From: an uncultured Erysipelotrichaceae bacterium
Lineage (GTDB): Bacteria > Bacillota_I > Bacilli_A > Erysipelotrichales > Erysipelotrichaceae
DNA length: 43,163 bases
Assembly (NCBI GenBank): GCA_902786245.1
Contig: CADABS010000014.1
Coordinates: forward strand, 1 to 43,163
Reading direction: 5' to 3'
This document shows, in pieces, positions 1-43,163 of this stretch. The position numbers were made by a program, and so were the translations under genes. The notes under the pieces are model-generated. The model saw only the letters and a list, made by a program, of their open reading frames with translations. It had not been told where the DNA came from and did no database searches. Each line of letters begins with the position of its first letter. Position 1 is the first letter of the stretch.

Positions 1-36
1 TTTCATTTTGTGCTCATTCTTTATGGCTTTTTTCGT

Positions 37-89
37 CGCTCCCCCATGGTACTCCCCCAGAAAGTTTGACTACTCCCCCATAAAGTTTG
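37..89. repeat. Direct repeats, probable end of an insertion sequence
   Basis: Two 19-bp direct repeats, at 50-68 and 71-89, differ at one base; on the minus strand each reads CAAACTTT, one variable base, then TGGGGGAGTA. A third copy of the TGGGGGAG core lies at about 39-47. Clustered sub-terminal repeats like this are typical of transposase-binding ends of IS21-like elements, and the body of such an element would lie to the left of the window. No transposase is visible in the few bases available, so the family is a guess. Confidence 0.4.
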
Positions 90-100
90 GAGATCCTCAG

Positions 101-132
101 AAAAAAGCAGAACCCCGGATGAGGAGCTCTGC
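101..132 (-). terminator. Rho-independent terminator of the pgk-tpiA-eno operon
   Basis: On the minus strand, a hairpin with a 10-bp stem (GCAGAGCTCC pairing with GGGGTTCTGC, two G-U wobbles) and a 6-base loop is followed by six T residues. It begins 24 bases after the eno stop codon. Confidence 0.85.
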
Positions 133-156
133 CTTTGTTCAGTAATTCAGAATCAA

Positions 157-1566
<1,410 letters not shown>

Positions 1567-2319
1567 TTACTTCGTTGCGTCGATAATTTCCTTGAAGGAA
1601 TCAACCTTCAGGGAAGCGCCGCCGATCAGTGCGCCGTCGATATCTTCGCAGGCCATATATTCAGCGATGTTTGTCGGCTTGACGGATCCGCCGTACTGAA
1701 TGCGTACTGCTTCACCTGTTGCCTCATCATACAGCGCCTTGACATTGTCACGGACACACTTGCAGCAGTCTTCCGCGATTTCCTTTGTAGCGCTCTTGCC
1801 TGTGCCGATCGCCCAGATCGGTTCATAAGCAATGACCATCTTGGAAACTTCTTCTGCTGTCAGACCGCAGAGCGAACCTGTCAGCTGGTTCTTGATGACT
1901 TCAGCAGTCTCGCCGGCATCATACTGTGCTTCTGTCTCACCGATGCAGAGAATCGGGATGATATTGTCAGCCAGCAGTCTCTTTGCCTTCGCTGCACATG
2001 CTGCATCTGTTTCAGCATAGTATGTACGTCTCTCGGAATGGCCGATGATGCAGTAAGTGATTCCGACTTCCTTGAGCATCGGAACAGATACTTCACCTGT
2101 ATAAGCGCCGCTGTCCTTTTCATTGCAGTTTTCAGCAGCGATCAGCAGATTCTTCGCATTCTTTACGCAGACATCCAGATCAACATACGGAGCGCCGATA
2201 CCATAATCAGCAGCTTCTGTTCCGGTCAGGACCGCTTCGATACCCTTCATGAATTCTTCTGCTTCAGAAGGGGTTTTATTCATTTTCCAGTTACCGAAAA
2301 TTACAGGTTTTCTTGCCAT
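1567..2319 (-). CDS. tpiA: Triose-phosphate isomerase
   Basis: Interconverts dihydroxyacetone phosphate and glyceraldehyde 3-phosphate in the cytoplasm. The 250-residue protein, normal for the family, shows the active-site lysine in NWKMNK (about residue 13), the electrophilic histidine in IIGHSERR (about 95), the catalytic glutamate in AYEPIWAIGTG (about 165) and the phosphate-binding YGGSVKP and IGGASL segments near the C-terminus. It starts five bases after the pgk stop, so the two are certainly cotranscribed, and it precedes eno. Nothing is degraded or unusual in the coding sequence. Confidence 0.98.
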   Translation of the reverse strand: MARKPVIFGNWKMNKTPSEAEEFMKGIEAVLTGTEAADYGIGAPYVDLDVCVKNAKNLLIAAENCNEKDSGAYTGEVSVPMLKEVGITYCIIGHSERRTYYAETDAACAAKAKRLLADNIIPILCIGETEAQYDAGETAEVIKNQLTGSLCGLTAEEVSKMVIAYEPIWAIGTGKSATKEIAEDCCKCVRDNVKALYDEATGEAVRIQYGGSVKPTNIAEYMACEDIDGALIGGASLKVDSFKEIIDATK

Positions 2320-2324
2320 AAAGA

Positions 2325-3506
2325 TTATTCCTTATCCGGGATAATGGAAATGCCCGGCAGATCCTTTCCTTCCATGAATTCCAGAGAAGCGCCGCCGCCT
2401 GTGGAAATGTGGCTGAACTTCTCAGCGAAGCCGAGGTTCTTGGCTGCGGAAGCACTGTCGCCGCCGCCGATAATTGTTGTTGCGCCATCAAGGTTAGCTA
2501 ATGTCTCACAGACTTCGATTGTGCCCTTGGCGAATCTTTCATCTTCAAATACACCCATCGGTCCGTTCCAGAATACTGTCTTGGCACCTTCAAGTTCCTT
2601 CTTGAACAGTTCAACTGTTGCAGGTCCGATATCGAGTCCCATGAATCCTTCCGGAATTTCGCCGGCTTTGACTGTCTTGATCTCTGTCGGGTTGGAGAAG
2701 TCGTTTGCGACGACTGTGTCAACCGGCAGGAACAGTTTGCCTTCGCCCTTTGCCAGGAATTCCTTGGCAAGTTCAATTCTGTCAGCTTCGAGCAGAGATG
2801 TACCGATCTCGCCGCCCATAGCCTTGGAGAATGTATAGGACATGCCGCCGCCGATCAGAACCTTGTCAGCGATCTTCAGCAGATTTTCAATAACGGCGAT
2901 CTTGTCGGAAACCTTCGCACCGCCCAGAATTGCGACCAGCGGTCTTTCCGGATCATTCAGAGCTTTGCCCAGAACATTGACTTCCTTTTCAACCAGGAAG
3001 CCCAGAGCGCTCGGCAGATGTGTAGCGATGCCTACTGTAGAAGCATGTGCTCTGTGTACAGAACCGAATGCATCTTCAACAAACAGATCGCCCAGAGAAG
3101 CCCAGTATGCACCGAGTTCAGGATCGTTCTTGGATTCGCCCTTTTCATAACGGGTATTCTGCATCAGAACGATGGAACCGTCTTCCTGTGCCTTGACAGC
3201 AGCTTCGAGTTCTTCACCGCGTGTTGCGTTGACAAAAGTTACAGGCGCGCTCTGCAGTTTTGCCAAGCAGTCAGCGACGATCGACATATCGTTCTTTGCC
3301 TTATCTTCATCAGTTTTAACTTTTCCCAGGTGGCTCAGAAGCAGAACTTTTGCGCCGTTCTCTGTCAGATAGTTAATTGTCGGCAGAGCTGCACGGACAC
3401 GATTATCATCCGTGATGACTCCATTCTTGTGGGGTACGTTAAAGTCAACACGGACAATGACATGTTTGCCTTTAACGTCCAGGTCTTTAACAGTTACTTT
3501 AGACAT
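2325..3506 (-). CDS. pgk: Phosphoglycerate kinase
   Basis: Makes ATP from 1,3-bisphosphoglycerate and ADP. The 393-residue sequence carries the N-terminal substrate-binding motif [12 protein letters not shown], the LLSHLGKVK segment, the hinge and nucleotide site [11 protein letters not shown], and the C-terminal [11 protein letters not shown] motif. The start is supported by an AAGGAGG site nine bases upstream. It is the first gene of pgk-tpiA-eno. In many Firmicutes this operon opens with cggR-gapA and includes gpm; neither is here, so those steps must be encoded elsewhere. An extended -10 promoter and a 17-bp dyad lie upstream at 3537-3574. Confidence 0.98.
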
Positions 3507-3536
3507 TTTAAAAATTCCTCCTTGTTGGCTGTCATT

Positions 3537-3574
3537 ATTATAACACTGCGCGCATGCAATGTGCGATGCACATT
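3537..3574 (-). promoter_or_regulatory. pgk operon promoter with overlapping dyad operator
   Basis: On the minus strand an extended -10 element TGTTATAAT lies at 3537-3545, about 30 bases before the pgk start codon. The -35 hexamer expected at 3560-3565 is poor, but a perfect inverted repeat, AATGTGC-GAT-GCACATT, covers 3558-3574. A regulator bound there would occupy the -35 region. The binding protein cannot be named from this sequence. Confidence 0.65.
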
Positions 3575-3626
3575 ATCTCAATTGCCCTTACTTTCAGAAA
3601 AAATTCACAATTTAAACACAGTCAGA

Positions 3627-3654
3627 AAAAGGACCGGAATCACTCCCGGTCCTC
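3627..3654 (-). terminator. Terminator of the glgC-glgD-glgA operon
   Basis: On the minus strand AGGACCGG pairs perfectly with CCGGTCCT around an 8-base loop, followed by five T residues. It lies 25 bases beyond the glgA stop and insulates the glycolytic operon. Confidence 0.9.
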
Positions 3655-3678
3655 ATGAATACATGTGCAGATCGCTGC

Positions 3679-5130
3679 TTATTCATCCGGCCAGTTGCAG
3701 ATGGTGTAATACAGTTCTTCGTATACACCTGCACTCTGTTCCCAGCTGACATCGGCTGTCATTGCGCTCTTGACAAGTCCCTTCCAGCCCGGCTTGTTGT
3801 TGTAGTACTGATCAACTGCCCAGCGGAGTGTATAGACCATGTCATCTGCGTTGGCTGCCCAGAAGGAGAATCCGTTGCCTTCGCCCGTGTACTGGTTGAA
3901 CGGCTGGACTGTATCCTTCAGACCGCCTGTCTCACGTACCAGCGGCAGTGAACCGTAGTGCATTGCGATCAGCTGACCGATACCGCACGGTTCATACAGC
4001 GACGGCATCAGGAACAGGTCGGAACCTGCATAGATGCGGTGCGCAAGATCTTCGTTATATCCGCAGTAGTAGACACCCTTGCCTTTGTATTCGGATTCCA
4101 TCCACTTGAATGCATTTTCAGCATTTGTCTCGCCTGTGCCGAGGACAACGAACTGAACATCCATCGACATGATCTCATTGATTCTGTCCGTGATCATGTA
4201 GATACCCTTCTGATTTGTCAGACGGGAAACGATACCGATCAGCGGTACATCGTCTCTGACTTCCAGTCCGAGTTCTTCCTGCAGAGCCTTCTTGTTGGCC
4301 TTCTTGCCGGAAACATACGAGCGGACATCATAGTTCTTTGCCAGTCTCTTGTCTGTCTTCGGGTTCCATTCATTCGTATCGATGCCGTTGACGATGCCCC
4401 AGAGGTCTTCTCTGCGGTAGCGCAGAACACCGTCCATACGCTCGCCATAAGCTTCTGTCAGGATTTCATTGGAATATGTCGGCGAAACCGTTGTGATCTT
4501 GTCTGCATATACGATCGCAGCCTTCATGAACGAGATACCCGTATCGAACTTGATCGAGCCGTTGTCGAAATAGCTGTAATCCAGGCCCAGGCAGCTCGGC
4601 AGCATATCGACACCGAAGTTGCCCTGGAATGCCATGTTGTGAATCGTATAGACATGTTTGATCTGCTGGTAGCGGTAGTCATCCGCATAGCATGCATGTG
4701 CAAGCAGCGGGATCATGCCGGTCTGCCAGTCATTGGAGTGAATGATGTTCGGCCACCAGTTGATGAAATAGATCATATCCAGTACGGATCTCTGGAAGAA
4801 AGCGAAACGCTCGCCGTCATCTTCGTATCCATACAGACCGTCTCTTTCAAAATAGCCCTGGTGTTCGATGAAGTAATAAACTACGCCATTGACCGTAGCG
4901 GTATAGTAGGTTGCCGGCTGATCGATCCATCCGGAATGTACCTGGATGGTTCCCAGTCTCTCCAGCTGATCATAGTATTTTTCAATGATCTTCTTATAGA
5001 GAGGAAGCACGACACGGACATCGTGACCGCGCTTGGCGAGAGCCGCCGGAAGGGAGCCGATGACATCAGCCAGACCGCCGGTCTTGATGAAGGGCAGGCC
5101 TTCGCCCGCAACAAACAGAATGGATCTCAT
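3679..5130 (-). CDS. glgA: Glycogen synthase (ADP-glucose type, GT5)
   Basis: Transfers glucose from ADP-glucose to the non-reducing end of a growing alpha-1,4-glucan. The 483-residue protein has the GT5 N-terminal donor motif KTGGLADVIG (lysine about residue 17), HSNDWQTG, TVSPTYS, and the C-terminal GT-B motif PSLYEPCGIGQLIAM with the catalytic glutamate pair region. Length is normal. It is third in glgC-glgD-glgA, 19 bases after glgD, and the operon ends in a strong terminator just downstream. Start codon is the first ATG after the glgD stop, with an AGGAG site nearby. No anomalies seen. Confidence 0.97.
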   Translation of the reverse strand: MRSILFVAGEGLPFIKTGGLADVIGSLPAALAKRGHDVRVVLPLYKKIIEKYYDQLERLGTIQVHSGWIDQPATYYTATVNGVVYYFIEHQGYFERDGLYGYEDDGERFAFFQRSVLDMIYFINWWPNIIHSNDWQTGMIPLLAHACYADDYRYQQIKHVYTIHNMAFQGNFGVDMLPSCLGLDYSYFDNGSIKFDTGISFMKAAIVYADKITTVSPTYSNEILTEAYGERMDGVLRYRREDLWGIVNGIDTNEWNPKTDKRLAKNYDVRSYVSGKKANKKALQEELGLEVRDDVPLIGIVSRLTNQKGIYMITDRINEIMSMDVQFVVLGTGETNAENAFKWMESEYKGKGVYYCGYNEDLAHRIYAGSDLFLMPSLYEPCGIGQLIAMHYGSLPLVRETGGLKDTVQPFNQYTGEGNGFSFWAANADDMVYTLRWAVDQYYNNKPGWKGLVKSAMTADVSWEQSAGVYEELYYTICNWPDE

Positions 5131-5149
5131 AATAGTCTCCTCAATCTAA

Positions 5150-6262
5150 TCAGATACGATCTCTTCTCTTAACGTATACCGGATTCTCATCCGTGCCCTT
5201 GAGTTCCTTGACATGATGGATGATGGCATACTTATCTACGACAACATGGTCGAGCTTCGCCTTTTCACCGATATAGGCACCCGGCAGGATGATGCAGTTC
5301 TTGACGACTGCGCCCTTGCGGATCGTGACATTACGGCTGATGATGGAATCCTGAACCTTGCCTTCAATGACAGAACCGTTCGCAACAACAGAACCGGTAA
5401 CACTGGAGCCTTCCTCATACTTCGTCGGGCTTGTATCCTTTGTCTGTGTATAGATCGGCCATCCTGCCTTGAAGAGGCCCTGTGCTGTTCCTCTGTCCTT
5501 CAGCAGCATGCTGACGCGGAAGTATTCGCTCAGGCTGTTGATGCAGGCAACAAATCCCTTGATGCCGTAGCCGCGGATATCGAGATCATTGACGGAATCT
5601 CTGAGAATATCCTTGAACCAGTACAGAGAAGAAGTAGCCGCAGCTTTCTTCACCAGTTCGATGAAGAGCTTCTTTGTCATGATATATGCTTCCAGAGAAA
5701 CGTTCTTTGTCTTTGTGTTGCCGCGGTTCTTGTCAAAAGCAGTAACGCCTCTTCTCTTGTCCAGTGTCAGGACATCGCAGCCCAGGAAGCTTGTCTTTGC
5801 TTCATTTGTGCTTGTGTACAGAACAGTGACATCTGCACCGCTGCTGATGTGCTGTTCCAGAACCGGATTGAAATCCAGGCTGTAAATGAAGTAGCTCGGC
5901 GCAACGATGACATACGGATTGTGATCTTCTTCGATGTACTGCATGTTCAGCATGAAGTTTGCAACGTCATGGTTGTATACAGGAGAGGAGAAGCTCTTCT
6001 CACCATACAGAATACGCAGCTTGCCGCGCTTCGAGTTGATGTTGTAATGCGTACCGTTGCCCAGATGCTCAATCAGGTTGCGGGGTTTTTCCTTGCAGTA
6101 GACCTGAACATTGTCTATGCCGGAATTTGTCATGTTAGAGAGAATGAAGTCAATAACACGATATCTTCCCATAATTGCAACCGCCGGAACCGGACGATAA
6201 TCGCCAAGACCTTCAATATTGGCTGTTGTATCTTCGAAATTAATAATTCCCAGTGCGTTCAT
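5150..6262 (-). CDS. glgD: GlgD, non-catalytic subunit of ADP-glucose pyrophosphorylase
   Basis: GlgD is the Firmicutes partner subunit of GlgC; the heterotetramer makes ADP-glucose from glucose 1-phosphate and ATP. This 370-residue protein aligns with GlgC over the nucleotidyltransferase region (RYRVIDFILSNMTNSGI matches Glg[16 protein letters not shown]) and ends in a left-handed beta-helix with hexapeptide-like repeats (SSVTGSVVANGSVIEGKVQ). The GGRGTRL nucleotide loop of GlgC is replaced by a sequence without it (residues 10-25), the usual sign that GlgD is not itself catalytic. It sits 12 bases after glgC and 19 before glgA. Confidence 0.95.
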   Translation of the reverse strand: MNALGIINFEDTTANIEGLGDYRPVPAVAIMGRYRVIDFILSNMTNSGIDNVQVYCKEKPRNLIEHLGNGTHYNINSKRGKLRILYGEKSFSSPVYNHDVANFMLNMQYIEEDHNPYVIVAPSYFIYSLDFNPVLEQHISSGADVTVLYTSTNEAKTSFLGCDVLTLDKRRGVTAFDKNRGNTKTKNVSLEAYIMTKKLFIELVKKAAATSSLYWFKDILRDSVNDLDIRGYGIKGFVACINSLSEYFRVSMLLKDRGTAQGLFKAGWPIYTQTKDTSPTKYEEGSSVTGSVVANGSVIEGKVQDSIISRNVTIRKGAVVKNCIILPGAYIGEKAKLDHVVVDKYAIIHHVKELKGTDENPVYVKRRDRI

Positions 6263-6274
6263 CTCTGATTCCTC

Positions 6275-7408
6275 CTACTCCACATACTTGCTGGCAACCA
6301 GTTCGATGTGTTCGCTGTCTGCCGATCCGACAACTGCACCCGGTGCGATTTCAACATCGTCTGCTACGATGCAGCGGGTAACCTTTGCGCCTTCGCCGAT
6401 CTTTGCGCCAGGGTTGACAACAGAGTCGATGACCTTTGCGCCTTTTCCGATCAGGCAGTTCGTTCCGAGAACGGAATTCTTGACAGTGCCGAGAACAACG
6501 CTTCCCTGTGTAATATAGGAATTCTCGATCTTCGCATCTTCACCGATGAACTGCGGCAGAGCATTGACGTCTTCCGTATAGATCTTCCACTGTTCGTTTC
6601 CGAGATCCAGCTCGTTGTTGTTCTTCAGCAGGTCCATATTGGATTCCCACAGAGAATCAACAGTTCCTACATCCTTCCAGTAGCCATTGAAGCGGTAAGC
6701 TGTCAGCTTTCTGTTATCGTTCAGATATGCAGGAATGATATCCTTGCCGAAGTCATGGCTGCTGTTTTCATTCTTGTCATCTGCGAGCAGATACTTGCGC
6801 AGTGTCTTGTATGTGAAGATATAAATACCCATCGATGCCAGATTTGACTTCGGATGTGCAGGCTTCTCTTCGAATTCATAAATCATGTCGTCCTTGTCAC
6901 AGTTCATGATTCCGAAACGGGTAGCTTCCTTCAGGGAAACCTGAAGAACAGCGATCGTTGCGTCTGCCTGTTTTTCCTGATGATACTTCAGCATCTTGTC
7001 GTAATCCATCTTGTAGATATGGTCGCCTGAAAGAATCAGAACATATTCCGGATCAACCTGATCCAGGAAGTCGATATTCTGGGTAATAGCGTCCGCAGTG
7101 CCTCTGTAAACTTCAAAACCCTTCTGGTCTCTTTCACGCGGTGTCAGAACGTAAACGCCGCCGTCATTCGTATCCAGACCCCAGAACTGGTCTTTTGCGA
7201 CATACGCATTTAAAAGCACTGATTCATACTGTGTCAGTACGCCGACAGTTGAAATGCCGGAGTTAGCACAGTTGCTGAGTGGAAAGTCGATGATCCGGTA
7301 CTTGCCACCGAAATGAACAGCCGGCTTTGCGACTTTTTTGGTCAGGTCCAAGAGACGGGTACCTCTGCCGCCCGCAAGGATCATGGCCACCATTGTGTTA
7401 GCTCTCAT
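6275..7408 (-). CDS. glgC: Glucose-1-phosphate adenylyltransferase, catalytic subunit
   Basis: Commits glucose 1-phosphate to glycogen by forming ADP-glucose. The 377-residue protein has the nucleotide loop [10 protein letters not shown] at residues 8-17, the substrate region [19 protein letters not shown], and the active-site segment [12 protein letters not shown], followed by a beta-helix C-terminal domain. I place the start at the ATG at 7408 (MRANTMVAM) because an AGGAGG site lies seven to eight bases before it; an upstream in-frame ATG at 7444 would overlap the -10 region and has no such site. First gene of glgC-glgD-glgA, with a promoter and a cre-like site upstream. Confidence 0.97.
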
Positions 7409-7446
7409 TATCTTGCCTCCTGCTACACTTTCGTAATTCTGCAATT

Positions 7447-7496
7447 ATTATATCGCATTGATATTACCTTTTGATAAGCGAAAACGTTTTTTATCA
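7447..7496 (-). promoter_or_regulatory. glgC promoter -10 with cre-like/dyad element upstream
   Basis: A TATAAT hexamer on the minus strand lies at 7447-7452, about 40 bases before the glgC start; the -35 is weak. Upstream, at 7472-7496, TGATAA and TTATCA form an inverted repeat surrounding the palindrome AAAACGTTTT. The sequence CGAAAACGTTTTTT matches 11 of 14 positions of the CcpA operator pattern (TGAAAACGTTTTCA as ideal). It lacks a T tail, so a terminator is less likely. Confidence 0.5.
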
Positions 7497-7510
7497 GTAT
7501 TTTTCTTACT

Positions 7511-7759
7511 TTATGCACCATTCCAGGTCCTGATCAGCAGAAATATAATGCCGATGGCTGTCAGAACCGCAAGAACAGCGCAGATGATTTTTTCTGTCCG
7601 GGAAGGTTCGCGGGTTTCGATCATCCATTCCGAAGAAGGACCGAAACGCGAAGGCATCCGTTCATTTTCATTCTTTTTCCGCAGTCTTCCGAACAGCCGG
7701 TAAACATACAGCCGGATCCGCACAGATACTTTCTGCAGGAAAGACGCTTTTTCATCCAC
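7511..7759 (-). CDS. Small basic protein with one C-terminal membrane segment
   Basis: I do not recognise this 82-residue protein. I start it at the GTG at 7759, which overlaps the folC stop codon by eight bases and has GGGGG ten bases upstream, so it is probably translationally coupled to folC. The N-terminal half is strongly basic (RLFGRLRKKNENER), the middle is polar, and a single hydrophobic helix of about 20 residues (IICAVLAVLTAIGIIFLLI) lies just before the end, RTWNGA. That layout suggests a tail-anchored membrane protein with its N-terminus in the cytoplasm. No catalytic motif is visible. A longer reading frame upstream overlaps folC and is unlikely to be used. Confidence 0.6.
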   Translation of the reverse strand: MDEKASFLQKVSVRIRLYVYRLFGRLRKKNENERMPSRFGPSSEWMIETREPSRTEKIICAVLAVLTAIGIIFLLIRTWNGA

Positions 7760-8966
7760 AGTGCTTTTTCCCCCATTCTCTGACCATCGATATGAAATAC
7801 AGAGAACCCGTGATGACCAGCGAACCTGTACCGCTGCGCCGCAGACCCTCTTCAATTGCTTCCTGCCAGTCATTGATGCGGATTGCCGCATCGCTGAGAT
7901 TTTCCACCGCAGATGCACTTCTGGCATTGTCAAAATGCGTCAGGATCAATGTACTGCAGACATTCTCAAGAACCGAAACCATCTTCTTTCCTTCTTTATC
8001 CGCCAGACAGCTGAATACGCAGACCACCGGTTCTTTCAGATTCTTCATCGATTCTGCCAGAGCCCGGGCACCCTCTTCGTTATGCGCACCGTCAATGATG
8101 ATCAGCGGATCCCGGCAGATCGTCTCAAAGCGTCCTGCCCAGGCACTGTCATATACCGCTTTTCTGACTGCTTCCGAAGAAATATCAACCCCCAGCATCC
8201 AGGCACTGTGCAGTGCCAGTGCCGCATTGTCTTTCTGATAGACCGCTCCCTGGATTTCAAACGGATGTCCGTGGCAGATAAAAGAATGTTCCCCGGTGCT
8301 GCGGTACTGCAGAAAAGACACCGCTCCGTGTTTCCGTTTTGCCTGGGCCTGAATCACTGCCCGGGCCTGACCGCTGATCATGCCGGCTGCGCAGTGTCCG
8401 TACTCCATGATAATGCCGGCCTTTTCATATGCGATCTGGCTCAGCCTGGAACCGAGTATCTCCATATGATCCATGCCGATCGTCGTGATCACGCACAGTT
8501 CGGGATTCCGGATGACATTGGTCGTATCCAGACGTCCGCCAAGACCTGTTTCGATCAGAGCGATATCCACTTTCATATCGCGGAACCAGGTAAATGCGAT
8601 CACCGCCGCAATTTCAAACATGCCGAGATCATATGTATCGATATCGTCCATGTATCTGTCCAGATACATCTGATACGTATCTGCCGGGATCCATTTTCCG
8701 TTGATCCGGATCCTGTCGTAATGCTCTTCCAGATGCGGGGAAGTATAGGTGCCGACCGTATATCCGTCTGCCATCAGAATATCGCACAGATAATTCGTCG
8801 TGCTGCCTTTGCCGTTTGTCCCGGCAATATGCACCGTCCGGACAGCGTCCTGGGGATTGCCTGCTTTTGCCAGAACCGTTCTGACAGGCAAAAGGCCATG
8901 GCGCGGATTTTTCCTGCCCATGACCCAGTTCACATCTCTTTTTATATTCTTCTCAGTGTTTTTCAT
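7752..8966 (-). CDS. folC: Folylpolyglutamate synthase / Mur ligase family protein
   Basis: Adds glutamates to folates (and in bifunctional members makes dihydrofolate) using ATP. The 404-residue protein has the P-loop GTNGKGST at residues 48-55, the TSPHLEE and RIRING region typical of FolC, the ETGLGGRLDTTN motif, TTIGMDHMEILG, and the IDGAHNEEGA motif of the C-terminal domain. I start it at 8966 (MKNTEK); it overlaps the ung stop by 14 bases. An earlier in-frame start would lie deeper in ung. It belongs to the string DUF885-ung-folC-small membrane protein. Whether it has dihydrofolate synthase activity cannot be decided from sequence. Confidence 0.92.
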   Translation of the reverse strand: MKNTEKNIKRDVNWVMGRKNPRHGLLPVRTVLAKAGNPQDAVRTVHIAGTNGKGSTTNYLCDILMADGYTVGTYTSPHLEEHYDRIRINGKWIPADTYQMYLDRYMDDIDTYDLGMFEIAAVIAFTWFRDMKVDIALIETGLGGRLDTTNVIRNPELCVITTIGMDHMEILGSRLSQIAYEKAGIIMEYGHCAAGMISGQARAVIQAQAKRKHGAVSFLQYRSTGEHSFICHGHPFEIQGAVYQKDNAALALHSAWMLGVDISSEAVRKAVYDSAWAGRFETICRDPLIIIDGAHNEEGARALAESMKNLKEPVVCVFSCLADKEGKKMVSVLENVCSTLILTHFDNARSASAVENLSDAAIRINDWQEAIEEGLRRSGTGSLVITGSLYFISMVREWGKKHCG

Positions 8967-9633
8967 AGATATCCGGGATCTGCCAGTCAACCGGTTCTCT
9001 GCCGCAGGACTGCAGATATTCATTTGCTCTGCGGAAATGTCCGCAGCCGAAGAACCCGTTATACGCGGAAAGCGGTGAAGGATGCGGTGCTTCCAGCACC
9101 AGGTGTTTTGAATGGTCGATCATTGCCGCCTTGGAACGGGCATCCCTGCCCCACAGCAGGAATACGACATGTTCCGTATCGTTGCTGATCTTGGCAATCG
9201 CATGATCCGTAAATGTTTCCCAGCCCCGTCCGGCATGCGAGCGGGGTGAAGAATCCCGGACCGTCATGACCGTATTCAGAAGAAACACACCCTGCTGTGC
9301 CCATGGCATCAGATAGCCGTTATCGGGAATCCTGCAGCCGAGCTCCTGCTGCAGTTCTTTGTAGATATTCTGCAGACTCGGCGGCACTGCACAGCCCGGA
9401 CTGACAGAAAAGCACAGTCCGTGCGCCTGTCCTTTCTGGTGATAGGGATCCTGTCCCAGAATGACCGCTTTGATCTGCGGCAGATCGCATGCCTCAAACG
9501 CAGCGAATACCTGCTGCTTGGGCGGATATACCGGGCCGCGCTCATACTCTTCATGCACGAATGCGGCCAGTGTTCTGAAATACGGTTCCTGCCATTCCGC
9601 CCGGAGCCAGTCCGTCCAGTGATTCTTTCTCAT
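8953..9633 (-). CDS. ung: Uracil-DNA glycosylase, family 1
   Basis: Removes uracil from DNA to start base excision repair. The 226-residue protein has the water-activating motif GQDPYH at residues 60-65, the uracil pocket FSVSPGCAVPPSLQNIYKEL, the WAQQGVFLLN segment and the DNA-intercalation loop HPSPLSA near residue 187. Length is normal. Its ATG overlaps the stop of the upstream DUF885 gene by four bases and its end overlaps folC, so the three are translationally coupled. The association of a DNA repair gene with pulA and a secreted protein looks like simple operon neighbourhood. Confidence 0.97.
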   Translation of the reverse strand: MRKNHWTDWLRAEWQEPYFRTLAAFVHEEYERGPVYPPKQQVFAAFEACDLPQIKAVILGQDPYHQKGQAHGLCFSVSPGCAVPPSLQNIYKELQQELGCRIPDNGYLMPWAQQGVFLLNTVMTVRDSSPRSHAGRGWETFTDHAIAKISNDTEHVVFLLWGRDARSKAAMIDHSKHLVLEAPHPSPLSAYNGFFGCGHFRRANEYLQSCGREPVDWQIPDIYEKH

Positions 9634-11522
9634 GCCCCGAAAGGATCTTCTCTCTTGTTTCTCGAACGGAGAATGATAATGGTTCCGAGAATGACCGCCG
9701 CCGCTGCCGCAGCACCGATCAGGATCAGACTGCCGGAGCCGCTGTCTGCTGTTTCTGCCGGTTCGGTACTGTCTGCCGCATTCGGATCATAAGCGATATC
9801 CTTGGATTCCAGATATGCCTGAATATCCTTTTCCAGCAGATCCAGCGGCCGCTCACTGTAGCGCAGTACCGCTTCATGATACTCGACCGGATCAAATGCC
9901 GAACCGAGCTGTGCCTCGGTGTTTTCTCTCAGCGTATCCATGAAGGCAAGACCGATGCCGTAAGGCACCAGGCTGCCCGGTGTCATGCATGCATTGTCAT
10001 AGAGATCCTGGGCAGCACTGCTGTTGAGGCCCAGTCTGTCAAGATAATCGCCGAGTTCTTTCACCGACCATCCGATCGCATTGACACCGATATCGGCCAC
10101 CGCCATCAGCACATAGTTCAGATCCCAGTCAAGACGGTTGAGTTCCGCTGCCTGCGGGGAAAGTCCGCTTTCCTTCCACATCTGTCCGGACGTATACATT
10201 GCCCATCCTTCGCCATAGCCCAGGAACGAGAGCAGCTGACGCACCGGCTTCTCACCGTCTTCGTGGCACCATGTATGGGCAAACAGATGTCCCGGATAGC
10301 CTTCATGGGCCAGATAATAATACAGATTGTTCATATCATCGACGTTGGAGCCGTTGACCTTGATGACATTGTTTCCGTAGTCATCCACCGGCGGAACCAT
10401 GTAATACGCACCGATCGAATCCGAAGCCAGTGAAGGATCCAGATACGAAACCGTAAACGAAGTCTCCGGGATTTCCGGGTAATCGGACAGGTGCTGCTTC
10501 AGATAATTCAGAATTTCTTCGGCATCCTTGAAGGCAACCTGTTCCTCCGTCACCGCATCATCCGCGGCTGTAATCATGACGATATAGGACGGCAGGAGGT
10601 TTTTGATGTACTTCGTGCCGATTTCAAGAATTTCTTCCGGTGTGCGGTCCAGACCTGTGCAGTATTTCAGATATGCCGCATAGTATTCTTTTCCGTCCTT
10701 GAGATCCGCATAGCTGTCACCGCCTTTGCGGCTGCCGCGCAGCGATTCCAGTTCAGCGCGCAGGTTCTCGACATAGGGAATATATGTATTCAGCACATAT
10801 TCTTCATTGTCTTTTTTCAGCTGTTCCTTCTTTGAACTGCTCAGACCGTCAAAGGCTTCCACATTGTTATTGAATACTGCTACCAGCGGATTGTTCGTCT
10901 TGTTTTCCGTAAACTTGTCGATTTCCGACAGCGTCTGGTCCAGAGCCGAATCAATCAGGAAATATCCCTCTGCCGCTTGCTGCTTTGTCAGTTCCATGAT
11001 CTGGTCCAGAAAATCCGGCGCCGTCTTCAGCAAAGTCAGATAATCATCGAAATCCTCTTCTTCATAGAAGACGAATTCAGTCAGATTCGTATGCAGATTG
11101 TCGACGATGTTATTGCTGGGATCGAATGCAAAGGCCAGCATCGGATACTCGTTCAGTTTCATGACCGATGTCTGCGAAAACAGCATTGCGTCATAATCGT
11201 GCTGCTGCCGCACAGACAGTTTGTCATAGTCGAATGCCTGCAGTTCATCCAGTGTCTTCTGGCATTCAACGATTGCTTCATCATAGGAATCCAGACCGGC
11301 TTCGCCGAAATTGATTTCCGGCTTTGTCAGACCTGCTTCTTTCCAGTGTCTGACATAGAAATGCATGCTCGTATAGTCCTGTTCCACCGATTCCCTGAAC
11401 TGTCTGTCCAGCCATTCATCAAATGCCGGATCATCCGCGTTTTCCGCATATACCGGTGTCATTGTGCCGAAGCACAGCAGGATGCCTGCAAATGCCCGGA
11501 TCATTTTTTTCATCATTGTCAT
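9630..11522 (-). CDS. Secreted, membrane-anchored DUF885 family metalloprotein
   Basis: The 630-residue protein starts with a signal peptide (basic MMKKMIR, hydrophobic AFAGILLCFG, probable cleavage after VYA near residue 26) and ends with a hydrophobic helix followed by RSRNKRE, a stop-transfer anchor; there is no LPXTG motif. The body is a DUF885 protein, a group with a zincin-like motif: HEGYPGH at residues 406-412, with a downstream glutamate in GEGWAMY. It is probably an extracellular metallopeptidase, but family members are poorly characterised and the substrate is unknown. It begins 19 bases after pulA, with a GGAGG site; three ATG codons in the first four make the exact start uncertain. 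Overlaps ung by four bases. Confidence 0.85.
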   Translation of the reverse strand: MTMMKKMIRAFAGILLCFGTMTPVYAENADDPAFDEWLDRQFRESVEQDYTSMHFYVRHWKEAGLTKPEINFGEAGLDSYDEAIVECQKTLDELQAFDYDKLSVRQQHDYDAMLFSQTSVMKLNEYPMLAFAFDPSNNIVDNLHTNLTEFVFYEEEDFDDYLTLLKTAPDFLDQIMELTKQQAAEGYFLIDSALDQTLSEIDKFTENKTNNPLVAVFNNNVEAFDGLSSSKKEQLKKDNEEYVLNTYIPYVENLRAELESLRGSRKGGDSYADLKDGKEYYAAYLKYCTGLDRTPEEILEIGTKYIKNLLPSYIVMITAADDAVTEEQVAFKDAEEILNYLKQHLSDYPEIPETSFTVSYLDPSLASDSIGAYYMVPPVDDYGNNVIKVNGSNVDDMNNLYYYLAHEGYPGHLFAHTWCHEDGEKPVRQLLSFLGYGEGWAMYTSGQMWKESGLSPQAAELNRLDWDLNYVLMAVADIGVNAIGWSVKELGDYLDRLGLNSSAAQDLYDNACMTPGSLVPYGIGLAFMDTLRENTEAQLGSAFDPVEYHEAVLRYSERPLDLLEKDIQAYLESKDIAYDPNAADSTEPAETADSGSGSLILIGAAAAAAVILGTIIILRSRNKREDPFGA

Positions 11523-11541
11523 TTCTCCTCCCTCAGAATCA

Positions 11542-13662
11542 TCAGCGCGTACATACGATGACGCTCAGTGCCGGAACATCGACGGTGCTGCTGTCTTCTT
11601 TTGCTTCTCTGCCGTCCGCATCAAATACCACATGCCAGCCCGGCTCAAATGAATATGTTTTCTCGACCATGCCCGGATTGATCAGTACCCTGACCATCTG
11701 GGTACCGGTTGCCGGATCGCCGCAGGTGATGTCATAGAAGACAATGCCGCCTTCCGCTACCGAAAGCCTGACGAACTGCTCGATCTGACGGGCATTGGTC
11801 AGCCGGAATGCCCGGTATTTCCGCCGCAGCGCAATGCACCGTTTCGTATACTCAATGATCCCGCGGTTGATTTCCGCCCGCTGCCAGTCCATGCGGTTGA
11901 TATCATCACCGGCGTTATAGGAATTCGAGTTGTCATTCTTGGTGCCGCAGAATTCCATGCCGCCATGCAGGAAGGGAATACCCTGGGCCACCATGGTCAC
12001 TGCGATCATCATCTTCTGCCGCAGCTGTCTGGTTCTTCTGTCTTCATTTGCACAGCATGCATGCATCTTGTCCCAGAGCGTATTGTTGTCATGTGTTTCC
12101 AGGGCATTGATCGACTGGACCGGATGTTCAAACCGCTTATAATACGGATCTCCCAGTACATTCGCGCTCAGTGCGCTCAATGAACCGAAAGCCATAACCA
12201 GATCGCCTGTCACATAGCCTTTTTCATACTTCTGGTCATCGCTGGTCTTGCCTTTGATGATATCCCGGAAGAAATCATTGAAATGGCCGATGCCCGGCAT
12301 CTTTGCCTGATTGGCGATGCTTGCCTTCATATCCGAAGGAAGGATCGTAGGCATATCCCAGCCTTCTCCGTAGATCATGGCATCCGGCTTGATGGATCTG
12401 GCTGTTTCCAGCACGGCATTCATCGTTTCGATATCCAGAATGCCCATCAGATCGAAACGGAATCCGTCGACCGAATAGATCTTCATCAGACAGCGGATCA
12501 CATGCAGGATATATCTTCTGGCCATGATCTTTTCCGACGCAAAGTCATTGCCGCAGTATGTGCCGTTGGAAAGATATGCATTTTCGTTGTAGCGGAAATA
12601 GTAGTACGGCACCAGCTTATGGAACGCAGATACCTCTACCCCGTACATATGATTGAATACGACATCCAGATTCACCCGGAGGCCGTGCTTATGGAATGTA
12701 CATACCAGCTTCCGCAGTTCCTTGATTCTTGCATACGGATCATCCGGATCGCTGGAATAGCTTCCTTCGGGAACCATGAACTGAATCGGGTCATAGCCCC
12801 AGTTGTAATTCTTCTCGGGATGGAATTCATCCACGGTGATGAAGTCCATGACCGGCAGAAGCTGGATATGGGTCACACCCAGCGATGCAAGATAGGACAT
12901 GCCGGTCGGCAGATCCCCGTAGACGGTATTTTCTTCGCTGAGGGCAGCGAATGTACCATGCGTCTTTGTGCCGCTGAGCGGACTGGATGTCATATCCCGT
13001 ACGCTTGTTTCATAGATGACCGCATCCGTTCCCGTCACTTCGCTGGTCAGTGTATAATCATGGATCTCCGCAATTTCATTGAGATCGATGACTGCGCTCT
13101 CCATCGCATTGCCGGTGGAACTGTATGCATACGGATCGATGGTTTCCTGCAGAGAACCGTTGCAGTCGATCAGATATGTATAGGTATCCCGTTTCAGATC
13201 GCCGTAGATGCGGAGCCTGAACACGCCTTTGTCCGTACGCCGCATGGCATGAATCTCGGTCGTGTCATTATGATGCAGCTTCAGGAGAATTTCATTCGCT
13301 GTCGGCGCCCAGACCGCAAAATCCGTATATTCACGGTGATATACCGGGCCCAGATCATTTCCGCTGTAGGCAAAGCGGGTTGCAAACTGTTTCGTATTCA
13401 CGATCATGCGGAATACCAGCGGAACGCACAGTCCGTGCGATTCCCGCACAAAGTACCGCCTGCCGAATTCAAGTCCGGCCGGACCGGTCAGTTCATAGCG
13501 GATCTGCGAATCATGATCCTGCACACTCATCACGATCAGTTCCGCGCAGAACCCGTGATCTCCGACAATATAGAAAGAATCCGACCTTCCGCCGTAGAAA
13601 TTTCGGTTGATCAATACCCGTATTTTGCCGAAGTCATCCAGATATGCAGTCATACTTACCAT
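11542..13662 (-). CDS. pulA: Type I pullulanase / glycogen debranching enzyme (GH13)
   Basis: Hydrolyses alpha-1,6 links in glycogen, limit dextrin or pullulan. The 706-residue protein has an N-terminal beta-sandwich region with a CBM48-like part (YTDFAVWAPTANEILL), the type I pullulanase signature YNWGYDP (about residue 286), DVVFNHMYG, nucleophile region DGFRFDLMG (aspartate about 404), acid/base IYGEGWD (glutamate about 433) and ETHDNNTLWDK. No signal peptide, so it acts in the cytoplasm on stored glycogen. I choose the ATG at 13662 because GAGGG lies seven bases before it. It follows the glgP terminator by only about 20 bases, so its transcription may rely on read-through. Confidence 0.95.
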   Translation of the reverse strand: MVSMTAYLDDFGKIRVLINRNFYGGRSDSFYIVGDHGFCAELIVMSVQDHDSQIRYELTGPAGLEFGRRYFVRESHGLCVPLVFRMIVNTKQFATRFAYSGNDLGPVYHREYTDFAVWAPTANEILLKLHHNDTTEIHAMRRTDKGVFRLRIYGDLKRDTYTYLIDCNGSLQETIDPYAYSSTGNAMESAVIDLNEIAEIHDYTLTSEVTGTDAVIYETSVRDMTSSPLSGTKTHGTFAALSEENTVYGDLPTGMSYLASLGVTHIQLLPVMDFITVDEFHPEKNYNWGYDPIQFMVPEGSYSSDPDDPYARIKELRKLVCTFHKHGLRVNLDVVFNHMYGVEVSAFHKLVPYYYFRYNENAYLSNGTYCGNDFASEKIMARRYILHVIRCLMKIYSVDGFRFDLMGILDIETMNAVLETARSIKPDAMIYGEGWDMPTILPSDMKASIANQAKMPGIGHFNDFFRDIIKGKTSDDQKYEKGYVTGDLVMAFGSLSALSANVLGDPYYKRFEHPVQSINALETHDNNTLWDKMHACCANEDRRTRQLRQKMMIAVTMVAQGIPFLHGGMEFCGTKNDNSNSYNAGDDINRMDWQRAEINRGIIEYTKRCIALRRKYRAFRLTNARQIEQFVRLSVAEGGIVFYDITCGDPATGTQMVRVLINPGMVEKTYSFEPGWHVVFDADGREAKEDSSTVDVPALSVIVCTR

Positions 13663-13680
13663 AGTCATACCCTCAGTTCA

Positions 13681-13708
13681 AAAAAGAAGCACCTGCAAAG
13701 GCGCTTCC
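13681..13708 (-). terminator. Terminator between glgP and pulA
   Basis: On the minus strand GAAGCGCC pairs with GGTGCTTC (one G-U wobble) around a 6-base loop, followed by six T residues. It lies seven bases after the glgP stop and only about 19 bases before the pulA start, leaving no room for an ordinary promoter between them. Confidence 0.85.
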
Positions 13709-13714
13709 ATCATA

Positions 13715-16116
<2,402 letters not shown>

Positions 16117-16117
<1 letters not shown>

Positions 16118-17994
16118 TACTTTGTCTTCCTTTCTGTTTTATTCACACGCTTCGTACTTTTTCTGCATGTGAACCAGACCGCGGACCAGGGAGCGATCCG
16201 GATCGTTATCTTATATGCCTCTTTGCCGTCTGCCGTCTTGAAGGACCATGCTTTCACCGGCTCAAAGTTGCACATGTTGCAGCCATCATAGATATCCTTT
16301 TCAGAATTCAGGATTTCCGTATAAGTTCCTGCAGCAGGAACAAGAATATCATAATTTTCGTAAGATTGCGGCATCATATTCAATATACACACCAGATATT
16401 CCTTTTCATCTTCGCGGTAGAATGAATAAATGCTCTGTTTTGCGTTATCCGCATCGATCCACCGGAACCCGTTTCCATTGCCGTAATCGTTCTTGTACAG
16501 GCAGGGATGCGATGCATAGATTTTATTCAGATCTGTGAAATAGCGCAGGAATGCATCGTGTCTGGGATAATCCAGCAGGAACCAGTCGAGCTGTTTTGTT
16601 TCATCGAATTCACGGAAAGAAGCAATTTCATTGCCCATGAAATTCAGTTTCTTGCCGGGATGCGCAAACATGTATGCATACAGGTTTCTGACCTGTGCGA
16701 ATTTGGCATCATAGTCGCCCCACATCCGGTCGACAATCGTCTTTTTCCCGTGTACGTTTTCATCATGGCTGAGCGGCAGAAGGAATCTTTCGCTGTAGAA
16801 ATACGCCATGGAGAATGTCAGTTTATTGTGGATATGATATCTGTAGATCGGATCATTTTCATAATACTTCAATGTATCATTCATCCATCCCAGATCCCAT
16901 TTATAGTCAAATCCCAGGCCGCCGTCCAACGTCGATGCCGTGACTTTTGCGAAATCCGAGCTGTCTTCCGCAATCAGCATCACACCGGGATAGTCTTTGT
17001 TCAGGTAGTAGTTCATCCGCTTCATGAACGCGATCGAGCCTTCATTGGTTCCGCGGTCGCGGTTGCCGCCCCAGTAGATCAGATTGGCGACCGCATCGAT
17101 GCGGATGCCGTCAATGTGATAGATATCGCACCAGAACGCTGCCGCAGACATCAGGAAGGAGCGCACTTCTTCATTCCACAGGTCGAAGTTCATCGTTCCC
17201 CACTGCGATTCGGCATCGTATCTGTCTCTGTATTCATACAGCGGTTCACCGTCAAAATACCGCAGTCCGAACGCATCCTTGACGAAATGCACCGGAACCA
17301 TGTCCATGATGATGCCGATGCCTTCTTTATGGCATGCATTCACGAAATGCGCAAACTCCGTCGGATTGCCGTATCTTGATGTGACTGAATAATAGCCGCT
17401 TGCCTGATAGCCCCAGGATCCGTCAAAAGGATATTCGCTCAGAGGCATCAGTTCGATATGCGTAAAACCGTGTTCCTTGACATAAGGAAGCAGGTTTTCT
17501 TCCATCATCGGATAGGTATAGGGAAATTCTCCGTTCTTCTTCCAGCCGCCGGCATAGACTTCATAGATATTCAGCGGTCTGTCGAAGTTCTTTGTTCTCT
17601 TATTCATCCAGTTTCTGTCCGACCAGCGGATGTTTTTGAGATTGTAAACCTTGGACGCATTCTCCGGACGTGTCTCGCTGTAGAACGCATAGGGATCGGA
17701 CTTATAGATGAAATCGCCGGTCCTACCCTCGATCCGGTATTTGTAGGATGCCCATTCTTCCACGCCGGGAATGAATACGCTCCAGACGCCGTTGAAATCC
17801 GTTCTCTCCATGCGTACATGGTGCTCATCCCAGTTGGTAAAGGAGCCGACGACACTTACATTTCTCGCATGCGGCGCATAGACAGTAAAACGTACACCGG
17901 GTGTTCCCTCACGGGTAACGTGCGCACCGAAAACTTCATATGCATTTGTACAATGACCCTGGTGAAATAATTCAATCAGCTTAGACTGGTCCAT
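16117..17994 (-). CDS. glgB: 1,4-alpha-glucan branching enzyme (GH13)
   Basis: Introduces alpha-1,6 branches into glycogen. The 625-residue protein has an N-terminal CBM48-like domain (VRFTVYAPHARNVSVVGSFTNW), then a GH13 barrel with MPLSEYPFDGSWGYQ, DMVPVHFVKD, nucleophile region DGIRIDAVANLIYWG, acid/base segment MLIAEDSSD and LSHDENVHGK, and a C-terminal beta domain. The C-terminal tail is basic (RKSTKRVNKTERKTK). I start it at the ATG at 17994, which has GGAGG seven bases upstream, rather than at an in-frame start 42 bases earlier. First gene of glgB-glgP; a 22-bp palindrome overlaps its promoter. Confidence 0.97.
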
Positions 17995-18026
17995 GGAAAA
18001 ACCTCCGCAGGAAAAAACTCTGTTCA

Positions 18027-18062
18027 ATTCTATCATTCATGACAGTGTTTGAACACTGTCAA
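18027..18062 (-). promoter_or_regulatory. glgB promoter with 22-bp palindromic operator candidate
   Basis: An extended -10 TGATAGAAT on the minus strand lies at 18027-18035, 33 bases before the start codon. A perfect inverted repeat, arms TGACAGTGTT and AACACTGTCA separated by two bases, occupies 18040-18061 and covers the -35 position. A TTGACA hexamer inside it is 24 bases from the -10, too far for a normal promoter. A second looser dyad (GACAAT and ATTGTC, 13-base spacer) lies at 18073-18097. Confidence 0.6.
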
Positions 18063-18187
18063 TTCAGGATTTGACAATACAATATATTTGAATTGTCCAC
18101 AGGTTTTTTATCTCCGTAAAAAGAGCGCTGAACACGCATTACAGGCAACGCCGTACTGCTTCTGTTTCCGGTATTCCTCCCCCATAG

Positions 18188-18212
18188 AAAAACCGCCCCC
18201 TCGGGACGGTTT
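18188..18212 (-). terminator. Terminator of pgm
   Basis: On the minus strand AAACCGTCCC pairs with GGGGCGGTTT (one wobble) around a 3-base loop, then TTC. It lies about 20 bases after the pgm stop. The rest of the 238-base gap down to glgB holds the glgB promoter and two dyads; I see no gene in it. Confidence 0.8.
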
Positions 18213-18232
18213 CGGTGATTGCAGAATTCCGA

Positions 18233-19915
18233 TCAGGAGAACAGCGGCTTCAGCGCTGCAGCCAGTGCGTCTTTTTCAGCCTGTGCTTCAGCCAGATCAG
18301 CGCCCTTCGTTGTGAAGTATGTCTTGATCTTCGGTTCTGTTCCGGAAGGACGGACGATAACGCTTGCGCCGTCTTCCAGTGTATAGATCAGAACATTAGC
18401 CTTCGGCAGACCTGTTTCTTCCGGCTTTTCATAGTCGGCAACAGAAGCTACTGCCTTGCCGGCGAATTCCTTCGGCGGATTCGCTCTGAGTTCAGCCATG
18501 ATTCCGGCCATCTTGTCCATGCCGGACAGACCTTCGAATTCAAAGCTGTCAACCTTGTTCAGGTAGCGGCCGTATTCCGCATAGATTTCTTCCAGTCTCT
18601 GCTTGATGGAGGAACCGATGGAACGGTAGTACGCAGCCATTTCGCAGATCAGCATCGAGCCGATGATCGCATCCTTGTCACGGACATACGGTCCGGCCAG
18701 GTAGCCATAGCTCTCTTCGAAGCCGAAGATGAAGCGGTCGACTTCGCCGTCTGCTTCCAGGCGGGCAATCTGGTCGCCGATCCACTTGAAGCCGGTCAGC
18801 GTATGTCTCAGCTCAACACCGTAGTGTGCCGCAACTGCATCTGCCAGCGGCGTGGAAACGATCGACTTGACAGCGACCGGACGTTCCGGCATTGTGCCCT
18901 TTTCGATTCTTCCGGCACAGATGTAGTCGAGAAGCAGAACACCCATTTCGTTTCCGGATACGAGTTCATAGCTTCCGTCCGGACACTTCATGGCGATACC
19001 GACACGGTCTGCATCAGGGTCTGTTGCCAGCATCAGGTCAGCACCGACTTCTTTTGCCAGTTCCAGTCCTTTTGCCAGAGCTTCAAAGATTTCCGGGTTC
19101 GGATACGGGCATGTTGTGAAGTAGCCGTTGGGATATTCCTGTTCCGGAACGATTGTGATATCGGTGATGCCCATGTCTTTCAGGACCCGTGTAACCGGTA
19201 CAAGACCTGTACCGTTGAGCGGCGAATAGACAAGCTTCAGTCCGGCTGTTCTGCACAGACCCGGTCTGACCTGACGTGCTTCGATCGCTTCATAGAGCGC
19301 TTCCTTGCATTCGTCAGAAACAAACTTGATCAGTCCCTTTTCAACGCCTTCCGCAAAGGAAATATACTTCGCGCCAGTCAGGACATCTGTCTTCTGAATG
19401 GAATCATAGACAATTGCCGCAGCGTCGTCTGTCATCTGGCAGCCATCCGGTCCATACGCTTTAAAACCATTGTATTTAGCGGGATTATGGGAAGCAGTGA
19501 TCATAATGCCGGCGTTGCACTTATAGTATCTCGTCGCAAAGCTGAGCGCCGGGACCGGCATCAGTTCATCATAAATGACAACATTGATTCCGTTTGCCGC
19601 AAGAACACCTGCCGCATCGCGGGCAAAGTTCCAGCCCTTCAGACGGCTGTCATAGCTGATTGCGACCGTCTGTGTGCCGCCCTGTGTCTTTACCCAGTCT
19701 GCGACACCCTGTGTTGCCTGGCGGACGACCCAGATGTTCATCCGGTTTGTACCTGCACCGAGTGTACCGCGCAGTCCGGCTGTACCGAACTTCAGAGCGA
19801 CTGCGAAACGTTCCTTGATTGCTTCATCATCGTCAGCGATGCTCAGGAGTTCAGACTTCAGATCGACATCCAGAAGATCTGCTTCGAGCCATCTTTTGTA
19901 ATCATCCAAATACAT
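18233..19915 (-). CDS. pgm: Phosphoglucomutase / phosphomannomutase (alpha-D-phosphohexomutase)
   Basis: Interconverts glucose 1-phosphate and glucose 6-phosphate, linking glycogen to glycolysis. The 560-residue protein has the phosphoserine loop TASHNPAKYNG (serine about residue 140), the magnesium loop DPDADRVGIA, the sugar-binding loop FGFEESYGYL, and the phosphate-binding RPSGTEPKIK near the C-terminus. Length and motifs fit the PgcA-type enzyme of Firmicutes. Only about 30 bases separate its start from the ptsH terminator and I see no good promoter there, so it is probably transcribed by read-through from ptsH. The ribosome site (AAAGG) is 11 bases from ATG. Confidence 0.95.
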   Translation of the reverse strand: MYLDDYKRWLEADLLDVDLKSELLSIADDDEAIKERFAVALKFGTAGLRGTLGAGTNRMNIWVVRQATQGVADWVKTQGGTQTVAISYDSRLKGWNFARDAAGVLAANGINVVIYDELMPVPALSFATRYYKCNAGIMITASHNPAKYNGFKAYGPDGCQMTDDAAAIVYDSIQKTDVLTGAKYISFAEGVEKGLIKFVSDECKEALYEAIEARQVRPGLCRTAGLKLVYSPLNGTGLVPVTRVLKDMGITDITIVPEQEYPNGYFTTCPYPNPEIFEALAKGLELAKEVGADLMLATDPDADRVGIAMKCPDGSYELVSGNEMGVLLLDYICAGRIEKGTMPERPVAVKSIVSTPLADAVAAHYGVELRHTLTGFKWIGDQIARLEADGEVDRFIFGFEESYGYLAGPYVRDKDAIIGSMLICEMAAYYRSIGSSIKQRLEEIYAEYGRYLNKVDSFEFEGLSGMDKMAGIMAELRANPPKEFAGKAVASVADYEKPEETGLPKANVLIYTLEDGASVIVRPSGTEPKIKTYFTTKGADLAEAQAEKDALAAALKPLFS

Positions 19916-19941
19916 AATTATCTACACCTTTCCTTATTGTC

Positions 19942-19972
19942 AAAAAAAGGAAGACGCCCAAAACCGCCTTCC
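19942..19972 (-). terminator. Terminator between ptsH and pgm
   Basis: On the minus strand GGAAGGCG pairs with CGTCTTCC (one wobble) around an 8-base loop, followed by seven T residues. It lies 21 bases after the ptsH stop and about 27 before the pgm start codon. Confidence 0.85.
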
Positions 19973-19993
19973 CGTAAAGCCTGCCAAAGTAAA

Positions 19994-20260
19994 TTAAGCG
20001 ATGACTTTCTGGTTGCGAAGAACTTCTTCGATTGTTGTAACCGCTACATCCTCATCTTCGCCTTCGCAGGAAACTGTGATTTCGGACTGTGTCGGAATAC
20101 CAAGAGACATAACGCCCATGATGGACTTCATGTTGACTGTACGACCTTTATAGGAAACCTTAACTTCGCTCTTGAATTTGCTTGCTGCATTAACTGCGAC
20201 TGTCGCAGGACGAGCGTGTAATCCGACAGGGTCAATGACTGTAACTGAAATCTGCTTCAT
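19994..20260 (-). CDS. ptsH: Phosphocarrier protein HPr
   Basis: Small cytoplasmic phosphocarrier of the sugar phosphotransferase system. The 88-residue protein has the histidine site GLHARPA (histidine 15, phosphorylated by enzyme I) and the regulatory serine loop KSIMGVMSLGI (serine 46, the HPr kinase site in Firmicutes, used for CcpA co-repression). It is encoded alone, without ptsI, between malQ and pgm. In E. coli HPr is known to bind and stimulate glycogen phosphorylase; whether that happens here is not shown. Its promoter overlaps a near-perfect cre site. Confidence 0.97.
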   Translation of the reverse strand: MKQISVTVIDPVGLHARPATVAVNAASKFKSEVKVSYKGRTVNMKSIMGVMSLGIPTQSEITVSCEGEDEDVAVTTIEEVLRNQKVIA

Positions 20261-20294
20261 CTATTATTTACCTCCCGTTTCATTTACTATAGAT

Positions 20295-20332
20295 ATTGTA
20301 GTACAACGTTTTATTCACCGCAAGCGGTTACA
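20295..20332 (-). promoter_or_regulatory. ptsH promoter with cre (CcpA) site over the -35
   Basis: On the minus strand TTGCGG (20318-20323) and TACAAT (20295-20300) are separated by exactly 17 bases. The sequence TGTAACCGCTTGCG at 20319-20332 matches 13 of 14 positions of the CcpA operator pattern and overlaps the -35. Known behaviour of such placement is repression by CcpA with serine-phosphorylated HPr. Confidence 0.7.
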
Positions 20333-20362
20333 TTTGTTAATTTATACACAATTTTCACAAAA

Positions 20363-20379
20363 ACTGACCATTGTTCAGT
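20363..20379 (-). terminator. Weak terminator at the end of malQ
   Basis: On the minus strand ACTGA pairs with TCAGT, with an inner C-G pair, followed by TTTTTG. The malQ stop codon lies inside the hairpin. The stem is short, so some read-through into ptsH is possible. Confidence 0.45.
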
Positions 20380-21880
20380 CGATGCCTGCGCTCCAGTTAT
20401 TCCGGCAGTACAGCAGCATTTTTTCTTTTAATTCCGCAGCCAGTGTTTTCGTCATGCAGCCGGGTACACAGCGCCATGTCCACGGTGTACTCCTGCCGGA
20501 AGGATCATTTGTCCGGGCAGAAGAGCCCAGTCCGAGCAGATCCTGCATCTGAACAATTGCCAGATCCGATGAACATGCGTACACACCGCGCAGTACGCCT
20601 CTGGCGATGCCTTCTTCTTTATTGAGACCCAGATATGCCTTTGCTCTTTCGATCCTTGCCTTGTTGTCGGGATTGTCGATCCAGCCCTGCAGCGTATCAT
20701 TGTCATGCGTTCCGGTATAGACAACCGTGTTCTTTTCATACTGGAACGGCATATAGATGGAACCCGGATCATTGGGATCAAAAGCATACTGCATGATCCG
20801 CATGCCCGGATAGCCGCTCTGTCTGACCATATCCATGAATTCCGGTGTCAGCTGACCGAGATCTTCCACGATGATCGGCTTCTTCCCGATTTTTTCTTCC
20901 AGCTTACGGAATACTTCCAGACCCGGTCCCCGGCGCCACTGGCCGTTGCGGGCATTTTCGTCTTTTGCCGGAACAGCATAATAGGAAAGATATCCCTGGA
21001 AATGATCAATTCTCAGCATATCGCAGTACTTTGCGGTAAATGCAGCCCGGTCCAGCCACCAGCTGTAATTCTGGTTTTTCATCGCTTCCCAGTTGAACAG
21101 CGGGTTGCCCCATTTCTGTCCGTCCGGATGGGCACCGTCCGGTCCGAAGCCCGATACATATGTCAGCTGATGCGCACTGTCGATTTCAAACTGCTCGGGA
21201 TGCGCCCATACATCGATGGAATCCGCTGCGACATAGAACGGCAGGTCGCCGATGATCTGGATGCCTCTGCGGTTGGCATATGCCTTCAGTTCCTTCAGCT
21301 GTGAGAAGAACAGATACTGCACCCGCTGCCAGAAGAGAACATCTTCACGCAGACGGTACGCTTCCTGCCGGACCGCTTCGCTGCGCGCATTCTGCAGTTC
21401 TTCCGGCCAGGTCTGCCAGGCAGCACCCTTTCGGTCATTCTTGATGGCCATGAATACGGCATAATCCTTCAGCCAGCTGCTTTCCTCCTGCACAAACTGC
21501 AGATAATCCTGCGGATGCAGAGCTGCCAGTCTCACTGCGGCTTTGCGGAGAACCTTGATGCGTTCATTGTAGAGAATGCCGTAATCGATCTGGTCGGCTT
21601 TCTTTGCCCATTTGATCTTTGTGACTTCTTCCTTTTTCAGAAGACTCTTTCCGATCAGCATATCCAGATCGATCAGATAAGTGTTTCCGGCATAGGAAGA
21701 AAGCGCCTGGTACGGCGAATTGCCGAAACCGGTCGGTCCCAGCGGCAGAATCTGCCAGTATGTCTGGCCTGCCTCAGCCAGAAAATCTATAAAATCACGG
21801 GCATCTTTGCCCATTGTTCCGATCCCGTATGGTGATGGAAGAGAAGAAATCGGCAGTAATATACCTGCACTGCGTATCAT
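20375..21880 (-). CDS. malQ: 4-alpha-glucanotransferase (amylomaltase, GH77)
   Basis: Disproportionates maltodextrins by transferring alpha-1,4-glucan segments, releasing glucose. The 501-residue protein has GH77 landmarks: SSLPSPYGIGTMG and YWQILPLGPTGFGNSPYQ near the N-terminus, GDLPFYVAADSIDVWA, catalytic region LRIDHFQGY (nucleophile aspartate), VEDLGQLTPE (acid/base region) and YTGTHDNDTLQGW. I choose the ATG at 21880 because AAGGGG lies nine bases upstream; an in-frame TTG three codons earlier directly abuts that site. Transcribed from its own promoter between the rlmH terminator and its start, and followed by ptsH and pgm. Confidence 0.97.
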   Translation of the reverse strand: MIRSAGILLPISSLPSPYGIGTMGKDARDFIDFLAEAGQTYWQILPLGPTGFGNSPYQALSSYAGNTYLIDLDMLIGKSLLKKEEVTKIKWAKKADQIDYGILYNERIKVLRKAAVRLAALHPQDYLQFVQEESSWLKDYAVFMAIKNDRKGAAWQTWPEELQNARSEAVRQEAYRLREDVLFWQRVQYLFFSQLKELKAYANRRGIQIIGDLPFYVAADSIDVWAHPEQFEIDSAHQLTYVSGFGPDGAHPDGQKWGNPLFNWEAMKNQNYSWWLDRAAFTAKYCDMLRIDHFQGYLSYYAVPAKDENARNGQWRRGPGLEVFRKLEEKIGKKPIIVEDLGQLTPEFMDMVRQSGYPGMRIMQYAFDPNDPGSIYMPFQYEKNTVVYTGTHDNDTLQGWIDNPDNKARIERAKAYLGLNKEEGIARGVLRGVYACSSDLAIVQMQDLLGLGSSARTNDPSGRSTPWTWRCVPGCMTKTLAAELKEKMLLYCRNNWSAGID

Positions 21881-21913
21881 ATGATGCAACCCCTTTCAGT
21901 TTTCACTCAGACT

Positions 21914-21950
21914 ATTATAGCACCTATCCGCTAAATCTCCGAACGCGTTC
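21914..21950 (-). promoter_or_regulatory. malQ promoter with palindrome GAACGCGTTC
   Basis: An extended -10 TGCTATAAT on the minus strand lies at 21914-21922. The -35 region is weak and is bordered by the perfect 10-bp palindrome GAACGCGTTC at 21941-21950. Central-CG palindromes of this kind are typical of LacI-family operators such as MalR or CcpA sites; the regulator itself is not in the window. Confidence 0.55.
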
Positions 21951-22012
21951 AGTTAAGACCTGCATATTCACCGGAAGCTTTTGAAAACTGCATCATCAGC
22001 GTATCCGCTATG

Positions 22013-22036
22013 AAAAAACTCCGGCAATGACCGGAG
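22013..22036 (-). terminator. Terminator of the rlmH operon
   Basis: On the minus strand CTCCGG pairs with CCGGAG around a 6-base loop, followed by six T residues, immediately after the rlmH stop. Confidence 0.9.
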
Positions 22037-22038
22037 CT

Positions 22039-22515
22039 TTACTTATGATAGGGTTCATTGCGGCTGATCCGGAAACAGCGGTAGACCTGTTCCAGAACCA
22101 GGATCCGGCAGAGCTGATGGGGAAAGGTGCAGTCGCTGAGCTTCCAGCGGAAATCCGCCCGTTTCTTCAGATCATCGGATACACCCAGGGAACCGCCGAT
22201 CACGAAATCGATGCGGCTGCGGGAATGGTCATAGAGATCCTGTATGAATGCGGCCATGGCGACAGAATCTTTTTCTTTTCCGGCCAGATCCAGCAGGATG
22301 ACATATTCATCGTCTCTGATCTGCTTCAGCAGCCTTGCGCCTTCATTGCGGATCACGATTTCATTCTGGGCATCGGAATTGTTCTCCGGTGCCTTTTCAT
22401 CTGCCACTTCGATGATTTCGATGCGGTCATATGCTTTCAGGCGCTTCAGATACTCGTTTACACCGTCCCGCATCCATGGCTCTTTCAGCTTTCCGCAGAC
22501 GATCAGACGTATCAT
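22039..22515 (-). CDS. rlmH: 23S rRNA pseudouridine-1915 N3-methyltransferase
   Basis: SPOUT-class, AdoMet-dependent enzyme that methylates pseudouridine 1915 in helix 69 of 23S rRNA on assembled ribosomes. The 158-residue length is typical. Visible landmarks are the AdoMet-binding knot segment DFVIGGSLGVSD, the LSDCTFPHQLCR segment and the C-terminal YRCFRISRNEPYHK, the counterpart of the conserved YR-N-PYH ending. Its ATG overlaps the stop of the HtrA-like gene by four bases. The position directly after walJ and htrA is the conserved Firmicutes arrangement. Confidence 0.96.
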   Translation of the reverse strand: MIRLIVCGKLKEPWMRDGVNEYLKRLKAYDRIEIIEVADEKAPENNSDAQNEIVIRNEGARLLKQIRDDEYVILLDLAGKEKDSVAMAAFIQDLYDHSRSRIDFVIGGSLGVSDDLKKRADFRWKLSDCTFPHQLCRILVLEQVYRCFRISRNEPYHK

Positions 22516-23549
22516 TGCAGGGTCACTCTCTCCGTGACTTCCTCTCCGTCCCGGATCAGTTTCACTTCCGTCTCATCTCCCGGCGCATGCGCATAGAGTA
22601 TTTTTCTCAGCGAATCCAGATCCGTTACCGGTTCCTCGCCGATGGCAGTCAGGATATCGCCGGTCTTCACAGCATCGTCTGCTGCGCTGTCGCTGTAGAC
22701 CATTTCAACCAGCACACCGCTGACGATATCCAGCGGGATGCCGAGCGTATTCTTTTCATAGTTTCTCATGTCGCTGACGCTGCGTCCGGACAGTCCCAGA
22801 CTTCCTCTGACCACCGACCCGTTCTCCATGATTTCGCTGTAGACCAGTTTCATCTCATTGACGCTGATGGCATAGCTCATGCGGTCAATCGCTCCGACCG
22901 GTCTGCTGATCAGCATACCGACCAGTTCGCCGCCGATGTTCATTAACGGCCCGCCATAGCAGTCCTGCGAAGCGGATGCATCGGTTTCGATAATATTGGC
23001 ATTCCAGCTGCTGAGAACGGATACCCGTCTCTGGCCCGGTTCAGAAACAACACCGAAGCTCACGGATCCGGTACCGGCAGAAGGTCTGCGCCCGCTCATG
23101 GCAATGATATATTCGCCCTGTTTCAGCAGCGTACTGTTGCCGGCGGTAAAAGGCGTCACCTCGAAACTGACAGGAACGCTCAGCAGAAGCAGTCCGGTCC
23201 CGGCATCCATGCCCAGGACTTCCGCTTCCGCCTGGCTGCCGGAATCAAAGATCACCGTGCATGCATTGGCAGCCAGTCCTTCATCGGCAATGGTGAAAAT
23301 CAATGCTCTTTCATTATCTGCCGCAAAGATCACACCGCTCAGCCAGGAATTGCCGGATACGATTGAAACCACCGAACCGCGCCATCTGGAAACCGTTTCC
23401 GTCAGTTCGGTCGTATAATTGGTCACCCTTGAATCGATGATATCCGATCCTGTTTCTTCCGGCTGCGCCTTGTTATCCAGCAGTCTGGCTGTCAGCCAGA
23501 TGTTCCAGACCAGCATGACAGCAAACAGTGCCGCAATCCATTTCTTCAT
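22512..23549 (-). CDS. HtrA/DegP-like membrane protein with lost catalytic triad, PDZ domain
   Basis: By position (between walJ and rlmH) and fold this 345-residue protein is the HtrA/DegP orthologue: N-terminal membrane anchor (residues 2-24), trypsin-like domain about 55-235, PDZ domain about 255-340. The catalytic triad is gone. The histidine segment (HtrA TN-HV) reads IFTIADEG at 84-91 with no histidine; TDLAVL reads TGLLLL with glycine at 119; GNSGGP reads DCYGGP with tyrosine at 198. The surrounding fold (ETDASASQDCYGGPLMN, GGELVGM) is well kept, so it is more likely a pseudoprotease acting as chaperone or scaffold than a decaying gene. The start at 23549 is required to keep the membrane helix and gives a 77-base overlap with walJ. 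Confidence 0.85.
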   Translation of the reverse strand: MKKWIAALFAVMLVWNIWLTARLLDNKAQPEETGSDIIDSRVTNYTTELTETVSRWRGSVVSIVSGNSWLSGVIFAADNERALIFTIADEGLAANACTVIFDSGSQAEAEVLGMDAGTGLLLLSVPVSFEVTPFTAGNSTLLKQGEYIIAMSGRRPSAGTGSVSFGVVSEPGQRRVSVLSSWNANIIETDASASQDCYGGPLMNIGGELVGMLISRPVGAIDRMSYAISVNEMKLVYSEIMENGSVVRGSLGLSGRSVSDMRNYEKNTLGIPLDIVSGVLVEMVYSDSAADDAVKTGDILTAIGEEPVTDLDSLRKILYAHAPGDETEVKLIRDGEEVTERVTLQ

Positions 23550-24294
23550 CTCCAGTTCCTTTCCTGATGATCTCATACTGCCCGGCAGCGCACAGAACCA
23601 GATTCCGGTTCAGGCTGCCCTTATGCGCAAGCAGAGCCCTTCTGCTTGTTTCCAGCGCAAGTTCCCGGGTATTTGCTTCCTGGGAAAGATGCGCAAGAAT
23701 AATCATTTTTGTTTTTTCGGTGACGATCCTGTCCAGAACAGCGGCACAGTCTTCATTGTTCAGATGGCCCTGATCGCTGTAAATCCTGGCCTTGAGAAAC
23801 TGCGGCCGCCTTGTCGCCATCAGCATCCCTACATCATGATTCGATTCCATGATGATATAATCCGCGCCTTTGAGAAGTTCCGTATAGCGCTCATTGACAT
23901 AGCCGGTATCCGTAATATAAACCAGTTTTTCGGTTCCGTTTTCAAACACATATCCGGTCGTATTCGGTGCATCATGCGACAGCGCAATCGGCGTGATTTT
24001 CAGCGTCTCCACCGCAAAGCTCTGCATCGGTCTGACCAGAAACACATCCGCTTCATCCAGTTCGATCGGGGCATAGACCGGCAGATCGCTGAAATGGCGG
24101 AGCTGGGAGATATGATCGGAATGATCATGCGTGATCAGCAGCGCATCGATTTCCTCTTTGGAATAGCCTGCTTTCTGCATCGACTGCAGCAGATATTTCT
24201 TCGTCGTACCGCAGTCGATCATAACGGCCGTTCCGTTGTCTCTGAGTAAGAAGCAGTTCCCTTTCGAACCGCTTGCCAGCAGTGCAAACTCCAT
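23473..24294 (-). CDS. walJ: WalJ/YycJ-type metallo-beta-lactamase-fold hydrolase
   Basis: Cytoplasmic metal-dependent hydrolase of the YycJ family, linked in other Firmicutes to coordination of cell division with DNA replication; some members show exonuclease activity. The 273-residue protein has MEFALLASGSKGNCF at the N-terminus, metal-binding THDHSDHI, LSHDAPNTTGY, the bridging aspartate in YITDTGY, ESNHD and the final histidine in LAHLSQEAN. I start it at 24294: GGAGG lies six bases upstream, and the ATG shares one base with the stop of the peptidase gene. Its 3' end runs 77 bases into the HtrA-like gene. The usual walR, walK, walH and walI neighbours are absent. Confidence 0.92.
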   Translation of the reverse strand: MEFALLASGSKGNCFLLRDNGTAVMIDCGTTKKYLLQSMQKAGYSKEEIDALLITHDHSDHISQLRHFSDLPVYAPIELDEADVFLVRPMQSFAVETLKITPIALSHDAPNTTGYVFENGTEKLVYITDTGYVNERYTELLKGADYIIMESNHDVGMLMATRRPQFLKARIYSDQGHLNNEDCAAVLDRIVTEKTKMIILAHLSQEANTRELALETSRRALLAHKGSLNRNLVLCAAGQYEIIRKGTGDEEMDCGTVCCHAGLEHLADSQTAG

Positions 24295-25814
24295 CATCCG
24301 CCTCCGATCGATGCGCAGTCCAGGAATCCGTCGCATGCATCGAATATGTCGCCTTTGTCATTCATGACACCGAAGTGCACATGCGGGCCCGAGGCCAGAC
24401 CGGTCATGCCGATATAGCCGATCAGCTGTCCCTTTGTAACGATATCCCCGACCTGCAGCGGACTCGGTATTCTCATATGTCCGTAATAGGTCAGATAGCC
24501 GTTGTTGTGATTGATAATAATATAGTTGCCGTTGACCCAGTTATAGCTGTTTTCTTCCACCACACCGGTATCCGAGGCATAGACATTGCCATAGGAATCG
24601 TACTGGTCGATCAGGTCCGTGCCGTTATGATTCCAATAGCAGTAGTGGCCGCAGGAAATTGCCGGATTGTCCACCGGGAAAATATACTTGCCCGTACCGA
24701 CATCCGGTTTCGCCATCGTACCCAATGCAATGACTTCGCTGACCGGCTCCGATGTCGTGACACTGGACTTTTCGGTACCGTTCATCAGAACGCCGTTGAC
24801 CCACCGTTCGGTATACAGTACATTCCTTGAACCGTTCTGTCCCTCCTGGCGGATCTGCTGTTCACCGACCAGAATATCGGCGTCTTCCACATACGAAGTC
24901 GAATAGTACACCGGCAGCTGCTTCAGCGATTCCCGGGTGACGACGATATCGATCGGCGACGTAAAGTAGGTGACGCACAACTGTTCTCCTTCATTGAGGA
25001 TCTGGTCCGTGCTGCTCAGCTTATCGCGGTTGATATTCAGGATCTGGGTCGCGGAAAGACCGTGATTCTTCGCTCCGACACCGGCGATCGTATCATACTG
25101 CCTGACCGTATAATACTCGCGTTCCGTGTTCTCGCCGTATTTCAGGTATTCCAGAACTTCATCTTCCGTTTTCATGATTTCATCCGGCCGCGCATATTCC
25201 CGCGATGTCGTGATCTTCTGGGCGATCATGATGCCGGTTTCCCGGCTGCCGAACGAAGTCAGCGCCGGAATGCTTTCATTTCGGGTGATCTGCAGCAGCG
25301 CACCGGAATCGATGAAATAGGAAACATAGGTATTCATCGCGGATTCATACAGATCCGCATCCGCCACATAGATCCGGGCGTAGACATCCGTGTCATCCGC
25401 AAACGAGACCGCTGTCGCTTCCAGCATATACAGATTATTGTCATCCAGATACTGCAGGATCTCTGCATCCGCATTCGTATATGTATAATAGCTGCGCTCC
25501 GCCGTCATATACATATCCTCTCCGAGATACGCCTTCGATCCCGGGAAGGTTTCTTCATATCTTTCTTTATAGACCTGCTTCAGATGTCTGTTCAGGACCC
25601 CTTCATCGCTCAGATATCCGATCAGCTGCCCGGAATGATAGACCGGGAATACCGTCGAATCAACGCCGTTGATCCGTTCAACTTTCTGATGGAAAAGACC
25701 GGCTTCCTCTTCTTCCACGGGCTTCATGCCCATCGAAGCGGTCAGGGACGGCTGAAAGAGCACGATGAAAACCGCGGCCGCAAAGCATCCCGCGATAATC
25801 AGTAACCGTTTCAT
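24294..25814 (-). CDS. Cell-wall peptidase: LysM, G5 and M23 domains, membrane-anchored
   Basis: Probable peptidoglycan endopeptidase or regulator acting outside the cell. The 506-residue protein has an N-terminal membrane helix (LLIIAGCFAAAVFIVLF), a region of unknown fold to about residue 235, a LysM domain (YYTVRQYDTIAGVGAKNHG, about 240-287), a G5 domain (about 298-378) and a C-terminal M23 domain with zinc motifs HNGTD and HVHF and the segment YLTYYGHM. The ATG at 25814 is ten bases after AGGAG; a GTG two codons earlier is also possible. It lies between dnaB and walJ, where wall-sensing walRKHI genes are commonly found, so a link to wall homeostasis is plausible but inferred. Confidence 0.88.
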   Translation of the reverse strand: MKRLLIIAGCFAAAVFIVLFQPSLTASMGMKPVEEEEAGLFHQKVERINGVDSTVFPVYHSGQLIGYLSDEGVLNRHLKQVYKERYEETFPGSKAYLGEDMYMTAERSYYTYTNADAEILQYLDDNNLYMLEATAVSFADDTDVYARIYVADADLYESAMNTYVSYFIDSGALLQITRNESIPALTSFGSRETGIMIAQKITTSREYARPDEIMKTEDEVLEYLKYGENTEREYYTVRQYDTIAGVGAKNHGLSATQILNINRDKLSSTDQILNEGEQLCVTYFTSPIDIVVTRESLKQLPVYYSTSYVEDADILVGEQQIRQEGQNGSRNVLYTERWVNGVLMNGTEKSSVTTSEPVSEVIALGTMAKPDVGTGKYIFPVDNPAISCGHYCYWNHNGTDLIDQYDSYGNVYASDTGVVEENSYNWVNGNYIIINHNNGYLTYYGHMRIPSPLQVGDIVTKGQLIGYIGMTGLASGPHVHFGVMNDKGDIFDACDGFLDCASIGGG

Positions 25815-25838
25815 GCGCACCGGACTCCTGTTCCGGCA

Positions 25839-27182
25839 CTATGACTGTGATGCGATGTTGTATAAAGCATTCGTGCTTCCCTCAAACGCAAGATATACCT
25901 TTCTGACTGCACCGTTACGGTGCTTGGCAATATTGATTTCCAGACGCTCTGTTCCTTCTTTTTCCGCCTGTTCGCGGATCTGATCGTCATAATAGGCTTC
26001 CCGGTACAGCATCAGTACGATATCGGCATCCTGCTCAATTGAACCTGATTCACGCAGGTCGCTGAGCATCGGATGCTTATTGTCTCTGCTTTCCACGCTG
26101 CGGCTCAGCTGCGACAGGGCAATGACAGGTACTTTCAGCTCACGGGCCAGCGCCTTCAGATTTCTTGAAATTTCCGAAACTTCCTGCTGGCGGTTTTCCG
26201 AGCGTCCGGCCGATGTGATCAGCTGAATATAGTCGATCAGGATCAGATTCAGACCGTGCTCCGCCTGCAGACGGCGGCACTTGGAAAAGATTTCCGGCAC
26301 TTTGACACCCGGAGTGGAATCGATGAAGATATTCGCATTCCGCAGTTCGCCGGCCGCTTCATTCAGCTGGTTCCATTCCGCTTCCATGAGTCTTCCGGTT
26401 CTCAGTTTGTCGCCGGCAATATGGCTCTTGGCACTGAGCAGACGCATTTCCAGCTGCTCAGCGGACATTTCCAGAGAGAAGATCGCAACCGCACCCTGGG
26501 GCTGATAGGCGGCGACATTCATCGCCAGATTCAGCGCAACCGCCGTCTTGCCCATGGAAGGACGGGCTGCCAGAATGATCAGATCGCCCTTCTGCAGACC
26601 GTGCGTTGTATGATCAAAATCCGTAAATCCCGTTTTCAGTCCTGTAATATCCGATTTCTGATCGCTCATCTTCCGGATATTGTCCATGACGCTGGCAACC
26701 AGTTCCTGCGAGGTGATGAATTCACCGGTACGCCGGTCGCGAGATACATTCAGAACCGCTTTTTCACAGCGGTCGAGATACTCATCGATATCCGGCTGGC
26801 CTTCGAAGCCTTCCTCCGTGATCGTCTGGGCTGCTTCGATCATTTTGCGCATGATCGCCTTGTCATGGATCAGTTCAACATATTTCTTTGTATTGGCACT
26901 GGTGACTGCCGCATTGGTCAGATCCGCAAGATATGTCAGACCGCCTACCTGATCCAGAATATCCAGATCCTTGAGGCGGGTTGCCATCATTGTCAGATCA
27001 ATGGCGCTGCCTTCCCGGTACAAAGCCTGGGCAGCCTGAAAAATACGCCGGTTGGCTTCCGTATAGAAATCGTCTTCCGACAGACCGAGTTCCATCGCGG
27101 TGCGGGCAGCACCGGGATAGACCATCATCGTACCGAGAAGACTTGCCTCCGCTTCAGGCGCAGACGGCAGGACCCGTGCCAT
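25839..27182 (-). CDS. dnaB: Replicative DNA helicase DnaB (DnaC in Bacillus naming)
   Basis: Hexameric replicative helicase that unwinds DNA ahead of the fork. The 447-residue protein has the N-terminal helical domain (EAEASLLGTMM) binding primase, a linker, and the RecA-like domain with Walker A ARPSMGKTA at about 207-214, FSLEMSAEQL, the Walker B region LILIDYIQLI, QLSRSVESR and the arginine-finger region DIVLMLYREAYY. Length is normal. Its ATG overlaps the rplI stop by one base (TAATG). The rplI-dnaB pair downstream of gdpP is a classic Firmicutes arrangement. Confidence 0.98.
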   Translation of the reverse strand: MARVLPSAPEAEASLLGTMMVYPGAARTAMELGLSEDDFYTEANRRIFQAAQALYREGSAIDLTMMATRLKDLDILDQVGGLTYLADLTNAAVTSANTKKYVELIHDKAIMRKMIEAAQTITEEGFEGQPDIDEYLDRCEKAVLNVSRDRRTGEFITSQELVASVMDNIRKMSDQKSDITGLKTGFTDFDHTTHGLQKGDLIILAARPSMGKTAVALNLAMNVAAYQPQGAVAIFSLEMSAEQLEMRLLSAKSHIAGDKLRTGRLMEAEWNQLNEAAGELRNANIFIDSTPGVKVPEIFSKCRRLQAEHGLNLILIDYIQLITSAGRSENRQQEVSEISRNLKALARELKVPVIALSQLSRSVESRDNKHPMLSDLRESGSIEQDADIVLMLYREAYYDDQIREQAEKEGTERLEINIAKHRNGAVRKVYLAFEGSTNALYNIASQS

Positions 27183-27631
27183 TATCCCTCACTCCCGATC
27201 AGCCTTACCCGGATTTCCGCAATGACATTTCTGTACAGTTCCATCCGGACTTTGGTGATGCCGAGACTCTGGATCGGCGCTGTATCCAGGATCTTGCGCT
27301 TATCGACCTTAATGCCCTGTTTTTCCAGTTCCTGTACGATCTGCTTTGTGGAAACAGAGCCGAATACACGGCCTTCCGCACCGGATTTGACATTGAAATT
27401 GAGGATCATCTTTTCCATCTTCGCTGCAGTTTCCCTGGCAGCTGCTTCTTTTCTGGCTTCTTCGGCTGCTTCTTCTGCCTTCTGCTCGCCGAGAATCTCA
27501 AGACTCTTCTTCGTCTCGGCAACAGCCAGACCTCTGGCAATCAGAAAATTTCTTGCATATCCGTCCGCAACATTGACGATATCGCCCTTCTTGCCGACCT
27601 TTTTTACATCCTGTTTAAGAATTACTCTCAT
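27182..27631 (-). CDS. rplI: 50S ribosomal protein L9
   Basis: Binds 23S rRNA and extends from the L1 side of the ribosome. The 149-residue protein has the L9 N-terminal signature KKGDIVNVADGYARNFLIARGLA, a long charged central helix rich in alanine and glutamate, and a C-terminal RNA-binding domain ending VRLIGSEG. I start it at 27631 (MRVILKQDV): GGAGGAG precedes it by four to five bases and lies within the last codons of gdpP. It overlaps gdpP by 17 bases and dnaB by one. Confidence 0.98.
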   Translation of the reverse strand: MRVILKQDVKKVGKKGDIVNVADGYARNFLIARGLAVAETKKSLEILGEQKAEEAAEEARKEAAARETAAKMEKMILNFNVKSGAEGRVFGSVSTKQIVQELEKQGIKVDKRKILDTAPIQSLGITKVRMELYRNVIAEIRVRLIGSEG

Positions 27632-29579
27632 TTTTCTCCTCCTCAAAATACTGCCGCAGTGCCTGGCGCAGTTCTTCTTTCAGTCCGTCTACCGTGCCCT
27701 TGGGACGCTGCAGAGCCGCCGCGCTCAGATGGCCGCCGCCGCCCATTTTTTCCATAATGCTCTGCACATTCACCGTACCGTCGGAACGGGCGCTGATACA
27801 TGCCTGACCGTCGCTCATGGCAATGACAAATGACGCATTGACATTCTGGATCGAAAGCAGCCGGTCTGCGACCTGGCTCATCAGAGACCTTGACATCGGT
27901 CTGTCTTTCACCGACGCCGCAAGAACGCCGTCTGCCATCTTTTCGCTCATTGCCAGAACTTTTGTCTTCAGTTCAAATTCATCATAGGTATCCTTGAGAT
28001 AGTCATTGGCAGTGATCGGATCTGCGCCCATTTTCCGCAGTGCACTGGCTGCGTCATAGGTACGCGCACCGGTGCGCACCCGCCACCTCTGGGTATCGAT
28101 GATGATGCCTGCCAGCATAAACGTTGCGGCAGTTTCGGAAATATCGATCCGGTTGGATACAAACGGAATCATTTCCGTCAGCAGTTCGCAGGTACTGGAC
28201 GCACCTGCTTCAATATAGACCAGCACCGGCTTGACACCGATATCATTGTTTCTTCTGTGATGGTCGATGATAACGACCTTCTTCGCAGCTTCCAGGACCT
28301 TGGATCCGTTCGACTGCTTTACATTATGATGATCGGTCATGATGACCAGTGTATTGTCCTGGAGCTGATTCAGCGCTTCGCCTTCCGTCACGAATGTCAC
28401 TTCCTGCTTCAGGATGCTTTCGTTTTCCTTCATCGCCGCCGCCAGTTTTTCTTCGATACCGCCGGTCTTGGCAATGATCACCGCATTTCTGTGCAGGGCA
28501 TTGGCCATGCGGGCAAGACACATCGCCGATCCGATACAGTCAAAGTCGGCTACCTTGTGTCCGCAGATAATGACATTGGATGAATTCAGCATCAGATCGC
28601 GCAGGGCCTGTGACATGACTCTGACCCGTACCCGGCTGCGCTTTTCCGCTGCCTCTGTCGATCCGCCGAAGAACCGTACATCTTCGCCGTATGCCTGGAT
28701 CGCAACCTGGTCGCCGCCTCTGCTCTGGGCAAGATTCATCAGATTGGCAACCATGGTATCCAGTTCCTCAAAATCCGATATGCCTCTGGCAAATGCCATC
28801 GACAGCGTGATCGATACGTCCATCTTCTGGGCAGCTCTGCGCACTGCGGCAAGGACCGAGAAACGGTCATTGACGATTTCATTGAAGATCTTCTCGTTCA
28901 GAACCAGAAGATAGCGGTTGTTGGAAAGACGCTTGAAGAAAATACCGTGCTGTTCGCAGTATTCATTCAGCGGCGTCCGCACCGCTGTCGTGATACTTGC
29001 CGCATCGCCTTCATCGACATACTGCGTACTTTCGTCATAGTTGTCGAAACTCGCCAGACCGATGACGATGTGTTCCTGTTCATATGCATCCTTGTAGTGA
29101 TTCAGATCCGTTACATCCTTGAAGAAAATGATCTGCGAATCCTCCTTGCGGCGGATTTCGTAAATCCTGTCATCCAGGGTGACCATCGCCGTATCCGATC
29201 TGCCGGAAATCAGATCATCCGCCTCCGGGATCCAGTTCAGGACTCTCGACCCGATCCGGTCGATGCCGCGGCTGGCAAACAGATCGCTCATCCAGGTAAT
29301 GACATAATTGTCATCATAGATGATCATGCCGATGCCGCCGTGCAGATAGGCTTCCCGGGCAGTCGAACCCAGTGCCTTTTCAACCCCGATCGACTGTTCC
29401 TGCGAAGCTGCTTCAAACTGCTCAAAAGAAATAAACAGCAGAACCGATTCCGCCGCCAGAACAGCCAGAGGAATCAGGATGTTCATCCGCAGTCCGAACC
29501 ACATAAACGCAAGAATGCCTGCCTGCAGAATACAGGCCAGCAGTGCGATCGATTTGACTCTATTTACTTTCTGACGCAT
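27615..29579 (-). CDS. gdpP: Cyclic-di-AMP phosphodiesterase GdpP (YybT)
   Basis: Membrane phosphodiesterase that hydrolyses c-di-AMP to pApA and so tunes potassium, osmotic and cell-wall homeostasis. The 654-residue protein has two membrane helices within residues 8-55, a PAS-like region (about 75-150), a degenerate GGDEF domain (about 170-300; the catalytic GGDEF motif is absent, as is usual for GdpP), and DHH/DHHA1 domains with VADFDCIGSAM, MTDHHN, IIDHHRRN and the C-terminal GGGGHLSAAA. All catalytic DHH-domain motifs are intact. AAGGAG lies nine bases before ATG. It overlaps yybS by 20 bases and rplI by 17, so the three are coupled. Confidence 0.96.
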   Translation of the reverse strand: MRQKVNRVKSIALLACILQAGILAFMWFGLRMNILIPLAVLAAESVLLFISFEQFEAASQEQSIGVEKALGSTAREAYLHGGIGMIIYDDNYVITWMSDLFASRGIDRIGSRVLNWIPEADDLISGRSDTAMVTLDDRIYEIRRKEDSQIIFFKDVTDLNHYKDAYEQEHIVIGLASFDNYDESTQYVDEGDAASITTAVRTPLNEYCEQHGIFFKRLSNNRYLLVLNEKIFNEIVNDRFSVLAAVRRAAQKMDVSITLSMAFARGISDFEELDTMVANLMNLAQSRGGDQVAIQAYGEDVRFFGGSTEAAEKRSRVRVRVMSQALRDLMLNSSNVIICGHKVADFDCIGSAMCLARMANALHRNAVIIAKTGGIEEKLAAAMKENESILKQEVTFVTEGEALNQLQDNTLVIMTDHHNVKQSNGSKVLEAAKKVVIIDHHRRNNDIGVKPVLVYIEAGASSTCELLTEMIPFVSNRIDISETAATFMLAGIIIDTQRWRVRTGARTYDAASALRKMGADPITANDYLKDTYDEFELKTKVLAMSEKMADGVLAASVKDRPMSRSLMSQVADRLLSIQNVNASFVIAMSDGQACISARSDGTVNVQSIMEKMGGGGHLSAAALQRPKGTVDGLKEELRQALRQYFEEEKNESNS

Positions 29580-30507
29580 CTGAATATACTCCTTGTACCA
29601 TTGACTGATGCATGTCAGTCGTTATATACAGAAAGCCGGCAACCGCAACGGCCCACATTGAAAACACCACCAGCATGAAAATCAGAAGACCTGCCGTCCT
29701 TCGCAGAGCCGGATAGCGCAGCCGGATCGTGACTGAAATACCGATAATGCCGAAAACGATCAGATAGATCACACCGCTGAAACCGACTCCCTGCATGAAC
29801 ATATACCGGATTTCATTGTCCACCGGACGCAGAATGCTGTAGTAGTACATCAGCAGGCATGCCATACCGGCATAGCCTGTCCACTTCGGCGGAAAATACA
29901 GGTACATCGGTGTTGATTTCGGTACGGTCATGCGCAGTCTCTTCAGCATGAACCTGGACATGACATGGGTAATGAATCCTTCCATGACACCGGTGAGGAT
30001 CGTCGACAGAAGCAGCATCGTCTTCAGTGTGCCGGTCACATTCACATTTGCCGGCAGCTGCTGCCCGGCAGAATCCAGAGCAGTCGAGATGATTTTCTGA
30101 TACTCCGCAAGTTCCGCTGCCGGATCATAGCCGAAGAACGAAGCGAATACAACCATTGCCAGGACTTCCAGCAGACCGGCCGGGATCAGCGTCCGCAACA
30201 GCAGTTTCCGGCTGTCCAGACCGTCATGCACACCGGCACCGTAGATCATGCCGATCGCCGCCTCGATGGAAACATAGAACAGCGACTGCGGGGTTCCGAC
30301 AATCATTGTCAGCAACACGACAGCCGCAAGAACGATCCAGCTGTCTTTCATGCCGTATTTTGCGGCATAGAATACCATCGGCAGCGGGAACAGGAACAGC
30401 AGCATCGATGACAGCGTACCTGCCATCTGTCTGTCTATAAGCATTACCACGCCGATGATCGCTGTCATCATTGCGCCGTCTGTCAGTTTTCTTACATCGT
30501 TATTCAT
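29560..30507 (-). CDS. yybS: YybS-like DUF2232 integral membrane protein
   Basis: The 315-residue protein has about eight hydrophobic segments, beginning AMMTAIIGVVMLI and including LLFLFPLPMVFYAAKYG and a C-terminal LLIFMLVVFSMWAVAVAGFLY. It matches the DUF2232/YybS group by topology, by the motif LFPLPMVFYA, and by position immediately upstream of gdpP-rplI-dnaB. Its function is not established; the family is distantly like ECF-transporter S components. I start it at 30507 (MNNDVRK) because GGCGGAG lies seven bases upstream; a longer reading frame would run through the promoter. Confidence 0.85.
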   Translation of the reverse strand: MNNDVRKLTDGAMMTAIIGVVMLIDRQMAGTLSSMLLFLFPLPMVFYAAKYGMKDSWIVLAAVVLLTMIVGTPQSLFYVSIEAAIGMIYGAGVHDGLDSRKLLLRTLIPAGLLEVLAMVVFASFFGYDPAAELAEYQKIISTALDSAGQQLPANVNVTGTLKTMLLLSTILTGVMEGFITHVMSRFMLKRLRMTVPKSTPMYLYFPPKWTGYAGMACLLMYYYSILRPVDNEIRYMFMQGVGFSGVIYLIVFGIIGISVTIRLRYPALRRTAGLLIFMLVVFSMWAVAVAGFLYITTDMHQSMVQGVYSDASESK

Positions 30508-30559
30508 ATCTTTACTCCGCCGCGGCACGACAAAAAAGAGCACCATACGGCTTGGAATG

Positions 30560-30568
30560 ATTATACCA
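30560..30568 (-). promoter_or_regulatory. Extended -10 promoter of yybS-gdpP-rplI-dnaB
   Basis: TGGTATAAT on the minus strand, about 52 bases before the yybS start; no good -35 is visible. It lies back to back with the azlC promoter in a 128-base divergent gap. Confidence 0.65.
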
Positions 30569-30619
30569 CAGGACGAAAGACCGCAAAGAAGTTTTACTGC
30601 GGGCATCCCTGCCATTCTG

Positions 30620-30628
30620 TGCTATAAC
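30620..30628 (+). promoter_or_regulatory. Extended -10 of azlC placed for a leaderless transcript
   Basis: TGCTATAAC on the plus strand ends seven bases before the azlC ATG at 30636. Transcription would therefore start at or next to the A of ATG. No Shine-Dalgarno sequence precedes this start codon. Confidence 0.45.
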
Positions 30629-30635
30629 TGTATCT

Positions 30636-31340
30636 ATGGAAAATAAAAAAACTGCATTTATGCATGGAATACAGGACGGTCTGCCCATCTGCTTCGGCTA
30701 CTTCGCCGTTGCCTTTTCCCTGGGCATCGCCATGCGCAACGCCGGCATGAACACCCTGCAGGGATTTCTTCTTTCCCTGTTCAATCTGGCTTCCGCCGGG
30801 GAATATGCCGACCTGCAGGTCATCGCCGAAGACGCTGCCTATACCGAAATCATCCTAGTGACGCTGATTGCCAATGCCAGATACCTGCTGATGTCCGCAT
30901 CCCTGAGCCAGCGCTTCTCCGAGAAGACCGCATTCATCCACCGGCTGTTTGTCGGCTACGGCATCACCGATGAACTCTTCGGCATCGCCATTGCCCGGCC
31001 CGGATATCTCCATCCTTATTACTATTACGGTGCCCTTTCCGCTGCCGTACCCGGATGGGCCTTCGGAACCGCCGCCGGCATCCTTGCCGGCAATGTGCTG
31101 CCCGCCCGCATCGTCAGCGCTCTGTCGGTTGCCCTGTACGGTATGTTTCTTGCGATTATCATTCCTCCTGCCAGGCATGATAAAGCAACCGCAGCGGTTG
31201 TCCTCAGCGGTTTTGCACTCTCTTATTTTTCTTCGTCCCTGCCGATCGGCGCCGGCATGAAAACGATATTGTTCACAATCATCATCGCCGCTGCCGCATC
31301 TGTGATCGCACCGAGAAAGGAGGAAGCCGATGAAGCATAA
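30636..31340 (+). CDS. azlC: AzlC-type branched-chain amino acid exporter, large subunit
   Basis: Integral membrane permease that with AzlD exports branched-chain amino acids or analogues. The 234-residue protein has the AzlC start GIQDGLPICFGYFAVAFSLGI, SLFNLASAGEYADLQ, the central LLVTLIANARYLLMS-like stretch, and five to six hydrophobic segments. It is the only plus-strand operon here. There is no ribosome-binding site before the ATG at 30636; a second in-frame ATG at 30660 (MHGIQDG) also lacks one. It overlaps azlD by 11 bases, the normal arrangement. Substrate is inferred from the family. Confidence 0.92.
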   Translation: MENKKTAFMHGIQDGLPICFGYFAVAFSLGIAMRNAGMNTLQGFLLSLFNLASAGEYADLQVIAEDAAYTEIILVTLIANARYLLMSASLSQRFSEKTAFIHRLFVGYGITDELFGIAIARPGYLHPYYYYGALSAAVPGWAFGTAAGILAGNVLPARIVSALSVALYGMFLAIIIPPARHDKATAAVVLSGFALSYFSSSLPIGAGMKTILFTIIIAAAASVIAPRKEEADEA

Positions 31341-31644
31341 TATTTATCTTTATATATTATTCAGCGGTCTGGTCTCCTATATCATCCGGATCCTGCCCCT
31401 TACATTGATACGCAAACCTATCCGCAGTCCTTTTATCCGTTCCTTTCTCTACTATGTGCCCTATGCCACCTTATCGGTCATGACATTCCCGGCCATCATT
31501 CAGGCAACCGAAAAACCCGCCGCCGGCATTGCGGCCCTGGCCATCGGTATTGTTCTTTCCCTGAAGGGTAAGAGTCTGCCTGCAGTAGCAGCAGCCTGCT
31601 GTATCGCTGCCTTTATCGTTGAAACACTGATCGGAATGATATAA
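31330..31644 (+). CDS. azlD: AzlD-type branched-chain amino acid exporter, small subunit
   Basis: Small partner of AzlC. The 104-residue protein has four hydrophobic segments and the family motif SFLYYVPYATLSVMTFPAI, preceded by the conserved RILPLTL. It has a strong AAAGGAGG site seven bases before ATG, located inside the end of azlC, so translation is coupled. It is followed immediately by a hairpin terminator. Confidence 0.93.
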   Translation: MKHNIYLYILFSGLVSYIIRILPLTLIRKPIRSPFIRSFLYYVPYATLSVMTFPAIIQATEKPAAGIAALAIGIVLSLKGKSLPAVAAACCIAAFIVETLIGMI

Positions 31645-31645
31645 A

Positions 31646-31680
31646 AAGCTTAACTGCATATCATTCAGCTAAGCTTCTTT
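31646..31680. terminator. Hairpin between convergent azlD and GH43 gene
   Basis: AAGCTTAACTG at 31646-31656 pairs with CAGCTAAGCTT at 31666-31676 with one mismatch, loop nine bases, with a short T stretch after it on the plus strand and an A-rich stretch before it. It may terminate both convergent operons. Confidence 0.6.
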
Positions 31681-31696
31681 GCATTCACTGCACTTC

Positions 31697-33238
31697 TCAG
31701 ACAGGATATTCCCGCTGCGCATCCGCGCGGTTTTTTTCTTTCTGTTCTTCCGATTCATCCACTCTGAAATATGGGAAATGCACAATCGCATCGTGTTCCG
31801 CAAACAGACCGAAGAAACATCCGGTAAAGGTACCGCGCATCGCTTCTGTGGAAAGCAGCTGGGTGCTGCCGGTGCCGATGATCTGCAGATGTTCCGCATC
31901 CTTTCCGGCACAGAATGTATACTTCTCCCTTTCCGCACGGATCATTAATACCAGAGAATCCGTATCCGGGAAGAAATGCTCTTGCGATGAAGCGGTAAGA
32001 TCCGCTGCTCTGCGCTTCAGAAAAACCGCCAGGCCGCCGGTCTCTGCCCGCACGCAGAGATCATAATGGTGCTCATCGGTATGATAGACGCAAAGGCCTG
32101 CCGTTCCCGTACCTTTCAGAGTTATCTCTGTGATACAGTCAAGTTCCATCTGTGTCTGCCGCACACCGATCCAGGAGGGAGAAGCCGGTTCATCCAGGGT
32201 GATGTCCGTGCCTTCAATTGTCAGACCGTTTCCGAAATGATACTTTGTCATGTCCGGATTCCGCAGCCATGACCAGCGGGGATGCACTGTTTCAAAAGTA
32301 TCCGCAAACGCATTTTCAAACACGGTATATTCACTGCTTTCATCTGCCATGAGGGCATGGATCTCTTCTTTATTATTGATAAGCGGCCAGCCGTCTTTCC
32401 ATGTCACTTCCGCAAGCATCGTCTCCCGGCCGATATGGTGAAGCTGGGCGGCAGAAGGCCTCACCGCATGGAATACGGCATACCACTTTCCGTTTTCCGC
32501 TTCAGCCATGTCCGCATGTCCGACGCACTGGAATATGCTTTTGTCATTGTCGCGATGGGAAAGGACCGGGTTGTACGGACAGCTTTCATACGGTCCCCAT
32601 ACACATGTACTTCTGGCGCAGGTGACCATATGCCCGTATTCCGTGCCGCCTTCCGCAATGAGCAGATAATACATGCCGTCCTTTTTATAGAGATGCGGCC
32701 CTTCCGGATTCCTGCCGCCGGTGCCGTACCAGATGTATTTCTTCTCACTGAGAATGCTTCCGTCATTTACATCGATTTCAAAGAGAACGATGCCCTGTTT
32801 TCCATTCTCATCAAAACCAGTACCGGCATAGTACGCTTTCCCGTCATCGTCGAAAAACAGTGTCGGATCGATCCCCATATGACGGATCGAGACCGGTTCA
32901 CTCCATTCGCCGTGAATGTCATCTGTACTGACCAGGAAATTCGGTGTCCCCATGGGAAAGCGGCAGACATTGGTCGTGATCATATAGAATCTTCCGTTAT
33001 GTTCGCGGATGGTCGGCGCGAAGACGCCGGCGGAAGCCGGACAGTTTCCCAGTTCCAGCTGGGAGTCCCGTGTCAGCACATGGCCGATCTGTTTCCAGTT
33101 TTTCAGATCCCGGCTCTGCCATAAAGGCACACCCGGGAAGTATTCAAAGGAACTGTTCACCAGATAATATTCACCATTGGCATAGCAGATACTGGGATCG
33201 GGATAAAATCCCGGAATAATCGGATTCTGATACGGCAT
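31697..33238 (-). CDS. GH43 family glycosidase (beta-xylosidase / arabinofuranosidase type)
   Basis: Five-bladed propeller glycosidase likely to cleave xylose or arabinose from hemicellulose oligosaccharides. The 513-residue protein has the catalytic base motif NPIIPGFYPDPSI (aspartate about 15), the pKa-modulating aspartate in GIDPTLFFDDDG, the acid in RNPEGPHLYKKDG, and QCVGHADMAEAENGKWY, all intact, followed by a beta-sandwich C-terminal domain (about 320-505) with LTIEGTDITLDEPASPSWIGVRQTQ-type features. No signal peptide, so it acts in the cytoplasm on imported oligosaccharides. AGAGG lies six bases before ATG. The dead esterase gene directly upstream suggests a former hemicellulose operon. 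Confidence 0.9.
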   Translation of the reverse strand: MPYQNPIIPGFYPDPSICYANGEYYLVNSSFEYFPGVPLWQSRDLKNWKQIGHVLTRDSQLELGNCPASAGVFAPTIREHNGRFYMITTNVCRFPMGTPNFLVSTDDIHGEWSEPVSIRHMGIDPTLFFDDDGKAYYAGTGFDENGKQGIVLFEIDVNDGSILSEKKYIWYGTGGRNPEGPHLYKKDGMYYLLIAEGGTEYGHMVTCARSTCVWGPYESCPYNPVLSHRDNDKSIFQCVGHADMAEAENGKWYAVFHAVRPSAAQLHHIGRETMLAEVTWKDGWPLINNKEEIHALMADESSEYTVFENAFADTFETVHPRWSWLRNPDMTKYHFGNGLTIEGTDITLDEPASPSWIGVRQTQMELDCITEITLKGTGTAGLCVYHTDEHHYDLCVRAETGGLAVFLKRRAADLTASSQEHFFPDTDSLVLMIRAEREKYTFCAGKDAEHLQIIGTGSTQLLSTEAMRGTFTGCFFGLFAEHDAIVHFPYFRVDESEEQKEKNRADAQREYPV

Positions 33239-34347
33239 AGGTTTCCTCTTTCTAAAATATCAAATTCTTTTACAAACGGACGTTCTTTTGAACAGACATC
33301 CCACCGCGGGAGGCCGGCCCGGTTGGGATCGCCTGTTTTCATGAACTGTGTCCAGTAATCCAGCATCTGTTCTGACAGCGCATAATTTTCTTCTGCCCAC
33401 GGACGCCAGCATCTCTTCATCGTTCCCATCATATACCACAGCTCGCAGGAATGCCACGCGCCATTCTCATCGCCCGGCAGATCTCTTTTGAAGTAGTAGA
33501 CATACGCCGGTTTTCTGCCGAGTTTCTCCAGCTGATGGCTGAAGGCAATACTTCCCTTATATAAAGGCGAACCTTCCGGCTTCTCCGTGTTTTCATCTGT
33601 CAGGATATCATCCTTGACAGATCCAAGCAGAACCGGAATATCATGAATCTTTCCTTCATCCATGATTCTGTAATAGCCATCATCCAGCACCTTTTTGTCC
33701 AGGGTCGGTGTCAGGAAAAGCCCCTGTGCCTTCGGCATGGCTTTCGCAAAGAACGGTCCGATGGATTCAATGAGCTTTTCCGAAGACAGTGATATTGTTT
33801 CTGTCGCCGCCGAAAGCTTCGATGTTTTCATAGATCCAGTCGAGGGCCGCGATCTGATCCAGCGTTCCGTAATTGCCGGATGTGCCTGCCTCTTCGCTCA
33901 GCCATCTATGTGCAAGAAAGCCGAAGATATTGCAGCGGTATTCAACGCTGACAAAGATCACCCGCGTTTGCAATACGCTTCCCCGTCAAATTCTTTTTCA
34001 AAACTGAAACCGCCCATGAAGGCACCGCCATGGATCCACATGGCCGCCGGGCAGTTCTTTGCGTTCTTCGGTGCCCAGATATGCAGGTACAGGCAGTCTT
34101 CGCCGACGGATGCGCTGAACGCCGGATCGTCATAGAACTCTTTGTCGTAGAGTTCCGAAGGCAGACTCTCCTGCATGCACTTATTGCGGAAGCTGTCGGC
34201 TTTCAGCACACCTGTCCATGGCGCAGGCTTTTCCGGAGCTTTCCATCTTCTTCCGCCGACCGGTGCCTCTGCGTACGGGATTCCCCTGTATTCTGTATAT
34301 GTTCCGCGGCCGATGCCTTCAATCATTCCGTATTCTGTTTTAACCAT
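33239..34347 (-). pseudogene. Type-B carboxylesterase, frameshifted and internally deleted
   Basis: Three pieces in different frames make up one gene. The N-terminal piece (33958-34347) has YRGIPYAEAPVGGRRW, VGEDCLYLHIWAP and the oxyanion HGGAF. The middle piece (to about 33767) has VIFVSVEYR and IEAFGGDRNNITVFG. The C-terminal piece (from about 33830) has GLFLTPTLD, VLLGSVKDD and AYVYYFKRDLPG. One base is missing near 33962. After ITVFG the nucleophile motif GESAGG and roughly the next 80-100 residues are absent and the reading frame shifts. Since the catalytic serine is gone the gene is dead. The C-terminal frame runs into the GH43 start. Such esterases remove acyl groups from hemicellulose, which fits its neighbour. 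Confidence 0.88.
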
Positions 34348-34538
34348 TTTTCCTCCGATCGTACAGAAGAGCAGAGAAGTCCCCTCCTCCGCCTGTTCAC
34401 TGTGGCGCTCAAAAATCCAGCGGGATCGGGATACCGCTGTTCAATCATACGGGGTGTGAATAACGCCCTGTTTTTTCTATCCTGGGGATACCCTCAATAA
34501 TCTTTCGGGGTGCTTTGCAATATAAGAAAAACCTCCTG
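34348..34538. other. Gap without a recognisable gene
   Basis: The 191 bases between the esterase pseudogene and the regulator remnant contain no supportable reading frame, RNA gene or clear promoter. The AACAGGAGG on the minus strand near 34531 leads to no open frame. Confidence 0.5.
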
Positions 34539-34579
34539 TTAAAAATACTGTTTGTTGAGAACGAATATTAAAAGGAGGT
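34531..34579. repeat. Imperfect inverted repeat
   Basis: ACCTCCTGTTAA at 34531-34542 and TTAAAAGGAGGT at 34568-34579 are inverted copies with one mismatch and a 25-base spacer. The right arm contains a perfect plus-strand Shine-Dalgarno sequence nine bases before an ATG at 34588, but the frame from there is antisense to the regulator remnant and looks non-coding. Confidence 0.4.
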
Positions 34580-35100
34580 CGCCATTTATGGCTAATACTG
34601 ATTTTATCATGACTGCTTCATCGCCGTCTTCCAGCCATTGGAATACGTCTTTTCCGCTGATCTTGTTTCCTTCTGCGTTGCCGGCAGTTTCAAAGTCTTC
34701 CGGACGCATGTTCTTCGCCTCTGCGACCCTTGTCAGGAAATCCAAGGCAGAAGACCTTGCGCGCATTGATAATCTTTCCGGCAGTCGCAGTCAGCTGTTC
34801 ATCGGTGACGCTTTCTTCGGTACGGGCAAGTGCTTTGGCATATTTCTCAGCCATGCCACCTCCGCTGTTCTCGTTTTTCCGGTTCTGCAGATCCGAGGAA
34901 AGCTGAAACTGAAACTCGTTGAAGCCGGGCTTTTTGGCAAATCTTGTCAGAGCAGCCGGAGAAACATCAATATCTTTCACAATTTCGTTATACGAAGAGG
35001 ATACAAACTTACCGGGATACTTTTTCAGTTTTTCGTATATTGCTCTGTCTGTTTTGGTATAGGAGGAAACCTTTGTATCAATCAGGTCAAGTATATTCAT
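34539..35100 (-). pseudogene. RpiR-type regulator remnant fused to a possible ROK-like fragment
   Basis: The 5' part encodes a good RpiR-type helix-turn-helix domain (MNILDLIDTKVSSYTKTDRA, then SYNEIVKDIDVSPAALTRFAKKPGFNEFQFQ) and the beginning of a SIS domain (INARKVFCLGF), which then breaks off near 34750. A second frame, shifted by one, follows to 34539: RSSALDFLTRVAEAKN and ISGKDVFQWLEDGDEAVM resemble the C-terminal part of a ROK sugar kinase or regulator, though that match is only by eye. The layout is best explained by an internal deletion joining two neighbouring genes of a sugar-utilisation locus. RpiR proteins sense phosphosugars. Confidence 0.7.
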
Positions 35101-35168
35101 GTTCGTTTCCAATCATTTCAGAAATTTAATGTTATTTTGAAATGATTTTCAACCGGATGGCTATACAT

Positions 35169-35894
35169 TCATTCCCCGAAATCAGGAAATTCAATCTGGC
35201 TGACCGGTTCCCATGCACCGGTGAAATTATTCATTGCCAGGATATTATCCGCATCCAGTGTGTTCTCATCCACGATGCGGAAATCTTCCGGGAAACAGCC
35301 GAGGATATGCGAACCGCCTCTTGTCGGTGTTTCATCATCAACAACCGCAAAGTATACTTTTCCCTCCTCAAGTACCACTGCCCCCGCAACGGACATCGTT
35401 ACATTCTCCGGCAGTTCACTGCTCTCCTTTTCAGAAAGATATTCCTGTTTCTCCACTGATTCTGGATTCTGTCCGGCCGCATACTGTTCATAGGTTGCGG
35501 TACCTCCGACCCGGATGTACTGATATTCTTCTCCTTCTGTCAGATTCCCCTTGATGCTTTTAAGTACTTCAAATTTTCCATAGGAATAGATCTGTCCGCT
35601 GTAGATGTCCAGATCATCGTAGTATGTATCTCCGCCGTCAATGGTAAGAATCCGAATGATTGCCTTGTTTGCAATTCTTTCTTCTCTGGCAGGTACGTAA
35701 TCAAAGGATACGCCTATTTTTAGTGTCTTTTTATCATCCACGGCTTCAGCAGGTATCTCCTGTTCGGGTTCCCGCTCCTCCGGCACAGTTTCACTCAAAG
35801 GTAATCCGGATGTTTCTTCCTGCACATCAGCACCGCCGCAGCCTGCAGCAAAAAGCATGAACGCCGCAAATCCATTAACAAATATCTTTTTCAT
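35169..35894 (-). CDS. Lipoprotein, paralogue A of the kinase-linked pair
   Basis: I do not recognise this 241-residue protein. It has a lipoprotein signal (KKIFVNGFAAFMLFAAGC, cysteine at about residue 19), a glutamate- and proline-rich linker, then a globular domain of about 180 residues. It is paralogous to the protein at 38068-38808: both have IDG...Y...D, IYSYGKFE, EEYQYIRVGGTATYEQYAAG and the ending NNFTGAWE. At DNA level a 24-base stretch encoding CCGGTGAAATTATTCA differs from the other copy at one position. It lies 128 bases downstream of the kinase gene and is probably on the outer face of the membrane, where it could sense or mask a signal for the kinase. AAAGGA precedes the ATG by nine bases. 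Confidence 0.8.
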   Translation of the reverse strand: MKKIFVNGFAAFMLFAAGCGGADVQEETSGLPLSETVPEEREPEQEIPAEAVDDKKTLKIGVSFDYVPAREERIANKAIIRILTIDGGDTYYDDLDIYSGQIYSYGKFEVLKSIKGNLTEGEEYQYIRVGGTATYEQYAAGQNPESVEKQEYLSEKESSELPENVTMSVAGAVVLEEGKVYFAVVDDETPTRGGSHILGCFPEDFRIVDENTLDADNILAMNNFTGAWEPVSQIEFPDFGE

Positions 35895-35996
35895 TGTGTG
35901 CCATCCTTTCACGGACCATACAGATTTACAATAGTATTCCGCTTCGTTGCACTTATTTTTTTATGTCTGTTATTATCATTTCAATATTTCTGCAGC

Positions 35997-36051
35997 GAAC
36001 GGCCGCTGTATCCGCTGTCCGGTCATGATTTCAGTGTCAGAAGAATTCCTG
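35997..36051. repeat. 55-bp direct repeat, copy A (kinase 3' end)
   Basis: This 55-base segment matches 39028-39082 at 49 of 55 positions without gaps and in the same orientation. It contains the last codons and stop of the kinase gene (GILLTLKS) and the first bases after it. Confidence 0.9.
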
Positions 36052-37219
36052 CATCTGCCGGTGTCTGTACATTTCTCAAAACAGACCAGGCTGTTTCCTG
36101 CAGCAATAAACAACAGCCTGCATCTGTATGCATAAACTGTTCAATCTCATTTCCATGACTGCCAAAGTATAAAACAAGCATGTTTTCACGCAGTTTCAGA
36201 CAGATGGAAATATCACTGTTTCCGCACTTGACCAGATAATCTGTCAGATACAGCATCAGAGTACTGATATCCGCTTCCTTAATACCGGTCAGGTCGGAAA
36301 GATTTGTTTCGAACCTGATATCTGCGTCCGGGTACAGAAGTTTCATCTGTTCAGCAGCTGTTTGAAAAAAGCCGGAAAGATATGATTTCTGACGGGCTGT
36401 GATCTGATCGATTTCTTTGAGCAGCTGTGCAACAGCCGGTTCACCGCACAATGAAGTATTCCTGAGTGCTGCTGCCGAATGGAGCAGATTATGTCTGATC
36501 CGGAGTTCTTCATTTTTCTGCCTGCAGAAACCATCCGATGCTTTCCGGATGACGGACAGACAGTTTTCAATTGCCCGGATATGCTGTTTCTGCTTTTCTT
36601 TCAGGCAGAAATCATATGCAATCATAACTGCAGCCACAGCAATCAGCGGGGAATACAGACCTGCGAAATGGACATTGGTATCCGGCGATCTGTGCATTCT
36701 TTCAAGAAAAACCTGAAACAGAACACAGACTGCTGCAATCAGGCAGACAGACAGATTCCCGGGTGTTTCCAGAATATCTTTCAGCATGACTTTGCTGAAA
36801 AGATAAACCGACAGTATTTTCATAATCAGTTCCGGAACCAGAGCAATCTGCCCATAATGCGCCGCAATACCCGCGGGCACCATCACAGCAACCGATGTAC
36901 TAACCTGATCAACGCTGTTCACAGTCAGATAAACGAGCATACTGATCAGCATGGCTCTGCCATATGTTGTTTTCAATACAGCTTTTTCATACAGAGCTGT
37001 CGGTAGAAGAAAGAAAAACTGCATGTAAAGTGAATACAGCGAGACCGCACCGGGATCAGTCAATGACGGATCAAAACGCCACAGAACTTCACAGAGAAAA
37101 GCATTACCCAGAATCAGCAGCACTGAGAAAATCAGAATCCTTTTGCCGCTCAGGCGTTTTGCACATATGCCCGGAAGAATAAACGGTATTATTCGCAGCG
37201 ATAATAACTGTGTCATCAT
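36023..37219 (-). CDS. AgrC-like membrane sensor kinase with degenerate ATP-binding domain
   Basis: The 398-residue protein has about six membrane helices in residues 28-205, a coiled linker, a histidine box IRHNLLHS (histidine 243), and a GHKL-like C-terminal domain. This is the layout of AgrC/FasB-type sensors that pair with LytTR regulators. The ATP-binding part is abnormal: where such kinases have two asparagines in the N box, this one has tyrosines (324 and 328, in LMLYLTDYLVKC), and the glycine-rich G boxes are not recognisable (GNEIEQFMHTDAGCCLLLQ). It may therefore not phosphorylate itself, or may act as a phosphatase or ligand-gated scaffold. The ATG overlaps the regulator's stop by four bases. 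No AgrB or AgrD peptide gene is nearby. Confidence 0.85.
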   Translation of the reverse strand: MMTQLLSLRIIPFILPGICAKRLSGKRILIFSVLLILGNAFLCEVLWRFDPSLTDPGAVSLYSLYMQFFFLLPTALYEKAVLKTTYGRAMLISMLVYLTVNSVDQVSTSVAVMVPAGIAAHYGQIALVPELIMKILSVYLFSKVMLKDILETPGNLSVCLIAAVCVLFQVFLERMHRSPDTNVHFAGLYSPLIAVAAVMIAYDFCLKEKQKQHIRAIENCLSVIRKASDGFCRQKNEELRIRHNLLHSAAALRNTSLCGEPAVAQLLKEIDQITARQKSYLSGFFQTAAEQMKLLYPDADIRFETNLSDLTGIKEADISTLMLYLTDYLVKCGNSDISICLKLRENMLVLYFGSHGNEIEQFMHTDAGCCLLLQETAWSVLRNVQTPADAGILLTLKS

Positions 37220-37896
37220 TGCAGGACCCTCCGTATAAATTCAAGCTGTATTACTGACCTCATTCTCCTGCTCGCAAAGAGAAGAGTGCCGTCCGTCAAA
37301 GTGATTCTGTCTTCGTCGATGGAATGTATATGATATAGATTGACCAGTTGTGACCGGCTGATCATGCACATATATGCAGGCATTTCATCCTGCAGTTCAC
37401 GCAGTGATTTTTCCAGCACCTGAAAACATTGATGTTCTGCTGTATATACGTACATTCTTCTGTTTTCCATCGATACATACAGTATTTTCATCGGATGCAC
37501 ACGTGTATCGCCATTCTTTGTCCGAAGCAGAAAGGTATCCGCAAAATACAGATAATGAATCTTCCTCATTCTTTCTGCCAATTGTTCATCACTGTCATTC
37601 TTGTCCAGAAAACCGATCACCTTATATCCGAAAGCATCTTTGGAACGGGCTGCCTGGATACTGGTAAATATCACATAAGATGCACGCGGTATCAGAAACG
37701 CAAATGAATCAATCATGTCCGTTTCTCCGATATATACATCACAGAGAAGAAGATCGCAGTGCGCGCATTCCTGAAGGAAGCATTCAGCATTTTCATATGT
37801 CCTGATCTCAGCATTTCCGAAGACAGAACTGCATATTGTTTTCAGTTTTTCAGCATCCTGTCTGCTGTCTTCAAGTATCGCAATCGTCTCATTCAT
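37216..37896 (-). CDS. LytTR-family response regulator (AgrA-like)
   Basis: The 226-residue protein has a receiver domain (residues 1-115) with the acidic pair E9-D10, phosphoacceptor aspartate 53 in LLLCDVYIG, the threonine-serine in VIFTS and the lysine in GFLDKN, so it looks competent for phosphorylation. The C-terminal LytTR domain (about 125-222) has ILYVSMENRRMYVYT, FQVLEKSLRELQDEM, ISRSQLVNLYHI and DGTLLFASRRM, typical of this DNA-binding fold. I start it at 37896, eight bases after GGAG. LytTR regulators usually control secretion, bacteriocin or virulence genes; the flanking lipoproteins are the obvious candidate targets here. Confidence 0.93.
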   Translation of the reverse strand: MNETIAILEDSRQDAEKLKTICSSVFGNAEIRTYENAECFLQECAHCDLLLCDVYIGETDMIDSFAFLIPRASYVIFTSIQAARSKDAFGYKVIGFLDKNDSDEQLAERMRKIHYLYFADTFLLRTKNGDTRVHPMKILYVSMENRRMYVYTAEHQCFQVLEKSLRELQDEMPAYMCMISRSQLVNLYHIHSIDEDRITLTDGTLLFASRRMRSVIQLEFIRRVLQ

Positions 37897-37921
37897 ATCT
37901 GCCTCTCCTTCTTCAAAATAC

Positions 37922-37927
37922 ATAATA
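37922..37927 (-). promoter_or_regulatory. Candidate -10 of the regulator-kinase operon
   Basis: TATTAT on the minus strand lies 25 bases before the regulator start, downstream of the terminator at 37987-38008. No acceptable -35 is visible 17 bases upstream, which would fit an activator-dependent promoter, though this is weak evidence. Confidence 0.4.
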
Positions 37928-37986
37928 CCTGCAGGCTGAGCAATTGCCTCCGTCTATTCGGTCAGAATAACTATCCAGCGGTATTG

Positions 37987-38008
37987 AAAATCCCGCATCA
38001 TGCGGGAT
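37987..38008 (-). terminator. Terminator after lipoprotein paralogue B
   Basis: A perfect hairpin, ATCCCGCA with TGCGGGAT and a 3-base loop, is followed on the minus strand by TTTTC. It separates the lipoprotein gene from the regulator-kinase operon. Confidence 0.85.
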
Positions 38009-38067
38009 CATTCATGTTCAGATTGCTGTAATATGTCTTCTCTGCCTGATTGGTGCAGATTCGTTTA

Positions 38068-38808
38068 TCATGCAAGAATTGCAATCACCTCATCAAGGTT
38101 TTCCCATACACCGGTGAAATTATTCAGAACAAGTCTTCTTTCCAGATCAACTTCCCGCAGACCTCCCTGCAGGCCGCAGATCGGATATCCGCCGATGATT
38201 GCGGACATTTCAGAAGGTTCAAAGAAGGCGAGATATGTTTTCCCTGATTCAATGAAAATATCATCAATTGCATCCTCATATACATATTCCGGAATTGCTT
38301 TGCCCGCTTCTTTCATAGCGTTAAGCCGTTTTTCAAGTGAGGATTCATCTCTGCCGGCCGCATAGTCTTCCCATGTACCGATTCCGCCGAACCTTGTAAA
38401 TGTATATTCCTGTCCGGGTTCCAGTTCTCCGTCTTTGTACACCTCAATTGTTTCAAACCGGCCATATGTATAGATAGAACCATGCATGTCACGCGGTTCA
38501 AAATAGGAACTTGTTCCGTCAATACTGCAGACCTTGATCAAAGCGACAGACGTACTGTATTCTGCCAGCTTATCCGGGTGATAATTGTCATATGCAAGAG
38601 AAACAGCCATTAGGGCTTTCATCACATTGTCATCATTCCATATATCAGACTGCAATTCCACAGGCACTGACTGTTCCGGCTGAACCGCATTTGTTTCTTC
38701 CGTTTCATCAGAAACTGCATTCTGCATAGTTTCCGGCACTTCCATGGCATGCACACAGCCGCACAATGCAAATAATGCACAGAATGCTGTAATCATATTC
38801 CTTTTCAT
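38068..38808 (-). CDS. Lipoprotein, paralogue B of the kinase-linked pair
   Basis: Unrecognised 246-residue protein, paralogous to the one at 35169-35894. It has a signal with a lipobox ending ALCGC (cysteine at about residue 18), an acidic linker, and a domain sharing SIDG, IYTYGRFE, GQEYTFTRFGG, DYAAG, the SLEKR stretch and the C-terminal LNNFTGVWE. It ends in a clear terminator and lies upstream of the regulator gene in the same orientation. I choose the ATG at 38808 because GGAGG lies eight bases upstream; a GTG three codons earlier overlaps that site. A fossil of a kinase 3' end lies 240 bases upstream, matching the kinase-lipoprotein order of copy A. Confidence 0.8.
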   Translation of the reverse strand: MKRNMITAFCALFALCGCVHAMEVPETMQNAVSDETEETNAVQPEQSVPVELQSDIWNDDNVMKALMAVSLAYDNYHPDKLAEYSTSVALIKVCSIDGTSSYFEPRDMHGSIYTYGRFETIEVYKDGELEPGQEYTFTRFGGIGTWEDYAAGRDESSLEKRLNAMKEAGKAIPEYVYEDAIDDIFIESGKTYLAFFEPSEMSAIIGGYPICGLQGGLREVDLERRLVLNNFTGVWENLDEVIAILA

Positions 38809-39027
38809 CGTATTCACCTCCGTATTTATCTGATTACTGATAAAGCTGATCGATTTCGCTGTTATCTGTTAATTGGATCGTATTCACTGATTTCGGCATA
38901 CTGCAGGAACACATGGCACTGTAGGGTGACAGGTATAAATCCAGTTCTTTGATAGAGTTTTATCATTTTTTATCAGAATACTTCATTGATGTAAACATTC
39001 GTTGTCTAAACGGTCAGGTATACGTCT

Positions 39028-39082
39028 GAACGGACGCTGCAGCCGCTGTCCGGTCATGATTTCAGTGCCGGAAGAATTTCTG
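39028..39082. repeat. 55-bp direct repeat, copy B (fossil kinase 3' end)
   Basis: Matches 35997-36051 at 49 of 55 positions. In the frame of the kinase it would read EILPALKS and stop, compared with GILLTLKS in the intact kinase, so it is a leftover of a second kinase gene. It lies 13 bases beyond the ATPase stop codon. The remaining gap to lipoprotein B (38809-39027) shows no gene. Confidence 0.85.
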
Positions 39083-39095
39083 TTCAGAAGCAGGT

Positions 39096-40400
39096 TCAGT
39101 CCTTCAGGCAGAGGAACGGTATGACTTTTACTCCTCCTGATGTAGTGTATGCCATCGGTGCATTCGCACAGATCACAATCAGAGAACTTGGCTCCCGGTA
39201 AATTACACCAGGATGCTCAGGGTTGTTTAATGCTTTTTCATTGTGTTCTCTGATCAGTTCTTTAAAACGAAGAAGATTTCTTTCCGCAGCCGGAATTGAA
39301 TTTGTCCCGGTTTTGATTTCAATAAGCGCATATCTTCCGTCTTCCAGCTCATAAACCGCGTCAGCCTCCAGACCTGTATCATCTCTGTAGTGTTTCACCT
39401 TTGCATGATGCGCTTCCGCAAATGCAAGCAGATCTCTCAGAACAAGGTTTTCAAACAGATGTCCGAAAACATCCAGATCATTTATAAAATACTCCGGTGA
39501 AATGCCCAATGCCGCAGCCGCAATAGAAGGATCCACAAATATATGCTTTTTTGCCGCACGGATTGCAGTTTTAGATCTTAACTGCGGCATCCACGCATCG
39601 ATATCATGGATAACGTACAGCTGTTCAAGAGCGCTGACATAACTGGTCAGCGTAGGATCAGTAACACTCTGTGTGGCCTTCACATCCGCATAAATAGCTG
39701 TCTTTTTCGCAAGTGTTGCCGCATTTCTCGCGTACGACTGCAAAAGTATTCTGGCGGTTTCGGGATTACGGTCTACATGATCGATCGTGCTGATATCTTT
39801 CGAATAAATCTGCCGGAAATAGTCTTTGGCAATTTCCAGTTTCCCTTCTCTGTCTTTGATTGACAGACATCTCGGCCATCCTCCGCGGCAGATTATATCA
39901 AACAGATCTTCCAGTTTTCCGGGATTCAGTGCCGCAGGTTCATACGACTGATTATCGAGAATTTCAGTCAGCGATACTCCGCCATTTGAGTCTCCGCTTT
40001 CCCAGGCAGTCATAGGATACATCCTTAGAGTTGTAATGCGGCCGGTCCCGGTATGCGGCGTTTCTGTTTTTCTGCTTGTTGAACCGGTAAGATAATAGCT
40101 TCCCACAGTTTCCGGATGATCATCACAGTCTTTTCTGATTGCACCCCAGATTTTAGGTGCGTCCTGCCATTCATCAAAAAGAATCGGCTTCTCATTTCTG
40201 AAAAACAATGTAGGCGCTGTATCCGCAATCTGCAGATAACCGTCCCGTCTTTCTTCATCCTGAAACTCAATCAGTGTTTTGCAGCGTTCTGTGCAGGTTC
40301 GTGTCTTTCCGCAGCCTTTCGGTCCTGTGATATGAATTGCATTGAATGCTTTCACTCTTCTGTCAATTACCTGGTCTGCTAATCTTCTGATATATTTCAT
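39096..40400 (-). CDS. DUF4143-type AAA ATPase
   Basis: The 434-residue protein belongs to the dispersed bacterial/archaeal ATPase family with an N-terminal AAA domain and a C-terminal DUF4143 domain. Walker A is GPKGCGKT (residues 26-33), the Walker B region is PILFDEWQDAP, the sensor region is YYLTGSTSRK, and the C-terminal half has DPSIAAAALGISPEYF, LFENLVLRDLLAFA and the nuclease-like TGLEADAVYELEDGRYALIEIK. That last segment, D then E-x-K, resembles a PD-(D/E)xK core. The cellular role of the family is not established; it is patchily distributed and probably spread by transfer. AGAGG lies six bases before ATG. It replaces the body of a lost kinase gene. Confidence 0.88.
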   Translation of the reverse strand: MKYIRRLADQVIDRRVKAFNAIHITGPKGCGKTRTCTERCKTLIEFQDEERRDGYLQIADTAPTLFFRNEKPILFDEWQDAPKIWGAIRKDCDDHPETVGSYYLTGSTSRKTETPHTGTGRITTLRMYPMTAWESGDSNGGVSLTEILDNQSYEPAALNPGKLEDLFDIICRGGWPRCLSIKDREGKLEIAKDYFRQIYSKDISTIDHVDRNPETARILLQSYARNAATLAKKTAIYADVKATQSVTDPTLTSYVSALEQLYVIHDIDAWMPQLRSKTAIRAAKKHIFVDPSIAAAALGISPEYFINDLDVFGHLFENLVLRDLLAFAEAHHAKVKHYRDDTGLEADAVYELEDGRYALIEIKTGTNSIPAAERNLLRFKELIREHNEKALNNPEHPGVIYREPSSLIVICANAPMAYTTSGGVKVIPFLCLKD

Positions 40401-40447
40401 GGTTTTCCTCTTTCGCTTTCATTGTTTATTGCATTTTATTGATTTCG

Positions 40448-40562
40448 GCAGTTTCATTTTATCATTTTCGGCATTTTTATTTTAGTAATTTCTGCATTTT
40501 CATTTTATTAATTTCGGCATTTTCATTTTATTAATTTCGGCATTTTCATTTTAGCTTTTTCG
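40448..40562. repeat. Five tandem 23-bp repeats upstream of the ATPase gene
   Basis: Units at 40448-40470, 40471-40493, 40494-40516, 40517-40539 and 40540-40562; the third and fourth are identical (GCATTTTCATTTTATTAA then TTTCG) and the others differ at a few bases. A degenerate sixth copy continues to about 40431. On the minus strand every unit contains a TAAAAT or similar -10-like hexamer. There is no gene in 40401-40605. Confidence 0.9.
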
Positions 40563-40574
40563 GATTTTAAATTG

Positions 40575-40602
40575 AAAAGCGGAACATCAACAATTCCGCT
40601 TT
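40575..40602 (-). terminator. Terminator of the ogt-capA-trmD operon
   Basis: On the minus strand AAAGCGGAA pairs perfectly with TTCCGCTTT around a 9-base loop, followed by TTCAATTT. It lies four bases after the trmD stop. Confidence 0.88.
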
Positions 40603-40605
40603 GTG

Positions 40606-41322
40606 TTACTCGTTATTTATTTGTCTGATATACTCCTGCTCTTCTTCATCCGGTTCTCTTATTTCCAGCAGATCCGGTCTGTACCGCATAGTCAGACGCA
40701 GAGATTCCTTCTTCCGCCATATACGGATCTTTTCGTGATTCCCGGAAAGAAGCACCGAAGGAACTTCTTTGCCTTCATAGACGGCAGGCTTTGTATACTG
40801 CGGATATTCCAGACGGTCATTCTCAAAGGATTCGTCCTCTGAACTTCCTTCCCGCAGAATACCTTCTTTCAGCCGGATCAGGGAATCCATGATGACCATC
40901 GCCGGCAGCTCACCGCCGGAGAGTACATAATCACCGATGGAAATGCATTCATCTGCTTCTTCAATAATTCTCTGATCCAGTCCTTCATAATGTCCGGCAA
41001 TCAGGATCAGATGATCCGCTGTCATCAGCCGTCTGGCAGTTTTCTGCACAAAGGTATTTCCCGCCGGTGTCAGAACAATGACATGGCTCTGTTCTGTACG
41101 GATTCTGTTCAATACCGGCAGTACCGCATCACAGCGGATGACCATCCCGTTTCCCCCGCCATAGGGAGATTCATCGATATCCCGGTAGCTGCCCTGTACA
41201 TATTCCTTAATATCCATGATTTCAATTTCCGCAATCTGTTTTTTCAATGCCCTCTGTACCAGAGGCGAACAGAGAAAACCGTCAAACATCTGCGGAAACA
41301 TCGTCAGAACAGATATTTTCAT
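40606..41322 (-). CDS. trmD: tRNA (guanine-37-N1) methyltransferase
   Basis: SPOUT-class enzyme that methylates G37 next to the anticodon, preventing +1 frameshifts. The 238-residue protein has the family landmarks MFPQMFDGFL, ESPYGGGNGMV, the AdoMet knot segments LTPAGNTF, AGHYEGLDQRI and SIGDYVLSGGELPAMV, and the catalytic-domain LEYPQYTKPAVYEGKEVP. Length is normal. Its ATG shares a base with the capA stop (TGATG). In most Firmicutes trmD lies in rpsP-rimM-trmD-rplS; here it ends an ogt-capA-trmD operon instead. Confidence 0.97.
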   Translation of the reverse strand: MKISVLTMFPQMFDGFLCSPLVQRALKKQIAEIEIMDIKEYVQGSYRDIDESPYGGGNGMVIRCDAVLPVLNRIRTEQSHVIVLTPAGNTFVQKTARRLMTADHLILIAGHYEGLDQRIIEEADECISIGDYVLSGGELPAMVIMDSLIRLKEGILREGSSEDESFENDRLEYPQYTKPAVYEGKEVPSVLLSGNHEKIRIWRKKESLRLTMRYRPDLLEIREPDEEEQEYIRQINNE

Positions 41323-42578
41323 CAGAATCCGCCGATCTGAATGGTATCATCCATGGACAGTACGACGCCCTTCATCCTCTCATACAGTTCCGTGCATCCC
41401 GGCAGCATCCCCTCATCAATCTGGGAGAACGGAACGACTTCGATATTCAGCCAGGTCGGTTCACCGAATGTATAGATCAGATCTGCTTTGGCATCAGAGA
41501 TTTCGATGGAACTCTGCGATCCCTTTGTCCGCTTGGTAATTGTGCAGGCACCCATCATGCCGACAAGACTGTCTCCCCACTGGGCAGAGATCATATTTCC
41601 CATCGCATAATAGCACAGCGTCTTGTGTCCGTTGATCCACTGCACCGGCTGAATGACATGGGGATGATTGCCGATAATGATATCCGCACCGGCATCCGAA
41701 AGCTGCTGTGCCAGTGTGATCTGTTCCTCCGACGGATACATCTGGTATTCCACACCCCAGTGGATTGCCATGATGACAAGATCTGCCATCTCATCTGCTC
41801 TTCTGACCTGGTCAAGCATCTCTTCTTCATGTCCTTCATACCAGTTGATCATATAGGACTTTCCGCCCGGTTCATTCATGCCGTTGATCGAGAACGTCCA
41901 TGACAGGAATGCGTAGGTAATGCCGTTGATCTCATGGATTTCGATTTCATCCCGTTCTTCCTGGGACATATTCGTGCCTTCCATGACAACGCCTTCCTGC
42001 GACTTCCAGAAGTTCCAGGAATTGATAATTGCCTGCTCACCGAAGTCAGCCGTATGATTGGTTGCCGTGGAAACAAGATTGAATCCTTCTTCGACCATAT
42101 CCCGTCCGAATTCCTGGGGACTGTTGAACACCGGGTAGCTTGCCAGACCCAATTCCGTTCCGCCCAGAATCGTTTCCTGATTGTAGTAGCGCAGATCATA
42201 ATTCCGTGCAATCGCACCGATCCTGCTGACCATATGATTGAAATCATAGCCGTTGTATCCGGTATAGATTTCCGCCGACTGATAGACTGCACCATGCACC
42301 AATCCGTCGCCGACCATAAATAAAGTCGCGCTGGTTGTCGTCTCCGGCGCATTTTCATCCACCGGTTCCTCTGCAGTTTCTTCCGGCACGGTTTCAGCCG
42401 GTTCTTCCGTATTTGCGGTTTCCCCTGTTTCTGTCTGTTCCTGGACAGGTTCATTATCTGCGTCTGCTGTTTTCTTTCCGATCTTTGCAATTGCAATCCA
42501 GACCAGGCTGCAGACAGCCAGCGCACCGCAGATCACCGCAATCAGTCTCCCTGTTCTCAGTTTTCTTTTCTTTGCCAT
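41322..42578 (-). CDS. CapA-family (PGA_cap) extracytoplasmic metallophosphatase-like protein
   Basis: The 418-residue protein has an N-terminal membrane helix (LIAVICGALAVCSLVWIAIA), an acidic threonine- and glutamate-rich linker (about 38-85), and a PGA_cap domain related to calcineurin-type phosphoesterases. Landmarks are LFMVGDGLVHG, YYNQETILGG, STATNHTADFGEQA, IMAIHWGVEYQ and IIGNHPHVIQPVQW. Family founders act in poly-gamma-glutamate capsule synthesis, but many homologues occur, as here, without capBC, so capsule production cannot be claimed. It overlaps ogt by 22 bases and trmD by one. Confidence 0.88.
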   Translation of the reverse strand: MAKKRKLRTGRLIAVICGALAVCSLVWIAIAKIGKKTADADNEPVQEQTETGETANTEEPAETVPEETAEEPVDENAPETTTSATLFMVGDGLVHGAVYQSAEIYTGYNGYDFNHMVSRIGAIARNYDLRYYNQETILGGTELGLASYPVFNSPQEFGRDMVEEGFNLVSTATNHTADFGEQAIINSWNFWKSQEGVVMEGTNMSQEERDEIEIHEINGITYAFLSWTFSINGMNEPGGKSYMINWYEGHEEEMLDQVRRADEMADLVIMAIHWGVEYQMYPSEEQITLAQQLSDAGADIIIGNHPHVIQPVQWINGHKTLCYYAMGNMISAQWGDSLVGMMGACTITKRTKGSQSSIEISDAKADLIYTFGEPTWLNIEVVPFSQIDEGMLPGCTELYERMKGVVLSMDDTIQIGGF

Positions 42579-43024
42579 ATCTTCCCCTCGATTTCCAGCA
42601 ATGCCTTTTTCTTATCCAGTCCGCCAGCATATCCGGTCAGACTTCCGTTTTTCCCGATAACTCTGTGACATGGAACAAGTATCATGACCGGATTCTGATT
42701 GCATGCCATGCCGACGGCCCTGTACGCCTTCGGCCTTCCGGTCTGCTCAGCAATTTCACCATAGGTGCGCGTTTCCCCATACGGTATTTCACATAACGCG
42801 TTCCATACCTGTTTCTGAAACGGTGTCCCCTGCAGATCCAATGCAAAATCAAATGAATGAACATTTCCCCGGAAATATGATTCCAGCACATTTTTGAGTG
42901 AAACCATCCGGTCATTCAGTTCTGTTTCCTCTTCCTCACAGAAATACAGTTTCCTGATTCCCGTACCGCTCATTTCAACATGTATATTCCCCAATGCTGT
43001 GCGCATTACACCATGCTCAGTCAT
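42557..43024 (-). CDS. ogt: Methylated-DNA-protein-cysteine methyltransferase
   Basis: Suicide repair protein that removes alkyl groups from O6-alkylguanine by transferring them to its own cysteine. The 155-residue protein has the active site VPCHRVIG (cysteine 119), the recognition helix segment TYGEIAEQTGRPKAYRAVGMACNQNP and the final GYAGGLDKKKALLEIE. Length fits Ogt. No Shine-Dalgarno sequence precedes the ATG at 43024, and an extended -10 lies only six bases upstream, which fits a leaderless transcript; an in-frame ATG at 43006 also lacks a site. First gene of ogt-capA-trmD. Confidence 0.95.
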   Translation of the reverse strand: MTEHGVMRTALGNIHVEMSGTGIRKLYFCEEEETELNDRMVSLKNVLESYFRGNVHSFDFALDLQGTPFQKQVWNALCEIPYGETRTYGEIAEQTGRPKAYRAVGMACNQNPVMILVPCHRVIGKNGSLTGYAGGLDKKKALLEIEGKIWQRKEN

Positions 43025-43030
43025 ACGGTC

Positions 43031-43039
43031 ATTCTAACA
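43031..43039 (-). promoter_or_regulatory. Extended -10 of ogt placed for a leaderless transcript
   Basis: TGTTAGAAT on the minus strand ends six bases before the ogt ATG, with no good -35 visible. It lies between the group II intron 3' end and the gene, about 27 bases from the intron boundary. Confidence 0.45.
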
Positions 43040-43065
43040 CAATCCGGAGTATTCTTACGGTTCCA

Positions 43066-43163
43066 ATAGGGTAGAGGGGGATTATTAGTCCCGCCCCTCC
43101 CATTGCACCGTACGTACGGGTCTCGTATACGGCGCTACATTTGTATTGTCATCACGACTTGCT
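43066..43163 (-). mobile_element. 3' end of a group II intron (domains V and VI), rest beyond the window
   Basis: On the minus strand 43105-43136 folds as a domain V hairpin: it starts with the catalytic AGC triad (AGCGCCGTATAC), has a GAGA tetraloop, and returns as CCGTACGTACGGTGC. Next, 43067-43103 forms a GC-rich domain VI stem (GGGAGGGG with CCCCCTCTACCC) with a bulged adenosine at 43072, the expected branch point, six bases before an intron end reading CTAT at 43066. The intron body and its reverse transcriptase would lie to the right of the window. Confidence 0.78.

Follow-up and report, generated by a model that had tools for sequence, protein, structure and literature searches.

Two probable orphan Tim-like lipoproteins in an eroded LytTR island of an uncultured Erysipelotrichaceae bacterium

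The two paralogous lipoproteins encoded beside a LytTR response regulator in contig CADABS010000014.1 (43,163 nucleotides, the whole stretch analysed and called the window) are probably orphan Tim-like proteins, left over from an eroded regulator–sensor–mtz–tim island, driven by LytTR and most likely binding metzincins made elsewhere. This reading is built on gene content, paralogy, a fold match, the adjacency of mtz genes elsewhere, gene scars and promoter boxes.

Locus architecture and erosion

All four genes lie on the minus strand in the transcription order lipoprotein A, LytTR response regulator, membrane sensor, lipoprotein B (Table 1). The sequence-only reading of a LytTR regulator and a multi-pass sensor between two paralogous lipoproteins is thereby confirmed; it also held that AgrB, AgrD and bacteriocin genes are absent, which is true of this stretch, and AgrB–RR–HK systems occur elsewhere in the genome.

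An intact metzincin gene is absent directly upstream of both lipoproteins. Instead, scars of mtz 3′ ends immediately precede both lipoprotein genes, and a sensor-gene scar lies further upstream. The scar before lipoprotein A matches positions 197–216 of the 218-position metzincin HMM, with 0 of 2000 shuffles equally good; for the one before lipoprotein B the count is 1 of 2000. The repeat around the sensor scar is an 89% copy of the sensor 3′ end (35,997–36,051). This same repeat closes the interval delimited in the sequence-only reading and was left uninterpreted there. The neighbours of the locus in the window are a broken carboxylesterase gene and a truncated RpiR gene.

As read from these mtz and sensor scars, the locus is an eroded tandem duplication of a regulator–sensor–mtz–tim unit, and the metzincin is missing here because it was deleted. 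Since no intact mtz gene stands upstream, the window lipoproteins are filed as orphan Tim-like proteins and not as a complete Mtz–Tim pair.

Table 1. Features of the locus (positions in the window)
Feature	Position	Strand	Details
Lipoprotein A, Tim-like	38068..38808	(-)	Possible earlier start GTG 38817; AF2 model and PDB matches
Lipoprotein B, Tim-like	35169..35894	(-)	Possible earlier start GTG 35912; second AF2 model; PDB matches include TIMP-2 and agrin NtA
LytTR response regulator	37216..37896	(-)	ORF from 37923, real start probably 37896; Pfam LytTR E=7.5e-11
Multi-pass membrane sensor	36023..37219	(-)	Retains the histidine; has lost the GHKL ATPase N box (NxxDN) and G box
Sensor-gene scar	39054..39080	(-)	Last codons EILPALKS* (sensor end GILLTLKS*); within 55-nt repeat 39028-39082
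mtz (metzincin) scar	38834..38920	(-)	Met-turn to stop, SAMCSCSMPKSVNTIQLTDNSEIDQLYQ*, without catalytic HExxH
Second mtz scar	35909..35935	(-)	Last codons TIVNLYGP*; ends where lipoprotein B starts
Tandem LytTR box, lipoprotein A promoter	39006..39034	(-)	TCCGTTCAG-11-ACCGTTTAG, 10 bp, TTTACA, 17 bp, TAAAAA
Probable LytTR box, regulator promoter	37954..37982	(-)	ACCGCTGGA-11-ACCGAATAG, 10 bp, TTGCTC, 17 bp, TATTTT
Terminator-like hairpin	37990..38008	(-)	ATCCCGCATGATGCGGGAT + TTTTC, between lipoprotein A and regulator; read directly in sequence

LytTR regulator and promoter boxes

The receiver domain of the regulator gives a weak Pfam match (0.022) and keeps the acidic pair, the phospho-Asp, the Ser/Thr and the Lys. 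Its closest relative in the same genome is the regulator beside mtz–tim on contig C66 (29% identity, 2.6e-26). The tandem box before lipoprotein A is unmatched by shuffling (0 of 100 equally good). The box before the regulator features one good half and a degenerate first half; it was found by eye and missed by the genome-wide pattern. That pattern yielded 16 matches against 1 for its reversed control, 8 of the 16 at the promoter of a tim, mtz, regulator, ABC or lipoprotein gene, and was drawn partly from sites that it later matched, the independent matches being those on C70 and C75 only. An earlier, stricter pattern gave one match. The box and the -35 hexamer are separated by exactly 10 bp in 9/9 tabulated sites, and the spacing to -35 reported for LytTR systems matches this layout (PMC6193735). 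The sister module on C66 is arranged as box–mtz–tim–box–RR–HK, and a box of the C66 type also precedes two ABC genes on C75. Lipoprotein B bears no clear box of its own, and no convincing LytTR box precedes tim or mtz in other genomes. Among the LytTR regulators of the genome, that of the window is presumably the one binding the boxes.

The LytTR–lipoprotein link is real in the window genome. As a general rule, the module proposed from the sequence fails: the fetched stretch holds no LytTR regulator at 23 of the 30 homologous loci of the family, and these neighbourhoods, mostly away from LytTR genes, rule out a generally LytTR-linked lipoprotein.

Fold of the lipoproteins

As judged by structure models, both lipoproteins are most likely Tim-like, each with a domain of TIMP/netrin (NTR) fold tethered to the membrane. 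TIMPs are animal proteins that bind tissue-remodelling proteases. The two lipoproteins are 32% identical over 250 aa (E=6e-33) and share the motifs IY-YG-FE, EY---R-GG, YAAG and NNFTG-WE, in agreement with the unrecognised common domain noted previously. Searches of this domain against Pfam, NCBIfam and PDB sequences gave nothing beyond signal peptides, which rules out a known enzyme family. Many weak genome matches (E 1e-3 to 1e-6, model positions 1–70) were signal peptides as well and were discarded. The paralogues were modelled separately with AF2, on 4-sequence alignments and with a domain pLDDT of about 70–85. NTR/TIMP-fold proteins rank first in the PDB for both—complement C345C, agrin NtA, PCOLCE and TIMP-1/TIMP-2—with Foldseek probabilities of 0.99–1.00 and a VIA Z of about 8, none reaching E<=0.001.

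Both proteins carry lipoboxes (AAGC/ALCGC). The organism, as a member of the Erysipelotrichaceae, is Gram-positive, so they reside on the outer face of the cytoplasmic membrane and not on the "outer membrane face" to which they had been assigned. The TIMP/NTR-fold domains are predicted to sit on long, disordered tethers of ~55 residues (residues about 25–84). Some relatives have TM anchors.

Metzincin partnership among relatives

A Tim-like gene lies directly downstream of a secreted matrixin-like metzincin gene in 17/17 metzincin loci found. These comprise nine of nine mtz loci in 196 family genomes, both further loci in 395 class genomes, a Saccharibacteria contig, a record labelled Enterococcus that the mtz search by itself brought up, and four further loci. 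The Enterococcus-labelled record, which reads like a chromosomal contig, was the single find in plasmids, phages and viral contigs; none of the scans of phages and viral contigs matched Listeria. Searched across the phylum, the first mtz profile matched the window genome only.

Seven Tim-domain genes occur in one genome. One paralogue (C70) is a fusion of the Tim domain to BlaR1 (with BlaI), and another Tim domain is fused to an anti-sigma-like protein adjoining an ECF sigma factor. The intact mtz–tim pairs of the window genome lie on C1 and C39; the mtz gene on C66 carries an internal TAG, and C15 holds a tim remnant.

This pairing has a precedent, and the earlier statement that no such system is described is wrong for the lipoprotein. 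The Mtz–Tim pair (LMRG_00713/LMRG_00714) was described in 2021 in Listeria monocytogenes and its prophages (PMC8235301). Mtz is a secreted metzincin with HExxHxxGxxH and a Met-turn, and the tim gene directly after mtz encodes a lipoprotein whose TIMP-like domain follows an N-terminal tether (PMC8235301). A copy of the agr-operon promoter lies upstream of the prophage mtz–tim (PMC8235301), which makes LytTR (AgrA) control probable there. The metzincin–Tim pair of the relatives is of this kind, as likened by description.

The visible erosion means that function is possibly lost in part. That the whole island is non-functional—its surviving tim, regulator and sensor genes drifting after the loss of mtz—is unlikely. 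Two mtz scars, one sensor scar, the degenerate sensor, the broken carboxylesterase and truncated RpiR genes next door, the internal TAG on C66 and the remnant on C15 fit such decay. However, the ORFs of both lipoproteins, the regulator and the sensor are full-length and keep conserved domain residues, and lipoprotein A has an intact promoter and box. In other genomes most Tim genes are orphans, so they do have a role on their own.

Membrane sensor

The sensor lacks the ATP-binding N and G boxes of an AgrC-type GHKL histidine kinase: YLTDYL replaces NxxDNA, and the G box is missing. A Pfam search gave nothing at E<=10, whereas four sister kinases match HATPase_c_5. The C66/C75 sister sensor is likewise devoid of both boxes. 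No convincing homologue of the window sensor was found, and none in the 196 family genomes.

Of the roles first suggested for the lipoproteins, that of regulated output is strengthened by the LytTR boxes that precede both lipoprotein A and the regulator, and that of binding partner by membership in a protein-binding family. A partnership with the sensor is unsupported, the recurrent partner being the metzincin (all 17 metzincin loci), here deleted. It is unlikely that the Tim lipoproteins are sensory partners, their state—free, protease-bound or cut—being read by the ATP-less sensor, which would hold or release the LytTR regulator. Pairs of a LytTR regulator and a membrane inhibitor that have tandem boxes are on record (PMC6193735), and the analogy with such systems of Streptococcus mutans would favour this role; so would the loss of N and G boxes in the window sensor and its C66/C75 sister, the position of both degenerate sensors between Tim genes and LytTR regulators, and the fusion of Tim domains to other transducers, BlaR1 (with BlaI) and the anti-sigma-like protein beside an ECF sigma factor. 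Yet the phosphorylation residues are kept in the receiver of the regulator, the vicinity of most Tim homologues lacks such a sensor, and the family genomes yield no homologue of it.

Proposed role of the lipoproteins

In the preferred reading of orphan Tim-like lipoproteins, an ancestral tandem island would have lost both mtz genes, one regulator and one sensor, leaving scars. The LytTR regulator would drive lipoprotein A from the tandem-box promoter; acting at the promoter of its own gene, it would also drive its own expression and that of the sensor, with probable read-through into lipoprotein B. The surface Tim domains would most likely bind metzincins from the C1 and C39 pairs or from neighbouring cells, and, working as orphan receptors or as inhibitors, they would shield the envelope or tune it. 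By analogy with Listeria, they may be cut loose at the tether.

Cleaved by Mtz, Listeria Tim sensitises cells to lysins and penicillin (PMC8235301). Somewhat less likely than either decay or a sensory partnership is that the window lipoproteins weaken the wall once released, the role put forward for Listeria Tim, and are switched on by the LytTR system for lysis or competition; the long disordered tethers would suit this, but the protease that frees Tim is missing at the locus and would have to be supplied from C1 or C39. Although 23 of 30 homologous loci lie away from LytTR genes, the common boxes and fixed spacing at eight promoters, the independent RR–HK–tim–mtz association on C66 and the tandem duplication of the whole unit make it very improbable that module and lipoproteins are chance neighbours.

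The analysis links a lipoprotein family that was uncharacterised with one precedent, from 2021, and presents a matrixin-like protease with a TIMP-like partner as a recurrent pair in Bacilli, reaching Saccharibacteria. The promoter boxes make the regulation directly testable. The BlaR1–Tim and anti-sigma–Tim fusions suggest a sensing role of the TIMP/NTR fold in bacteria. A speculative, rather unlikely extension is that such domains are outside sensors of metzincins in general—as free lipoproteins that an ATP-less LytTR sensor reads, as BlaR1 fusion and as ECF anti-sigma fusion; if true, bacteria would have three unrelated signalling routes by which attack or binding by a secreted protease leads to a transcriptional response.

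Comparison with known systems

The lipoprotein domain is predicted to resemble vertebrate TIMP/NTR domains in fold, and the partner protease of the Tim-like relatives is a metzincin with Pfam similarity to vertebrate matrixins. However, sequence similarity to vertebrate TIMP is absent, and the N-terminal cysteine is a lipidated anchor far from the domain; therefore, the Cys1–zinc inhibition of TIMPs cannot operate alike here.

With AgrC–AgrA, the window shares a multi-pass sensor and a LytTR response regulator in one operon, but it lacks AgrB/AgrD and the kinase N and G boxes. In the LytTR Regulatory Systems HdrRM and BrsRM (PMC6193735), as in the window, the gene after the LytTR regulator encodes a membrane protein that has no functional kinase domain, and autoregulation is likely. 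Their 9-mer direct repeats lie 12 bp apart, shortly before the -35, a pattern of which the regulator promoter of the window shows one good and one degenerate half. Unlike in these systems, the window regulator has a receiver domain with phospho-acceptor residues, and the membrane protein is a kinase-derived relic and not a DUF3021/DUF2154 protein. The C70 paralogue carries the BlaR1/M56 peptidase with BlaI upstream, as in BlaR1–BlaI, but with a Tim-like domain as the outer sensor.

The Listeria chromosomal copy of mtz–tim is controlled by a CI/Cro-like pair and not by LytTR, and seven Tim-domain genes in one genome also set the present case apart. With Listeria Mtz–Tim, the relatives share the mtz-then-tim order and a tethered TIMP-like lipoprotein, again by description, whereas in the window the mtz genes are gone and two Tim-like genes lie beside their own LytTR regulator and sensor.

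Gene organization of the window locus

The window corresponds to contig C14 in a 2.75-Mb genome of 102 contigs. The sequence-only reading had placed a LytTR regulator and a membrane sensor between two related lipoproteins, and this arrangement is correct: the genes are found in place, and lipoproteins A and B share 32% identity over their full length (E=6e-33). For the regulator, the ATG at position 37896 was chosen as the start, as the upstream ATG overlaps the promoter's -10 element. The surroundings feature a carboxylesterase split into two ORFs by a frame change (33157-34347, minus strand) beside a truncated RpiR-type regulator (34690-35112), and a 23-nt A+T-rich repeat, TTTCATTTTATTAATTTCGGCAT, present in about six copies (40406-40570) in front of the AAA/DUF4143 gene.

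Features of the locus and related sites (window coordinates unless a fetched locus, L, is named; C, other contigs of the same genome)
Feature	Position	Strand	Remark
AAA_14/DUF4143 ATPase	39096-40400	minus	flank gene; first in transcription order
Lipoprotein A	38068-38808	minus	second
LytTR response regulator (RR)	37216-37896	minus	third
Multi-pass membrane sensor	36023-37219	minus	fourth
Lipoprotein B	35169-35894	minus	last
Metzincin scar, Met-turn to stop, SAMCSCSMPKSVNTIQLTDNSEIDQLYQ-stop	38834-38920		directly upstream of lipoprotein A; 0/2000 shuffles as good
Metzincin scar, TIVNLYGP-stop	35909-35935		directly upstream of lipoprotein B; 1/2000 shuffles as good
55-nt repeat, second copy of sensor 3' end	39028-39082		89% identity
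tim 3' remnant	L076:6989-7114		C15; divergent from another LytTR response regulator
Tandem LytTR boxes			lipoprotein A; C42 tim; C1 mtz-tim; C66 mtz-tim; C66 RR-HK; C75 ABC pair; C70 lipoprotein; C39 (small ORF, then mtz-tim)
Degenerate LytTR box			before window regulator

The first scar compares with the end of the intact C1 metzincin, SIMC...VNTVQLTDNSSVVSLYSY-stop, and the second with AVVNLYGG-stop on C66. From the two scars and the sensor 3' repeat it follows that the locus is a tandem unit of regulator, kinase (HK), metzincin (mtz) and Tim-like gene (tim) that has lost both mtz genes and one RR-HK pair. Decay of this island is a live alternative to a working role of its Tim proteins.

The sensor retains its histidine (IRHNL), carries YLTDYL at the position of NxxDNA in four sister kinases and lacks a G box. 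A Pfam search at E<=10 finds no ATPase domain in it, whereas the sister kinases score 1e-8 to 1e-18; a kinase 3' end on C75 is equally degenerate. Within the genome, the window regulator is closest to that of C66, and its receiver retains the phosphorylation residues. Phosphorylation would thus come from a different kinase, or else the sensor works by binding, which would be the mode of LytTR regulatory systems.

The Tim-like family

The Tim-like domain occurs in seven genes of this genome, two of them in the window; three lie behind a metzincin (C1, C39 and C66), a lone one is on C42, and the seventh is a BlaR1 fusion on C70. It matches no family among Pfam, NCBIfam and PDB sequences. The AlphaFold2 models of lipoprotein A and, separately, the lipoprotein B domain are both β-barrels. 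Their top PDB matches are complement C345C, agrin NtA ('structurally related to N-TIMP-1'), PCOLCE, TIMP-1 and TIMP-2, all of the netrin/TIMP (NTR) fold. Scores are moderate (Foldseek probability up to 1.00, VIA Z about 8). The predicted NTR fold ranks first for two paralogues of 32% identity and spans the whole domain; for lipoprotein B, other OB folds (PriB, SSB) rank close behind. Residues about 25-84 are predicted to be a long disordered tether. Among 196 genomes of the family, 30 full-length Tim-like loci occur in 21, the weaker matches being signal peptides only and not counted.

The metzincin partner

The sole recurrent close neighbour of Tim-like genes is a secreted metzincin directly upstream, often overlapping by a few bases. 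It features HExxHxxGxxH, the Met-turn SIM and weak similarity to Pfam matrixin. A metzincin profile over the same 196 genomes yields nine loci, all with a Tim-like gene next after the protease; where the protease and not the lipoprotein detected the locus (G049, G612 and G642, the latter two genomes of another family, and an Enterococcus-labelled record), the Tim-like gene lies directly downstream (4/4). An order-wide search adds four further metzincin loci with a Tim-like gene. The pair on a Saccharibacteria contig (MAG UBA6223, L104:7097-8483), with a metzincin 41-52% identical to those of Erysipelotrichaceae, is likely due to horizontal transfer. Overall, a Tim-like gene accompanies the metzincin in 17/17 loci, but the converse fails, the majority of Tim-like genes having no metzincin neighbour. 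Tim in the window would most likely bind a protease, in a protective or receptor role.

OR846610.1 (L115), titled 'Enterococcus phage Efs 1-1-1', carries a metzincin-Tim pair and resembles a bacterial chromosome (exodeoxyribonuclease VII genes, polyprenyl synthase, methyltransferase, argR-like, recN-like).

C66 has the order box-mtz-tim-box-RR-HK up to the contig edge. C75 opens within the 3' end of a kinase gene; next come a box and two ABC genes, which share 30-37% identity with their counterparts in the same-genus genome G747. We infer that both contigs join into one locus. An ABC-ABC pair also stands behind mtz-tim in L060 and G747:C8. The C66 metzincin gene (L016:7109-7764) has an internal TAG before the catalytic part; the downstream tim is intact.

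Tim fusions and neighbouring regulators

On C70, a 630-aa BlaR1/M56 peptidase (L020:7030-8922) bears a Tim-like domain at its C-terminus, the outer sensor part, and the gene immediately before it encodes a BlaI repressor. On G747:C42 (L154:2735-4445), the gene after an ECF sigma factor encodes an anti-sigma-like protein that has one TM segment and carries a Tim domain at its C-terminus (HMM 2.3e-18). In other genomes, mtz-tim adjoins XRE or XRE-TPR regulators or an ECF sigma factor. Judged by domain architecture, the fusions, along with these neighbours, lend support to a Tim role in sensing or binding something extracellular, and Tim as a sensing component is a live alternative to protease binding. 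XRE/XRE-TPR regulators, some divergent, stand beside mtz-tim or tim in L056, L060, L061, L066, L124 and L158, possibly reflecting peptide-responsive control.

LytTR boxes

Paired 9-mers such as ACCGTTCAG and ACCGAATAG, spaced by 11-12 bp, precede several tim, mtz and regulator genes. The second 9-mer lies 10 bp from the -35 hexamer at 9/9 sites, and -35 to -10 is read as 17 bp at all nine, with some hexamers far from consensus, C39 worst. The pattern HCCGWWYRN{12,13}MCCGWWYR, derived from sites spotted by eye, with C70 and C75 as the independent confirmations, has 16 matches genome-wide versus 1 for the reversed control; eight of the 16 stand before tim, mtz, regulator, ABC or lipoprotein genes, and the other eight lie within or beside unrelated genes. 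Lipoprotein B has no clear box upstream and is presumably transcribed by read-through from the sensor.

A 234-aa lipoprotein on C70 (L020:98-897), not Tim-like, has a well-formed tandem-box promoter and is, by this predicted promoter, a further regulon member. On C39 (L019:7739-8239), the box precedes an ORF of 63 aa that is oriented divergently from agrB-RR-HK and lies upstream of mtz-tim; the N-terminus of this ORF recurs in a 256-aa protein (12765-13535) and near agrB on C40.

Comparison with known systems

The Mtz-Tim pair is already known from Listeria, where Tim is a TIMP-like lipoprotein from which Mtz removes about 50 N-terminal residues, rendering cells sensitive to lysins and penicillin (PMC8235301). 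By analogy, Tim of the window may be a wall-weakening factor, a live alternative to the favoured protease-binding role. No later paper on Listeria mtz-tim turned up in the literature collection searched. The locus noticed in the sequence is real and more coherent than supposed: it represents an orphan-Tim form of the Mtz-Tim system under LytTR control. For Listeria, regulation by a LytTR protein (AgrA) had been suspected before, since prophage mtz-tim copies carry agr-operon promoter DNA upstream (PMC8235301). The box layout matches that of published LytTR systems, in which the 9-mers are 12 bp apart and 4-10 bp before the -35 (PMC6193735).
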